From NCBI RefSeq assembly GCF_024448505.1, contig NZ_JAMOHV010000005.1, forward strand, positions 1-64,000: DNA of 64,000 nucleotides, written 5' to 3'. The notes beneath the pieces are model-generated. The model saw only the letters and a list, made by a program, of their open reading frames with translations. It made no database searches and had not been told where the DNA came from. This stretch comes from Stutzerimonas degradans (GTDB lineage: Bacteria; Pseudomonadota; Gammaproteobacteria; Pseudomonadales; Pseudomonadaceae). Shown in pieces: positions 1-64,000 of this stretch. Numbering within the stretch: the first letter of the stretch is position 1; each line of letters starts with the position of its first letter. A program made the translations under genes and the position numbers.

Positions 1-34
1 TTTTTTGTTTGTCGGTCATGACGTTTCTCGTAAT

Positions 35-63
35 AAAAAAGCCCCGCACTAGGCGGGGCTTTT
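35..63. terminator. Terminator downstream of nrdB
   Basis: A perfect 8-bp stem (AGCCCCGC with GCGGGGCT, loop ACTAG) at 40-60 is flanked by six A on the left and a short T run on the right. Read on the minus strand it ends in a T-rich tail, so it terminates the nrdAB transcript about 75 bp after the nrdB stop. It could also act on the plus strand. Confidence 0.85.
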
Positions 64-135
64 GATCGTGCTGATCGCTACCCCAATATCCATTTCAGGT
101 AAAGCGCTCTTAATCTCTTTAGTGAGTCACCAGAA

Positions 136-1383
136 TCAATCCCAGCTCAAAGCCCCACCAGTCTGATATTCAATCACCCGCGTCTCGAAGAAGTTCTTCT
201 CCTTCTTAAGATCCATGATCTCGCTCATCCAAGGAAACGGGTTGGTTGCGCCGGCGTACTGCTCAGGCAACCCAATCTGCGTCAGGCGACGGTTGGCGAT
301 GAACTTGAGGTAGTCCTCCATCATCGCGGCGTTCATGCCGAGCACGCCACGGGGCATGGTGTCGCGGGCGTATTCGATTTCCAGCTGGGTGCCCTGGAGG
401 ATCATCTGGGTCGCTTCGTCCTTCATCTCGGCGTCCCACAGGTGCGGGTTCTCGATCTTGATCTGGTTGATCATGTCGATGCCAAAGTTCAGGTGCATGG
501 ACTCGTCACGCAGGATGTATTGGAACTGCTCGGCGGTGCCGGTCATCTTGTTGCGGCGGCCCATGGAGAGGATCTGGGTGAAGCCGCAGTAGAAGAAGAT
601 GCCTTCGAGTACGCAGTAGTAGGCGATGAGGTTGCGCAGGAACTGCTTGTCGGTCTCCGGGGTGCCGGTCTGGAAGGTCGGGTCGGAGATGGAACGGGTG
701 TACTTGAGGCCCCAGCTGGCTTTTTTCGCGACGCTTGGGATCTCGTGATACATGTTGAAGATCTCGCCTTCATCCATGCCCAGCGATTCGATGCAGTACT
801 GGTAGGCGTGGGTGTGGATCGCCTCTTCGAAGGCCTGGCGCAGGATGTACTGGCGGCACTCGGGGTTGGTGATCAGGCGGTAGGTGGCCAGCACGAGGTT
901 GTTGGCGACCAGGCTGTCGGCGGTGGAGAAGAAGCCGAGGTTGCGCTTGACGATGCGGCGCTCGTCTTCGCTGAGGCCGTCCTTGCTCTTCCACAGGGCA
1001 ATGTCGGCGTTCATGTTCACTTCCTGCGGCATCCAGTGGTTGGCGCAACCATCCAGATACTTCTGCCAGGCCCAGTCGTACTTGAAGGGGACGAGCTGGT
1101 TGAGGTCGGCACGGGCGTTGATCATGCGCTTCTCGTCGACGCGCACGCGGGCGGCTTCGCCTTCCAGTTCGTTGAGGCCTTCGCGCACGTCCAGCTCGTC
1201 CAGCGCGCGTTTGGCGCGGGCGATGGCGTCGGAGTCGTCAGCGGCAACGGCGCGGGCTTCTTCCACGGAGCCGGCGGCTTCGTTGTCCAGCTTGGCGGTG
1301 GCCTGGCTCGCCGGCTGCGCGGCAGCAGTGGCCGGCGCGGCGGTGGTAGTTTCTTCTTCGTCGAATTCGTCCCAGCTCAGCAT
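136..1383 (-). CDS. nrdB: Ribonucleoside-diphosphate reductase, beta subunit (class Ia)
   Basis: This is the small, radical-bearing subunit of aerobic ribonucleotide reductase (415 aa). It houses the di-iron site and tyrosyl radical used by NrdA to reduce ribonucleoside diphosphates in the cytoplasm. The expected ligands are visible: D156, E187, H190, E260, E294 and H297, with the radical tyrosine at Y194 in an E-x2-H-x3-Y arrangement. I chose the ATG at 1383 because the protein then begins MLSWDEF as in Pseudomonas NrdB and has an AGGAG about 8 nt upstream; a 24-residue upstream extension in frame looks artificial. The segment from about residue 10 to 60 is Ala/Thr/Glu rich and probably disordered. 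It lies 297 bp downstream of nrdA on the same strand and is presumably co-transcribed. Confidence 0.96.
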
Positions 1384-1502
1384 GTGCGGTTGCTCCTGAT
1401 TGGGGACCGGGGCTTGGCCGGTCGGGTGTATGGGTGGCTTTGCTTGTGCACGCAAAAGCGCGAAATTTGTTGGTCACTCCTGACCGTGGGAGTGGGCGGC
1501 AC

Positions 1503-1533
1503 GGTGGATGCGAAAAGCGGCATCCACCCTACG
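1503..1533. repeat. GTAGGGTGGA-family inverted repeat between nrdA and nrdB
   Basis: GGTGGATGC and GCATCCACC form a 9-bp perfect stem followed by CTACG. It is one member of the dispersed family seen also near 11.2, 25.7, 27.0, 28.9 and 34.2 kb. It sits in the 297-bp gap between nrdA and nrdB, where a stem-loop could affect transcript processing. Nothing else was recognised in the gap apart from the nrdB ribosome binding site. Confidence 0.8.
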
Positions 1534-1680
1534 AATCAGGCCACTCGGTGCGAGCGTGAAGCTGAGCGAGTGGCTGCAAGGCGCTCGGCGAGGAGGAGCC
1601 CCTGAGCGTACTGATGTACGCGATGGGGGCCGACTCGCCGGGCAACGCCGCAGACGCCGCTCAGCTACGCGCGACTTCTA

Positions 1681-4542
1681 TTACTGGCAGGCTTCGCAGT
1701 CGGGGTTATCGATACTGCACGCCTGCGGCACCGGAGCCGGCTTCGGCTCGGCACTCAGGCTTTCGTCGATCACCGAACTCACGGCATTCAGCTTGCCGGT
1801 GTTGATGGTGGACTTCTCGGTGCTGGTCGCGGCCAGGGCACGGAGGTAGTAGGTGGTCTTCAGACCGCGGTACCAGGCCATGCGGTAGGTCACGTCGAGC
1901 TTCTTGCCGCTGGCGCCGGCGATGTAGAGGTTCAGCGACTGGGCTTGGTCGATCCACTTCTGGCGGCGGCTGGCCGCCTCGACGATCCACTTGGTTTCCA
2001 CTTCGAAGGCGGTGGCGTACAGGTCCTTCAGGTCCTGCGGGATGCGCTCGATCTGCTGTACGGAGCCGTCGTAGTACTTGAGGTCGTTGACCATCACCGG
2101 GTCCCACAGGCCGCGGGCCTTGAGGTCGTGGACCAGGTACGGGTTGATCACGGTGAACTCGCCGGACAGGTTCGATTTGACGTACAGGTTCTGGTACGTC
2201 GGCTCGATGGACTGCGATACGCCAACGATGTTGGAGATGGTCGCGGTCGGCGCGATGGCCATGATGTTGGAGTTGCGGATGCCTTTCTTGACGCGCTCGC
2301 GCACCGGCGCCCAGTCCAGGGATTCAGTCAGGTCGACGTCGATGTACTTCTGGCCACGGGCCTCGATGAGGATCTGCTGGGAATCCAGCGGCAGGATACC
2401 TTTGGACCACAGCGAGCCTTCGAAGCTGGAGTAGGCGCCACGCTCGTCGGCCAGGTCACAGGAGGCCTGGATGGCGTAGTAGCTGATGGCTTCCATGGAC
2501 TTGTCGGCGAAGTCGATGGCGGCATCGGAGCCGTAGGCGATGTGCTGCAGGTACAGGGCATCCTGGAAGCCCATGATGCCCAGGCCCACCGGGCGGTGCT
2601 TGAAGTTGGCGTTCTGCGCCTGCGGCACGCTGTAGTAGTTGATGTCGATGACGTTATCGAGCATGCGCACAGCGGTGCGCACGGTGCGCTCCAGCTTGGC
2701 CGAATCCAGCTTGCCGTCGACGATGTGGTTGACCAGGTTGATCGAGCCCAGGTTGCAGACGGCGATCTCGTCCTTGTTGGTGTTCAGGGTGATCTCGGTG
2801 CACAGGTTGGAGCTGTGCACCACGCCGACGTGCTGCTGCGGGCTGCGCAGGTTGCACGGGTCCTTGAAGGTCAGCCACGGGTGGCCGGTCTCGAACAGCA
2901 TCGAGAGCATCTTGCGCCACAGGTCCTTGGCCGGCAGGGTCTTGAACAGCTTGATCTTGCCGTACTTGGTCAGCTCCTCGTAGTACTCGTAACGCTCCTC
3001 GAAGGCGCGGCCGGTGAGGTCGTGCAGGTCCGGTACGTCGGACGGGGAGAACAGGGTCCACTGGCCGTCGTCGAAGACGCGCTTCATGAACAGGTCCGGA
3101 ATCCAGTTGGCGGTGTTCATGTCGTGGGTACGGCGACGGTCGTCACCGGTGTTCTTGCGCAGCTCGAGGAATTCCTCGATGTCCAGGTGCCAGGTTTCCA
3201 GGTAGGCGCAGACGGCGCCCTTGCGCTTGCCGCCCTGGTTGACCGCCACGGCGGTGTCGTTGACCACTTTCAGGAACGGCACGACGCCCTGGGATTTGCC
3301 GTTGGTGCCCTTGATGTAGGCGCCCAGTGCGCGTACCGGGGTCCAGTCGTTGCCCAGGCCGCCGGCGAACTTGGACAGCAGCGCGTTATCGCGGATGGCG
3401 TCGTAGATGCCGCCCAGGTCGTCCGGCACGGTGGTCAGGTAGCAGGAGGACAGCTGCGGGCGCAGGGTGCCGGCGTTGAACAGGGTCGGCGTCGAGGCCA
3501 TGTAGTCGAAGGACGACAGCAGGTTGTAGAACTCGATGGCGCGCGCTTCTTTCTGCTCTTCCTCGATGGCCAGGCCCATGGCCACGCGCATGAAGAAGAT
3601 CTGCGGCAGTTCGAAGCGAATGTCGTTCTTGTGGATGAAGTAGCGGTCGTACAGGGTCTGCAGGCCGAGGTAAGTGAACTGCTGGTCACGCTCATGGTTG
3701 AGCGCGGCGCCCAGCTTGGCCAGGTCGTAGCTCTTGAGCTTGGAATCGAGCAGTTCGAACTCGACGCCTTTCTCGATGTAAGCCGGCAGGGCCTTGGCGT
3801 AAAGATCGGCCATCTCGTGGTGAGTGGCGGACTCTGCTACGCCGAGGAAGCCCAGGGCTTCGGCACGCAGGGTGTCCATCAGCAGACGCGCGGTGACCTG
3901 GCTGTAGTTCGGCTCGCGCTCGACCAGGGTGCGGGCAGTCATCACCAGCGCGGTGTTGACGTCCTTCTCGGCCACGCCGTCGTAGAGGTTCTTCAGGGTC
4001 TCGCGTTCGATCAGCGCGCCATCGACTTCGGCCAGGCCTTCGCAGGCCTCGGTGATGATGGTCCGCAGACGGCCCATATCCAGCGGCTGCTGGCTGCCAT
4101 CGGCGCGGGTGACGCGGATGCTCGGGTGCGGCTGGGCGATGTCGCTGCTGTCGTTGGCGCTCTTGCGCTTGGCAGCCTGGGCTTCGCGATAGATCACGTA
4201 GTCACGGGCGACCTTCTGCTCGCCGGCGCGCATCAGAGCCAGTTCGACCTGGTCCTGGATTTCCTCGATGTGGATGGTGCCACCCGAGGGCATGCGGCGA
4301 CGGAAGGTGGCGGTGACCTGCTCGGTCAGGCGTGCGACGGTGTCATGGATGCGCGAGGAAGCGGCAGCGTTACCGCCTTCCACTGCGAGAAAGGCCTTGG
4401 TGATGGCAACGGTGATCTTGTCGTCGGTGTAGGGGACGACGGTGCCGTTGCGCTTGATCACGCGCAGCTGGCCCGGGGCGGTGGCCGCCAGATCCGGTGC
4501 ATCGGCTGATAGCGGGTTCTCGCGAGTGGTTGGGTTCTGCAT
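1681..4542 (-). CDS. nrdA: Ribonucleoside-diphosphate reductase, alpha subunit (class Ia)
   Basis: This is the catalytic and allosteric subunit (953 aa) that makes dNDPs with NrdB. Two ATP-cone regulatory domains lie in tandem at about residues 25-127 and 142-228; a doubled cone is known from P. aeruginosa NrdA, and E. coli has only one. Catalytic features are the redox pair C367 and C596, the thiyl-radical C581 inside NLCTE with E583, and a C-terminal redox tail with cysteines at 942, 949 and 952 that is re-reduced by thioredoxin or glutaredoxin. The ATG at 4542 was chosen because GGAG lies about 8 nt upstream and the N-terminus then matches Pseudomonas NrdA; the in-frame extension to 4653 has no support. 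Expression is likely repressed by NrdR through the box at 4700. Confidence 0.96.
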   Translation of the reverse strand: MQNPTTRENPLSADAPDLAATAPGQLRVIKRNGTVVPYTDDKITVAITKAFLAVEGGNAAASSRIHDTVARLTEQVTATFRRRMPSGGTIHIEEIQDQVELALMRAGEQKVARDYVIYREAQAAKRKSANDSSDIAQPHPSIRVTRADGSQQPLDMGRLRTIITEACEGLAEVDGALIERETLKNLYDGVAEKDVNTALVMTARTLVEREPNYSQVTARLLMDTLRAEALGFLGVAESATHHEMADLYAKALPAYIEKGVEFELLDSKLKSYDLAKLGAALNHERDQQFTYLGLQTLYDRYFIHKNDIRFELPQIFFMRVAMGLAIEEEQKEARAIEFYNLLSSFDYMASTPTLFNAGTLRPQLSSCYLTTVPDDLGGIYDAIRDNALLSKFAGGLGNDWTPVRALGAYIKGTNGKSQGVVPFLKVVNDTAVAVNQGGKRKGAVCAYLETWHLDIEEFLELRKNTGDDRRRTHDMNTANWIPDLFMKRVFDDGQWTLFSPSDVPDLHDLTGRAFEERYEYYEELTKYGKIKLFKTLPAKDLWRKMLSMLFETGHPWLTFKDPCNLRSPQQHVGVVHSSNLCTEITLNTNKDEIAVCNLGSINLVNHIVDGKLDSAKLERTVRTAVRMLDNVIDINYYSVPQAQNANFKHRPVGLGIMGFQDALYLQHIAYGSDAAIDFADKSMEAISYYAIQASCDLADERGAYSSFEGSLWSKGILPLDSQQILIEARGQKYIDVDLTESLDWAPVRERVKKGIRNSNIMAIAPTATISNIVGVSQSIEPTYQNLYVKSNLSGEFTVINPYLVHDLKARGLWDPVMVNDLKYYDGSVQQIERIPQDLKDLYATAFEVETKWIVEAASRRQKWIDQAQSLNLYIAGASGKKLDVTYRMAWYRGLKTTYYLRALAATSTEKSTINTGKLNAVSSVIDESLSAEPKPAPVPQACSIDNPDCEACQ

Positions 4543-4699
4543 GGGGGCTCCGGGTCTCTCTTGGTCGCGGTAATGGGGCTGGTTGGGCTTGTGCCCGCAA
4601 GGTTGGTTCGGGTCGAGCGTTGCTGTTCGGTTGGCGCCAATGACGTCGGTCAAGGGCGCAAGAATGTCGGGAAGAATAGCTTCGTGAAAAACACTGTCA

Positions 4700-4715
4700 A
4701 CACAATATCTAGTGT
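4700..4715. promoter_or_regulatory. NrdR box upstream of nrdA
   Basis: ACACAATATCTAGTGT matches the known NrdR consensus acaCwAtATaTwGtgt at 15 of 16 positions. It lies 157 bp upstream of the nrdA ATG, where NrdR would repress nrdAB when dATP is plentiful. No clear partner box lies at the usual spacing of about 31 bp. Confidence 0.85.
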
Positions 4716-4975
4716 CTGTTGATCTGGTCGGTACTACCGGTGCGAGCGGTCGGGGATGGCAGGCTGTCGCGCAGAGCCTGGCATCTCAGCGGCGCATGCG
4801 GCTCTGCTCAAGCGCCCGTTGGCGAGTTGCAGGCCGAAGGAAGGTGACAAGTGGCGTCGCCAAGCGATTTGTGTCTCTGGTTGAGTTAAACCCCAAGATA
4901 TGGGGTTCTGGCTGCGAGGGGGCGACACCTTAATGCCGCTGGCGCGCCTTTGCAACCGGCCTTCTCTGAGCAAGC

Positions 4976-4984
4976 TGTGGATAA
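4976..4984 (-). promoter_or_regulatory. DnaA box upstream of nrdA
   Basis: TGTGGATAA is the exact complement of the high-affinity DnaA box TTATCCACA. DnaA boxes regulate nrdAB in E. coli, so a similar link between replication initiation and dNTP supply is plausible. A single 9-mer can occur by chance. Confidence 0.5.
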
Positions 4985-5112
4985 GATGTGGGTGTTTTGT
5001 GGGTTAAAAAGCACTCCGCCAGGCAAACCCCCGTGCCATCGAAGCTAGCCCCGGAGGCGGAAAAAAGACGGGTCGACCGCGCCACTCGTCGCGCCGACGC
5101 GAAAAGCGGCCA

Positions 5113-5128
5113 TCACTATATGTTGTGT
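5113..5128. promoter_or_regulatory. Second NrdR-like box near the response regulator promoter
   Basis: TCACTATATGTTGTGT matches the NrdR consensus at 14 of 16 positions. It is 96 bp upstream of the response regulator ATG and 413 bp from the first box. It may serve a distal nrdA promoter, or it may put the two-component operon under NrdR control. Confidence 0.6.
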
Positions 5129-5223
5129 TTGTGATAGGCGGGTTCTGCAGGCTCTTTCCCCGACGCGGTTGGGTACAATGCGCCGGCGTTCGGATCGGTC
5201 TTGCAGTGTCGGCGGAGGCATCA

Positions 5224-5943
5224 ATGGAGCAGGAAACGTGGCGAATCCTCATCGTCGAGGATGATCGGCGGCTGGCGGAGTTGACTCAGGAATACCTGCA
5301 GGGCGATGGCGCGTTCGAGGTGTCCATCGAGGCCGATGGCGCGCGCGCGGTCGAGCGCATCGTCAGCGAGCGTCCCGATCTGGTGGTGCTCGACCTGATG
5401 CTGCCCGGCGAGGACGGCATGTCCATCTGCCGGCGCGCGCGTGAACAGTATGACGGGCCGATTCTCATGCTCACCGCACGGGCCGATGACCTGGACCAGG
5501 TGCTGGGCCTGGAAACCGGCGCCGACGACTATGTCTGCAAGCCGGTGCGCCCGCGCCTGTTGCTGGCGCGCATCCGCGCGTTGCTGCGGCGGCGCGAAAC
5601 GCCGGAAGCGGCGGGCAGCGCCAAGCGCCTGCAGTTCGGCCCGCTGGTGGTCGACAGCGCGTTGCGCGAGGCCTGGCTGCGTGAAAAGCAGATCGAGCTG
5701 ACCGGCGCCGAATTCGATCTGCTCTGGCTGCTGACCTCCAACGCCGGCCGCATCCTCTCGCGCGAGGAAATCTTCGCTCAGCTGCGCGGCATCGAATACG
5801 ACGGCCAGGACCGCTCCATCGACGTGCGCATCTCCCGCATCCGGCCGAAGATCGGTGACGACCCGGAGCATCCGCGCCTGATCAAGACCGTGCGCGGCAA
5901 GGGCTACCTGTTCGTCTCCGAAGCCGCCGAGGCGCTGGCCTGA
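5224..5943 (+). CDS. RstA-like OmpR-family response regulator
   Basis: This 239-aa DNA-binding response regulator has a receiver domain at about 6-120 with acidic pocket E12/D13/D14, phospho-acceptor D57 (LDLMLPG), T84 and K107. A winged-helix effector at about 138-233 ends in the usual GKGYLFV hairpin. The effector resembles E. coli RstA most closely, notably around RSIDVRISRIR. The ATG at 5224 follows GGAGG by 5 nt; a longer in-frame start at 5125 has no ribosome binding site. It is 28 bp ahead of its sensor kinase gene, so the pair is one operon. The signal it senses is not evident. Its position next to nrdA and divergent from it is like PA1157 of P. aeruginosa. Confidence 0.9.
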   Translation: MEQETWRILIVEDDRRLAELTQEYLQGDGAFEVSIEADGARAVERIVSERPDLVVLDLMLPGEDGMSICRRAREQYDGPILMLTARADDLDQVLGLETGADDYVCKPVRPRLLLARIRALLRRRETPEAAGSAKRLQFGPLVVDSALREAWLREKQIELTGAEFDLLWLLTSNAGRILSREEIFAQLRGIEYDGQDRSIDVRISRIRPKIGDDPEHPRLIKTVRGKGYLFVSEAAEALA

Positions 5944-5971
5944 CGTGCCGCGCCCGCAGAGCGCTGTCTGA

Positions 5972-7588
5972 ATGAATTCGATCTTCCTGCGCATCTATGG
6001 CGGCGTGCTGGCGGTGCTGGTGCTGGTGGCGCTGCTGGGTGCCGGGGGCCTGCAGCTGCTCAACGAGGTGCGTGCCGATGCGCACCGCGAGCGTCTGGCC
6101 GGCGGCACTTTCCGTTTGATGGCGCACAACATGAGCAGCATGACCCCGGTTGAGCGGCGCCAGGCGGCCAACCTGTGGGGGCGCCTGCTGGGCATTCCGC
6201 TGCGGGTGCGCACGCTGGACGACGTCGATCTCGAAGACCGTCTGGAAACCCGCTTGCTGCGCGGTCAGGTGCTGGTCGAACAGCTGCGCCCGCAGAGCAC
6301 CACGGTGTTCAGCCTGGTCAGCGCCCGCGACGGGCTGGTACTCACCGGCGAGGTCGAGCAGGTCAGCGAGCAGCTGGCACGGGCGACCATCTACCTGCTG
6401 ATCGACGAGCTGATCCGCTATCCCGAGAGCGAGCAGCCGCGGCATCTGGCCGAACTCAAGGAAGCGCGCGGCTTCGGCTATCCGCTGCAACTGCTGACGC
6501 GCGACAGTGCCAACCTCGACGACGATCAGCGCCGGCGCCTCGACGAGGGCGACACGGTGATGGCGCTGGACCAGGGCGGCGGCGCCATCCGCGTGTTCGC
6601 CGCCGTCGCCGGTACTTCGTGGATCATGCAGCTCGGCCCGCTGTATCCGCTGGATGCCTATCCGCCGCATCTGCTGCTGCTGATCGGCCTGCTCGGTCTG
6701 TCGCTGATCGGCCTGACCGTTTACCTGCTGGTGCGTCAGCTGGAGCAGCGCCTCAGCGTGCTGGAGGCGGCGGCCACGCGCATCGCCAGCGGCAACCTGA
6801 GCGCGCATGTGCCCGATGCCGGCAGCGATTCGGTGGGGCGTCTGGCGGCAGCGTTCAACCTCATGGCCAGGCAGCTGCAGCGCCTGCTGGCGGTACAGCG
6901 CGAGATGGTCAGCGCGGTGGCGCATGAACTGCGCACGCCGGTGGCGCGCCTGCGCTTCGGCCTGGAGATGAGCGCCGACGCGCAGAACGACGAGGCGCGG
7001 CGCAAGCATCTGGCGGGTATGGATGCCGATATCGACGATCTCGACCGGCTGGTGGACGAGATGCTGGTGTACACCCGCCTGGAGCAGGGACTGCCGACGC
7101 TGAAGTTCGCGCCGGTGGACCTGGAGGCGCTGGTCGATCAGGTCATCGGCGAGCTGGCGCCGCTGCGACCGACGATTCGCATCGAGCGTGGCCGTTGCGT
7201 GCCGGCGGCGGACGGCAGCAGCCGCGCCGACGCCGAGCTGCAATACCTGCGCCGTGCGCTGAGCAATCTGATCAGCAACGCGGCCCGCCATGCCGAAACG
7301 CAGGTGCGGGTGAGCTACGCCTTCGACGCCGGGCAGGTCTGGCTGCGCGTCGAGGACGACGGCCCCGGCGTGCCGGAGGCGGACTGGGAGCGCGTGTTCA
7401 CTCCCTTCCTGCGCCTGGACGACAGCCGTACGCGGGCTTCCGGCGGGCATGGGCTGGGGCTTTCCATCGTGCGGCGGATCATCTACTGGCACGGCGGCCG
7501 CGCGCTGATCGGCCGCAGCGAACTGGGTGGTGCCTGTTTCAGCCTGCGCTGGCCCAGTCGCCACCCGCCGCGGGTGGGCGAGGCCTGA
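5972..7588 (+). CDS. RstB-like sensor histidine kinase
   Basis: This is an inner-membrane histidine kinase (538 aa), the partner of the upstream regulator. Membrane segments lie at about 8-30 and 233-255 and enclose a periplasmic sensor of about 200 residues. A HAMP domain follows at about 256-308. The dimerisation box AHELRTP carries phospho-acceptor H318. The ATP-binding domain shows an N box (LSNLISNAARHA), the DDGPGVP motif and the GGHGLGLSIV lid. Architecture and length fit the RstB family. The periplasmic part has no metal or ligand motif that I can recognise, so the stimulus remains unknown. The gene ends 9 bp from the convergent pcpS gene. Confidence 0.9.
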   Translation: MNSIFLRIYGGVLAVLVLVALLGAGGLQLLNEVRADAHRERLAGGTFRLMAHNMSSMTPVERRQAANLWGRLLGIPLRVRTLDDVDLEDRLETRLLRGQVLVEQLRPQSTTVFSLVSARDGLVLTGEVEQVSEQLARATIYLLIDELIRYPESEQPRHLAELKEARGFGYPLQLLTRDSANLDDDQRRRLDEGDTVMALDQGGGAIRVFAAVAGTSWIMQLGPLYPLDAYPPHLLLLIGLLGLSLIGLTVYLLVRQLEQRLSVLEAAATRIASGNLSAHVPDAGSDSVGRLAAAFNLMARQLQRLLAVQREMVSAVAHELRTPVARLRFGLEMSADAQNDEARRKHLAGMDADIDDLDRLVDEMLVYTRLEQGLPTLKFAPVDLEALVDQVIGELAPLRPTIRIERGRCVPAADGSSRADAELQYLRRALSNLISNAARHAETQVRVSYAFDAGQVWLRVEDDGPGVPEADWERVFTPFLRLDDSRTRASGGHGLGLSIVRRIIYWHGGRALIGRSELGGACFSLRWPSRHPPRVGEA

Positions 7589-7597
7589 GCGCGTCGG

Positions 7598-8320
7598 TCA
7601 GGCGGGAATGCTCACCAGCGTCAGCAGATGGTCGTCGAACGCACTGAACTGGCCTTCCAGCTCCGCGCCGTGGCGCCATTGCGACGACAGTTCGGTGAGC
7701 AGACGCAGGCGCGCGAAGCCGCTGGCGTCGCAGGCCACCAGTTCGGCGTCTTGGAAATAGAAGCGCCGCTTGACTAGCGGATAGAGCGCCTTGAACAGGC
7801 TTTCCTTGAGCGAGAACGTCAGCGTCACCCGCTGCGCGCGCTGCACGGCGGGCAGCGCGGCGTAGCCTTGCAACTCGTCTGCGGTGAGGATCTCGCTCGC
7901 CAGCCGGTCGGCCCGCTCGGGCTCCAGCTGCTGCTCGATATCCAGCCCCAGGCCACGCCAGGCCTGCTGGTGCGCGACCACCACGCCGGCCCAGCCGGCA
8001 CCGTGGGTGATCGAGCCGACCACACCGGCGGGCCAGCATGGCGAGCGATCGGCCGCAACCGTCGGCACCGCTGGCGCGCCGGTCAACCGCAGCAGTGCCT
8101 GACGGGCGCACAGCCGGCCGGCGAGGAATTCCGCCTGGCGCTTGCTCACGCCTCGCGGTGTCGGGATGCCCCAACGCGGAAAATCTTCCGGATCGAGCAA
8201 CGCCGGATCGAAGCGCGTGCTCAGCAGATGCACGCCGGCCAACGCGCGCGGCAGCGGCCAGCGGTCATCCAGGGCGGTGCAGCAGCGGGGCAGGGGTGGG
8301 TGCGCGTTCATGCCGCGCAT
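7598..8320 (-). CDS. pcpS: 4'-phosphopantetheinyl transferase (PcpS/EntD type)
   Basis: This enzyme moves the phosphopantetheine arm of CoA to carrier proteins of fatty acid and siderophore synthesis (240 aa). Family motifs are SITH, the Mg-binding GLDIE, and the C-terminal FSLKESLFKAL. In Pseudomonas one such enzyme, PcpS, serves both primary and secondary metabolism, and the length and layout fit it. Two starts are possible: the ATG at 8320, with GAGG 4 nt upstream, or the ATG three codons later at 8311; the choice affects only three residues. The gene is monocistronic and convergent with the histidine kinase. Confidence 0.88.
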   Translation of the reverse strand: MRGMNAHPPLPRCCTALDDRWPLPRALAGVHLLSTRFDPALLDPEDFPRWGIPTPRGVSKRQAEFLAGRLCARQALLRLTGAPAVPTVAADRSPCWPAGVVGSITHGAGWAGVVVAHQQAWRGLGLDIEQQLEPERADRLASEILTADELQGYAALPAVQRAQRVTLTFSLKESLFKALYPLVKRRFYFQDAELVACDASGFARLRLLTELSSQWRHGAELEGQFSAFDDHLLTLVSIPA

Positions 8321-8398
8321 TGTGCCTCAAGCACGCCGCTCGCGCGCGCCGCCACCGGCCTGCTAGGGTGAACGGCATTGCCAGACAGGGAGAAAGCG

Positions 8399-9892
8399 AT
8401 GTTCGAATCCGCCGAGATTGGCCACGCGGTCGACAAGGCCACCTACGACGCCGAAGTGCCGGTGCTGCGCGAAGCGCTGCTGCAGGCGCAGTACCGACTG
8501 CGCGAACAGGCGCGCTTTCCGATGCTGATCCTAATCAACGGCATCGAAGGCGCCGGCAAGGGCGAGACGGTCAAGCTCCTCAATGAATGGATGGACCCGC
8601 GGCTGATCACCGTCGAGAGCTTCGAGGTGCCGAGCGACGAGGAGCTGTCGCGTCCGCCAGCCTGGCGTTACTGGCGGCGTATGCCGCCCAAGGGGCATAC
8701 CGGCATCTTCTTCGGCGACTGGTACAGCAAAATGCTCGAGGACCGCGTGCACGGGCGCATCGACAAGGCCGAACTGGAGCTGGCCATCGCCCGCGCGCAG
8801 CGGCTGGAGCGCATGCTCTGCGACGAGGGCACGCTGATCTTCAAGTTCTGGTTCCACCTGTCCAAGGCGCAGATGAAGGCGCGCCTGGATTCGCTCAAGG
8901 ACGACCCGCTGCATAGCTGGCGCATCAGCCCGCTGGACTGGCAGCAATCGAAGACCTACGACAAGTTCGTGCGCTATGGCGAGCAGGTGTTGCGCCGCAG
9001 CAGCCGCGACTTCGCGCCCTGGTACGTGATCGAGGGCGTCGACGAGCGTTACCGCAGCCTGGCGGTTGGCCGGCTGCTGCTCGAGGGACTGCAGGCCGCG
9101 CTGGCAGCGGCGGAACAACCGGTGAATGGAATTTCGCATCCACATTCGGCGCCGCTCGCGCTCGATCTGGACCGCCTGACGCTGCTCGGCAGCCTCGACC
9201 TCAGCCAGAAGCTCGACAAGGACAGCTATCAGCTGCAGCTCGCCGAGGAGCAGGCGCGCCTGTCGCGGCTGTTGCGTGATCGGCGCATCCGCAAGCGTGG
9301 CGTGCTGGCATTGTTCGAGGGGCACGATGCGGCCGGCAAGGGAAGCGCCATCCGCCGGGTCACCGGGGCGCTCGATCCGCGTCTGTACCGCACCGTGCAG
9401 ATCGCCGCACCGAGCGAGGACGAACGCGCCCAGCCCTGGCTGTGGCGCTTCTGGCGCAACGTGCCGGAGCGCGGCAAGTTCACTATCTTCGACCGCTCCT
9501 GGTACGGCCGCGTGCTGGTCGAACGCGTCGAGGGCTTCTGCACGCCGGACGAGTGGTTGCGTGCCTATAGCGAGATCAACGACTTCGAGGAGCAGCTGGT
9601 AGACGCCGGCGTGGTGCTGGTGAAGTTCTGGCTGTCGATCGATCAGGACACCCAGCTCCAGCGTTTCAAGGAGCGCGAGGAGACGCCCTTCAAGCGCTTC
9701 AAGATCACCGAGGAGGACTGGCGCAACCGCGAGAAGTGGGACGCCTATGCCGGTGCCGTGGCCGACATGGTCGACCGTACCAGTACCGAGATTGCCCCCT
9801 GGACGCTGGTCGAGGCCAACGACAAGCGCTTCGCCCGGGTCAAGGTGCTGCGCACGCTCAACGAGGCGCTGGGGGCGGCCATCGCCCGGTAA
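8399..9892 (+). CDS. pap: Polyphosphate:AMP phosphotransferase (two-domain PPK2)
   Basis: This 497-aa cytoplasmic enzyme uses polyphosphate to phosphorylate AMP to ADP. It consists of two fused PPK2 domains. The N-terminal domain has a P-loop GIEGAGKGET at 48-57, and the C-terminal domain has GHDAAGKG at 308-315 followed by the FDRSWYGR motif. The corresponding stretch of the first domain reads FGDWYSKM, so catalysis is probably in the second domain, as known for two-domain members acting on nucleoside monophosphates. The ATG at 8399 has GGGAGA about 6 nt upstream; a start 7 codons earlier is less likely. No partner gene is nearby. Confidence 0.9.
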   Translation: MFESAEIGHAVDKATYDAEVPVLREALLQAQYRLREQARFPMLILINGIEGAGKGETVKLLNEWMDPRLITVESFEVPSDEELSRPPAWRYWRRMPPKGHTGIFFGDWYSKMLEDRVHGRIDKAELELAIARAQRLERMLCDEGTLIFKFWFHLSKAQMKARLDSLKDDPLHSWRISPLDWQQSKTYDKFVRYGEQVLRRSSRDFAPWYVIEGVDERYRSLAVGRLLLEGLQAALAAAEQPVNGISHPHSAPLALDLDRLTLLGSLDLSQKLDKDSYQLQLAEEQARLSRLLRDRRIRKRGVLALFEGHDAAGKGSAIRRVTGALDPRLYRTVQIAAPSEDERAQPWLWRFWRNVPERGKFTIFDRSWYGRVLVERVEGFCTPDEWLRAYSEINDFEEQLVDAGVVLVKFWLSIDQDTQLQRFKEREETPFKRFKITEEDWRNREKWDAYAGAVADMVDRTSTEIAPWTLVEANDKRFARVKVLRTLNEALGAAIAR

Positions 9893-10001
9893 CGGCAGCG
9901 CACGATGGTCATGCATAGGCGGGCTGAATGGTCATCGTCAGCGCCGCGCGGGCACCTCTATGCTCGGCGCAACGCCAACAACAAGATCACCGAGGTGAGC
10001 C

Positions 10002-11186
10002 ATGCGTGAAGTGGTAATCGTCGACAGCGTGCGGACCGGCCTGGCCAAGTCCTTTCGCGGCAAGTTCAACATGACCCGTCCCGACGACATGGCGGCGCAT
10101 TGCGTCGATGCGCTGCTGACGCGCAACGGCCTCGACCCGCGGCTGGTCGAGGACTGCATCGTCGGCGCCGGTTCCAACGAGGGCGCGCAGGGTTACAACA
10201 TCGGGCGCAACGTCGCGGTGCTGTCGGGGCTGGGCATCGACTGCCCGGGCATGACGCTCAACCGTTATTGCTCGTCGGGCCTGCAGGCCATCGCCATCGC
10301 CGCCAACCAGATCGCCTCCGGCTGCAGCGACGTGATCGTCGCCGGCGGGGTGGAATCGATCACCCTCACGGCCAAGAGCCGCAACACCGACCACCTCTAC
10401 AATCCGATCATCCAGGAGCGGGTGCCCGGCATTTACCACAGCATGGGCCAGACCGCCGAGCTGGTCGCCCGCCGCTACAACGTCACCCGCGAGCAGCAGG
10501 ACCGCTACGCGCTGCAGAGCCAGCAGCGCACCGCGCGGGCGCAGGCCGAGGGTCTGTTCGTCGACGAGATCGTGCCGATGCAGGTGCGCTATTTCACCGA
10601 GGACAAGGCCACCGGCGAGCGGACCGAGCACGACGGCGTGGTCGATCGCGATGACTGCAACCGCCCGGATACCAGCTACGAAAGCCTGGCCGGGCTCAAG
10701 CCGGCATTCGCCGAGGACGGCTCGGTGACCGCCGGCAACGCCTCGCAGCTCTCCGATGGGGCTTCGATGACCCTGGTCATGAGCCTGCAGAAGGCCATCG
10801 AACTGGGCCTGAAGCCGCGCGCGTTCTTCCGCGGCTTCACCGTCGCCGGGTGCGAGCCGGAGGAGATGGGCATCGGTCCGGTGTATTCGGTGCCGCGCCT
10901 GCTCAAGGCCAAGGGGCTGAAGATCGACGACATCGACCTCTGGGAGCTCAACGAAGCCTTCGCCTCGCAGTGCCTGTACTGCCGGGACAAGCTGGAAATC
11001 GACAACGAGAAGTTCAACGTCAACGGCGGTTCGATTTCCATCGGCCACCCGTTCGGCATGACCGGCTCGCGCACCGCCGGCCACCTGATCCGCGAGCTGC
11101 AGCGGCGTAACCTGCGCTACGGCGTGGTGACCATGTGCGTCGGTGGCGGCATGGGCGCTTCGGGGCTGTTCGAAGCGGTGCGCTGA
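10002..11186 (+). CDS. Acetyl-CoA C-acyltransferase (thiolase)
   Basis: This 394-aa thiolase catalyses CoA-dependent cleavage or condensation of 3-oxoacyl-CoA. Nucleophile C90 lies in NRYCSSGLQ, the HPFGMTG motif gives H349, and C379 in CVGGGMGAS is the acid/base cysteine. The start follows GAGGTGAG. It stands alone, without a FadB-like partner, so whether it degrades fatty acids or handles acetoacetyl-CoA cannot be told from context. If the predicted HMG module at 33-37 kb makes acetoacetate, a thiolase would be needed to finish the route, but no direct link is visible. A pair of GTAGGGTGGA-family repeats follows the stop codon. Confidence 0.88.
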   Translation: MREVVIVDSVRTGLAKSFRGKFNMTRPDDMAAHCVDALLTRNGLDPRLVEDCIVGAGSNEGAQGYNIGRNVAVLSGLGIDCPGMTLNRYCSSGLQAIAIAANQIASGCSDVIVAGGVESITLTAKSRNTDHLYNPIIQERVPGIYHSMGQTAELVARRYNVTREQQDRYALQSQQRTARAQAEGLFVDEIVPMQVRYFTEDKATGERTEHDGVVDRDDCNRPDTSYESLAGLKPAFAEDGSVTAGNASQLSDGASMTLVMSLQKAIELGLKPRAFFRGFTVAGCEPEEMGIGPVYSVPRLLKAKGLKIDDIDLWELNEAFASQCLYCRDKLEIDNEKFNVNGGSISIGHPFGMTGSRTAGHLIRELQRRNLRYGVVTMCVGGGMGASGLFEAVR

Positions 11187-11213
11187 CGGCGAGGGCGAGG
11201 CGTTCTGGCAAAC

Positions 11214-11290
11214 CGGTGGATGGCTGCGGCCATCCACCCTACGCTCCGACCGGATTCCGTAGGGTGGATAACCGCGCAGCGTTATCCACC
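11214..11290. repeat. Two GTAGGGTGGA-family inverted repeats between thiolase and fumC
   Basis: The first element is GGTGGATGG/CCATCCACC plus CTACG (11214-11243). The second starts CGTAGGGTGGATAAC and ends GTTATCCACC (11259-11290). They lie back to back between the convergent thiolase and fumC genes, in the position of a terminator, although neither has a T tract. Confidence 0.8.
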
Positions 11291-11323
11291 GGCGGAGTCG
11301 CCCGCCGCATCAGGCGAGCCTGC

Positions 11324-12718
11324 TCAACCCTGCTTGCCGGATTCGAGCATGCTTTCCGGGCGCACCCACTGGTCGAACTCCTCATCGGTCAAGTAGCGCA
11401 GCTCCAGCGCCGCCTCGCGCAGCGTCTTGTTCTCGGCGTAGGCCTTCTTGGCGATCTCCGCTGCTTTGTCGTAGCCGATGTGCGGGTTCAAGGCGGTGAC
11501 CAGCATCAGCCCTCGCTCCAGGTGCTCGGCCATGCGCGTCGGGTCCGGCTCCAATCCCACCACGCAGTGCGTGTTGAAATTGCGGCAGCCATCGGCCAGC
11601 AGGCGGATCGATTGCAGCAGGTTGTGGATGATCACCGGTTTGAACACGTTGAGCTGCAGGTGACCCTGGCTGGCAGCGAAACCGATGGTCACGTCGTTGC
11701 CCATCACCTGGCAGGCGAGCATCGACAGCGCCTCGCACTGGGTCGGGTTGACCTTGCCGGGCATGATCGAACTGCCGGGCTCGTTGGCCGGCAGGCGCAC
11801 TTCGGCGAAACCGCCACGCGGACCGGAGCCGAGCAGGCGCAGGTCGTTAGCGATCTTCATCAGCGCCACGGCGAGCGTCTTCAACGCGCCGGACAGCGCC
11901 ACCAGCGGTTCGTGGCCCGACAGCGCGGCGAACTTGTTCGGTGCCGAGACGAAGGGCAATCCCGACAGCGCCGCCAGTTCCGCCGCAATGGCCTCCGCGA
12001 AGCCGTGCGGCGCGTTCAGCCCGGTGCCCACCGCCGTGCCGCCCTGGGCCAGCTCGTAGACCGCTGGCAGGGCATGGCGAATCGCCTGCTCGGCGATATC
12101 CAGCTGGGCGACGAAGGCCGACAGTTCCTGGCCGAAGGTGATCGGCGTGGCATCCATCATGTGCGTGCGCCCGGTCTTGACCAGCTTGCCATAGCGTGCC
12201 GCCTGCTCGGCGAGGCCGCCGGACAGCTCGGCGATGGCTGGCAGCAACAGGTCATGGATCGCCTTCGCGGTGGCGATGTGCATCGCCGTGGGGAAGCAGT
12301 CGTTGGAACTCTGCGCGCGGTTGACGTGATCGTTGGGGTGCACCGGGCTCTTGCCGCCGCGAGTGCCGCCGGCCAGCTCGTTGGCGCGCCCGGCGATCAC
12401 CTCGTTGACGTTCATGTTGCTCTGCGTGCCGCTGCCGGTTTGCCACACCACCAGCGGAAACTGGTCGTCATGCTGGCCGTGCAGCACCTCGTCGGCGGCC
12501 TGTTCGATCAGCCGGGCCACGTCGGGTGGCAGGTCGCCGATACGGTCGTTGACCCGCGCCGCGGCCTTCTTGATCAGCGTCAGCGCGTGCAGCACGGCCA
12601 GCGGCATGCGCTGGTCGCCAATGGCGAAATTGACCAGCGAGCGCTGCGTCTGCGCCCCCCAGTAGGCCTGCTCAGGTACCTCGATCGGGCCCAGACTGTC
12701 GGTTTCAGTGCGTGTCAT
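11324..12718 (-). CDS. fumC: Fumarate hydratase, class II
   Basis: This is the iron-independent fumarase of the citric acid cycle (464 aa, fumarate to L-malate, homotetramer). The fumarase/aspartase signature [11 protein letters not shown] lies at 315-325 and provides the catalytic serine loop. The GRTH motif supplies H186, and substrate-binding [10 protein letters not shown] is at 94-103. Length is normal for the family. Pseudomonas usually has two class II fumarases; the neighbourhood (DUF2059 protein and bolA next door) is that of fumC2 in P. aeruginosa as I remember it. It is divergent from the DUF2059 gene. Confidence 0.95.
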
Positions 12719-12863
12719 GCCGTGCTCCTGATAAGTGATCGAAGGTTAGGCTGCCTGGCGGCACTACGGGTTCCGTGCGGCGGGACCGGTTCTTGAGGCA
12801 TTGGAACTCCGGGCGCAGAATGTGTCCATTGAGGGCACCTATCGCCCATTCAGGAAAAATCCA

Positions 12864-13370
12864 ATGTCCATGTTGCGTGTTTTCAGTGTCTGCACCGCCC
12901 TCATTCTCTCCCTTGCCAGCGTCGCGGCTAATGCCGACCAGGCCAGCCATGCGCGCAATGCCGAGCGCTTCCTGCAGCTGGCCAACGCCGACCGGCTCGC
13001 CGTGCCGGTGTATGCCCAGGTGCAGCAGATGTTTGCCCAGCGTTTCGCCGAAACCCAGGCGCCGGAGAACAAGAAGGCGCTGCTCGAGCGCTATCAGGCC
13101 AAAGCCGATACGGCGCTGGACAAGGCCATCGGCTGGAAGAAGCTCGAACCCGAGCTGGTCAACCTCTACACCTCGCAGTTCACCGAGCAGGAACTGGCCG
13201 GGCTGATCGAATTCTACGAATCGCCGCTGGGCAAGAAGATGCTCGACAAGCTGCCGGAGCTCAACGCGCGTTCGGCCCAGCTGACGCAGAAGAAGCTCGA
13301 AGCCGCCGTGCCGGAAGTGAACAAGCTGTTGGCCGAGATGACGGCCGAACTCGATACCCAGAAGCCCTGA
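12864..13370 (+). CDS. DUF2059 periplasmic protein
   Basis: This is a predicted exported protein of 168 aa. A signal peptide occupies about 1-24 (hydrophobic core, cleavage after VAANA). The rest is helical and carries the DUF2059 features, with the FTEQELAGLIEFY and SPLGKKM segments near 105-130. Function is unknown for this family. The ATG at 12864 is preceded by AGGA; a longer in-frame start at 12801 would bury the signal peptide. It ends 10 bp before bolA, which suggests joint transcription. Confidence 0.8.
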   Translation: MSMLRVFSVCTALILSLASVAANADQASHARNAERFLQLANADRLAVPVYAQVQQMFAQRFAETQAPENKKALLERYQAKADTALDKAIGWKKLEPELVNLYTSQFTEQELAGLIEFYESPLGKKMLDKLPELNARSAQLTQKKLEAAVPEVNKLLAEMTAELDTQKP

Positions 13371-13380
13371 TGGAGCCAGA

Positions 13381-13677
13381 ATGTCCAAGCTCGAACTGAT
13401 CCAGAACGCCCTGCAGGCGCTCGAACCGCAGCACCTCGAAGTGTTCGACGAGAGCCACATGCACAGCCGCGGCCAGGAAACCCACTACAAGGCGGTGATC
13501 GTGAGCCCGCAATTTTCCGGACTCAATTCGGTCAAGCGCCATCAGAAGGCCTATGCGGCCATGGGCGAGCTGATGCAGCAGGTGCATGCGCTGGCGCTGC
13601 ATACCTATACCCCCGAGGAGTGGGCACAGCAGAACGCCGTGCCGGCCTCGCCGGTGTGCGCCGGCGGGCACAAGTAA
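13381..13677 (+). CDS. bolA: BolA family protein
   Basis: This small BolA protein (98 aa) works with monothiol glutaredoxins in iron-sulfur cluster handling and affects envelope and stress responses. The fold signature is present: a conserved histidine in [16 protein letters not shown], and the C-terminal [14 protein letters not shown]. The gene has GGAGCC 7 nt ahead of its ATG and follows the DUF2059 gene by 10 bp. It is about 140 bp from trhO, which probably belongs to the same transcription unit. Confidence 0.92.
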
Positions 13678-13820
13678 CCTCGCCGAGGTCGTTCGGCGCC
13701 TGCGAGCGCGCCAGCGGCGACTTGTTTGCTAGAATCCGCACCCCGCGCCGGCTCACGCCGGCGCTTTCGTTTCGCTGTCCCGTCCGCCCTTTGCGAGGGC
13801 GACCACCGGAGGAAATCGGC

Positions 13821-14756
13821 ATGACTGCGAAGATCGTCGTCGCGGCGCTGTATAAATTCGTCGCCCTGCCGGACTACGTCGCGCTGCGCCAGCCGCTGCT
13901 CGACACGCTCACCGCCCACGGCATCCGCGGCACGCTGCTGCTGGCCGAGGAGGGTATCAATGGCACCGTTTCCGGCAGCCGCGCGGCGATCGATGCGCTG
14001 CTCGCCTGGTTCGCCCGCGATCCACGGCTGGCCGATATCGACCACAAGGAGTCGTACTGCGACGAGCAGCCGTTCTACCGCACCAAGGTCAAGCTGAAGA
14101 AGGAAATCGTCACCCTCGGCGTGCCCGGGGTCGATCCCAACCAGCGCGTCGGCACCTACGTCGAACCGAAAGACTGGAACGCGCTGGTCGACGATCCCGA
14201 AGTGCTGCTGATCGACACCCGTAACGACTACGAAGTCGCGATCGGCACCTTCGAGGGCGCGGTCGATCCCAAGACCGCCTCCTTCCGCGAGTTTCCCGAG
14301 TACATCAAGGCGCATTACGACCCGGCCCGGCACAAGAAGGTGGCGATGTTCTGCACCGGCGGCATCCGCTGCGAGAAGGCGTCGAGCTACATGCTCGGCG
14401 AGGGCTTCGAGGAGGTCTATCACCTCAAGGGCGGCATCCTCAAATACCTCGAGGAAGTGCCGGAGGCCGAGAGCCGCTGGCGTGGCGACTGCTTCGTGTT
14501 CGACAACCGCGTGACCGTGCGCCACGACCTGTCGGCTGGCGATTTCGACCTCTGCCACGCCTGCCGCAGCCCGATCTCCGTGGAAGACCGCCAGTCCCCG
14601 CACTACGCTGCCGGTATCAGTTGCCCGCACTGCTGGGACAGCCTGAGCGAGAAGACCCGCGCCAGCGCCCGCGAACGGCAGAAGCAGATCGAACTGGCGC
14701 GTCAGCGCAACCAGCCGTCGCCTATCGGCCGCGACCCGCGGCAACCGGACGCATGA
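13821..14756 (+). CDS. trhO: tRNA uridine(34) hydroxylase, rhodanese family
   Basis: TrhO (YceA) makes 5-hydroxyuridine at tRNA wobble position 34 with molecular oxygen. The 311-aa protein has an N-terminal ferredoxin-like domain (about 1-95), a rhodanese domain (about 115-215) with the active loop CTGGIRC at C178-C184, and a C-terminal Cys-rich segment (LCHAC and CPHC) that may bind zinc. The ATG at 13821 is preceded by GGAGGAAA; the in-frame extension upstream overlaps bolA and is rejected. Conserved position after bolA supports the call. Confidence 0.9.
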
Positions 14757-14828
14757 CCACCGCGGCGATGGCGGCCTAGTCTGCGCGCCGCCATCCGACC
14801 GAACATCGACCACCATCCCGGAGAAACC

Positions 14829-15461
14829 ATGAGCGCTCGACTGATCTACGTGATGGACCCGATGTGTTCCTGGTGTTGGGGCTTCGCGCCGGTGCTGCAG
14901 GCGCTGGCCGAACAGGCGCAGGCACGCGACGTGCCGCTGACGCTGGTGGTCGGTGGCCTGCGTCGCGAACGTGCGGCGATGGATCAGGCCGGTCGGACAC
15001 GCACCTTGTCGTACTGGCAGGCGGTGCACGATGCCACCGGTCAGCCGTTCAATTTCGACGCCGGCCTGCCCGAAGGACTGGTCTACGACACCGAGCCGGC
15101 CTGTCGCGCGCTGGTGGCGGCGCGCAGCCTGGAACCGGAGCGCGTCTGGCCGCTGGCGCAACTGATCCAGCAGGCCTTCTACGTCGAGGGGCGCGATGTG
15201 ACTCTGCCGGCGCAGCTGGTCGAGCTGGCCGAGGCCGCCGGCATCCCGCGCATCGAATTCGCCGAGCGCTTCGATTCGCCGGACAGCCGCGCCGCCACCG
15301 AAGGCGACTTCAGCTGGGCACAGAACCTCGGCATCGCCGGCTTCCCGACCCTGCTCGCCGAGCGCCACGGCCAGCTGGCGTTGCTGACCAACGGCTATCA
15401 ATCGCTGGAGCAGCTCGCGCCGTTGCTGGCGCGCTGGCTGGAGCGCAACGCCCATGCCTGA
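14829..15461 (+). CDS. DsbA-family thiol oxidoreductase
   Basis: This 210-aa protein has a DsbA-like thioredoxin fold (FrnE/2-hydroxychromene isomerase branch). The redox motif C13-S-W-C16 is close to the N-terminus and cis-proline GFPTLL is near 175. It has no signal peptide, so it acts in the cytoplasm, unlike classical DsbA. GGAGAAACC precedes the start. Its last 8 bp overlap the ABC exporter gene, implying translational coupling and possibly a shared substrate or stress. The substrate is unknown. Confidence 0.82.
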   Translation: MSARLIYVMDPMCSWCWGFAPVLQALAEQAQARDVPLTLVVGGLRRERAAMDQAGRTRTLSYWQAVHDATGQPFNFDAGLPEGLVYDTEPACRALVAARSLEPERVWPLAQLIQQAFYVEGRDVTLPAQLVELAEAAGIPRIEFAERFDSPDSRAATEGDFSWAQNLGIAGFPTLLAERHGQLALLTNGYQSLEQLAPLLARWLERNAHA

Positions 15462-17232
15462 TCGGCTCAGCTGGGCGGAGATTCGCCGCCTCGCCCTGCG
15501 TCACCGCAAGGCGCTGATCCTCGCCAACCTGGTCGCCGTGCTGGCGACGCTGTGCAGTGTGCCGATTCCGCTGCTGCTGCCGCTGCTGGTCGACGAAGTG
15601 CTGTTGGGGCAGGGCGACAGCGCGCTGCGGGTCATGGACCGGCTGCTGCCGGCGGACTGGCAGACGGCGGCCGGCTACATCGGCCTGATGCTGGGCGTGA
15701 CCTTGCTACTGCGTAGTTCGGCGCTGGTGTTCAACGTCCTGCAGGCCCGGCTGTTCGCGCGGCTGTCCAAGGACATCGTCTACCGCATCCGCGTGCGACT
15801 GATCGAACGGCTCAAGCGCATCGCCCTGGCCGAGTACGAAAGTCTTGGCGGCGGTACGGTGGCGGCGCACCTGGTCACCGATCTGGAAACCATCGACAAA
15901 TTCATCGGCGAGACCCTCAGTCGCCTGCTGGTGGCGCTGCTGTCGATCGTCGGCACCGCGGCGATCCTGGTGTGGATGCACTGGCAGCTGGCGCTGCTGA
16001 TCCTGCTGTTCAACCCGCTGGTGATCTACGCCACGGTGCAGCTGGGCAAGCGTGTCAAACACCTGAAGAAGCTGGAAAACGACAGCACCGCCGGCTTCAC
16101 CCAGGCGCTGACCGAAACCCTCGACGCGATCCAGGAGGTGCGCGCCGGTAATCGCCAGGGCTTCTTCCTCGGCCGGCTGGGGCTGAAGGCGCGCGAGGTT
16201 CGCGATTACGCCGTAGCCTCGCAATGGAAGACCGATGCCTCCAACCGCGCCAGCGGCCTGCTGTTCCAGTTCGGCATCGACGTGTTTCGCGCCGCGGCGA
16301 TGCTCACCGTGCTGTTCTCCGACCTGTCCATCGGCCAGATGCTCGCGGTGTTCAGTTACCTGTGGTTCATGATCGGCCCGGTGGAGCAGCTGCTCAGCCT
16401 GCAGTACGCCTACTACGCCGCCGGAGGAGCGCTGACGCGCATCAACCAGCTGCTGGCACGCGCCGACGAACCGCAGTACGCCGGCAGCCAGGACCCGTTC
16501 GCCGGGCACGACACCGTGGCCATAGAGGTGCGCGGGCTGCAGTTTTCCTATCAGGACGAGCCGGTACTGGAGGGCTTGGACCTGACCATCGCCGCCGGCG
16601 AGAAGGTGGCCATCGTCGGCGCCAGCGGCGGCGGCAAGAGCACGCTGGTGCAGTTGTTGCTGGGGCTGTATCAGCCGCAGGCGGGGGAAATCCGCTTCGG
16701 TGGCGTGCCGCTGCCGGACATCGGCCTGAACACCGTGCGCGACAACGTCGCGGTGGTGCTGCAGCACCCGGCACTGTTCAACGACACGGTGCGTGCCAAC
16801 CTCTGCATGGGCCGCGAACGCGACGACGCCAGTTGCTGGCGCGCGCTGGAGATCGCCCAGCTGGCCGAGACCGTGCGCCAGCTGCCGCAGGGGCTGGACA
16901 GCATCGTCGGCCGCTCCGGCGTGCGCCTGTCCGGTGGGCAGCGCCAGCGCCTGGCGGTGGCGCGGATGGTGCTGGCCGAGCCCAAGGTGGTAATCCTCGA
17001 CGAAGCCACCTCGGCGCTGGATGCGGCCACCGAATATGCGCTGCATCAGCAGCTGGCGCGTTTCCTCGAAGGCCGCACCACGCTGATCATCGCCCACCGC
17101 CTGTCGGCGGTTAAGCAGGCCGACCGCGTGCTGGTGTTCGATGGCGGGCGCATCGCCGAACAGGGCGAGCATCGCCAGCTGATCGCCGAGGGCGGGCTCT
17201 ACGCCAGGCTCTACGGCGATCTTCAGCATTGA
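15454..17232 (+). CDS. ABC exporter, fused permease and ATPase
   Basis: This half-size type IV (MsbA-like) exporter of 592 aa would function as a homodimer in the inner membrane. The permease region (about 1-330) has around six membrane segments. The nucleotide-binding domain shows Walker A GASGGGKST (389-397), signature LSGGQ (492-496) and Walker B ending in D516-E517. The substrate cannot be read from sequence. The coupled DsbA-like gene upstream and the trhO-bolA neighbourhood match the PA0860 region as remembered. It has no adjacent MFP or outer-membrane factor gene. Confidence 0.88.
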   Translation: MPDRLSWAEIRRLALRHRKALILANLVAVLATLCSVPIPLLLPLLVDEVLLGQGDSALRVMDRLLPADWQTAAGYIGLMLGVTLLLRSSALVFNVLQARLFARLSKDIVYRIRVRLIERLKRIALAEYESLGGGTVAAHLVTDLETIDKFIGETLSRLLVALLSIVGTAAILVWMHWQLALLILLFNPLVIYATVQLGKRVKHLKKLENDSTAGFTQALTETLDAIQEVRAGNRQGFFLGRLGLKAREVRDYAVASQWKTDASNRASGLLFQFGIDVFRAAAMLTVLFSDLSIGQMLAVFSYLWFMIGPVEQLLSLQYAYYAAGGALTRINQLLARADEPQYAGSQDPFAGHDTVAIEVRGLQFSYQDEPVLEGLDLTIAAGEKVAIVGASGGGKSTLVQLLLGLYQPQAGEIRFGGVPLPDIGLNTVRDNVAVVLQHPALFNDTVRANLCMGRERDDASCWRALEIAQLAETVRQLPQGLDSIVGRSGVRLSGGQRQRLAVARMVLAEPKVVILDEATSALDAATEYALHQQLARFLEGRTTLIIAHRLSAVKQADRVLVFDGGRIAEQGEHRQLIAEGGLYARLYGDLQH

Positions 17233-17307
17233 CGGGGACGCCCGCAGCCCGGCTGTCTGGCCGCCAGTCGCCTGGCGCCAAAAAAATCTAATTATTTAAT
17301 TATTTAC

Positions 17308-17334
17308 TCAACTATTAGTAAGCTCGGCCGACTT
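17308..17334 (+). promoter_or_regulatory. Possible FliA (sigma-28) promoter of the chemoreceptor gene
   Basis: TCAACT (17308-17313), 13 bp, then GCCGACTT (17327-17334) resembles the flagellar sigma-28 pattern TCAAG-N12-15-GCCGATAA. It lies 34 bp before the ATG, just after a strikingly AT-rich stretch at 17281-17305. The -10 deviates in the last bases, so this is a weak call. Confidence 0.4.
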
Positions 17335-17367
17335 GCACTCCGTGCCTGACCAAACGGAAGTTCTCTG

Positions 17368-19320
17368 ATGCGATCGCTTACCCAACTCTTCACTCATCTG
17401 TCCGTCGGTAAGAAGCTGGCTCTCGGTTTCGGCATGGTGCTGCTGCTGACCCTCGCCGTGGCGGCCACCGGCTTTGTTGCGGTAGACGCCACCGTGGCGC
17501 GTTCGCAGCAGATCAGCCAGGTGGCGCAGATCAACGCCGATATCCTCGACGCCCGTGGGCTGGAGCGCGATTACGCGCTGACCCGCCAGGAGCAGTCAGC
17601 CACCGCGCTCGGCGAGGTGCTGGGAAAACTGAATCGCGAGCTGGATGCCCTGGCGGCGGACGCCGGCACGGCCGAGCAGGCCAACCTGCAGCAGATTCGC
17701 CAGGCCGCGCAGGAATACGGCCGGCTGTTCGACCAGTATCGCCAGCTGATTATCCGTGGCGCCGAGCTGCGCGTGCGTATGGGCACGGCGGCGCAGACCA
17801 GCCGCGAAGAGTTCGAGTTCATCGAGCTGGACATGTACGACGCCGTGCGGGCGCTGCGTCTGGAGGGGGATCGCCTGAAAGGCAGCGATCCGCTGACTGT
17901 CGCCGAGGCCACCTCGGGGCTGACCAAGAACATCCTCGACCTGCGTACCCAGGAGAACGCCTACGTCGCCACCAGCGCCGAGGAGAACGCCCGCAACTGG
18001 CAATCGCTGCACACCGATGTCGTCACCATCGGCAGCAATTTGAAGATCTGGCTGAACGACGAGCAGAAAACCTCGATGGACACCGCGCTCGCCGAGCTGG
18101 AGGCCTATCGCCAGGCGTTCGACGAGTTCCGCGCGAATCGCGCCAAGCGCCTCGACGTGGAGCAGCAGATGGCCGAGCAGTCGCGCGTGGTGATCGCCGC
18201 CGCCGAGCAGACGCTGGCCGCGGCCACCGAGCAGATGCACGCGCAGCGCTCGAGCACCTACCTGCTGCTGGCGGTGATCGGTGCGCTGGCGATTCTCATC
18301 GGCCTGCTCGCCGCGGCGGGCATCTCGCGGATGATCGTCGTGCCGCTGCGCCACACCGTGCAGCAGGCGCAGCGGGTGGCTTCTGGCGACCTCACCCAAT
18401 CGCAGGCCAGCCAGCGCGGCGATGAGCTGGGCCAGCTGCAGAACGCCATGCACGACATGACCGACAGCCTGCGCACACTGATCGGCCGCATCGGCGGCGG
18501 CGTCAGCCAGATCGCGGCGGCTGCCGAACAGCTGTCGGCCGTCACCGCGCAGACCAGCGCCGGGGTGGAGCGTCAGCGCGAGGAAACCGATCAGGTCGCC
18601 ACCGCCATGAACGAAATGGCCGCCACCGTGCAGGAAGTGGCGCAGAACGCCGAGCAGGCCTCGTTCGCCGCGCAGCAGGCCGACCAGCAGTCGCGCCAGG
18701 GCGATCAGGTGGTGCGCAGCGCCATCGACGGCATCGGCAACCTGTCTACCGAGGTCGAGCAGTCGGCGCGTGCCATCGAGGAGCTGAACAGCGAAAGCGG
18801 GCGCATCGGCAGCGTGCTGGAGGTGATCCGCGCGGTAGCCGAGCAGACCAACCTGCTGGCGCTCAACGCCGCCATCGAGGCTGCGCGTGCCGGCGAGCAG
18901 GGGCGCGGCTTCGCCGTGGTCGCCGACGAGGTGCGCGCGCTGGCGCGGCGCACGCATGATTCCACCGAGGAGATCGAGGGGCTGATCGGTAACCTGCAGC
19001 GCGTCGCGCGCCAGGCGGTCGAGCAGATGGAAACCAGCCGCGGCCTGACCCAGAGCACCGTCGAGCTGGCCAACGAGGCAGGTGCGGCGCTGGGCCGGAT
19101 CACCGAGTCGGTGTCGACCATCGAGCAGATGAATCAGCAGATCGCCGCCGCCGCCGAGCAGCAAAGCGCGGTCGCGGAGAACATTTCCGAGAGCGTTACC
19201 CGTGTGCGCGACATCGGCGAGCAGAGCGCCAGCGCCAGCGAGCAGACCGCCGCCGCCAGCGCCGAGCTGGCGCGCCTGGGGGGTGAGTTGCAGGCGCTGG
19301 TCCGGCAGTTCCGTATCTGA
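17368..19320 (+). CDS. Methyl-accepting chemotaxis protein, HBM-type sensor
   Basis: This transmembrane chemoreceptor has 650 aa. Membrane segments lie at about 17-39 and 298-322 and enclose a helical periplasmic region of about 255 residues. That size and the motif [12 protein letters not shown] suggest a helical bimodular (HBM) domain, as in P. putida McpS, which binds organic acids. HAMP (about 324-376) and a 24H/40H-type signalling domain follow, with the hairpin tip [18 protein letters not shown] at 492-509. The C-terminus has no pentapeptide tether for CheR. It is a single gene ended by the terminator at 19345. Confidence 0.88.
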
Positions 19321-19344
19321 CACCTGGCCGCCCAGCCACAACGA

Positions 19345-19368
19345 CCCCGGCCACACGCCGGGGTTTTT
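19345..19368 (+). terminator. Terminator of the chemoreceptor gene
   Basis: CCCCGGC, loop CACAC, GCCGGGG, followed by TTTTT, 25 bp after the chemoreceptor stop. It separates this gene from the convergent membrane hydrolase gene. Confidence 0.9.
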
Positions 19369-19380
19369 ATTCCGGGTCGC

Positions 19381-20421
19381 TCAGCGCTGGCCGAGGTCGG
19401 CCGCCCAGGCCTGTAGCGGCACTTCCGGATGCTGCTGCCAGATCCGTCGCCAGAGCACTTCCAGCCGCGCCAGATCGCCACGCTCGGCGGGGAGCCGCGC
19501 GGCCTCATGCAGCAGCGTCCAGCCGCTGCCGTTGCGTTCGGCCAGGGGGAAGCGGAAGGGGTGGTAGCCGGTCATGCCCAGGCGCAGGTCGGTGACCAGC
19601 AACTGACCGTCTTCCTCGTCGTAGCGCAGAAAACGGCCACTGAACCATTGCAGGCGCGCGTGCTGCGGCGAATCGGCCAGCACCTGCGCGAGCGCCGCGC
19701 CGCGCGGCAGGCTCACGAACTGCGGCGGCGCGTCGTCGAACCAGCCGACCAGCGCCTCGTGGTACTGCGCGCCGTCAATCAGGATCACCCGCCAGAGCAG
19801 GCTGTTGAACGGCGTTGGCGTGCTGAACAGCCGTTCGGCCTGGATGCCCGCGCGTGCCATCGCGGCCTCGACCCGTTGCTCGGCCATCTGCTTGCCGGCG
19901 ACGGTGAAGCCCAGGTACAGCGACGACAGCAGCAGCGCCGCCGCCGGCCAGCGCGCGGCACGCCCGCGCAGGCCGAACAGGCCACCGACCAGCACCGCCA
20001 GCAGCAGTGGCACGCTGTACAGCGGATCGATGATGAACACGCTCGACCAGGCGATCGGCGGCGTCGGCAACGGCCACAGCAGTTGCGTGCCATAGCTGGT
20101 GAACGCATCGAGCAGCACATGGGTGAGCAGCACCAGCCACAGCGTGAGCAGCAGGCGCGTGCCGGAGTAGCCGGCATCCGGTCGCCAGCGGCGGATCAGT
20201 GCCGTCAGCAGCAGGGCGACGGCGCTGACCACGAACAGCGAATGGCTGAAACCGCGGTGATAGGTCATGTTGGCCACCGCATCGCCGTAGTCGATGACTA
20301 CGTCGAGATCCGGCAGGGTGCCGAGCGCGGCGCCATACAGCAGCGCCTTGCGGCCCTGCCAGCGGCCGAGCAGGGCCGCCTGCACGCTGGCGCCGAGTAC
20401 CGCCTGGGTGATCGAGTCCAT
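19381..20421 (-). CDS. YdjM-like membrane-bound metal-dependent hydrolase
   Basis: This 346-aa inner-membrane protein belongs to the YdjM/DUF457 family, often labelled LexA-regulated hydrolase. The N-terminal half has several membrane helices with the family metal motifs LPDLD, HRGFSHS and LTHVLLDAFTSYG (acidic and histidine ligands). The C-terminal half (from about 190) is soluble and less conserved. The ATG at 20421 is used; one codon upstream is a TTG. The biochemical substrate is not known. No LexA box was noticed upstream. Confidence 0.8.
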   Translation of the reverse strand: MDSITQAVLGASVQAALLGRWQGRKALLYGAALGTLPDLDVVIDYGDAVANMTYHRGFSHSLFVVSAVALLLTALIRRWRPDAGYSGTRLLLTLWLVLLTHVLLDAFTSYGTQLLWPLPTPPIAWSSVFIIDPLYSVPLLLAVLVGGLFGLRGRAARWPAAALLLSSLYLGFTVAGKQMAEQRVEAAMARAGIQAERLFSTPTPFNSLLWRVILIDGAQYHEALVGWFDDAPPQFVSLPRGAALAQVLADSPQHARLQWFSGRFLRYDEEDGQLLVTDLRLGMTGYHPFRFPLAERNGSGWTLLHEAARLPAERGDLARLEVLWRRIWQQHPEVPLQAWAADLGQR

Positions 20422-20556
20422 CAAATAATTCCGTACGCGAGGTGGATTACCTTAGCCGAAACCCCGGCGCGCTTTGCCGGCCAATTGTGTTCAAACCTGT
20501 CCGTGACGGCGCGCGCGTAGGACAATCGCCGCGACTCCCGATTGCGCGAAGGTCCC

Positions 20557-20970
20557 ATGCTGGAAATCTCCAACGCCGTGCAGCTGCCGGATGCCGAGAT
20601 CGAGTTCACCGCAATTCGCGCCCAGGGCGCCGGTGGGCAGAACGTCAACAAGGTATCCAGTGCGCTGCACCTGCGTTTCGACATCAAGGCTTCGTCGCTG
20701 CCGGCGTTCTACCAGGAACGCCTGCTGGCGCTGCGCGACAGCCGCATCACCGCCGATGGCGTGATCGTCATCAAGGCCCAGCGCTATCGCACGCAGGAGC
20801 TGAACCGTGCCGATGCGCTCGAACGGCTCGCCGAGCTGATTCGCAGCGTCGCCAAGGTCGAGAAGGCGCGCCGCCCGACGCGGCCCACGCTGGGCTCGAA
20901 GACGCGCCGGCTGGAGGGCAAGAGCAAACGCGGTGCGATCAAGGCCGGGCGCGGCAAGGTGGATTACTGA
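20557..20970 (+). CDS. arfB: Alternative ribosome-rescue factor B (peptidyl-tRNA hydrolase)
   Basis: ArfB (YaeJ) rescues ribosomes stalled without a stop codon. It hydrolyses peptidyl-tRNA with a release-factor-type GGQ loop, here G26-G27-Q28 within [12 protein letters not shown]. The C-terminal tail (about 105-137) is Arg/Lys rich and fits the part that enters the empty mRNA channel. At 137 aa the length is normal. The ATG at 20557 is preferred over one 5 codons earlier because the protein then begins as in known ArfB proteins. Confidence 0.93.
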
Positions 20971-20977
20971 AGCGCCA

Positions 20978-22282
20978 TCAGGTGCCGGTGCGTTGCTCCG
21001 CCGGCGGCTCTTCGGGTGGCAGATCGTCCAGAGGCTCCTCGCTGAGCGGTTCGGCAGGCACGCTTTCCGGCGCATCGGGCATCAGCTCCATCACCGTGGG
21101 GCTGGTGCGCAGCATCGGCGTGAAGTGGCCGTGCGGTTCGGTGACCAGATCGATGACCTTGCGCGGACGATAGAAGGCGTAGAACGCCAGAACGCCGAGC
21201 GACACCGTGTAGAACAGCGGCAGCGCCACCGGGCCGGCCAGGTGCATCAGGCCGCCGGCGATCACTGGGCCGAGCGCCGCGCCGAAGCCGTTGACCAGCA
21301 GCAGGCCGCTGGAGCCGGAGAGAATCTCGTCCGGGTTGAGGTGGTCGACCATCTGCGCGACGGCGATGGAATAGATCGAGAACGCCAGCCCGCCCCAGAC
21401 GAACATTACACCCAGCAACACCGGGCCGGCGTCGAGCAGCGCCAGGCCGAGCGGCAACGCTGCGGCCAGCGTGACTACCCAGAGCAGCACGCTGCGCCGC
21501 TCGAAGCGGTCGGACAGCAGTCCGATCGGCCATTGCAGCAGCGCGCCGCCGAGAATGGTCACGCTCATCATCAGGCCGATCCCGGCGTCATCGAAGCCGA
21601 CCTGCCCCGCATAGACCGGAGCCAGCCCCCAGAACCCGCCCAGACAGAAGCCCGAGATGCCGGCCGCCATCAACGGCAGCGGGGCGATGCGCGCCAGTTG
21701 TAGCAGGTCGGTCGGCGGCACGTCCGGCAGTGCCGGTTGCGGCTGGCGGGTGAGGGTGATCGGCATCATCGCCGCGCCGATGAGGATGGTCGCCACGGCG
21801 AACAGGGTGAATTCCATCGGGCTGTCGAGCCCCAGCAACTGCTGCGCCGCCGCCAGCGAACCGAGGTTGACCGCCATGTACACCGCGAACACCTGGCCGC
21901 GCTTCTCGCCGCTGACCTGCGCGTTCAGCCAGCTCTCGATGACCATGTACAGCGTCACCAGCGCGACCCCGTACATCACCCGCAGCACCAGCCACACCCA
22001 GGGATTGACGATCAGCACGTGCAGCAGCACGGCGGTCGCCGCCAGCGCGGCGTAGAAGGAAAACGTGCGGATGTGGCCGATACGCCGGATCAGCGAGGGC
22101 GCGAGCCAGGTGCCGATCAGGAAGCCGCCGAAATAGCCGGACATCAGCAGGCCGACCATGCCGGTCGAATAGCCCTCGGCGATGCCGCGCAGCGTCAGCA
22201 GGGTGTTGAGCAGACCGTGCCCGAGCAGCAGCAAGGCCACGCCGCCGAGCAGCGAACTGATGGGAGCGATCAAGGACTTCAT
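20978..22282 (-). CDS. MFS transporter (YcaD/UMF-like)
   Basis: This 12-helix major facilitator of 434 aa has the loop-2/3 type motif GTWLAPSLIRRIGH near 55-70 and a second copy-like motif LLSDRFERRS near 255. The last 35 residues form a Pro/Glu-rich acidic cytoplasmic tail. The branch resembles YcaD and unidentified-substrate transporters, so the substrate is open. The first ATG (22282) is used; an in-frame TTG six codons upstream lacks support. It converges with arfB, leaving a 7-bp gap. Confidence 0.82.
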   Translation of the reverse strand: MKSLIAPISSLLGGVALLLLGHGLLNTLLTLRGIAEGYSTGMVGLLMSGYFGGFLIGTWLAPSLIRRIGHIRTFSFYAALAATAVLLHVLIVNPWVWLVLRVMYGVALVTLYMVIESWLNAQVSGEKRGQVFAVYMAVNLGSLAAAQQLLGLDSPMEFTLFAVATILIGAAMMPITLTRQPQPALPDVPPTDLLQLARIAPLPLMAAGISGFCLGGFWGLAPVYAGQVGFDDAGIGLMMSVTILGGALLQWPIGLLSDRFERRSVLLWVVTLAAALPLGLALLDAGPVLLGVMFVWGGLAFSIYSIAVAQMVDHLNPDEILSGSSGLLLVNGFGAALGPVIAGGLMHLAGPVALPLFYTVSLGVLAFYAFYRPRKVIDLVTEPHGHFTPMLRTSPTVMELMPDAPESVPAEPLSEEPLDDLPPEEPPAEQRTGT

Positions 22283-22447
22283 GGGCGACACCCTAGGCAA
22301 CGAAATCGGCTAAGGCAAGTTTCGGTACGCCGGCCCTGGGCCTGCGAAAGCTCGTAACCTGCTGATTGGAAAGTAGAAAATCGATTGGGTGGGGTGGCTC
22401 ATCGCAACACACCGCTCCCTGTGTTGCTGTTGGGCAGCAGCAAACGC

Positions 22448-23773
22448 TCAGGATTCCCGCAGCAGCGTGCGCGACAGCGGCTCGGCATGACGTACCGCCT
22501 GGTTCAGTGACTGCACCGCCTCGGCCATCGCCTGGCGATCCAGCGCGCCGGACAGGGTGATCGATGCCTGTTCGACGACCGCTTCGGCGTGGTGCAGCAG
22601 GACACGCTCGGTGGCGCTGTTGCCGGCGGCGTACAGCAGATTCTTGCAGGCCTGCAGCAGCGTCATCAGTATCTGCAGGTCGTTGCTGCCGTAGCGGCGC
22701 AGGGGGCCGAACGCCAGCTGCAGCATGGCGTCCAGCTCCAGCTCGCGGATGAACAGGCGCGGCTGGCCCTCGATCGGGGCGACTTCGTGGTTGGGCAGGC
22801 GCATGCGCTCGGCCAAGAGCACGCCAAGCATGTCGATCGCCTTGATCGCCGTGCCCGGGTCGTTGATGCCCGGGCTCAAGGCGCGGATGGCGATCTCGAC
22901 GATCTGCTTGAAGCCGAAGAAGAAGTGTCGGTGGGCGTACTCTTCGACATAGAAGTCGAAGCAGTCCAGCAGCCGGCTCACGCAGTCTTCGTCCAGCTCG
23001 CGGTCCAGGCGGATCAGCGGGTGGCCCGGCATGACGAAAAAGCCGTAATGCACCTGGATCGTCATGTGCGCGTTCTGCTCTTCCAGCAGCGCCTGCGCCG
23101 CAGAGACGTTCAGCGCCTTGAAGTAGCCCGAACGTCGCGCGCGGATCGTCGTCCAGCGGCTGTCGTCGGGCCAGGGAATCACGTCGCGGTCGTCAAGCTG
23201 GCGGCGTCTGGCGTGGAGCTGGCCGAGGGTCTGCTTGTAGACCCGGTTGAGGATGTAGTCGACCTGGATCGACAGCGAAATCGAGCGGATGAAGTAGATG
23301 AACAGGCACAGGCAGATCACGCCCAGAAAGAGCGCCAGAAAGACGCCCAGACTCGGCACATTGATGTCGTCGCCTTCCTGAATGGTGGAAATGAGCATCA
23401 GCGAACCGATGATCGTGCCGAGATAGACGCCGAGCACCAGCTGATGACTGCGGCTGCTGATCAGCCCGGGAATGACCCGCGGCGACAGCGAGGAGGCGGC
23501 CGAGTTGAGCACCACCATGACCATCGAGAAGCTGAACACCATCAGCGAGATGATCCCGCCGACCAGGGTGCCGAGTATCAGCCGGGCGTTCTCGGCGTTC
23601 TTCACCACGCCAAGTTCGAGCTGCTCCTTGTAGGGCTGCAGCCAGGTCAGTTCCAGCACGATGGTGATCAGGCACAGGCAGGCCAGGCCCAGGGCAATAA
23701 GCGTCGGGTAGAAGGCGATGCTGCCGATGACTCGGTGATACAGGCGAAACAGCCTGTTGGTCAGTGCGGACAT
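22448..23773 (-). CDS. DUF2254 membrane protein
   Basis: This 441-aa inner-membrane protein has four predicted membrane segments in the N-terminal 170 residues (near 16-38, 65-90, 110-130 and 143-165) and a large cytoplasmic part. The segment SPGINDPGTAIKAIDML near 305-321 is the hallmark of DUF2254. The function of this family is not established. It is 33 bp downstream of the itaconate LysR gene on the same strand and may be read through from it, but no functional tie is known. Confidence 0.8.
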   Translation of the reverse strand: MSALTNRLFRLYHRVIGSIAFYPTLIALGLACLCLITIVLELTWLQPYKEQLELGVVKNAENARLILGTLVGGIISLMVFSFSMVMVVLNSAASSLSPRVIPGLISSRSHQLVLGVYLGTIIGSLMLISTIQEGDDINVPSLGVFLALFLGVICLCLFIYFIRSISLSIQVDYILNRVYKQTLGQLHARRRQLDDRDVIPWPDDSRWTTIRARRSGYFKALNVSAAQALLEEQNAHMTIQVHYGFFVMPGHPLIRLDRELDEDCVSRLLDCFDFYVEEYAHRHFFFGFKQIVEIAIRALSPGINDPGTAIKAIDMLGVLLAERMRLPNHEVAPIEGQPRLFIRELELDAMLQLAFGPLRRYGSNDLQILMTLLQACKNLLYAAGNSATERVLLHHAEAVVEQASITLSGALDRQAMAEAVQSLNQAVRHAEPLSRTLLRES

Positions 23774-23806
23774 GTCAGCTCCCTGCAGAGGTTCGGCGAT
23801 GCGTGC

Positions 23807-24739
23807 CTAACCGCCGTTCGGCAGCAAAGGCCGGGCAACGTTCGTTTCGGCGGCTACATCGGGCGCCAGGGTGGCGATCAGGGCCCGTACCGAACCGGGC
23901 AGGGCGTCCAGCTCGCGCACCAGGATGCTGCGTTCGCGCACCGCCCAGGGCTCGTCGAGCTGCACCAGCGCCAGCTGCATGGTGCGGCTGTGCCGGCGCG
24001 CGGCCGACTCGGGAATGATGCCGATGCCGACACCGGCCTCGATCATCCGGCACACCGCCTCGAAGCTCGACACCTGGATGCGCAACGACAGCTGACCGCC
24101 GAGTTTTTCCACCTGATCGCGCAGGAAGGTCAGCAGCGTGCTGCCTTCGTGCAGGCCGATGTGCTGGTAGGCCAGGGTCTGGCGCAGGGTCAGGTTCGAT
24201 TCGCCGGCCAGCGGATGGCCGACCGGCACCGCCAGCAGCAGGCGGTCGGTGCTGAAGTGCAGCACCTGCAAACCTTCGGCGCGCACCGGGCCGGCGATGA
24301 TGCCCATGTCGGTGCTGCCGTCGAGCACACCACGGACGATGTCGCGGCTCAGCCGTTCCTGCAGGTCCACCGTGACGCCGGGGCGCTCGGCAAGAAAACC
24401 GGCCAGCACTTCCGGCAGGAATTCGGTCACCGCCGTGGTGTTGGCGAAGATGCGGATGTGGCCGGCCGAATCGGTGCCGTATTCGGTGAACTCGCTTTTC
24501 AGGTAATCCACCTGGCGCATGATCAGCCGCGCGTGCTGCAGCAGCTTCTGCCCGGCCGGCGTCAGCTCCACCCCTCGGCTGTCGCGATACAGCAGGCGAC
24601 TGTCGAGCTGGCTTTCCAACGCCTTGATCCGCGCGCTGGCCGCCGCTGGCGAGAGGTGCGCGCGGCGGGCGCCCTGAGTCAGGCTGGGCGATTCGGCGAT
24701 ATGGATGAACAGGCGCAGATCGGCCAGATCGAAATGCAT
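23807..24739 (-). CDS. ripR: LysR-family regulator of the itaconate operon (RipR-like)
   Basis: This LysR-type regulator (310 aa) has a winged helix-turn-helix at about 4-63 and an inducer-binding domain at about 90-300. It is divergent from ich, the classic position for a LysR controlling the neighbouring operon, and matches PA0877/RipR of the itaconate locus. The inducer is probably itaconate or a CoA derivative. It is clearly a paralogue of the second LysR at 35651: both share LLYR-x4-GVELTPAG, FLPE and FEA-V/I-CRMI stretches. The TTC-N9-GAA palindrome at 24763-24783 is its likely operator. Confidence 0.85.
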   Translation of the reverse strand: MHFDLADLRLFIHIAESPSLTQGARRAHLSPAAASARIKALESQLDSRLLYRDSRGVELTPAGQKLLQHARLIMRQVDYLKSEFTEYGTDSAGHIRIFANTTAVTEFLPEVLAGFLAERPGVTVDLQERLSRDIVRGVLDGSTDMGIIAGPVRAEGLQVLHFSTDRLLLAVPVGHPLAGESNLTLRQTLAYQHIGLHEGSTLLTFLRDQVEKLGGQLSLRIQVSSFEAVCRMIEAGVGIGIIPESAARRHSRTMQLALVQLDEPWAVRERSILVRELDALPGSVRALIATLAPDVAAETNVARPLLPNGG

Positions 24740-24762
24740 GGACGAGCCTCGTACGGTGATTG

Positions 24763-24783
24763 GCGTTCAGCTTAGCCGAACGC
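24763..24783. promoter_or_regulatory. Candidate RipR operator
   Basis: GCGTTC and GAACGC form perfect 6-bp arms around a 9-bp centre in the 124-bp ripR-ich gap. It contains TTC-N9-GAA, which also satisfies the LysR T-N11-A rule. It is the only strong palindrome in the gap. Confidence 0.6.
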
Positions 24784-24863
24784 GGGTGTCGAAAAATACA
24801 AATTCCCGGAACGCCGGCTCCGTTGCATCCTCGATTCAAACAAGACAACAACCGGACAGCGCA

Positions 24864-25685
24864 ATGACCGATATTTCTGCCTGGATTGGCCGCACCGAAG
24901 AAGTCCACGACCAGCTCAGCCGCAACCTGCTGATGCGCATTGCCGCCACGCTCGGCGAGAAGACGCCTGCGCACGGCGAGGCGCTGCCACCGCTGTGGCA
25001 ATGGTGTTTCTTCCAGGAGCCGGTGTTCGAGAGCGGTCTCGGCGAAGACGGCCATCCGGCGCGCGGCGGCTTCCTGCCACCGGCCGCCGACCGCAACCGC
25101 ATGTGGGCCGGCGGCCGGGTCGAGTTCCTTCGTCCGCTGGAGGCCGGCGGTGAGGCACGGCGGGTTTCCACCATCAAGCACATCGAAGAAAAGCACGGCC
25201 GCAGCGGCGCGTTGCTGTTCGTCACCGTGCAGCACGACTACCTGCAAGACGGCCGTCTGGCGATCCGCGAGGAGCAGGACATCGTCTACCGTGAACCCAC
25301 TCCGCCCAAGGCCAGCAGCGGCGAGCCGATGGTCGCCGGTGACTGGCGCGAAGCGGTGACGCCGACGCCGACGCTGCTGTTCCGCTATTCGGCGGTCACC
25401 TTCAACGGCCACCGCATCCATTACGACTGGCCCTACGTCACCGAGAGCGAAGGCTATGCCGGGCTGGTGGTGCACGGCCCGCTGATCGCCACCCTCAACC
25501 TGCGCGCGTTCTGCCGTGCCAACCCCGAGGCCCGCCTGCGCCGTTTCGCCTATCGCGGCGTGCGGCCGCTGATCGCGCCGCAGCCGTTCGAGGTGGGCGG
25601 GCGCATCGTCGCGCCGGGCCAGGCCGAACTCTGGGCCGGCGACCACAACGGCCTGGCGCAGAAAGCCGAAGTGGAATTCGACTGA
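24864..25685 (+). CDS. ich: Itaconyl-CoA hydratase (RipB/Ich, MaoC-like)
   Basis: Ich hydrates itaconyl-CoA to (S)-citramalyl-CoA, the second step of itaconate breakdown (RipB in Yersinia, PA0878 in P. aeruginosa). The 273-aa protein has a double hot-dog fold. An N-terminal FAS1-dehydratase-like half is followed by a C-terminal half carrying the hydratase motif with N181, H183, H186 and D188, then GLVVHGPLIATL. The ATG at 24864 is used because longer in-frame starts run into the divergent regulator. The ribosome binding site is weak (GGA). It is the first gene of the operon running to dctP at 32169. Confidence 0.85.
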   Translation: MTDISAWIGRTEEVHDQLSRNLLMRIAATLGEKTPAHGEALPPLWQWCFFQEPVFESGLGEDGHPARGGFLPPAADRNRMWAGGRVEFLRPLEAGGEARRVSTIKHIEEKHGRSGALLFVTVQHDYLQDGRLAIREEQDIVYREPTPPKASSGEPMVAGDWREAVTPTPTLLFRYSAVTFNGHRIHYDWPYVTESEGYAGLVVHGPLIATLNLRAFCRANPEARLRRFAYRGVRPLIAPQPFEVGGRIVAPGQAELWAGDHNGLAQKAEVEFD

Positions 25686-25687
25686 AT

Positions 25688-25808
25688 CGTAGGGTGGATA
25701 ACGGCGCAGCCTTATCCACCGAAAGCCCGGCGGTGGCGTTCCACCCGGTGGATTCGCCACCCGGTGGAACGCCACCCGGTGGATCGATGAAGCGCGATCC
25801 ACCCTACG
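25688..25808. repeat. GTAGGGTGGA-family repeats with three tandem 12-bp palindromes
   Basis: The gap between ich and the acyl-CoA dehydrogenase gene opens with CGTAGGGTGGATAAC and its partner TTATCCACC (25688-25720) and closes with GGTGGATCG/CGATCCACC plus CTACG (25778-25808). Between them lie three copies of CCACCCGGTGGA at 25741, 25757 and 25772, spaced about 15-16 bp. The arrangement is a pair of outward-complementary elements with a small tandem array inside. Confidence 0.8.
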
Positions 25809-25842
25809 CCTGCCGCGACAACCAGAAGTGGTGAGAATCGAG

Positions 25843-28924
<3,082 letters not shown>

Positions 28925-28925
28925 A

Positions 28926-29047
28926 CGTAGGGTGGAAAACGACCGCAGGTCTTTTCCACCGGTTTGTACGGCACCCCGTCGCATCGCTTGGAGCCGGATG
29001 GACCTGAACAAACGCGTGGAAATGGCTTCGCCGATTTCCACCCTACG
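28926..29047. repeat. Two GTAGGGTGGA-family repeats between the PrpD-family gene and ict
   Basis: The left element (28926-28960) begins CGTAGGGTGGAAAAC and closes GTCTTTTCCACC. The right element (29015-29047) is CGTGGAAATGG with CGATTTCCACC followed by CTACG. The pair brackets about 55 bp of unremarkable DNA, and ict starts 21 bp later with its own AGGA. Confidence 0.8.
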
Positions 29048-29068
29048 CCGAATTTGCAGGAACCGAAC

Positions 29069-30274
29069 ATGAACGACACCCAAGTCAAACCCCGCCCACT
29101 CGATGGCATCACCGTGGTCAGCCTCGAGCACGCCATCGCCGCGCCGTTCTGCACGCGCCAGCTGGCCGACCTCGGCGCACGGGTGATCAAGATCGAGCGG
29201 CCCGGTGCCGGCGACTTCGCCCGCGGCTACGACGAGCGGGTCGACGGCCTGGCCTCGCATTTCGTCTGGACCAACCGCTCCAAGGAAAGCCTGAGCCTGG
29301 ACGTGAAGCAGGACGCCGCTGCCCAGGTGCTCGACCAGCTCTTGGCCAAGGCCGACGTGCTGGTGCAGAACCTGGCACCGGGCGCCGCGGCGCGCATGGG
29401 GCTCTCCTTCGAGGCGCTGCACGAGCGCTTTCCGCGGCTGATCGTCTGCGACATCTCCGGCTACGGCGAGGGCGGCCCTTACGAGCAGAAGAAGGCCTAT
29501 GACCTGCTGATCCAGAGCGAGGGCGGCTTTCTCTCCGTCACCGGTGGGCCGGGTGAAACCGAGATGGCCAAGGCCGGCTGCTCCATCGCCGATATCGCCG
29601 CGGGCATGTACGCCTACACCGGTGTGCTCTCGGCGCTGATGCTGCGCGACAAGACGGGCGAGGGCAGCCGCGTCGACGTTTCCATGCTCGAAAGCCTGGT
29701 GGAGTGGATGGGCTACCCGTTGTACTACGCCTACAAGGGCGCGACGCCGCCGCCGCGTGCCGGCGCCGCCCACGCCACCATCTACCCTTACGGCCCGTTC
29801 CCCACCGGCGACGGCGGCACGGTGATGCTCGGTCTGCAGAACGAGCGCGAGTGGCTGGCGTTCTGCGACAAGGTCCTGCTGCAGCCGGAGCTGGCGCAGG
29901 ACGAGCGCTTCTCGAGCAACGCCCGGCGTTCGGAGCATCGCACCGAATTGCGTGCGCTCATCGTCGAGGCGTTCAGCCACCTGAGCGCCGAAGAGGTGAT
30001 CGCCCGGCTGGATGCCGCGCCCATCGCCAATGCGCATGTCAACGACATGGCCGGTGTCTGGGCGCATCCGCAGCTCAAGGCGCGCCAGCGCTGGAGCGAG
30101 GTGGACAGCCCGGCCGGTCGCTTGCCTGCGCTGCTGCCGCCGGGGCGCAACAGCGCCTTCGCCCCGCGCATGGACCCGATCCCCGCGCTGGGCCAGCACA
30201 CCGACGCGCTGCTGAGCGAACTCGGCTACGCGCCGGGCGATATCCAGCGCCTGCACGAGCAGGGCGCGGTATGA
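29069..30274 (+). CDS. ict: Itaconate CoA-transferase (RipA/Ict, family III)
   Basis: This 401-aa CaiB/BaiF-type CoA-transferase makes itaconyl-CoA from itaconate and a donor such as succinyl-CoA, the first step of the pathway (RipA, PA0882). The catalytic aspartate of family III is D175 within CSIADIAAGMYA. The N-terminal Rossmann segment LDGITVVSLEHAIAAPF and the loop SGYGEGGPY are typical. The ATG at 29069 has AGGA 8 nt upstream. It is followed 20 bp later by the citramalyl-CoA lyase gene. Confidence 0.85.
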   Translation: MNDTQVKPRPLDGITVVSLEHAIAAPFCTRQLADLGARVIKIERPGAGDFARGYDERVDGLASHFVWTNRSKESLSLDVKQDAAAQVLDQLLAKADVLVQNLAPGAAARMGLSFEALHERFPRLIVCDISGYGEGGPYEQKKAYDLLIQSEGGFLSVTGGPGETEMAKAGCSIADIAAGMYAYTGVLSALMLRDKTGEGSRVDVSMLESLVEWMGYPLYYAYKGATPPPRAGAAHATIYPYGPFPTGDGGTVMLGLQNEREWLAFCDKVLLQPELAQDERFSSNARRSEHRTELRALIVEAFSHLSAEEVIARLDAAPIANAHVNDMAGVWAHPQLKARQRWSEVDSPAGRLPALLPPGRNSAFAPRMDPIPALGQHTDALLSELGYAPGDIQRLHEQGAV

Positions 30275-30294
30275 GCGTGCCCAGGAGCCAGCCC

Positions 30295-31122
30295 ATGAAC
30301 TCATCGATCATCCGTAGCGCGCTGTTCGTCCCGGCGACCCGCCCGGAGCGCATTTCCAAGGCGCTGGCGAGCGGCGCCGACGCGGTCATTGTCGACCTTG
30401 AGGATGCGGTCGCGGAGAACCTTAAGGCAGAGGCGAGGGGCAACCTCGATGCCTTCCTCGCGGCCAACCCGGCGGCGCGCCTGCTGGTGCGCATCAACGC
30501 GCCAACCCATGCCGAGCAGGCCGCGGACCTGGCGCTCTGTGCCCGTCATGCCGGTGTCACCGGCGTGCTGCTGCCGAAGGTCGAAAGCGCGGTGCAGGTT
30601 GCGCTGGCGGCCAGCTGCGGCAAGCCGGTCTGGCCAATCGTCGAAAGTGCCCGCGGGCTGGCCAATCTGGCGGAAATTGCCCACGCCCAGGGTGTCGAGC
30701 GGCTGTCCTTCGGCGCGCTGGACCTGGGCCTCGATCTCGGCCTGGCCAATGGCACCGCCGGCGCCGAGCGCATGCTTGACCAGGCACGCTATGCGCTGCT
30801 GCTGCAGTCGCGATTGGCCGGGCTGGCAGCACCGCTGGACAGCGTCTTTCCCGACATCAAGAACCTCAATGGCCTCACCCGTGCCGCTGCCGACGCCCGC
30901 GACATGGGCTTTGGCGGCCTGCTGTGCATCCACCCGAGCCAGGTGGCCGTGGTGCACGAAACCCTGATGCCCAGTGCCGCGGAACTGGACTGGGCGCAAC
31001 GCATCCTCGCCGCCGGAGCTTCCGGCGATGGGGTTTTCGTGGTGGACGGACAGATGGTCGACGCCCCCGTCATCGGCCGTGCCCGTCGCCTGCTGCAACG
31101 TGCCGGGCAAGCGGTGCCCTGA
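30295..31122 (+). CDS. ccl: (S)-Citramalyl-CoA lyase (RipC/Ccl, CitE-like)
   Basis: This HpcH/HpaI aldolase (CitE-like, 275 aa) splits (S)-citramalyl-CoA into acetyl-CoA and pyruvate, the last step of itaconate catabolism (RipC, PA0883). The TIM-barrel motifs are RSALFVPATRPERISKA at the N-terminus, DAVIVDLEDAVAE with metal-binding acids, LLVRINAP, and GLLCIHPSQV. The ATG at 30295 is chosen because AGGAG lies 7 nt upstream; an earlier ATG at 30271 overlaps the ict stop and would add 8 residues. Confidence 0.85.
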   Translation: MNSSIIRSALFVPATRPERISKALASGADAVIVDLEDAVAENLKAEARGNLDAFLAANPAARLLVRINAPTHAEQAADLALCARHAGVTGVLLPKVESAVQVALAASCGKPVWPIVESARGLANLAEIAHAQGVERLSFGALDLGLDLGLANGTAGAERMLDQARYALLLQSRLAGLAAPLDSVFPDIKNLNGLTRAAADARDMGFGGLLCIHPSQVAVVHETLMPSAAELDWAQRILAAGASGDGVFVVDGQMVDAPVIGRARRLLQRAGQAVP

Positions 31123-32169
<1,047 letters not shown>

Positions 32170-32200
32170 GCCATGGGTGGCGCCAAAGCGCCGGAAAAAC

Positions 32201-32235
32201 AAACGGGCCTGTCGAATTCGACCGGCCCGTTTTTC
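32201..32235 (+). terminator. Terminator of the itaconate operon
   Basis: AAACGGGCC and GGCCCGTTT form a 9-bp outer stem with GTCGAATTCGAC palindromic inside, followed by TTTTC. It lies 32 bp after dctP and ends the operon. Confidence 0.9.
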
Positions 32236-32284
32236 ATGTCTGGCTGGCTTATGCTGGCCGGCAAACGCGCAAGGAGACGCCGGC

Positions 32285-33175
32285 ATGAGTCGTTACGCCA
32301 GGGTCAGCACACCGGTGCTGGATATCGCTTATCTCGAATGGAATCCTCGTGGCCAGCAGGTCGCGGTGCTGGTGCATGGCTGGCCGGATTGCCCGGAAGG
32401 CTGGACGCCCGTGGCCGAGCGCCTGGCCGCGGCCGGCTACCGCGTGCTGTGCCCGACACTGCGCGGTTTCGGCCAGACGCGTTTCATCGATCCGCTGACC
32501 CCACGCAGCGGTCAGCTGGCGGCACTGGGCCGCGATCTGCTGGATTTCATCGATGCGCTGCGCCTCGATCAGCCAGTGCTGGTCGGCCATGACTGGGGCG
32601 CGCGGGCGGTGGCCAATGCCTGCGGGCTGCGCCATCACGCCGCCGCACGGCTGGTAATGCTCGCGGTGGGCTACGGCACCAATGACCCGAACCAGCACAT
32701 CTCGCTCAGCCAGGCGCGCAACTACTGGTACCACTGGTACATGGCCACCCCGCGCGGCGAGCGCACGGTAGTTGAGGATCGCGCAGCCTTCACGCGGCTG
32801 CTGTGGGATACCTGGTCACCGGCCGGCTGGTACAGGGAGGCTGATTTCATCCAGGCGCTGGAGGCATTCGACAACCCGGACTGGGCCGCCGTGGTACTGC
32901 ATTCCTATCGCCACCGCTGGGGCTTAGTCGACGGCGATCCTGCATATGCATCGGACGAGGCGCTGCTGCAACCGACCCCGGTACTCGCTGTGCCGACGCT
33001 GGTGTTGCATGGCGAGGCGGATACCTGCAACGCACCGGAAACCTCGGCCGGGCGCGAAGCCATGTTCAGCGGGCCCTACCACCGACAGTTGCTGCCTGGA
33101 GTAGGGCATTTCCCTCAGCGCGAGGCGCCGCAGGCGGTGGCTGAGGCGATTCTGCGGTTCTGTCAGGCGGATTGA
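32285..33175 (+). CDS. Alpha/beta hydrolase, epoxide-hydrolase-like
   Basis: This 296-aa alpha/beta hydrolase has oxyanion motif HGWPD (near 30) and a nucleophile elbow GHDWG, in which aspartate is the nucleophile, as in epoxide hydrolases and haloalkane dehalogenases. The catalytic histidine is in GVGHFPQRE near the C-terminus. A cap-like region with RNYWYHWYMATP lies near 140-151. AAGGAG precedes the ATG at 32285. It sits between the two dicarboxylate modules but has its own start after the operon terminator, so a role there is only possible. Confidence 0.8.
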   Translation: MSRYARVSTPVLDIAYLEWNPRGQQVAVLVHGWPDCPEGWTPVAERLAAAGYRVLCPTLRGFGQTRFIDPLTPRSGQLAALGRDLLDFIDALRLDQPVLVGHDWGARAVANACGLRHHAAARLVMLAVGYGTNDPNQHISLSQARNYWYHWYMATPRGERTVVEDRAAFTRLLWDTWSPAGWYREADFIQALEAFDNPDWAAVVLHSYRHRWGLVDGDPAYASDEALLQPTPVLAVPTLVLHGEADTCNAPETSAGREAMFSGPYHRQLLPGVGHFPQREAPQAVAEAILRFCQAD

Positions 33176-33231
33176 TCACAGGGTGAGGGCGGAGAGACTC
33201 GAACTCTCACGCCCTCGGTCGTCCGCTGCGT

Positions 33232-34167
33232 TCAAACGCCCGCTTCCTGCATCCACTTCGGTTTCGGATAACGGCGATCGGCCTTGCCGGCCTTGAGTAC
33301 CGCCCCCGGCACGTCGTGGCCGACCAGTTGCGGCAGGTCGGCGGCGCACTGCAGCAGTCGGTCGAGATCGACGCCAGTGTTCAGGCCCATGCGCTGGAAC
33401 ATGTGCACCAGGTCTTCGGTGCAGATGTTGCCGCTGGCACCCGGCGCGTAAGGGCAACCGCCGAGTCCGCCGAGAGAGGCGTCGAAGCGGTCGATGCCGG
33501 CGTTCAGCGCCGCCAGGGCGTTGGCCAGGCCCATGCCGCGGGTGTTGTGGAAATGCGCAGTGAATACGGCTTCCGGCCAGCTGTGCAGCGCTTCACGGCA
33601 GATGCGCTCGACCTGCGCCGGGTCGGCCATGCCGGTGGTGTCGCAGAGGGTGATGCCCTGCACGCCGATCTCCAGCAGGCGTTGCGCCAGCTCATAGACG
33701 CGCCGCTCCGGCACCTCGCCCTCGAACGGGCAGCCGAAGGTGGTCGATAGCGAGGCGTTGATGAACACGCCACTGCCACGAGTAACCTCGATGATCTCGC
33801 GGAACTGCACCAGCGACTGTTCGGGCGTCATGCGCAGGTTGGCCAGGCCGTGGGTGTCGCTGGCTGACATCACTAGGTTGATCTCGTCCACCTCGCAGGC
33901 CAGCGCGCGCTCGCAGCCCTTCACGTTGGGTACCAGCACGGTGTACTCGACGCCCTCCACGCGACGGATGCCGCGCATCACCTCTTCGGCGTCGCGCAGG
34001 TTGGGGATGGCCTTGGGCGAGGTGAAGGAGGTGACCTCGATCTTCGCCAGCCCGGTTTGCGAGAGGCGGTCGATCAGGGCGATCTTGGCTTCGGTCGGCA
34101 CGAAGCTCGCTTCGATCTGGAAGCCGTCGCGGGTGGCGACTTCCTGGATGTACAGGCGCTTTTTCAT
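33232..34167 (-). CDS. Hydroxymethylglutaryl-CoA lyase family enzyme
   Basis: This 311-aa TIM-barrel lyase would cleave 3-hydroxy-3-methylglutaryl-CoA to acetyl-CoA and acetoacetate, or a close analogue. Active-site residues are all present: R13-D14 in ATRDGFQ, metal ligands H205 and H207 in AHFHN, and C238 in the flexible loop GGCPYAPGASGN with N247. The ATG at 34167 has AGGA 8 nt upstream. It shares strand and spacing with the CoA-transferase upstream (34271), from which it would be transcribed. Since leucine-degradation genes are absent, an exogenous branched dicarboxylate is a more likely source of substrate. Confidence 0.88.
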   Translation of the reverse strand: MKKRLYIQEVATRDGFQIEASFVPTEAKIALIDRLSQTGLAKIEVTSFTSPKAIPNLRDAEEVMRGIRRVEGVEYTVLVPNVKGCERALACEVDEINLVMSASDTHGLANLRMTPEQSLVQFREIIEVTRGSGVFINASLSTTFGCPFEGEVPERRVYELAQRLLEIGVQGITLCDTTGMADPAQVERICREALHSWPEAVFTAHFHNTRGMGLANALAALNAGIDRFDASLGGLGGCPYAPGASGNICTEDLVHMFQRMGLNTGVDLDRLLQCAADLPQLVGHDVPGAVLKAGKADRRYPKPKWMQEAGV

Positions 34168-34184
34168 AAGTGAATCCTGGGTTT

Positions 34185-34263
34185 CGTAGGGTGGATGACG
34201 CTTCATCCATCCACCTTTTCGGCTGGCTCGGAGGTGGACAAGCTTCGCGTTGTCCACCCTACG
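34185..34263. repeat. Two GTAGGGTGGA-family repeats between CoA-transferase and lyase genes
   Basis: The left element is CGTAGGGTGGATGACGC with ATCCATCCACC (34185-34214). The right element is GGTGGACAAGC with GTTGTCCACC, ending CTACG (34233-34263). As in the itaconate operon, the pair sits inside a two-gene transcription unit. Confidence 0.8.
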
Positions 34264-34270
34264 GGCAGTG

Positions 34271-35473
34271 TCAGATGATCCCGCGTTCGCGCAGGCCCTG
34301 GCGTTGTTCATCGGTGAGGCCAAGGCCGGCCAGCACGTCGTCGGTGTGCTCGCCCAGTTGCGGGCCGCCTTCGCCGATACGTCCCGGCGTGCGTGACAGC
34401 TTGGGCAGCACGCCCGGTACCTTGAGCGGGCCGGCGAAGGTCTGCACCTGCTCGATCATCCGCCGCGCCAGGTAGTGCGGGTCCTTGACGATATCGGCGG
34501 CGGTGTAGGGATAGCCGGCCGGCACACGGGCGCCCTTGAGTGCTTCGATCACCTCGTCGCGGCTGTGCTGGAGGGTCCATTCGCCGATGGCGGCATCGAT
34601 CAGCTCGGCGTGCTGGGCGCGGCCGTCGTTGTGGGCGAAGCGCGGATCGTCGGCGAGGTCCTGGCGGCCCATCAGGGTCATCAGGCGCTTGTAGATGCTG
34701 TCGCCATTGCCGGCGATCAGCACGTAGGCGCCGTCGTTGCACAAATAGGAATTGGACGGGGTGATGCCGGGCAGGGCGCTGCCGGCCGGCTCGCGAACGT
34801 AGCCGAAGGCGTCGTATTCGGGCACCAGGCTTTCCATCATGGCGAACACCGACTCGTACAGCGCCACGTCGATCTCCTGGCCCTGGCCGCTACGGTTGCG
34901 CTCCTGCAGGGCGAGCAATACGCCGATCACCCCATACAGTGAGGACAGCGAGTCGCCGATGCTGACGCCAACCCGCACCGGCGGCTGGCCGGGGTAGCCG
35001 GAGAGGTGGCGCAGGCCGCCCATGGCTTCGCCGATCACACCGAAGCCCGGCAGGTCACGATAGGGGCCGGTCTGGCCGTAGCCGGAAATGCGCAGCATGA
35101 TCAGCCGAGGGTTCAGCTTCGACAGCTCATCCCAGCCCAGGCCCCATTCTTCCAGTGTGCCGGGGCGGAAGTTCTCCACCAGGATGTCGGCTTCGGCCAC
35201 CAGCTGGCGGACGATTTCCTGGCCTTCCGCGGCTTTGAGATCGAGCGTCACCGAGCGCTTGTTGCGCGACTGCACATGCCACCAGAGCGAGGTGCCGTCC
35301 TTGAGCTTGCGCCACTTGCGCAACGGGTCGCCGACCTTCGGTGGTTCGATCTTGATCACATCGGCGCCGAATTCGCCGAGCAGTTTGCTGGCGAAGGGGC
35401 CGGCGATCAGCTGGCCCATCTCGATCACCTTGAGGCCCTGCAGCGGCAGGTTCTTGTCTGTCTGTTCGCTCAT
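34271..35473 (-). CDS. Family III CoA-transferase (CaiB/BaiF) of the second module
   Basis: This 400-aa CoA-transferase should activate a carboxylic acid with CoA from succinyl-CoA or acetyl-CoA. Catalytic aspartate D174 is in SIGDSLSSLYG. Conserved blocks are VIEMGQLIAGPF, DVIKIEPP, and SGYGQTGPYRD. It resembles succinate-hydroxymethylglutarate CoA-transferases in length and layout, and with the HMG-CoA lyase downstream a two-step breakdown of 3-hydroxy-3-methylglutarate is predicted. The ATG at 35473 follows AGGT; longer in-frame starts extend through the divergent LysR gene and are rejected. Confidence 0.85.
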   Translation of the reverse strand: MSEQTDKNLPLQGLKVIEMGQLIAGPFASKLLGEFGADVIKIEPPKVGDPLRKWRKLKDGTSLWWHVQSRNKRSVTLDLKAAEGQEIVRQLVAEADILVENFRPGTLEEWGLGWDELSKLNPRLIMLRISGYGQTGPYRDLPGFGVIGEAMGGLRHLSGYPGQPPVRVGVSIGDSLSSLYGVIGVLLALQERNRSGQGQEIDVALYESVFAMMESLVPEYDAFGYVREPAGSALPGITPSNSYLCNDGAYVLIAGNGDSIYKRLMTLMGRQDLADDPRFAHNDGRAQHAELIDAAIGEWTLQHSRDEVIEALKGARVPAGYPYTAADIVKDPHYLARRMIEQVQTFAGPLKVPGVLPKLSRTPGRIGEGGPQLGEHTDDVLAGLGLTDEQRQGLRERGII

Positions 35474-35543
35474 CACGACACCTGTGCCGGTTGATTCATG
35501 GTGCCGAGCATGACCGAGGCGCCATCGGCGGACAATTGGCCGT

Positions 35544-35576
35544 TGGCCAAGCGTGGCTTCGTGTTCCACGAAGCCT
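35544..35576 (+). promoter_or_regulatory. Operator-like element between the CoA-transferase and LysR genes
   Basis: TTGGCCAAGCG is followed by the perfect 9-bp inverted repeat GGCTTCGTG-TTC-CACGAAGCC (35555-35575), which holds TTC-N9-GAA and T-N11-A. The same composite occurs inverted upstream of the dctP paralogue (36584-36617). This is the likely binding site of the LysR at 35651. Confidence 0.65.
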
Positions 35577-35650
35577 AAGACGAAAGGCGCTTTGAAAAGC
35601 TCGGCTTGAGCAGCGCATGCTTCGTCACCCGCGAATACGGAAGCTTGCCC

Positions 35651-36550
35651 ATGCGCCGCATCGATTTCGTCACCCTTCGGCTGTTCGTCGCCATTGCCGA
35701 GACTCGCAGCCTGACGCGCGCTGCCGAGCGCGAGCATCTGGCGCTGGCGGCAGTGAGCAAGCGCGTCAGCGACCTGGAAGGGCAGCTCGGCGTCAGTCTG
35801 CTCTATCGCCAGCCCAAGGGTGTCGAGCTGACGCCGGCCGGCCATGCGCTGTTGCACCACGCGCGCAACCTGCTTGACAACCTGCAACAGCTGGACGCCG
35901 ACCTCAGCGAGTTCAGCCAAGGCGTGAAGGGCCATGTGCGCATCCACGCCAACACCTCGGCGGTGATCGAGTTCCTGCCCGAAGACCTGAGCGCCTTCGC
36001 TCGCCAGCATCCGGAAGTGAAGATCGACCTGGAGGAGCGCGTCAGCAGTGACACCCTGCGCGCCCTGCGCGAGGGGTTGACCGATATCGGCATCTTCGCC
36101 GGACACCTGCCGGCTGATGACTTGCAGGTGTTTCCCTACCGCGAGGACCGACTGGTGCTGGTCACGCCACGCGAGCATCCGCTGGCCGAGCGTGCAGAAA
36201 TCGCCCTGCGCGATGCCGCCGGCTTCGACTTCATTGGTCTGCAGCAGGACGCCTCGCTGCACGCGCTGCTGCAGCAGTCGGCGCAGCAGATGGGCACGCC
36301 GCTGCGCCTGCGCATCCAGGTACGCAGCTTCGAGGCGATCTGCCGGATGATCCACACCGGCATGGGTATCGGCGTGCTGCCCGAGCAGGTGGTGCGCAAC
36401 TACCTGCCGGCGCTGGACGTGGCCATGGTGCCGCTGACCGATGCCTGGGCGCGGCGCGAGCTGAAGCTCTGCGTGCGCAATCTGGAGAGCCTGTCGGTGA
36501 CCGCCCGGCAGATGCTCGAACACCTCACGCTTCGCGAAGGCGAGGCCTGA
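35651..36550 (+). CDS. LysR-family regulator of the second module
   Basis: This LysR-type regulator (299 aa) has its helix-turn-helix at about 5-62 and effector domain at about 88-295. It lies between the divergent CoA-transferase gene and the co-oriented dctP paralogue, with matching operator-like sequences on both sides, so it probably controls both. It is paralogous to the itaconate regulator at 23807, including the FEAICRMIHTGMGIGVLPEQ stretch. The ATG at 35651 is used; GGAAG lies upstream. The inducer is unknown. Confidence 0.85.
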   Translation: MRRIDFVTLRLFVAIAETRSLTRAAEREHLALAAVSKRVSDLEGQLGVSLLYRQPKGVELTPAGHALLHHARNLLDNLQQLDADLSEFSQGVKGHVRIHANTSAVIEFLPEDLSAFARQHPEVKIDLEERVSSDTLRALREGLTDIGIFAGHLPADDLQVFPYREDRLVLVTPREHPLAERAEIALRDAAGFDFIGLQQDASLHALLQQSAQQMGTPLRLRIQVRSFEAICRMIHTGMGIGVLPEQVVRNYLPALDVAMVPLTDAWARRELKLCVRNLESLSVTARQMLEHLTLREGEA

Positions 36551-36572
36551 ACGATGCGGGGCGGCGAGGTGA

Positions 36573-37694
<1,122 letters not shown>

Positions 37695-37802
37695 AGCAGA
37701 GCGTGACGATGGTCTGTTAGACCAACGTGCAGTGTCCGCTGCCCCGGCGGCGCCGCACAATGGCCGGCATCGAATCTGCGTGATCCGATATTAAGTGTGT
37801 GC

Positions 37803-37812
37803 TAACCGGTTA
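37803..37812. promoter_or_regulatory. LacI/GntR-type palindrome TAACCGGTTA
   Basis: This perfect 10-bp palindrome with a central CG step sits within a larger imperfect palindrome AACCGGTTAACTGGTT. The shape is typical of LacI-family operators. It lies 12 bp before a terminator, an odd place for a promoter operator. Confidence 0.3.
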
Positions 37813-37823
37813 ACTGGTTGGAC

Positions 37824-37855
37824 GGGCGGTCCTGAATGGGGTCGCCCTTTTTTTT
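37824..37855 (+). terminator. Terminator after the dctP paralogue
   Basis: GGGCG and CGCCC form a short stem with a 14-nt loop, followed by eight T. It lies 130 bp after the dctP paralogue stop. The stem is short but the T run is strong. Confidence 0.7.
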
Positions 37856-38185
37856 GCCTCGCCAAAACGGTCGCCGGCTGTACCGACAGGCGCCGCGACC
37901 GTCCGCGCACGCCACGCCGCCGTGTGCGCTGGGATGGTTGCACCCGCCGGCGGCATTCTCCGTCGCGCGCAGGGAAATGCGCGACCGATCCACTGTCTAT
38001 CCTCTAGTCATCCGCCACCGTGTGCGGTCGGTGTGCGGCGAACATGTCGTCAGGCGTTTGGTTGTCGGCTGGCCAGGATTGCGTACGCGCAGTCCCGCCA
38101 GTCACTCGGGTTCGTAGGGTTCGCCTGTAGGACAGGGTTTGCACAACTTGATGAGCGTTACCGGACCGACATGAGGTAATTCCCC

Positions 38186-40141
<1,956 letters not shown>

Positions 40142-40151
40142 GCCGCCGGCA

Positions 40152-41285
40152 TCAGCGACCGGGCGCCAGCCGCGGCCCGGCCTGCTCGCGCGCCGGGCTT
40201 GCGTCCGCTTGCCCGGCTGCGAGCCCGGCGACGCTCAGTTCCGGGAAGCTGCCGCCAATGAATTCGATCCGGCGGGTCGGGTGGGCGAAGTCCACTTCCA
40301 GCTCCTTCAGACCGTCGATGAGCGCGAGATTGATCTCCTGCTGCACGTCCATGTACTGGTTGTAGTCGGACGTCTGCATGATGTAGACGACCTCGAAGGT
40401 CAGCTGGCTTTCGTCGAATGAGAGAAAGTGCGCACGATCGAACTTGACCGCCTCCAGCCCTTCGATGATGCGCCGCACCAGCGCGCTCACCTCGCGCACC
40501 TTGGCCGACGGCGTGCGGTAGGAAATGCCGAACTTGAAGACGATGCGCCGGGTGTTCATGCGCTTGTAGTTGTGCAGGATCTGCTTGAGCAGGTCGGCAT
40601 TGGCGCATACCACCTGCTCGCCGCTCAGGCTGCGGATGCGCGTGGTCTTCAGGCCGATGTGCTCGATGGTGCCGGCCACCTCGCCGAACACCACGAAGTC
40701 GCCGATCTCGAACGGCTTGTCGATGCCGATCGACAGCGAGGCAAAGATATCGCTGAGCAGCGTCTGTACCGCCAGCGCGATGGCGATGCCGCCGACGCCG
40801 AGGCTGGCGACCATCGCCGTGATGTTCACGCCCAGGTTGGCGAGGATCGACAGCAGCATCATGGTCCACACCACCAGGCGCAGCATGATGCCGATGATGG
40901 TGGTGGTCACCGGATTGCGCGCCTTGCCGTCGCGGGTCAGGCTGTCCATCCACAGGCGCACCGCGGTGTCCAGCCACAGGGCAATCTGGAACGCCAGGGC
41001 GACGAACCAGCCGTGGGACATCGCCGATTCCCAACGCTCGGGCAGCTCCACCACCTTCAGGCCGATCAGCAGCGAGAAGGCGAGAATCAGCAGACTGCTG
41101 GTGTTCTCCAGCATCTGCGCGGCGATCCCGGTAAAGCCGCTGCGCGAACCGTTGAGCATGCGCTTCAGGCGGTTGGTGACCAGTTTCAGGATGGCGCGCA
41201 GCAGTATGTAGCTGACCACGGTGATGGCAGCGACGATGGCGATGTTGACCCACAGGGTTTCGTCCAGCAGAACGTCCCACTTCAT
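40152..41285 (-). CDS. MscS-family mechanosensitive channel
   Basis: This small-conductance mechanosensitive channel relative has 377 aa. About five membrane helices precede the pore-lining TM3-like helix near 155-185 (GVGGIAIALAVQTLLSDIFASLSI), and a cytoplasmic beta/alpha-beta vestibule domain follows. The length and the two extra N-terminal helices place it in the YnaI/YbdG group, not MscS itself. The C-terminal 30 residues are Ala/Gly/Pro rich. The periplasmic rhodanese gene lies 137 bp upstream on the same strand; co-transcription is possible. Confidence 0.85.
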   Translation of the reverse strand: MKWDVLLDETLWVNIAIVAAITVVSYILLRAILKLVTNRLKRMLNGSRSGFTGIAAQMLENTSSLLILAFSLLIGLKVVELPERWESAMSHGWFVALAFQIALWLDTAVRLWMDSLTRDGKARNPVTTTIIGIMLRLVVWTMMLLSILANLGVNITAMVASLGVGGIAIALAVQTLLSDIFASLSIGIDKPFEIGDFVVFGEVAGTIEHIGLKTTRIRSLSGEQVVCANADLLKQILHNYKRMNTRRIVFKFGISYRTPSAKVREVSALVRRIIEGLEAVKFDRAHFLSFDESQLTFEVVYIMQTSDYNQYMDVQQEINLALIDGLKELEVDFAHPTRRIEFIGGSFPELSVAGLAAGQADASPAREQAGPRLAPGR

Positions 41286-41422
41286 TGATTCGAATCCTCC
41301 ACGGCGACGGCGCGCGCCGGGTGGCGCGCGGGCAAAGGGCTACGGTTTTCAGTAGCCCCTGTCGCCGAGAAGTTCCCCTGGGCGTGGGAGGCGGGTGCGG
41401 CGGACGGGCGCCGCGTGGCGGA

Positions 41423-41779
41423 TCAGTCGAGCGGTAGCAACGGCAGCAATTCTTCGTAGCCGCCGCCATTGATGACGTTGCGATAGCCCAGCGCCTGCAG
41501 CTCGTCCTGCGCTACCGACGAGCGCCGCCCGGTGCGGCAGTAGAGCACCACGGTGGCGTCCTTGTCGGGCGCGACCTCGGCGATGCTGCCGGCCAGCGCG
41601 GATTCCTCGATGTTGATGGCGCCCGGAATCGAGCCTTCGGCGAATTCTTCGCTGCTGCGCACGTCGATCAACAGCGTGTCCGGCATCTGCAGCGCCTGGA
41701 CTGCGGCCGGGCGGTCGATTTCGCCGGCCACGACCGGCAGGCTCAGCGAAAGGGTGAGAAGGAGGGGTAACAGGCGCAT
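41423..41779 (-). CDS. Periplasmic rhodanese-domain protein
   Basis: This 118-aa single-domain rhodanese is exported: a signal peptide occupies about 1-19 (cleavage after VVAG). The active-site loop CRTGRRS contains the catalytic cysteine near residue 81. Single-domain periplasmic rhodaneses such as PspE are sulfurtransferases with uncertain physiological acceptors. The ATG at 41779 has GAGGA upstream. A possible 31-aa membrane peptide is encoded 35 bp upstream on the same strand. Confidence 0.85.
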   Translation of the reverse strand: MRLLPLLLTLSLSLPVVAGEIDRPAAVQALQMPDTLLIDVRSSEEFAEGSIPGAINIEESALAGSIAEVAPDKDATVVLYCRTGRRSSVAQDELQALGYRNVINGGGYEELLPLLPLD

Positions 41780-41814
41780 GGCGGAGTCCTCGTGCTGACT
41801 TCCCGCCGCGTACC

Positions 41815-41910
41815 TCAACCGAACAGCCGGGTGAGGTTGGGCAGGATCAATATCACCGCAGTGGCGACGAGGATCAGTGTGGCCTGCCGGAACTTTTTCT
41901 GCTTGAACAT
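41815..41910 (-). CDS. Possible 31-residue membrane peptide
   Basis: A short reading frame begins MFKQKKFRQ and continues with one hydrophobic segment (ATLILVATAVILIL), ending TRLFG. A positively charged N-terminus plus one membrane helix is typical of bacterial small membrane proteins. GAAGG lies 7-8 nt ahead of the ATG. An in-frame ATG at 42009 would give 64 residues, but without a better ribosome binding site. I do not recognise the family. Confidence 0.4.
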   Translation of the reverse strand: MFKQKKFRQATLILVATAVILILPNLTRLFG

Positions 41911-42192
41911 CGTGTGGCCTTCTTCTTGTTCTGAATGCGCCGCGGCGTGCTCGACATGCTCCAGCCGGCGCGAAGCGCAGGCGGCTGGCAGGTCTTTAGA
42001 GGCAATCATCGTGGCGTCATTTCCTCTGTGCGATGCGCGGTCAGCATGTGCGAACGTCACGGTTCGCAACATCGACTCCGGTTGGCAGGGTCGCAGCAAG
42101 TTCCGTACCGCGCGCGTCCGGCGAACGGTGCAGCGGGCGACGTTTGCCTGTTGTCCAAGGGGAACAGCACAGCCGCCCGTGGAGGCATCCTC

Positions 42193-42633
42193 ATGAAGAT
42201 TCATCCGCTTTCGCTGTTCCTGCTGAGCGTCGTGGCGATACCGCCGGCGCTGGCTCAAAACGCCCCAACCCTGGAGGAACAACGCCAGCGCAGCGGCATG
42301 GAAATGCGCGAAGAGCGCCAGCGCAGCGGGGTGGAGATGCAGCGGCAGCGCCAGCAGCTCGACCAGGTCATCGACTCCTCTGGCGCGCCGGCCGGCGATG
42401 CCACCGCGCCGGATCGTCCCGCCAGCGATGTGCGCCGCGCGCCGCGCGTGCCGCGACTCGACGATTCGGCCAGTGGCGATCCACGCGACGAACGGCCCCT
42501 CGCGCCGGACCGACCGGCCACCACGCCAACACCCGTTCCGCCCGCCAACGGCGCTGCGGGTGAAATGGGAACAGGTGGCGGTAACGGCGCGACCCAAGGC
42601 GGGCCGACCGGCGGTGGCGCGGCGCGACCGTAA
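42193..42633 (+). CDS. Secreted Gln/Arg-repeat protein of unknown function
   Basis: This 146-aa protein has a signal peptide to about residue 22 (cleavage after ALAQ). The mature N-terminus carries near-repeats EEQRQRSGMEMR, EERQRSGVEMQ and RQRQQL, a charged helix of three units. The remainder is Asp/Pro/Gly/Ala rich and likely disordered, ending in a glycine run. GGAGG lies upstream of the ATG at 42193. No domain is recognised; it may be a periplasmic or outer-surface small protein. Neighbours give no hint. Confidence 0.65.
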   Translation: MKIHPLSLFLLSVVAIPPALAQNAPTLEEQRQRSGMEMREERQRSGVEMQRQRQQLDQVIDSSGAPAGDATAPDRPASDVRRAPRVPRLDDSASGDPRDERPLAPDRPATTPTPVPPANGAAGEMGTGGGNGATQGGPTGGGAARP

Positions 42634-42760
42634 CTGCCTGGCGGGCTTGGAAGGGCTTGAGTGATTGCAATTTGCCATCTTGTCATCAGATTGCAACGTA
42701 GGAGGCATGGAATACGCTGCGCCGTCATGCGCGGCGTCTTCCAGGCCAACGAGAACCTCC

Positions 42761-44545
42761 ATGACCGTCACCGAGCAGTTGGGCACACTCAACCGCATTC
42801 TTGCCCACGGCGACATCACCACGCTGTTTCAGCCCATCGTGTCGCTGTCCGAACGCCGCGTACTGGGCTACGAAGCCCTGAGCCGCGGGCCGTCCAACAG
42901 CGCCCTGCATTCGCCGATCAACCTGTTGGCTGCGGCCCGTCACGCCGGGCGCCTGGACGCGCTGGAGGTGAGCTTCCGGCAGAACGCCTGCCGGCGTTTC
43001 CGCGAGGGCGCACTGCCGGGCAAGCTGTTCCTCAATGCCTCGCCGGACTCGCTGCTCGACCATGACCACCGCGCCGGCCGCACGCTGGCGCTGCTGCAGA
43101 CCTACGGCATTCCCGCCAGCCAGGTGGTCATCGAGCTCACCGAGCAGTCGCCCACCGAGGATTTCGAGGTTCTGCACGCTGCCCTGCACCACTATCGGGC
43201 GATGGGCTTTCTGATTGCGCTGGACGATCTCGGCGCGGGTTATTCGAGTCTGCGCCTGTGGTCGGAACTGCGCCCCGACTACGTGAAGATCGATCGTTAC
43301 TTCATCGATGGCATCCACCAGGACCGGCTCAAGCGCGAGTTCGTCGAGTCGATCCTGCGCATCGCCCGTGCCTCGAAGGCGGAGGTGATTGCCGAAGGCA
43401 TCGAGCTGCCCGAAGAGCTGGCCGTATTGACGGAAATGGGCGTCGATCTGGTGCAGGGCTATCTGCTGGGACGTCCGCAGGAGCGGCCGTTGCTCGATGC
43501 CGAGGAGGTGCTGCCCTCGGCGATTGCCGCGGCCGCCGAGTCGCAGGAGAACGCTTCGCCGCTGGCACCGCTGTTGATCGAGCAGCAGGCGATCGGCGCC
43601 GAACGGCAGATCGCCGAGCTGCTGGAGATCTTCCGCCTGCAGCCGAGCCTCGGCTCTCTCGCTGTGCTGGACGATGCACAGCGCCCGGTCGGCATCGTGC
43701 ATCGGCATCTGATTTCCGATGCGCTGCTCAAGCCGTTCGCCACCGAGCTGCTGGCGCGCAAGCCGGTCAGCCGCCTGATGAGCACCGATTACCTGTCGGT
43801 GGAAATCAGCCAGTCGCTGCAGCAGGTCAGCCGCCTGTTGACCAGCCGCGCACGCCAGCGCGTCGACGAGGATTTCATCATTACCCTCGACGGCCGCTAC
43901 CAGGGGCTCGGGCGCGTGATGGACCTGCTCAAGCTGATCACCGAAATGAAGATCCAGCAGGCGCGGCATGCCAACCCACTGACGCTGCTTCCGGGCAACG
44001 TGCCGATCCAGCAGAGTCTGTCGCGCCTGTTGCAGCAGCACTGCGAGGCGGCGATCTGCTACGTGGACGTCGACAACTTCAAGCCCTTCAACGACCTCTA
44101 CGGCTATGCCAAGGGCGACGAGGTGCTGCTGTGCCTGGCGCAGTGCCTCAACGATGCGATCGACCCGGTCAGCGAGTTCATCGGGCATATCGGCGGTGAC
44201 GATTTCATGCTGGTGCTGCGCTGCGACGACTGGCATGCGCGGCTCGAACGCCTGTTCGCTCATTTCGAGCAGCGGGTGCGCCAGTTCTACCGTGCCGATC
44301 ACCTGGCCGAAGGCTGCTTCGTCGCCGAGGATCGGGCGGGCCAGCCGGAGCGCTATCCGCTGCTGTCGCTGTCGATCGGCGTGGTGCTGCTGGACGGCGA
44401 GCAACCGCACGGGCTGGACGCCGGCAGTCTTGCCGCGCTGGCCTCGGACGCCAAGCGCGCGGCGAAGAAGCAGGCCGGCTACAGCCTGCATCGCCTTGCC
44501 CCGCAGGCCGTGCGGGCCGCTGGCGCGGCGGCGATGGTTTCGTAG
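42761..44545 (+). CDS. EAL-domain c-di-GMP phosphodiesterase with middle linker and degenerate GGDEF
   Basis: This 594-aa signalling protein has an intact N-terminal EAL domain (about 10-245): EALSR with E38, LFLNASPDSL, ELTEQ, the metal pair in LDDLGAGYSS, KIDRYFI, AEGIE and QGYLLGRP. A middle region (about 280-410) resembles a CBS pair. A C-terminal GGDEF-like domain reads GGDDF at 478-482, so synthase activity is doubtful and it may bind GTP as a regulator. The protein is therefore predicted to lower c-di-GMP. It lacks membrane segments. The start at 42761 follows GAG; the ATG at 42707 is only one base from its AGGAGG. Confidence 0.85.
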   Translation: MTVTEQLGTLNRILAHGDITTLFQPIVSLSERRVLGYEALSRGPSNSALHSPINLLAAARHAGRLDALEVSFRQNACRRFREGALPGKLFLNASPDSLLDHDHRAGRTLALLQTYGIPASQVVIELTEQSPTEDFEVLHAALHHYRAMGFLIALDDLGAGYSSLRLWSELRPDYVKIDRYFIDGIHQDRLKREFVESILRIARASKAEVIAEGIELPEELAVLTEMGVDLVQGYLLGRPQERPLLDAEEVLPSAIAAAAESQENASPLAPLLIEQQAIGAERQIAELLEIFRLQPSLGSLAVLDDAQRPVGIVHRHLISDALLKPFATELLARKPVSRLMSTDYLSVEISQSLQQVSRLLTSRARQRVDEDFIITLDGRYQGLGRVMDLLKLITEMKIQQARHANPLTLLPGNVPIQQSLSRLLQQHCEAAICYVDVDNFKPFNDLYGYAKGDEVLLCLAQCLNDAIDPVSEFIGHIGGDDFMLVLRCDDWHARLERLFAHFEQRVRQFYRADHLAEGCFVAEDRAGQPERYPLLSLSIGVVLLDGEQPHGLDAGSLAALASDAKRAAKKQAGYSLHRLAPQAVRAAGAAAMVS

Positions 44546-44561
44546 GCGGCGGGCGCGGCGC

Positions 44562-45428
44562 TCAGGCCGGTGAGAGCCGCAGCGTCTTGATCAGCAGGTC
44601 ATACAGGCTGTCCACGGCTTTGGCGCCGTGCGAGGCCCGGCTGCGGTAAACCGCGACTTCCATCGGCTCCAGCGGCCCCAGACCCTCGTCGCGGCCAAGT
44701 ATCCGCAGGTGTGCCGGCGCGCTGCACTGGGTCAGTACCGCGACGGCCAGTCCGCTCTCGACGGCGGCGATCTGCCCGGCCAGGCTGGAGCTGTTGTACA
44801 CGACCTTGTAGCGCCGGCCCTGCAACGCCAGGGAATGGATGGCGCTGCGCCTGGCCAGGCTGGCGTCTTCGTAGACGGCGATGGGCAGCGGGTCGCGTCG
44901 CCAGAGCTGGAACGTGTCGGCGCCGACCCACACCATCGGTTCATGAAACAGCAGCGTGCCGTGCCGCGGGTGATCCCGCGAGACCAGCGCCAGATCGAGG
45001 TCGCCGCGCTCGACGCGCGGAATCAGTGCGGTCGACTGCTCGCAGATCAGCTCGATTTCCACCGCGCCGTGATGCGGCGCAAAGCGTCTGAGCACGGGCG
45101 TCAGGTAGCGCGCGGCATAGTCATCCGGCACGCCGAGGCGGATGCGCCCGGTCAGCTCTTCACCATGAAAGGCCGCCTGCGCCTGGCCATGCACGTCGAG
45201 CATGCGGCGCGCGTAGCCCAGCAGCAGTTGCCCCTGCGGCGTGAGCTGGTGCTGGCGCGGCCCGCGCAGCAGCAGTTGGCAGCCCAGGGCTGCTTCCAGT
45301 TTCTTGAGCTGCATGCTGATTGCCGACTGGGAACGGTGCACCTGCGGCGCGGCGGCCGATAGCGAGCCGGCATCCACCACGGCCACGAAGCATTTCAGCC
45401 AGTCGATCTGCAGGTCCTGATGATTCAT
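44562..45428 (-). CDS. LysR-family regulator divergent from azlCD
   Basis: This LysR-type regulator has 288 aa: helix-turn-helix at about 8-66 (SLSAAAPQVHRSQSAISMQ), effector domain at about 93-285. It stands divergent from azlC with a 126-bp shared gap, so control of the azlCD exporter is likely. The effector is unknown; a branched-chain amino acid or analogue would fit. It is not closely related to the two dicarboxylate LysR proteins in the window. Confidence 0.85.
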   Translation of the reverse strand: MNHQDLQIDWLKCFVAVVDAGSLSAAAPQVHRSQSAISMQLKKLEAALGCQLLLRGPRQHQLTPQGQLLLGYARRMLDVHGQAQAAFHGEELTGRIRLGVPDDYAARYLTPVLRRFAPHHGAVEIELICEQSTALIPRVERGDLDLALVSRDHPRHGTLLFHEPMVWVGADTFQLWRRDPLPIAVYEDASLARRSAIHSLALQGRRYKVVYNSSSLAGQIAAVESGLAVAVLTQCSAPAHLRILGRDEGLGPLEPMEVAVYRSRASHGAKAVDSLYDLLIKTLRLSPA

Positions 45429-45554
45429 CGGTACGCCTATCTATTTGAAAAGCGAATGGCTTGTAGCTGAAGTATGCGGTTCTCTTGCCAAATCTCCGAA
45501 TGCATAGTAATCGGCACCTCTGAGCGCCAGCGCAGAGCAACCGGAGATTGCGTG

Positions 45555-46271
45555 ATGTTCGAAGCCGATACCAATCTGCATGAGTTCGACCGGCGAATGG
45601 TCTGGACCGGTTTCCGCCAGCTCGTGCCGCTGGCGTTATTCGTCACCTTGTTCGGGGCAGCCTTCGGGCTCGCTGCGGTGCAGGCGGGGCTGGCGGATTC
45701 GATCATCATCGCCATGAGCACGCTGGTGTTCGCTGGTGCTTCGCAGTTCGCCACGCTGGAACTGTGGGGCCCGCAGGTGCCGCTGTTCACGCTGGTGATC
45801 ACGGTGTTCGCGATCAATGCCCGCCACTTGCTGATGGGCGCGACGCTATATCCGTGGCTGCGCCAGCTGCCACCGGGCAAGCGCTACGCGGTGATGCTGG
45901 TGGCGTCCGATGCCAACTGGGCGATGTCGCTGCAGGCATTCAACCGGGGCAAGCCCGGTATCGGCTTGCTGCTGGGCGGCGGCATCGCGCTGTGGTCATT
46001 CTGGGTAGTGGGTACCTGGTTGGGCGTGCAGTTCGGTGGCGCCATCCAGGAGCCCAGACAGCTGGGGCTGGACATGGTGATGGGCTGCTTCCTGCTGGCG
46101 ATGGTGGTGGGTGGCGAGAAGAACCTGCGCACCCTCGCGATCTGGAGCGTCGCCGCGTGCGCATCGTTGCTGGCCTATCGGTACCTGCCCGAGAACACGC
46201 ATGTCGTCGTGGGGGCGCTGGCGGGCGGCGGTGCCGGGCTGTTGTGGGCGGAGAAAACCAATGAGCGTTGA
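45555..46271 (+). CDS. azlC: AzlC-family branched-chain amino acid exporter, large subunit
   Basis: AzlC (238 aa) is the large membrane subunit of a two-part exporter of branched-chain amino acids and analogues. Six to seven membrane segments are visible, and the family motif GLAAVQAGLADSIIIAMSTLVFAGASQFA (near 38-66) is clear. The start at 45555 follows GGAGA; a longer in-frame start reaches into the regulator promoter. It overlaps azlD by 11 bp. Confidence 0.88.
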   Translation: MFEADTNLHEFDRRMVWTGFRQLVPLALFVTLFGAAFGLAAVQAGLADSIIIAMSTLVFAGASQFATLELWGPQVPLFTLVITVFAINARHLLMGATLYPWLRQLPPGKRYAVMLVASDANWAMSLQAFNRGKPGIGLLLGGGIALWSFWVVGTWLGVQFGGAIQEPRQLGLDMVMGCFLLAMVVGGEKNLRTLAIWSVAACASLLAYRYLPENTHVVVGALAGGGAGLLWAEKTNER

Positions 46272-46584
46272 AACCACCGGGCTTGGCGCGCTGCTTCTGG
46301 TACTGGTCATGGCCGGCGTAACCCTGGCGACCCGCTGGGGCGGCGTGTACGTGATGTCGTTCGTGCCGTTGGGGGCGCGGGTTCGGCGGTTCATCAGCGC
46401 CATGTCCGGTTCGGTGCTGGTGGCGCTGCTGGCACCGCTGGCGCTGGAAGGTGATCTCGGCGCACGGCTGGCCTTGCTCGCGACCGCGGCAGTCATGCTG
46501 GTGGTGAAGAAACCGCTGCCAGCGATCGCCGTCGGCATTCTGGTCGCGGCGCTGGTCCGACAGTTCGGAAATGGCGCGATTTAG
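46261..46584 (+). CDS. azlD: AzlD-family exporter, small subunit
   Basis: AzlD (107 aa) is the small membrane partner of AzlC, with about four membrane helices and the typical [21 protein letters not shown] segment near 25-45. The ATG at 46261 lies within the end of azlC, so the two are translationally coupled. The transcript probably ends at the terminator at 46610. Confidence 0.88.
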
Positions 46585-46609
46585 CGCCGGTAGCGAGGGT
46601 AAAAAGCAA

Positions 46610-46642
46610 AAAGCCCCGAAAAATCTTATTTTTCAGGGCTTT
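46610..46642. terminator. Bidirectional terminator between azlD and tRNA-Ser
   Basis: AAAGCCC and GGGCTTT form the outer stem, GAAAAAT and ATTTTTC the inner stem, with loop CTT. On the minus strand a TTTGCTTTTT tail follows, terminating the tRNA; on the plus strand it closes azlD. Confidence 0.85.
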
Positions 46643-46654
46643 AGCTTTATGGTC

Positions 46655-46744
46655 TGGCGGTGAGGGAGGGATTCGAACCCTCGATACGATTTCTCGTATA
46701 CACACTTTCCAGGCGTGCTCCTTCAACCGCTCGGACACCTCACC
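46655..46744 (-). tRNA. tRNA-Ser(GGA)
   Basis: The minus strand gives a complete 90-nt serine tRNA: acceptor GGTGAGG paired with CCTCACC, discriminator G and an encoded CCA. The anticodon loop CTGGAAA contains GGA. A long variable arm (TATACGAGAAATCGTA) is typical of type II tRNAs, and GGTTCGAATCC forms the T arm. It reads UCC and UCU codons. Confidence 0.96.
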
Positions 46745-46748
46745 GGAT

Positions 46749-46773
46749 CTCGACGGGCATGCTGTCCGTCGAG
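46749..46773. other. Hairpin immediately upstream of tRNA-Ser
   Basis: CTCGACGG and CCGTCGAG form a perfect 8-bp stem with a 9-nt loop. It ends 5 nt before the mature 5' end and would be the leader removed by RNase P. Confidence 0.6.
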
Positions 46774-46780
46774 GCGCGCT

Positions 46781-46809
46781 AATTTAGCCGAACAGTATTC
46801 AGATGGCAA
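46781..46809 (-). promoter_or_regulatory. Sigma-70 promoter of tRNA-Ser
   Basis: On the minus strand TTGCCA (46804-46809) and TAAATT (46781-46786) are separated by exactly 17 bp. Transcription would begin near 46774, at the base of the leader hairpin. Confidence 0.65.
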
Positions 46810-46959
46810 AAACTTTTTTCAGTTTTTTCATGTGTTTAAGCAGCAGCTTCGGTGTCGGGAAAGTTGCCATGGAGCGGTGCCGGCCGTCTGGTTTACTGTC
46901 GCCCTCGCTGCGTTTCAGCTATGTCAGGGGTGGGATGCGGGGGAGTCAGGAGTGGTCAG

Positions 46960-48246
46960 GTGAAGTTTTTCGAGAACAAGCGCAGGCATCGCGATGCCGT
47001 CCATGTGCCCACCCGGCGGCAGCTGCCGGTCGGCCAGCTGGAGTTGGGCATGTATGTCTGCGAGCTTGATCGCCCGTGGCGCGAGACGGATTTCCTGTTC
47101 CAGGGCTTTGCCCTGCGTGACGTCGAACAGCTTCGCCTGTTGCGTGAGCGCTGCGAGCATGTCTATGTCGACGATACCCGCTACGTGCCGCTGGATAATG
47201 GTGGCCGGGGCGGGCTATCCACTGCGCCCGGGCGAGTGCAGCGCAGCGCAGCGAGCACGCCGCTTTCGCAGGAGGTCGAGCGCGCTCACGAGGCCTTCCA
47301 TGCGGGTGCGCAACTGATCGATCAGGTACTGGCCAGCGTGCAGCTGGGGCGTCCGATCGACACCAAGGCCTGCCATGCGGTAGTCCGGCGCAACCTGGAA
47401 AGCATGCTGCGCAACGAGAGTGCGATGCTCTGGCTGACGCGCTTGAAGACGCAGGATTTGTACACCAGCCTGCATTGCCTGTCGGTGTCCATTCTGGCGA
47501 TGGGATTCGGCAAGCACCTCGGGCTGCCGGATGCCAGGATCGAGCTGCTCGGCATGGCCGGGCTGCTGCACGATGTCGGCAAGATGAAGATCGATCCGCA
47601 GGTGCTGAACAAGCCGGGGAAGCTCACGGCCGAGGAGTTCGAGCACATCAAGCAGCACCCGTCGTTCGGCTATCAGGCACTGTGCGCCCAATCGGACATT
47701 CCGGGGGCGGCCTTGCAGGCGGCTCACGGTCACCACGAGCGACTGGATGGCGGTGGCTACCCGCAGGGGCTCGATCGCAATCAGATCCCTTTCATCACGC
47801 GCGTGGTGACCATCGTCGACACCTTCGATGCGATTACCAGCCACCGGGTCTATGACCACGCCCGGCCGATCCAGGCCGCCTACGATGTGCTGCGCGGCGG
47901 CAGCGATCGGCATTTCGATGACCGTCTGGTGGATGAATTCATTCGCTGGCTGGGGGTTTTTCCGGTCGGCTCGCTGGTGGAGCTGCACACCGGCGAGGTC
48001 GCGCTGGTGCTGGAGCGGCACGTGCAACTGCAGCTGCGGCCGAAGGTGGTGGTGCTGCGTGATGCGCAGAAGAATCCCTGCGCGCCGCGCTACCTGGACC
48101 TGGCGCGCATCACCGTGGATGCCGAGGGCACGCCTTACCGGATCGGCAATGGCCTGGCCGACGGCGCGTACGGTGTGTTCATCGCCGATGCACAGGTGCA
48201 AGCCATCTTGCATCCCGAATCGCTAGCCGAACTTGAGGTCGGATAG
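46960..48246 (+). CDS. HD-GYP domain protein (predicted c-di-GMP phosphodiesterase)
   Basis: This 428-aa cytoplasmic protein has a DUF3391 N-terminal region (about 20-130) followed by an HD-GYP domain. The metal and catalytic residues are present: H204-D205 in LLHDVGKMKI and HHERLDGGGYP at 258-268, so hydrolysis of c-di-GMP to GMP is expected. A beta-rich tail follows. I chose the GTG at 46960 because AGGAG lies 7 nt upstream; a start 36 codons earlier has no support. The same layout is known in PA4108 of P. aeruginosa. Confidence 0.86.
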   Translation: MKFFENKRRHRDAVHVPTRRQLPVGQLELGMYVCELDRPWRETDFLFQGFALRDVEQLRLLRERCEHVYVDDTRYVPLDNGGRGGLSTAPGRVQRSAASTPLSQEVERAHEAFHAGAQLIDQVLASVQLGRPIDTKACHAVVRRNLESMLRNESAMLWLTRLKTQDLYTSLHCLSVSILAMGFGKHLGLPDARIELLGMAGLLHDVGKMKIDPQVLNKPGKLTAEEFEHIKQHPSFGYQALCAQSDIPGAALQAAHGHHERLDGGGYPQGLDRNQIPFITRVVTIVDTFDAITSHRVYDHARPIQAAYDVLRGGSDRHFDDRLVDEFIRWLGVFPVGSLVELHTGEVALVLERHVQLQLRPKVVVLRDAQKNPCAPRYLDLARITVDAEGTPYRIGNGLADGAYGVFIADAQVQAILHPESLAELEVG

Positions 48247-48258
48247 CAGCAGATTGGT

Positions 48259-48270
48259 GACCGTTCGGTC
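48259..48270. promoter_or_regulatory. TetR-type palindrome upstream of the crotonase gene
   Basis: GACCG-TT-CGGTC (TGACCG/CGGTCA including flanking bases) lies 70 bp upstream of the crotonase start. This shape is common for TetR-family repressors of acyl-CoA genes, but no TetR gene is in the window. Confidence 0.35.
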
Positions 48271-48339
48271 AGTCTTGGCGCTTTACCGGGGCGGTGGCGG
48301 TGGGTAACGTCTGCGCACTTCAAGAACAAGGAATTCGCC

Positions 48340-49032
48340 ATGAGTGAGCTGATTTCGTACCAGATCGAAGACGGCATCGCGACGCTGACCCTCGCCAACG
48401 GCAAGGTCAACGCGCTGTCTCCCGCCATGTTCGATGAGCTGAATGCTGCACTGGACCGCGCCGAGCAGGATCGCGCCGTGGTGATTCTGACCGGGCAGCC
48501 GGGCATCCTTTCCGGCGGCTACGACCTCAAGGTGATGACTTCCGGGCCGCAGAATGCGATGGCGTTGGTCGCCACCGGATCGCGCTTCACCCGCCGGATG
48601 CTGGCTCACCCGTTCCCGATCATCGTCGCCTGTCCGGGGCATGCCATCGCCAAGGGGGCGTTTCTGCTGCTGGCGGCCGATTACCGTATCGGCGCCGAGG
48701 GGGCCTTCAATATCGGGCTCAACGAAGTGCAGATCGGTATGACGATGCACCATGCCGGTATCGAACTGGCGCGCGATCGGCTGGACAAGGCGGCATTCCA
48801 GCGCTCGGTGATCAACGGTGAGCTGTTCGACCCGCTGGGCGCCTTGCAGGCCGGCTTCCTCGACCGTGTGGTGCCGGTGGGTGAAGTCATGGCGGTGGCC
48901 AAGGCGGCAGCGTTGCAACTGAAGAAGATCAACATGGTTGCGCACCGCAATACCAAGCTGAAGGTCCGCGAGGCGCTGCTCGAAGCGCTCGATCAGGCAA
49001 TCGAGCTGGACCAGCAGCATTTCGCCTTGTAA
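48340..49032 (+). CDS. Enoyl-CoA hydratase/isomerase (crotonase) family protein
   Basis: This 230-aa crotonase-fold protein is shorter than typical hydratases (about 260). The oxyanion-hole segments are LSGGYDLKVM (near 54-63) and GHAIAKGAFLLLAADYRI (near 99-116). One of the usual catalytic glutamates is not evident: the second site reads GLNEVQIGMTM, with E near 130. The exact reaction is therefore open. AAGGA precedes the ATG. It is a single gene between the HD-GYP protein and aruC. Confidence 0.8.
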   Translation: MSELISYQIEDGIATLTLANGKVNALSPAMFDELNAALDRAEQDRAVVILTGQPGILSGGYDLKVMTSGPQNAMALVATGSRFTRRMLAHPFPIIVACPGHAIAKGAFLLLAADYRIGAEGAFNIGLNEVQIGMTMHHAGIELARDRLDKAAFQRSVINGELFDPLGALQAGFLDRVVPVGEVMAVAKAAALQLKKINMVAHRNTKLKVREALLEALDQAIELDQQHFAL

Positions 49033-50391
<1,359 letters not shown>

Positions 50392-50478
50392 ACGATTTCT
50401 GGATGCAGGCAGCGTGCAAGGCGCCTGGCGCTTTTCACTGCCGGTCCGCTGGATCGGGGCCTGCCGTCATCAGCTGAA

Positions 50479-50506
50479 CGCCGGCAGCGATGCCGGCGAT
50501 TTTTTT
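50479..50506 (+). terminator. Terminator of aruC
   Basis: CGCCGGCA, loop GCGA, TGCCGGCG, then A and seven T. It is 88 bp after the aruC stop and 22 bp before the next gene start. Confidence 0.92.
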
Positions 50507-50528
50507 CAACGAACGAGAGTATTTGCAA

Positions 50529-50810
50529 ATGAGCGATAGCCTGCGACTGGTTCTGGAAGATGTCGACGGAACCCAGCTGGAAACATCCTGCACCCGCTTT
50601 GCGGTGATCTGGCAAGGCCGTGAGGTGTGGATTCAACAGGTCGGCAACAACCAGCTAATGATCGGGGTGGACGTGGAGGAGGGCGATACCGAGTACGCCA
50701 ATCTGCTGCTGCGTCCGCTGGCGACCAATCTGGTCAGCCTGGAGCTGGAGATGGAGCCGATCGAGGAAGGTGACGAAGGGCACGTCCACGGTCCTGACTG
50801 CAATCACTGA
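50529..50810 (+). CDS. Small protein with His-rich C-terminus, unknown function
   Basis: This 93-aa acidic cytoplasmic protein has a compact beta-rich body (SLRLVLEDVDGTQLE, then a WQGREVWIQQVG segment) and ends GHVHGPDCNH, a tail with three His and one Cys suited to binding a metal. I do not recognise the family. The aruC terminator just upstream shows that it has its own promoter, or is translated from read-through. GAGAG precedes the ATG at 50529, after a weak spacing. Confidence 0.7.
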   Translation: MSDSLRLVLEDVDGTQLETSCTRFAVIWQGREVWIQQVGNNQLMIGVDVEEGDTEYANLLLRPLATNLVSLELEMEPIEEGDEGHVHGPDCNH

Positions 50811-50827
50811 CCCGCATGCCTGCGTGC

Positions 50828-50871
50828 GCCGCGTAACTAAAGCCACTTCGCAAGGAAGTGGCTGACGCGGC
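50828..50871. repeat. Nested inverted repeat after the His-tail protein gene
   Basis: An inner perfect stem AGCCACTTC/GAAGTGGCT (loop GCAAG) lies inside an outer GCCGCGT/ACGCGGC pair. It lies 18 bp after the stop codon and has no T tract, so it may be a hairpin that protects the transcript end. Confidence 0.6.
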
Positions 50872-50925
50872 AGCAGGCCAGGCGTATCGACAGCGCCGGG
50901 CGGTATGCATGCGTGGTCTCGCGAT

Positions 50926-51300
50926 CTAGCCGAGGCCGGTTGAACCGCCTGCCGGCGTTTCCAGTCCCGTATTGCCGGTTACCGTCGCGGTCGCCGTGGC
51001 CGCCCGGGCATTGCTGCGCAGGCGCTGGCGATCGGATTCGCTCGGCTCCAGCGGCAGATAGCGGGATGTTCCTTCGGCCATACCGGCCTGTTCATCGATC
51101 TCGTTGAAGATGCGCTTGGCTTCGCAGTGCCCGGTTATGCCGCGCGTCAGCGCCATGCCGCCCATGGCCAGCTGCAACAGGCCACCCAGCCCGCCGCGGC
51201 GCAGGCCCTTGCCGAGCAGGTAAAGGCCGCCGGCGAGCGAGGCGGCGCGCTCCCAGCCGTGCACGTTTTGGCTGGATCGGTTCGAGGAGGTTGAGTTCAT
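50926..51300 (-). CDS. DUF2892-like small membrane protein
   Basis: This 124-aa protein has a hydrophobic middle (about 18-58) with Gly-rich helices GGLYLLGKGL and GLLQLAMGGMALTRGITGHC, like DUF2892/YgaP-type membrane segments. The C-terminal 50 residues are Ser/Thr/Ala rich and probably disordered. A GAGG lies ahead of the ATG at 51300. Function unknown. It faces the OsmC gene in the same orientation but is 92 bp away. Confidence 0.65.
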   Translation of the reverse strand: MNSTSSNRSSQNVHGWERAASLAGGLYLLGKGLRRGGLGGLLQLAMGGMALTRGITGHCEAKRIFNEIDEQAGMAEGTSRYLPLEPSESDRQRLRSNARAATATATVTGNTGLETPAGGSTGLG

Positions 51301-51392
51301 GGTGAAAGCTCCGAGGACGTTCTCAATGACTGACTCGAACCGATGCGCGCCGTTCGCGGTACTGGACCGACGGACTCACAAACGACGTTCGC

Positions 51393-51827
51393 CTAGAGCA
51401 ACTGGCTGACCAGGCGGGTGCCATGCGCCAGGTTGTCGGCTACCGGGCAACGCCGTTCGATCAGTTCGAGCAGAGCCTGCTTTTCTGCCCGGCTCAGGTC
51501 GGCGTCGATGTCGACCTTCACGCGTAGCTCCTGGAAGCCCGGACGTACATCGGGATCGCGGCCGAGCAGTCCGGCCGGATCGTAGTCGGCCTCGAGTTCG
51601 AAACGCATGCCGCGCAGTTCGATCTTCTGCTGATGGGCGACGAAGCGGCCAATGGTGCCGAAGCAACCGGCGACGGCAGCGAGGATGGCTTCCAGTGGCG
51701 TCGGCCCGAGGTCCTGTCCGGCGGCATGCTTGGGCTGGTCCATCACCAGACGATGATGTCCGCATTCCACTTCGATGCTCATGCCAGCCTGCATCTGTCC
51801 GCGTGCACTGATTGTTTTCATGGCCAT
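51393..51827 (-). CDS. OsmC family protein
   Basis: This 144-aa OsmC/Ohr-fold protein may reduce organic hydroperoxides. Two cysteines stand where the redox pair is expected: AAVAGCFGT (near 60) and ERRCPVADN (near 127). The ATG at 51827 follows AAGGA by 8 nt; a second ATG two codons later is possible. It belongs to the broader YhfA/OsmC branch, where peroxidase activity is not always shown. Confidence 0.82.
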   Translation of the reverse strand: MAMKTISARGQMQAGMSIEVECGHHRLVMDQPKHAAGQDLGPTPLEAILAAVAGCFGTIGRFVAHQQKIELRGMRFELEADYDPAGLLGRDPDVRPGFQELRVKVDIDADLSRAEKQALLELIERRCPVADNLAHGTRLVSQLL

Positions 51828-52067
51828 GCTTGGATTCCTTCGGAGCGAGGTTGCGAATGCTGGCAACACCATTGCCGCGCAGCGATTCGCTGATCCTAGC
51901 GAGGGCGAACGCTGGTGCGTTTGATATCGATCAAATACTGGTGGGGGTATTCGGTGCAGCTGTATTCTCGTTCGTGGTCGGCTTGCGAGGCCCGGTGAAG
52001 CCGCTCGCCAAGCCGAACGGTCGGCAGGCGTCATGGTCTACCAGGCTGGTTGCCTGGAGGACCTGAG

Positions 52068-53102
52068 TTGTTGATCGTACGTTTCTGCTTCATCACCTGC
52101 TGCCTATTCGGCCTGGCCTGCACCGCGCAGGCGCGTGACTATCGCTACAGCGATGCCCATCTGCACTACGTCGACTTCTTCCAGGAGAGCGATGGCATGC
52201 CCAAACTGCTCGCGGCGATGGACGCGGGAGGCATCGATCACGTGATGATCAGCGGCATTCCGGTGGCGAAGAAGTGGCACGAGAACGAACCGAAGCGTCC
52301 GCGCTATTACGCCGGTGACGACGCGCCGGTGTACTGGTACAGCGCGACCGACGTGCTGGTCGCTGCGGCGCTGGAGGAGCTGGATCCCGCGCAGCGCAAG
52401 CGTTTTCATCCATTCCTTTCGGGGTTCAATCCAAACGACAAGAATGCCGATGCGCATATCCGCCGCATGCTCGAGCTGCATCCGGGCATCTGGCAGGGCA
52501 TCGGCGAAATATTCACCCGTCACGATGACGTCACCGCGCTGACCGAGGGCGACACGCCGCGCGCCAACAACGAGGCGCTGGCGCGGGTCTATCACCTTGC
52601 GGCCGAGTTTGATCTGCCGGTGCTGCTGCATTCCAACATCACCTCCAAGCGCGAGCGCAATCCGCTCTACCTGCAGGAGCTGGAAGAGCCGTTGCGCAAC
52701 CATCCGCATACGCGCTTCATCTGGGCGCATGCCGGCACCAGCATGGAGCTGCATCGGCATCAGGAGAAACTGGAGTTTCTCCTGCCGACGGTGAAGCGGC
52801 TGCTCGACGACTATCCCAATCTCTACATCGATCTGTCCTGGACGATGCTCGAACCCTATCTGCTCGATGGCGACGGCAAGCCTGACGCGCAATGGGTGGC
52901 GCTGGTCGAACGGCACCCGACGCGCTTCGTGCTGGGCTCGGATGTGGTCGGGCACTTCGACAACCTGGGAGCGGGGATGGCGGCATTCGCGCCGTTTCTC
53001 GATGCGTTGAAGGAGAAGACCGCGCGCCGGGTGGCGCGGGACAATTTCCTCGCGCTGCTGCCGCGCACCGGCGCAGGCGACGAGGGCGTGTCACGTCGCT
53101 GA
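52068..53102 (+). CDS. Periplasmic amidohydrolase-2 family protein
   Basis: This is a predicted exported amidohydrolase (344 aa). The N-terminus is a signal peptide (LIVRFCFITCCLFGLACTAQA). The body is a TIM barrel of the amidohydrolase-2 (ACMSD-like) type with metal motif DAHLH near 29, LLHSN near 187, WAHAGTS near 218 and GSDVVGH near 282. Export is unusual for this family. There is no ATG: TTG at 52068 is chosen because GGAGG lies 7 nt upstream; the next TTG (52071) is also possible. Substrate unknown. Confidence 0.75.
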   Translation: MLIVRFCFITCCLFGLACTAQARDYRYSDAHLHYVDFFQESDGMPKLLAAMDAGGIDHVMISGIPVAKKWHENEPKRPRYYAGDDAPVYWYSATDVLVAAALEELDPAQRKRFHPFLSGFNPNDKNADAHIRRMLELHPGIWQGIGEIFTRHDDVTALTEGDTPRANNEALARVYHLAAEFDLPVLLHSNITSKRERNPLYLQELEEPLRNHPHTRFIWAHAGTSMELHRHQEKLEFLLPTVKRLLDDYPNLYIDLSWTMLEPYLLDGDGKPDAQWVALVERHPTRFVLGSDVVGHFDNLGAGMAAFAPFLDALKEKTARRVARDNFLALLPRTGAGDEGVSRR

Positions 53103-53152
53103 AATGATCGCGTCATATTCTCCAGCCTCTCCATACGAATCAGAGGCTGGAT

Positions 53153-53617
53153 ATGCGACTGAAATCTGTGATCTGCCTGAGTGCCGCTTTGCTGTTTGGC
53201 GGTAGCGCCGTGGCTGAGGTGCGCCTGGACGGCGATGTCGAATACGGTGTTTTCGAAAGCCCGCAGAGCGAGCTGGAGGCCGGGCAGCGCATCCTGCGCA
53301 CCGGCAAGCAGCCGATCGAGCGCACCACCGTTGTGCCGGCGAAGCTGGGCACCAAGTTCGGCTTGCGCTACAGCCTGGCCGGCAAACGCGAAGGCGATAC
53401 GCCGCTGACGCTGCTCTATTTCACGCCGGGCCTGGTTACCCCGGACGGCGAGCGCCACGACAAGCTGGAAGTAGTGCAGGCGCTGGTTCCGGGGGCGGCA
53501 GATGACGTGATGGCGTTCGAATTCACCGAACACCACGAGCTGGTGCGCGGCGAATGGCATTTCATGGTGTTCCAGGGTGATCGCAAGCTCGTGGAGCAGC
53601 GTTTCGACGTGCGTTGA
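53153..53617 (+). CDS. DUF3859 exported protein
   Basis: This 154-aa protein has a signal peptide to about residue 21 (cleavage after AVAE). The beta-rich body begins VEYGVFES and contains FGLRYSLAGKREGDTPL and a C-terminal EWHFMVFQGDRKLVEQRF strand pair, matching DUF3859. The function of the family is unknown. It is 50 bp after the amidohydrolase gene and may share its transcript. Confidence 0.78.
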   Translation: MRLKSVICLSAALLFGGSAVAEVRLDGDVEYGVFESPQSELEAGQRILRTGKQPIERTTVVPAKLGTKFGLRYSLAGKREGDTPLTLLYFTPGLVTPDGERHDKLEVVQALVPGAADDVMAFEFTEHHELVRGEWHFMVFQGDRKLVEQRFDVR

Positions 53618-53664
53618 CCACTCGACCTTTGGTCGCAAAATGTTGGTTTCTTGACGTCAATTAT

Positions 53665-53692
53665 TCAAGGTTCGTAACAGTCGCTCCGATAA
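53665..53692 (+). promoter_or_regulatory. Candidate FliA (sigma-28) promoter of the second chemoreceptor
   Basis: TCAAGG (53665-53670), 14 bp, then TCCGATAA (53685-53692) closely matches the Pseudomonas flagellar sigma-28 pattern. It lies 59 bp upstream of the chemoreceptor ATG. Confidence 0.6.
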
Positions 53693-53750
53693 TGTGACCG
53701 AGTTGGCAGTCTGCCTGCCAGAAACATTCGTCATGGAGCGAGGACGTCCC

Positions 53751-55370
53751 ATGTTTATCCGCAATATGAATATCTCCAGGCGCTCGGCCCTGGGGTTCGG
53801 CCTGATCGGGCTAATCGTGCTGCTGCTGGGCGTCTTCGCCCTGCGGCAGATGACCATGATTCGCGATGAGGCGGCGAAGGTCAGCAATCAGTGGCTGCCG
53901 AGCATCACCGCACTGGGTGAGCTCAATCAGCATACGCTGCGCATCCGCATCCACACGCTGCGTCTGTTGATCGACCGCTCGCGCCTCGAGGCCAACCGGG
54001 CGGTCGTCAGCAAATTCCGCAGCGAGCTGAAGCCGCTGGAAAATGCCTATGCGAAAACCATTTTCATGTCTGAGGAAAAGGCGCTCTTCGACGGCTACGT
54101 GAACGCGCGCCAGCGTTTCGATGGCGTACTCGATGAGGTGCAGAGACTGGAGAGCAGCGGGCAGCTGGAAGCTGCGGTAGAGGTGGTCGGCTCCCAGCTC
54201 AACGAGACAGCCTCGGCGATGAGCGAGGCGGTGCGCGAGTTGGTGAGGTTCAATGACACCCAGGCCCAGCTTTCTGCCAGAAATGCGCAAGACTATTTCA
54301 CCCAGGCGCGTGCCTGGATGGTCGCGATGCTGGTGGTTGCGGGGCTGCTGACCTGGTTGCTGGCCTGGCTCTTCACCCGCAGCATCGTGCAACCGCTCGG
54401 GGAGGCGGTGAAGGTTGCGGAAGTCGTTGCCGGTGGCGATCTGTCCCAGCCAATCGAGATCGCCGGCAGCGACGAGCCGGCGCGGCTGCTGATAGCGCTG
54501 AAGGCGATGCAGGGCAGCCTGCGCGAGACGATCCAGCGGATTTCCGATTCGTCCAACCAGCTTGCCTCGGCGGCTGAGGAGCTGAATGTGGTGACCGAGG
54601 ACTCCACCCGTGGCCTGCACCAGCAGAACACCGAGATCGAGCAGGCTGCCACCGCTGTCAACGAGATGACCACCGCGGTCGACGAGGTGGCGCGCAATGC
54701 CGTGGCTACGTCCGAAGCCTCGCGCGAATCCGACGAGACGGCGCAGCAGGGGCGCCAGCAGGTGATCCGAACCGTCGACTCCATCGGCCTGCTGGCGAAC
54801 GACGTCACCCATACCGCCACGGTGGTCGAGCAACTGGCCGGGCGTGTGCGCGAGATCAGCAAGGTATTGGATGTGATCCGTGCAATTGCCGAGCAGACCA
54901 ATCTGCTGGCGCTCAACGCCGCCATCGAGGCGGCGCGGGCAGGTGATGCAGGACGCGGATTCGCCGTGGTTGCCGACGAGGTGCGCGCGCTGGCGCACCG
55001 CACGCAGCAGTCGACCCAGGAAATCGAGCAGATGATCGGCGATGTTTCCCAGGGTACAGACCAGGCCGTACAGGCGATGCAGGCTAGCAATCAGCGCGCC
55101 CGCACTACGCTGGAAGTGGCACAGGCCGCCGGCGCCGCACTGGACGCCATCGCCCAGGCGATCGGTCAGATCAGCGAGCGCAACCTGGTAATCGCCAGCG
55201 CCTCGGAAGAGCAGGCGCAGGTGGCACGCGAGGTGGATCGCAATCTGGTCAATATTCGAGACCTGTCCCTGCAGACGTCCGCGGGCGCTAATCAGACCAG
55301 TGCCGCCAGTCAGGAACTGGCACGCCTGGCGGTCGATCTGAATGGGCTGGTGACGCGCTTCCGTGTCTGA
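53751..55370 (+). CDS. Methyl-accepting chemotaxis protein, four-helix-bundle sensor
   Basis: This chemoreceptor has 539 aa. Membrane segments lie at about 17-34 and 185-208 and bracket a periplasmic domain of about 150 residues that looks like the 4HB_MCP bundle. HAMP (about 210-262) and a signalling domain with the tip [18 protein letters not shown] (near 380-397) follow. Its place before fabB resembles PA1608. The ATG at 53751 has GAGGA upstream; an earlier in-frame start is less likely. Ligand unknown. Confidence 0.88.
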
Positions 55371-55403
55371 AGATCCCGTGTCGTGAGCGGCGTTCGTGCC
55401 GTG

Positions 55404-55435
55404 CCGGCCGGGTGTTCCCACGAACACCCGGCCGG
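55404..55435. repeat. Perfect 14-bp inverted repeat after the chemoreceptor
   Basis: CCGGCCGGGTGTTC, loop CCAC, GAACACCCGGCCGG. It lies 34 bp downstream of the chemoreceptor stop. It has no T run, so it may be a Rho-independent-like stabilising hairpin, not a classical terminator. The rest of the 237-bp gap to sstT shows nothing recognisable. Confidence 0.7.
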
Positions 55436-55607
55436 AGACTGCTACGCTTCACCGGGTCGGTACGCGATGGCAAGGCTGGGCTTGCACGCGCGAGCGGCGT
55501 AGTATCCGGCGCTTTCCGGGCGGCAAACGGCTCTCGGCCCGCAAGTCGCAGCGAGCGGGGTGGGCCGGTGCAGGCTGTCCGGCCCCGTCAATTTCGAGAG
55601 CAGTATC

Positions 55608-56852
55608 ATGTCTGACCTGCCAACCCGTTTCTTCCGATTCATCAACCGTACCAGTCTGGTCGCTCAGATCGTCGTCGGTCTCGTGCTGGGCTGCCTGCTG
55701 GCCGTATTGTGGCCATCGGCGGCGCAGTCGGTGGGGCTGCTGGGCGACCTGTTCGTGGCCGCGCTGAAGGCGGTCGCGCCGGTGCTGGTGTTTGTCCTGG
55801 TCACCGCGTCGCTTGCGAGTCACCAGCACGGCCAGCCGACGCATATTCGTCCGATCATCATGCTCTACGCGATCGGTACGCTGGCGGCGGCCTTGGTCGG
55901 AGTGACCGCGAGCTTCCTGTTTCCCACCGAGCTGGTGCTGGTGCGCCAGGCCGCCGACGTGGTGCCGCCAGCCGGAGTGAGCGCCGTGCTGCGCACGCTG
56001 CTGTTCAATGTCGTGGACAATCCGGTGAATGCGCTGATCGAAGGCAACTACATCGGCATCCTGGCTTGGGCTATCGGTCTTGGCTTCGCCTTTCGCCATG
56101 CGGGTGAGAGTACCCGCCAACTGGTCAACGATCTGTCGAGTGCGGTCTCGCTGATCGTCAAGGTGGTGATCCGGACGGCTCCGCTGGGGGTGTTCGGGTT
56201 GGTTGCCAACACGCTGGCTGCTTCCGGTTTCGAGACGCTGCTGAGTTATATGCAGCTGTTGCTGGTGTTGGTTGGCGGCATGCTGTTCACCGCGCTGGTG
56301 GTCAATCCGCTGATCGTGTTCTGGCAGATTCGCCGCAACCCGTATCCGCTGGTGCTCACCTGCCTGCGCGAGAGTGGTATCACGGCCTTCTTCACGCGCA
56401 GCTCGGCGGCGAACATCCCGGTGAACCTGCAGCTCTGCCAGCGCCTTGGCCTGCACAAGGACACCTACTCGGTTTCGATTCCGCTGGGCGCGACGATCAA
56501 CATGGGCGGCGCGGCGATCACCATCAGCGTGCTGACACTGGCTGCGGTGCATACGCTAGGTATCCCGGTCGACCTGCCAACGGCGGTGCTGCTGAGTCTG
56601 CTAGCCGCGGTCTGTGCCTGCGGTGCGTCGGGTGTGGCAGGAGGGTCGCTGCTGCTGATTCCGCTGGCGTGCGGTCTGTTCGGCATTTCCAACGACCTGG
56701 CGATGCAGGTAGTTGCAGTCGGATTCATCATCGGCGTGGTGCAGGATTCCGCCGAGACCGCGTTGAATTCCTCAACCGATGTGCTGTTCACCGCGGCATC
56801 CTGCATTGCCCACAACGACAGCATCGAAGTGGACGACCAGCCGCTGAGCTGA
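55608..56852 (+). CDS. sstT: Serine/threonine:sodium symporter SstT
   Basis: SstT imports serine and threonine with sodium (414 aa, dicarboxylate/amino acid:cation symporter family). About eight membrane helices and two re-entrant loops are visible. The substrate and sodium motifs are [12 protein letters not shown] near 264-275, the family signature [11 protein letters not shown] near 294-304, and [14 protein letters not shown] near 345. The ATG at 55608 follows GAGAG; a start 16 codons earlier is less likely. It is terminated by the hairpin at 56914. Confidence 0.9.
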
Positions 56853-56913
56853 TCGGCCATCGCGGCGTCGGCGGAGCGCTCCGTCGACGCGAGGTGATAT
56901 AGCCGTACAAACG

Positions 56914-56940
56914 AAAACGCCCCGAAGATCGGGGCGTTTT
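56914..56940. terminator. Bidirectional terminator between sstT and fabB
   Basis: AAAACGCCCCGA, loop AGA, TCGGGGCGTTTT: a 12-bp perfect stem with A and T ends, so it works for both convergent genes. Confidence 0.92.
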
Positions 56941-56964
56941 CATGTGTTGCAGACGCTGGTCGAA

Positions 56965-58182
56965 TCAGCCTTTCCAGCGCTTGAGCACCAGTGTGGCGTT
57001 GGTGCCGCCAAAGCCGAAGCTATTGCTCATCACGGTGTCGAGCTGCACGTTCTCGCGGGTTTCGCGCAGGATCGGCATGTCGGTGACTTCCGGGTCCAGC
57101 TCGTCGATGTTGGCCGAGCCGGCAATGAAGTTGCCTTCCATCATCAGCATCGAGTAGATCGCTTCGTGCACGCCTGCGGCGCCCAGCGAGTGGCCGGACA
57201 GGCTCTTGGTCGAGCTGATGGCCGGGATCTTGTCGCCGAACATGTTGCGCACGGCGCGGATCTCGGCAACATCGCCCACCGGAGTGGAGGTGCCGTGGGT
57301 GTTGAGGTAGTCGATCGGGCCGTCGACGGTGGACATCGCCTGCTGCATGCAGCGCAGCGCGCCTTCGCCGCTCGGTGCGACCATGTCGTAGCCGTCGGAG
57401 GTCGCGCCGTAGCCGACGATCTCGGCATAGATGCGTGCGCCGCGCTTGAGCGCGTGCTCCAGTTCCTCGACCACCACCATGCCGCCACCGCCGGCGATGA
57501 CGAAGCCGTCACGCTTGGCGTCGTAGGCGCGGGAGGCCTTTTCCGGGGTCTCGTTGTACTGGCTGGACAGCGCACCCATGGCGTCGAACAGGCAGCTCTG
57601 GCTCCAATGCTCTTCTTCACCGCCGCCAGCGAAGACCACGTCCTGCTTGCCCATCTGGATCTGCTCCATCGCGTGGCCGATGCAGTGCGCGCTGGTGGCG
57701 CAGGCCGAGGCGATGGAGTAGTTGATGCCCTTGATGCGGAACGGTGTGGCCAGGCAGGCCGACACGGTGCTGCTCATGGTGCGCGGCACGCGGTATGGGC
57801 CGATGCGCTTGACGCCCTTGTCGCGCAGGATATCGATGGCTTCCATCTGGTTGATGGTCGACGCACCACCCGAACCGGCCACCAGGCCGATGCGCGGGTT
57901 GGAAATGTCATCGAGGCTGAAGCCTGCGTCCTTCACTGCCTGCTCCATGGCCAGGTAGGCATAGGCGGCAGCGTCGCCCATGAAGCGCAGGACCTTGCGG
58001 TCGATCAGCTCTTCGAGGTTCAGATTGACGGAGCCGGAAACCTGGCTGCGCAGGCCCATGTCTGCATAGGACTGATTGAAGCGGATGCCGGGGCGACCGG
58101 CGCGCAGGTTGCCGGAGACGGTCTCTTTGTCATTGCCCAGGCAGGAAACGATACCCAGGCCAGTGATCACGACGCGACGCAT
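56965..58182 (-). CDS. fabB: 3-Oxoacyl-ACP synthase I
   Basis: FabB elongates unsaturated acyl-ACP chains with malonyl-ACP (405 aa, type II fatty acid synthesis). The Cys-His-His triad is C161 ([10 protein letters not shown]), H296 ([11 protein letters not shown]) and H331 (SGHSLGAAG). It lies 11 bp downstream of fabA on the same strand and forms the fabAB operon, which in Pseudomonas is required for unsaturated fatty acids. Length and residues are fully conventional. Confidence 0.96.
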
Positions 58183-58193
58183 GCGGATGTCCT

Positions 58194-58709
58194 TCAGAAG
58201 CTGTCTGTAGAAGTGAACAGGCCGACGCGCAAACCTTCGGCACTGTAGATCTCGCGGCCATCGACGCTGACAGTACCGTCGGCGATGCCGAGGATCAGCG
58301 AGCGGTTGATGGTGCGCTTGATATGGATGTTATAGGTGACCTTCTTGGCGGTCGGCAGGACCTGGCCGAAGAATTTCACTTCGCCCGAGCCGAGAGCGCG
58401 GCCGCGACCGGGGTTACCCTGCCAGCCGAGGTAGAAGCCAACCAGCTGCCACATGGCGTCCAGGCCCAGGCAACCGGGCATGACCGGATCGCCTTCGAAG
58501 TGGCAGGCAAAGAACCAGAGATCAGGGTTGATATCCAGTTCGGCGACCAGCTCGCCCTTGCCATACTTGCCGCCGACTTCGCTGATGTGAACGATACGAT
58601 CGACCATCAGCATGTTCGGTGCGGGCAGTTGCGCATTACCGGGACCGAAGAGCTCGCCGCGGCTGCAACGAAGCAGGTCTTCCCGAGTAAAGGCGTGTTG
58701 TTTGGTCAT
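58194..58709 (-). CDS. fabA: 3-Hydroxydecanoyl-ACP dehydratase/isomerase
   Basis: FabA dehydrates 3-hydroxyacyl-ACP and isomerises trans-2- to cis-3-decenoyl-ACP, opening the unsaturated branch (171 aa, hot-dog fold). Catalytic residues H70 ([14 protein letters not shown]) and D84 (GLDAMWQ) carry the same numbers as in E. coli. It is the first gene of fabAB, with a probable promoter at 58783-58810. Confidence 0.96.
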
Positions 58710-58782
58710 GCGTATTCCTCAATGGGCCCTTCTATGCAGGGCTTTTCGCTGCTCACTGACCGGCGCCGGCAAGCGGAGCCTG

Positions 58783-58810
58783 GTTATAAAGACTAGTCAT
58801 AGACTGTCGC
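58783..58810 (-). promoter_or_regulatory. Candidate fabAB promoter
   Basis: On the minus strand GCGACA (58805-58810) and TATAAC (58783-58788) are spaced 16 bp, about 75 bp upstream of fabA. The nonamer GTCATAGAC overlaps the promoter at 58796 and recurs at 58944, a possible regulator site. The 383-bp fabA-gpsA gap holds nothing else recognised. Confidence 0.45.
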
Positions 58811-59044
58811 GTTGTGGCTAAAGTCACAGCGTGGACAGTCGGTCATCAGTTCTCCAGCCCGCCGCTGCAGCAAAGTGAGGACGGAGATGGCGGGCTACTT
58901 TAACACTCCTTGCCGCATCACGAGGATTTTGCAGCGGCTTCGTGTCATAGACCAACGTTCAGCGCAGGAATGCGGTGACCTCGCCAACGCGCCGCGAAGT
59001 ACCGCCTGGCCCGGTTGGGCGGTGGCTGCGTGCGATGTGCAACG

Positions 59045-59050
59045 TATAAT
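59045..59050 (+). promoter_or_regulatory. Possible -10 element of gpsA
   Basis: A perfect TATAAT lies 43 bp before the gpsA ATG. The -35 is weak (TGGCTG, spacing 16). Confidence 0.4.
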
Positions 59051-59092
59051 GTCCAGCTATTGCCATCGCGAATGGCTCATTACGGTAACCAC

Positions 59093-60115
59093 ATGACAGC
59101 TAAGCAACCCATCGCCGTGCTCGGCGGCGGCAGTTTCGGTACTGCGATCGCCAATCTGCTGGCGGAGAACGGGCACGATGTCCGGCTCTGGATGCGCGAC
59201 CCCGAGCAGGCTGAGAGCATTCGCAGTCAGCGGCAGAACCCGCGCTATCTCAAGGGCGTGACCATCCTGCCGCAGGTGCAGCCGACCACCGATCTGGCGC
59301 AGACCCTGGATGCGTGCGAACTGATCTTCGTCGCACTGCCGTCCAGCGCGTTGCGCCAGGCGCTGCAGCCGTTTTCCGCGCAGTTGGCGGGCAAGCAGCT
59401 GGTCAGCACGACCAAAGGTATCGAGGCACACGGCTTCAAGCTGATGAGCCAGATCCTCGAAGAAATCGCACCCCAGGCACGCATCGGTGTGCTGTCCGGG
59501 CCGAATCTGGCGCGCGAAGTTGCCGAACATGCGCTCACCGCCACCGTGGTGGCCAGCGCCGATGAGGCACTATGTCGCAACGTGCAGGCAGTCCTGCATG
59601 GGCGCACGTTTCGCGTCTACGCCAGCGCCGACCGCTTCGGCGTCGAGCTGGGTGGGGCGCTGAAGAACGTCTACGCGATCATGGCGGGGATGGCGGCGGC
59701 GCTGGGCATGGGCGAGAACACCCGCAGCATGCTGATCACCCGCGCACTCGCCGAGATGACGCGCTTCGCGGTCAAGCTCGGCGCCAATCCGATGACTTTT
59801 CTCGGTCTGGCCGGGGTCGGCGACCTGATCGTCACCTGCACCTCGCCCAAGAGTCGCAACTTCCAGGTCGGCCATGCACTGGGAGAGGGGCTGAGTCTCG
59901 AGGAAGCGGTGTCGCGCCTGGGCGAAGTCGCCGAGGGCGTCAACACCATCAAGGTGCTCAAGACCAAGGCCGAGGAGATGCAGGTCTATATGCCGCTGGT
60001 CGCGGGGCTGCATGCGGTGCTTTTCGAGGGGCGTACGCTCGATCAGGTGATCGGCGCGCTGATGCGTGGCGAGCCGAAGACCGATATCGACTTCATTTCC
60101 ACCGACGGCTTCTGA
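59093..60115 (+). CDS. gpsA: Glycerol-3-phosphate dehydrogenase [NAD(P)+]
   Basis: GpsA reduces dihydroxyacetone phosphate to sn-glycerol 3-phosphate for phospholipid synthesis (340 aa, cytoplasm). The Rossmann motif GGGSFGTA is at about 10-17, SGPNLAREV near 140, the catalytic lysine region [10 protein letters not shown] near 190, and GVGDLIVTC near 240. The ATG at 59093 gives the standard N-terminus; its ribosome binding site (GGTAAC) is poor. It heads a run of genes to the right and lies opposite fabA, so lipid head and tail synthesis genes are neighbours. Confidence 0.95.
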
Positions 60116-60133
60116 ACAGGACAAGAGAAAACC

Positions 60134-60475
60134 ATGAACCAATCCAATCACGGCGCCGAGCGTGAGTCGCTGATTCTGCGGATCGTCTGGATGCTGCTGT
60201 TCTTTCTCGTCTGGCAGCTGGCCGAGCTGGTGCTGCTGGTCGTCGTGCTGCTGCAGCTGGTCCTGCGTGTACTCAAGGGCCAGCCGGATCCGAGTCTGCA
60301 GAGGTTTGGCGACAGCCTGAGCCAGTACATCGCGCAAATCGGCCGTTTCGGCACCTTCAATACCGAGCAAAAACCCTGGCCATTGTCGGACTGGCCGGCA
60401 CCGCGTGCCGCCGACCTGCCGAGCGCGCCGACGGCGCCGTCGACGCCCGCCACGCCACAAGAGCCAACGCCATGA
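60134..60475 (+). CDS. DUF4389 membrane protein
   Basis: This 113-aa protein has one long or two short hydrophobic segments (about 14-45, rich in Leu and Val) and the DUF4389 pattern LRIVWMLLFFLVWQLAE. The C-terminal 25 residues are Pro/Ala/Thr rich. It lies 18 bp after gpsA and overlaps sixA by 4 bp, so all three are co-transcribed. Function unknown. Confidence 0.78.
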   Translation: MNQSNHGAERESLILRIVWMLLFFLVWQLAELVLLVVVLLQLVLRVLKGQPDPSLQRFGDSLSQYIAQIGRFGTFNTEQKPWPLSDWPAPRAADLPSAPTAPSTPATPQEPTP

Positions 60476-60930
60476 AACTCTGGCTATTACGTCACGGCGA
60501 GGCCGAGCCGCGGGCGCGTACGGACGCCGAGCGCAATCTGACCGAGCAGGGGCGGCTCGATGTGCGGGCGATTGCCGTGCATCTGCGCAACCAGCCGTTG
60601 CAGACGATTCTGGTAAGCCCCTATCAGCGCGCCCAGCAGACGGCGGAAATCGTTCGTCAGGAGTTGGGTTTCAGCGGTGCGTTCGAGACCGTGCCCTGGG
60701 CGACGCCCGATTCGGACCTGCGCGAAGCCATGCTGTATCTGGACCGACGCACTGAACAGCATCTGCTGCTGGTGACGCATCAGCCTTTCGTCGGTACGCT
60801 CGGTGGCTGGCTGGTGCATGGCCAGCGTGATGAGTCGTTGCCGATGGCGACCTCCAGCCTCGCCGAACTGGAAGGCGAAGCGCTGGCCGCCGGCCTGATG
60901 CGCCTGGTCTCGCTGCGCCACGCACGCTGA
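60472..60930 (+). CDS. sixA: Phosphohistidine phosphatase SixA
   Basis: SixA removes phosphate from phosphohistidine residues, for example on HPt domains or PTS proteins (152 aa, histidine phosphatase superfamily). The RHG motif with nucleophile H8 (LLRHGEAEP) opens the protein, SPYQRAQQTAE supplies the second arginine, and VTHQPFVG the second histidine. Its start overlaps the DUF4389 stop (ATGA). Confidence 0.92.
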   Translation: MKLWLLRHGEAEPRARTDAERNLTEQGRLDVRAIAVHLRNQPLQTILVSPYQRAQQTAEIVRQELGFSGAFETVPWATPDSDLREAMLYLDRRTEQHLLLVTHQPFVGTLGGWLVHGQRDESLPMATSSLAELEGEALAAGLMRLVSLRHAR

Positions 60931-61005
60931 GCGTCGGACCAAGCCTGCCGGCAGCCGGCAAACGTGCCATTCGATAACAACAACATGGAAATGGAGTGCG
61001 TGCCC

Positions 61006-61434
61006 TTGAGTATCTGGAAGCGTCAGCCCGATCTGGACAGCCTGCACAGCAACCGCAAGAACACCATCAGCGAACTGCTGGATATTCGCTTCGAGTCCTT
61101 CGACGACCAGTCCATCACCGCGAGCATGCCGGTCGATGCGCGTACCCATCAGCCGTACGGCCTGCTGCACGGCGGGGCGTCGGTGGTGTTGGCCGAGACC
61201 CTCGGGTCGATGGCCAGCTATCACTGCATCGACACCAGCCGCTTCTATTGCGTCGGGCTCGAAGTCAACGCCAACCACCTGCGCGCGCTGCGCAGCGGGC
61301 GAGTCACCGGCGTGTGCCGCCCGGTGCATCTGGGGCGCTCGACGCATGTCTGGGACATTCGTCTGCATGGCGAAGATGGCAAGCCCAGTTGCATCTCGCG
61401 GCTGACGGTGGCGATAGTGCCGCTCGCCGAATAA
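61006..61434 (+). CDS. YdiI-like hot-dog thioesterase
   Basis: This 142-aa acyl-CoA thioesterase is related to E. coli YdiI/MenI (1,4-dihydroxy-2-naphthoyl-CoA hydrolase). The family motif QPYGLLHGGASVVLAETLGS contains the catalytic glutamate, and GLEVNANHLRALRSG is also typical. The N-terminus of relatives (IWKR) argues for the TTG at 61006, with GGAG 9 nt upstream; ATG codons at 60985 and 60991 are alternatives that would add 5-7 residues. The natural substrate is uncertain. Confidence 0.82.
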   Translation: MSIWKRQPDLDSLHSNRKNTISELLDIRFESFDDQSITASMPVDARTHQPYGLLHGGASVVLAETLGSMASYHCIDTSRFYCVGLEVNANHLRALRSGRVTGVCRPVHLGRSTHVWDIRLHGEDGKPSCISRLTVAIVPLAE

Positions 61435-61555
61435 CGCAGGCGACCCGCCCCGGTCCGTTGTTTGGCATGAATGCCGCTCACGCGGGCGCGTCGGCGCGAT
61501 TGTCCGGCAGGGGTGGCCGCCTACAATGGCCTGACCTTTATCGTCGGCCGTGTCC

Positions 61556-62365
61556 ATGTCGCAACGCATCTTCTTCGCCCATGCCAACGGCTTCCCGTCG
61601 GCCACCTACCGCAAGTTGTTCGCCGCGCTGGCGCCGGAATACCGTGTGGTGCACATGGACCGGCACGGCCACGATCCGCGCTTTCCAGTGGACGACAACT
61701 GGCACAACCTGCTGCAGGAACTGTTCGAGCAGCTGGAGCGGCTGGGCGAGCCGGTCTGGGGCGTTGGTCATTCCTTCGGCGGCATGCTGCATTACCGTGC
61801 GGCGCTGCTGCGCCCGGAGCTGTATCACGGCGTGGTGATGCTCGATTCGCCGCTGCCGACCTGGTTCGACCAGACGCTGATCTGGGCCGCCAAGCGGCTT
61901 GGCTTCATCGATCAGCTGACGCCGGCCGGGCGCACGCTGGGCCGTCGCGAGCAGTTCGGCAGCGCTGAGGAAGCGCATGCCTACTTCGCCGGCAAGACGT
62001 TGTTTAGCAGCTTCGACCCCGACTGCCTGGCCGCCTATATCGAGCATGGCCTTGAACCCGCCGGGCAGGGGATGCGCCTGCGTTTCGACCCGCAGACCGA
62101 AATCGACATCTACCGCAGCGTGCCGCATGTCACGCCCGGCTGGCCGCCGGCGTTGAAGCTTCCGCTGGCGATGGTGCGCGGCCGCGACAGCCGCGTGGTG
62201 CTGCCGCATCACGCCTATCTGCTGCGCCTAATGGCGCGCGGCGAGGCGCATCGCCTGCCCGGCGGACATATGTTCCCACTGGAGCGTCCGACGGAAACCG
62301 CCGATCTGCTGCGTCGTCTGCTGGCTCGCTGGAACCCGGCTGTCGCGAACCGGGGTGCCGCATGA
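61556..62365 (+). CDS. Alpha/beta hydrolase
   Basis: This 269-aa alpha/beta hydrolase has HANGFPS as the oxyanion loop, nucleophile elbow GHSFGG (serine near residue 74), a late aspartate in MVRGRDSRVV and catalytic histidine in LPGGHMFPLE. The ATG at 61556 is used; a GTG two codons earlier is possible. It overlaps the next hydrolase gene by 4 bp. The tandem pair matches PA1621-PA1622 in order. Substrate unknown. Confidence 0.82.
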   Translation: MSQRIFFAHANGFPSATYRKLFAALAPEYRVVHMDRHGHDPRFPVDDNWHNLLQELFEQLERLGEPVWGVGHSFGGMLHYRAALLRPELYHGVVMLDSPLPTWFDQTLIWAAKRLGFIDQLTPAGRTLGRREQFGSAEEAHAYFAGKTLFSSFDPDCLAAYIEHGLEPAGQGMRLRFDPQTEIDIYRSVPHVTPGWPPALKLPLAMVRGRDSRVVLPHHAYLLRLMARGEAHRLPGGHMFPLERPTETADLLRRLLARWNPAVANRGAA

Positions 62366-63216
62366 GTGTGGCATTCGAGGAGGTCCGGCTGAGCTTGCCG
62401 CATATCGAAGTGGCTGCGCACCTGTACGGACCGCAGGACGGCCGCCCGGTGATCGCGCTGCACGGCTGGCTGGACAACGCGGCGAGCTTCAGCCGGCTGG
62501 CGCCGCGCCTGCCGGGGCTGCGTATCGTCGCGCTGGATCTGCCGGGACACGGCCATTCGGCGCATCGTCCGCTGGGCGCGGGCTACAACATCTGGGACTA
62601 CGTGCTCGATGTGTTGCAGGTGGCCGAACAGTTCGGCTGGCAGCGTTTTTCCCTGCTCGGTCACTCGATGGGCGCGATCGTCGCGGTGCTGCTGGCTGGC
62701 GCGCTGCCGCAGCGGGTCGAGCGGCTGGCGCTGATCGACGGGGTGATTCCCTATACCGGTGAGGCGGACGAGGCACCGCAGCGGCTGGGTGCCGCGCTCG
62801 ATGCGCTGCTGGCGATCGACGACAAGCGCAAGCCGGTCTATGCGACCTTCGAGCGGGCCGTCGCCGCGCGCATGAAAGGTGTCGGTGCGGTCAGCCGCGA
62901 GGCCGCCGAGCGTCTGGCCGAACGCGGCCTGATGCCGGTGCCGGGTGGCTACACCTGGCGTACCGACGCGCGGCTCATGCTGCCGTCGCCGCTGCGGCTG
63001 ACCCGCGCGCACGCGCTGGCGTTCGTCGCGCAGGTCACCTGCCCAACCACCCTTGTACTGGCCGAGCAGGGGCTGATGACCGAACCGCAACTGCGTGAAC
63101 TGACCGCGCAACTGCCGTTCGACAAGCACTACCTGCCCGGTGGGCATCATCTGCATCTGGACGACGATGCCGGCGCCGCTGCGGTCGCCGCGTGCTTCGA
63201 ACCCTTCTTTCGTTAG
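62362..63216 (+). CDS. Alpha/beta hydrolase
   Basis: This second alpha/beta hydrolase (284 aa) has the motif HGWLDNAASF near 33-42, nucleophile elbow GHSMGA (serine near 104) and histidine in PGGHHLHLDD near the C-terminus. Together with the upstream hydrolase it forms a translationally coupled pair (ATGA overlap). Related proteins include the MhpC and SerB-like esterase groups. The substrate is not predictable. Confidence 0.82.
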   Translation: MSVAFEEVRLSLPHIEVAAHLYGPQDGRPVIALHGWLDNAASFSRLAPRLPGLRIVALDLPGHGHSAHRPLGAGYNIWDYVLDVLQVAEQFGWQRFSLLGHSMGAIVAVLLAGALPQRVERLALIDGVIPYTGEADEAPQRLGAALDALLAIDDKRKPVYATFERAVAARMKGVGAVSREAAERLAERGLMPVPGGYTWRTDARLMLPSPLRLTRAHALAFVAQVTCPTTLVLAEQGLMTEPQLRELTAQLPFDKHYLPGGHHLHLDDDAGAAAVAACFEPFFR

Positions 63217-63291
63217 CGCGCCGTCACGCAAGATGCTGTGGCAATCGCCTGCTTGACTTGCTTTTGGCAACTGGCGAGGCTGACCGCCAGT

Positions 63292-63330
63292 CGGCATCTG
63301 GCCGCCTCCATCGGCGGCGGCCAGATGCCG
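63292..63330. repeat. Perfect 15-bp inverted repeat before the last gene
   Basis: CGGCATCTGGCCGCC and GGCGGCCAGATGCCG with a 9-nt loop, 76 bp after the hydrolase stop. No T tract follows, so it is a strong hairpin but not a standard terminator. Confidence 0.7.
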
Positions 63331-63360
63331 GATGAAACTCGTGCAAGCAAGGGTGATGCG

Positions 63361-64000
63361 TTGAAAAGAGCGATGCGATGGACAGGCCTGCTGGGATTGT
63401 TGCTGACGGGCACGCCGTTGCTGGCGGCGGACGTCGCCGGTAGCGCCGATCTCGCGGTTCTGGCGCGCTACCCGCAGGCAGAGATCGTCGATTACCGGCA
63501 GGCGTCGGTGAGCGAGCGGATCTATCCGCAGGACTCGCTCCGCCGTATCAGCGGCAAGTTGCGCATGGCCAGCCAGGTCAGCGCAGCCGGTCAGTTGACC
63601 GTCGTTACCTATCAGCTTCCCGACACCCACAGTGGCATCGAAGCCTTCACCCAGTCCCGGCGCGCCGTGCTCGATGATGGAGCAGAGCTGTTGTTCTGGT
63701 GCGAAGGCCGTGAGTGCGGCTCCAGCAGCCTGTGGGCCAACGCGGTGTTTGGCAAGGCCAAGCTCTACGGGCCGGAGGGTCAGCAGGCCTACTTGCTGGC
63801 GCGCCTGCCACAGGCCGGTGACAGCCTGCTCGCGCTCTATGGCGTCACGCGCGGCAATGGCCGCTCCTATCTTCATGCCGAGCAGCTGGAGCCGAGCGCG
63901 CCGCTCGGTGAACTGTTGCCGAACGCGGCGACCCTGCTGCGCCAGTTGCGCGACAGTGGCGAGCTGCGCCTGCCACGCCTGCCGGATGAACCGTCGGCCG
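63361..64000 (+). CDS. DUF4892-like exported protein (partial, runs off the window)
   Basis: The frame stays open to the window end, giving at least 213 residues. A signal peptide is clear (KRAMRWTGLLGLLL, cleavage after LLA near residue 23). The mature part includes YPQAEIVDYRQAS and VSERIYPQDSLRRISG, consistent with DUF4892. The start is uncertain: TTG at 63361 has AAGGG about 11 nt upstream and gives the basic signal-peptide start; the ATG at 63373 would be 4 residues shorter. Function unknown. Confidence 0.65.
   Translation, partial: MKRAMRWTGLLGLLLTGTPLLAADVAGSADLAVLARYPQAEIVDYRQASVSERIYPQDSLRRISGKLRMASQVSAAGQLTVVTYQLPDTHSGIEAFTQSRRAVLDDGAELLFWCEGRECGSSSLWANAVFGKAKLYGPEGQQAYLLARLPQAGDSLLALYGVTRGNGRSYLHAEQLEPSAPLGELLPNAATLLRQLRDSGELRLPRLPDEPSA

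Follow-up and report, generated by a model that had tools for sequence, protein, structure and literature searches.

Two boxes of the NrdR type lie 413 bp apart (start to start) upstream of the ribonucleotide reductase gene nrdA of Stutzerimonas degradans, and the question they raise is which gene they control and by what means boxes so far apart could act. NrdR is a widespread bacterial dNTP sensor that has been discussed as a drug target, and its described operator is a single pair of boxes separated by three or four helical turns. The window referred to below is the whole stretch of DNA analysed, 64,000 nucleotides in length, and all positions are those of the window.

The nrdA locus and its two outlying NrdR boxes

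The large subunit of the class Ia ribonucleotide reductase is encoded by nrdA at 1681..4542 on the reverse strand (open reading frame list; ATG at 4542), and the N-terminus kept in relatives begins at 4542. The nrdB gene (136-1455) is situated downstream of nrdA on the same strand. Box P (ACACAATATCTAGTGT, 4700..4715) lies in the predicted nrdA leader with its start 158 bp from the nrdA ATG, and box D (TCACTATATGTTGTGT, 5113..5128) lies upstream of the nrdA promoter, 95 bp from the ATG (5224) of a response regulator gene and 45 bp from the candidate -10 of that gene. Between them the reverse strand carries a perfect 9-mer DnaA box, TTATCCACA (4976..4984). The first-pass annotation had described two NrdR boxes at this separation with a DnaA box between them, one near nrdA and the other near the regulator start, and this arrangement is confirmed; a recount against the consensus acaCwAtATaTwGtgt also returns its figures of 15/16 matches for P and 14/16 for D. 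Both boxes are dyads conserved across Pseudomonadaceae.

A scan of the window with the pattern ACACWAYATMTWGTGT, allowing up to 3 mismatches, gives 5 strand-hits at 3 sites against 0.50 expected, the maximum in 100 shuffles being 3 hits. Searching the genome of the organism (4,006,942 bases) with ACACWANATMTWGTGT at up to 2 mismatches returns 3 sites, namely P, D and one on contig C12. The strand counts are 2+3 (forward+reverse) compared with 2+1 for the reversed pattern, so that the number of hits alone is near background; chance does not account for the location of two of the three sites beside nrdA, at a separation of 413 bp, or for the conservation of both. The same genome carries nrdR (TIGR00244, 238.5 bits). 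An Rfam search of positions 4000-6000 gave a single match with an E-value of 0.88, far under the gathering score, which is taken as chance.

Genome-wide enrichment of NrdR boxes was not seen in 13 genomes searched with MCACWANATNTWGTGK at up to one mismatch, the forward pattern having 1-6 hits and the reversed pattern 7-18. As the reversed control is commoner than the loose pattern itself, identification of the motif relies on place and conservation. P and D are assigned to NrdR by inference from the motif, the homology of the promoter and the published control of nrdA in Pseudomonas aeruginosa. At two further loci (L244, L245) the same motif occurs in pairs, with boxes 32 and 31 bp apart, next to an RNR-type gene; this gene, with its ATP-cone-like start, is read as nrdD.

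A core NrdR site on the predicted nrdA promoter

Between P and D there is a core NrdR site (4859-4938) that had been missed by the first-pass annotation. It is comprised of box M (CCCCAAGATATGGGGT, 4891..4906), box M' (CGACACCTTAATGCCG, 4923..4938) at 16 bp from M on one side, and a degenerate box M'' (GCCAAGCGATTTGTGT, 4859..4874) at 16 bp from M on the other, which are equivalent to boxes 1, 0 and 2 respectively of E. coli nrdAB. The predicted main nrdA promoter (4927..4955, reverse strand) has a -35 TTGCAA (4955-4950), a 17 bp spacer and a -10 TAAGGT (4932-4927), the -10 being TATCTT in many relatives and in E. coli. It is located between P and D, about 380 bp from the ATG, and its -10 is overlapped by M'. 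The main nrdA start is accordingly predicted near 4920, with a putative leader of about 380 nt. In P. aeruginosa each RNR promoter has been described as carrying two NrdR boxes, one of them overlapping the -10 (PMC4409342, available part), and M' fits that one.

The core organisation is widely kept. Score rules were used to place the boxes, M and M' included. The spacer between M and M' is 15 or 16 bp in 142 of the 163 distinct loci defined below, with M' misplaced by the rule in some of the 21 loci lacking this spacer; M and M' therefore have the spacing of a canonical NrdR operator (a pair with a spacer of 15-17 or about 25 bp), the window having a spacer of 16 bp. M' reads ATACAAGATAATGCGC in the P. 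aeruginosa-type group. The family profile around M has M'' at -32 (z = 3.3) and M' at +31 (z = 3.1). With M', M and M'' forming an E. coli-like core, P and D appear as additions about 200 bp to either side.

One could suppose that P and D each belong to a usual local pair whose second box, about 31 bp off, is weak, and that the distances between pairs mean nothing. A weak candidate partner of P (GTACTACCGGTGCGAG, 15-bp spacer, 4731..4746), like E. coli nrdAB box 2, is present in the window, where GTACTACCGGTG resembles that box, and the family profile around P has a weak partner at +32 (z = 3.4). The profile around D has no partner signal at -32, -31, +31 or +32. With only a weak partner for P and none for D, neither box constitutes a canonical NrdR operator. 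Partner scores are moreover far below those of the boxes, and local pairs would leave unexplained both the phasing over about 125-245 bp and the joint gain and loss of P and D described in the following sections. We regard this explanation as unlikely.

A possible second nrdA promoter beside P is predicted in the window (4673..4700, reverse strand: TTGACA at 4700-4695, 16 bp, TATTCT at 4678-4673). By eye this element (TTGACA, 16 bp, TATTCT or TATCCT) is seen in part of the genus only, and such a proximal promoter would give P a local role in some loci of the genus.

Distribution across Pseudomonadaceae

The nrdA gene was found in 54 of the 56 genus genomes searched, and an alignment of these 54 loci (53 relatives and the window) contains conserved blocks between P and D. 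Both outlying boxes reach 13/16 matches or better in all 54, and the exact DnaA box occurs in 53. The survey was extended to 194 loci by adding to the genus set 60 family loci, taken from 107 matched family genomes outside the genus, and 80 named relatives out of at least 575; these sets overlap in species. The exact DnaA 9-mer, a putative DnaA-binding site beside the nrdA promoter, occurs in 181 of the 194 loci. The 13 loci without the 9-mer were dropped, and the remaining 181 contain the 163 distinct loci used for the statistics.

Scored by both strength and place, P and D occur together in 114 of these 163 loci, neither occurs in 45, and in 4 D is present and P is weak. No locus has P at the right place without D (0/163), two loci having a P-like score at a wrong place. 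Shuffled sequence reaches the score threshold in 1.2% of cases for P and 0.12% for D. Judged by their names, the 45 loci without P and D come mainly from species of the P. fluorescens and P. putida types; four of them belong to group g6 and one to P. indoloxydans. The losses being few and clade-wide, the co-occurrence of P and D amounts to a small number of events, and the array of P and D is evidently dispensable in the lineages of these 45 loci. M and M' at 15/16 bp are retained in 41 of them, the exceptions being the four g6 loci.

P. aeruginosa PA7 (L087/L156) has the P-M-DnaA-D layout. Beside core box M of PA7 (L087) lies GCCGTTCGTTC, which we take to resemble an AlgR box.

Joint loss of nrdR and its boxes was considered as a test and set aside, since nrdR is present in 148/148 family genomes and offers no contrast. 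Some side observations were made on two groups. In part of g6 (L075, L076, L077, L080) the DnaA box is kept, neither P nor D is present and M is unclear; nrdR is nonetheless found in all 148 family genomes. The six loci of g5 (L069-L074) have no exact DnaA 9-mer upstream of nrdA and were left out of the statistics; they retain core-type boxes and one or two far boxes on shorter arms, with M-D distances, measured by hand, of about 151/164/174/186 bp.

Box D and the neighbouring response regulator

The gene next to D on the forward strand (5224..5943) encodes a response regulator of the OmpR family, the nearest NCBIfam model being RstA (248.5 bits, below the cut-off of 330). It is followed by a sensor kinase (5972..7588, forward strand) nearest to RstB (294.6 bits, below the cut-off of 478), and by a phosphopantetheinyl transferase-like gene (7598-8320). 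Regulator and kinase are taken as neighbours that lie outside the element. A candidate -10 (TACAAT) of the regulator gene is predicted at 5174..5179 on the forward strand.

The position of D invites the reading that it is the operator of this RstA/RstB-like operon, which would then belong to the NrdR regulon, one of two readings given in the first-pass annotation. The distances of 95 bp to the regulator ATG and 45 bp to the candidate -10 in the window would suit an operator, and the interval from D to the regulator start, with 25 changes on the tree described below, is borderline for phase (V-test p = 0.055). Against this, D is present and the regulator absent in 25 of 118 loci, and D and P are absent and the regulator present in 34 of the 45 distinct loci lacking the boxes, both counts applying within the fetched 1.3-1.7 kb. 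The loci with D and no regulator include all those of g10 (7/7), g17 (3/3) and g14 (1/1), 3/4 of g11, 2/6 of g6 and 2/3 of those tabulated for g13, the third g13 locus (L108) having a box at the place of D and no exact DnaA box. From one or two translations read per group, the gene beside D there encodes a phosphopantetheinyl transferase-like protein, a transporter, RecJ or another product. A precedent, though no more than that, comes from P. aeruginosa, where the AlgR box facing PA1157 acts on nrdAB and the PA1157 promoter ignored AlgR (PMC5738425, in the part available). D thus belongs to nrdA, and a role as regulator operator is improbable; the proposal that the operon is in the NrdR regulon is not borne out by the counts. 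A side effect of D on the regulator is possible.

Helical phasing of the outlying boxes with the core

In Pseudomonadaceae the lengths of the intervals fall into clusters. P-M spacings are 136/156/160/169-171/179-183/188-193/203 bp and M-D spacings 177-179/188-191/200-202/208-213/221-227/233/245 bp; those from M to the DnaA box are 72-76/84-86 bp, and those from the DnaA box to D 93/107/115-118/124-129/136-141/148-151/160 bp. At a period of 11 bp the mean resultant length (R) is 0.82 for P-M (n=114), 0.68 for M-D (n=118), 0.90 for M-DnaA (n=155) and 0.78 for DnaA-D (n=118), compared with 0.05 and 0.09 for the control intervals from the nrdA start to P and to M. Counting each distinct length once, the Rayleigh test gives p values of 0.0013 (P-M), 0.0014 (M-D), 0.0082 (M-DnaA) and 7e-5 (DnaA-D), and 0.61 and 0.42 for the controls to P and to M. 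The sequence between the DnaA box and D is otherwise poorly conserved.

The direct phasing of P with D is weak (R 0.42 at 11 bp; Rayleigh p 0.023), a result that fixation of each arm to the core would predict. Direct bridging of P and D as the sole constraint was rejected, P-D being less phased than P-M and M-D.

The changes in length were also inferred on a tree of 82 of the 114 loci, all bearing the regulator (a quick tree of about 450 bases), and changes of 4-60 bp were submitted to the V-test at 10.5 bp. The ten M-D changes (-8,-10,-10,10,-10,11,-11,20,-21,22) lie within 2 bp of a whole turn in nine cases (p 7.7e-5). For DnaA-D there are 12 changes (p 6e-5), for P-M 5 (p 0.011), for P-DnaA 7 (p 0.014) and for P-D 14, of which 9 are within 2 bp of a turn (p 0.0038). 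The controls have 42 changes from the nrdA start to P (p 1) and 40 to M (p 0.98). The intervals share changes, so the phase tests on P-M, M-D, DnaA-D and the others are not independent of one another.

Steps of 11 bp could in principle arise as a mutational accident, by gain and loss of 10-11-bp units without selection, and several changes in the genus are indeed single alignment gaps of 10-11 bp. The changes between the nrdA start and P or M, with p values close to 1, are of all sizes, and the phased lengths occur in several intervals of differing sequence and again in a second family. An origin of this kind is very improbable.

The same layout in a second family

A second family (f43) shares the P-M-D layout; its arms differ in length from those of Pseudomonadaceae and also vary in steps of about 11 bp. 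Of 46 genomes searched from this family 42 have nrdA, giving 44 entries with two genomes counted twice; M is found in 42 entries, D in 42 and P in 41, the exceptions including an incomplete stretch (L263) and two entries that fail the M rule (L270, L292). P-M lengths cluster at 124/133-136/144-146/156/170-171/216/226 bp and M-D lengths at 136/145-146/156-158/168/202-203/224/247 bp. With each length taken once, the phase agrees with that of Pseudomonadaceae at 11.0 bp (P-M p 0.017, M-D p 6.3e-5), and at 10.5 bp no agreement is seen (P-M 0.98, M-D 0.35). A period of 10.5 bp for both families together was therefore rejected, the f43 phase fitting only near 11, and the data themselves thus had a part in the choice of about 11 bp as the period. 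On a tree of nrdA from 28 f43 loci there are only 3 changes of 4 bp or more per arm (P-M p 0.28, M-D p 0.02 at 11 bp), which are too few to stand alone. The two arm lengths rise together (r = 0.86, 64 distinct pairs), partly because the two families differ.

Four f43 loci without an exact DnaA box retain P, M and D, and this bears on a further explanation, in which DnaA or another factor builds the phased P-M-D complex and NrdR acts only at the core. As this explanation would have it, phasing is tightest for M-DnaA (R 0.90) and tighter for DnaA-D than for M-D (0.78 vs 0.68 at 11 bp). P and D are however dyads of the NrdR-box type, and loci without the exact DnaA box, namely the four of f43 and, by eye, those of g5, keep phased-looking P, M and D. 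No IHF consensus occurs in either arm among the 114 loci, a weak test with 0.1 expected per arm. We consider a complex built by another protein improbable.

A wider look at the order covered 30 loci, of which four are f43 and the other 26 were left out of the phase test. Most of these 26 have a core-type site, a DnaA box or nothing, and a few (L226, L229, L237, L299) have two or more boxes.

A proposed long-range operator array for nrdA

P-M and M-D are phased in two families, with unphased controls from the nrdA start in Pseudomonadaceae, so that spacing by helix face, as expected of a looping array, is observed; a main operator with distant auxiliary ones is likewise present in the form of the core with P and D. 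The retention of three spaced NrdR sites on one face of the helix across many Pseudomonas relatives suggests looping. We consider it probable that the locus carries a long-range operator array for nrdA, in which NrdR at P and D joins NrdR at the core, the DNA loops and nrdA is repressed. The other reading of the first-pass annotation, a distal nrdA promoter with looping, is supported by this anatomy and by the phasing, the predicted promoter lying between the two boxes and both boxes being in helical phase with it.

In the proposed mechanism, NrdR loaded with dATP and ATP would bind M/M' (and M''), which overlap the predicted main promoter of nrdA. From about 200 bp on either side, NrdR bound to P in the leader and to D upstream, both strong single boxes, would join the core complex, and the intervening DNA would be thrown into loops. 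As a result nrdA may be shut off more tightly, or in a more switch-like manner, under an ample supply of dNTPs. As at E. coli nrdAB, the DnaA box beside the promoter would be a separate input.

NrdR with dATP and ATP has been described as a tetramer with two DNA-binding units, the octamer being two tetramers (PMC9110341, PMC12051234, PMC12176259), and its binding as dependent on helix phase over spacers of 12-27 bp (PMC9110341, PMC12051234). According to the available part of PMC12051234 it requires a pair of boxes, spaced by 15-17 or about 26 bp, and is unable to bind a single box. Single boxes should thus not hold NrdR alone, but P and D are phased with a core that does, and in this they look like auxiliary operators. 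Perhaps P and D dock onto the core through the known octamer. The published octamer must dissociate to bind DNA (PMC9110341, as available), which disfavours the simplest form of an octamer bridge. In its broader form the proposal is that the NrdR of Pseudomonadales is a looping repressor, with boxes about 125-245 bp to either side docking onto the core in a three-site, dATP-controlled closed structure that includes the DnaA box; we lean towards this, somewhat less firmly.

If true, this would be long-range action by a regulator so far described as binding box pairs within about 60 bp. The conserved three-site phased layout in two families, including P. aeruginosa, would make the nrdA operator about 270-450 bp long there, and would suggest what isolated boxes, and perhaps the octamer of NrdR, may do.

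Comparison with known systems

The core region resembles that of E. coli nrdAB. In MG1655 the DnaA box TTATCCACA, the -35 TTGCAA, a spacer of 17 bp and the -10 TATCTT occur in the same order, and NrdR boxes 0, 1 and 2 are about 31-32 bp apart. The start of box 1 is 69 bp from the DnaA box, the same measure being about 67 or 78 in Pseudomonadaceae. These three boxes have been described and DnaA is listed as binding the E. coli promoter (PMC12176259, available part) and as activating it (PMC4009431, available part). E. coli differs in that no site outside the core scores above 1.5 by the box matrix in 1301 bp around the promoter; by this matrix box 1 of MG1655 scores 13.2, P of the window 23.2 and D 21.4. 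The E. coli nrdAB leader is also shorter than the one of about 380 nt predicted in the window. The array of P and D, which the E. coli stretch tested and many Pseudomonas lack, is thus an added layer.

More than one NrdR site upstream of a single operon is also found at nrdAB of Listeria monocytogenes (PMC12051234). The sites there are two complete 15/16-bp pairs, and not single boxes about 200 bp around a core, and the role of the distal pair is called unclear by the authors in the available part of that paper. The lac loops share with the present proposal the use of separated operators whose spacing matters by helix face, with a repeat of about 11 bp in vivo, and the best spacings for repression in vivo are near 133 and 144 bp (PMC8501960, available part). 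The lac repressor, however, is of a family unrelated to NrdR, which senses dNTPs.

The nrdA-PA1157 intergenic region of P. aeruginosa has the same genes as the window. Expression of nrdA changes in PAO1 without nrdR (PMC4409342), and an AlgR box with DNA bending has been reported in this region of PAO1 (PMC5738425). No long-range array or phasing is described for it in the available parts of these papers, and the published boxes may include P or D. A literature search of partial coverage, supplements excluded, returned no report of NrdR looping at nrdA.

Other NrdR-like boxes

A strong isolated NrdR-like box, ACACTACATATTGTGT, is found in PA7 (L247, C1:367690) near a gene resembling the zinc-finger activator Ogr/Delta of phages. 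It is perhaps used by a prophage to follow the dNTP signal of the host, or is due to chance.

Another NrdR-like box, CCACTATATATAGCGG, stands singly in 12 of the 13 family genomes searched (unchanged in 10, with one letter changed in 2), and lies upstream of topA in the four loci read (L246, L248, L249, L250). The strict conservation of a lone box at topA conflicts with the claim that one box is not enough for NrdR. The genome of the window has its own copy of this type of box, at G000:C9:52817-52832 (L303).
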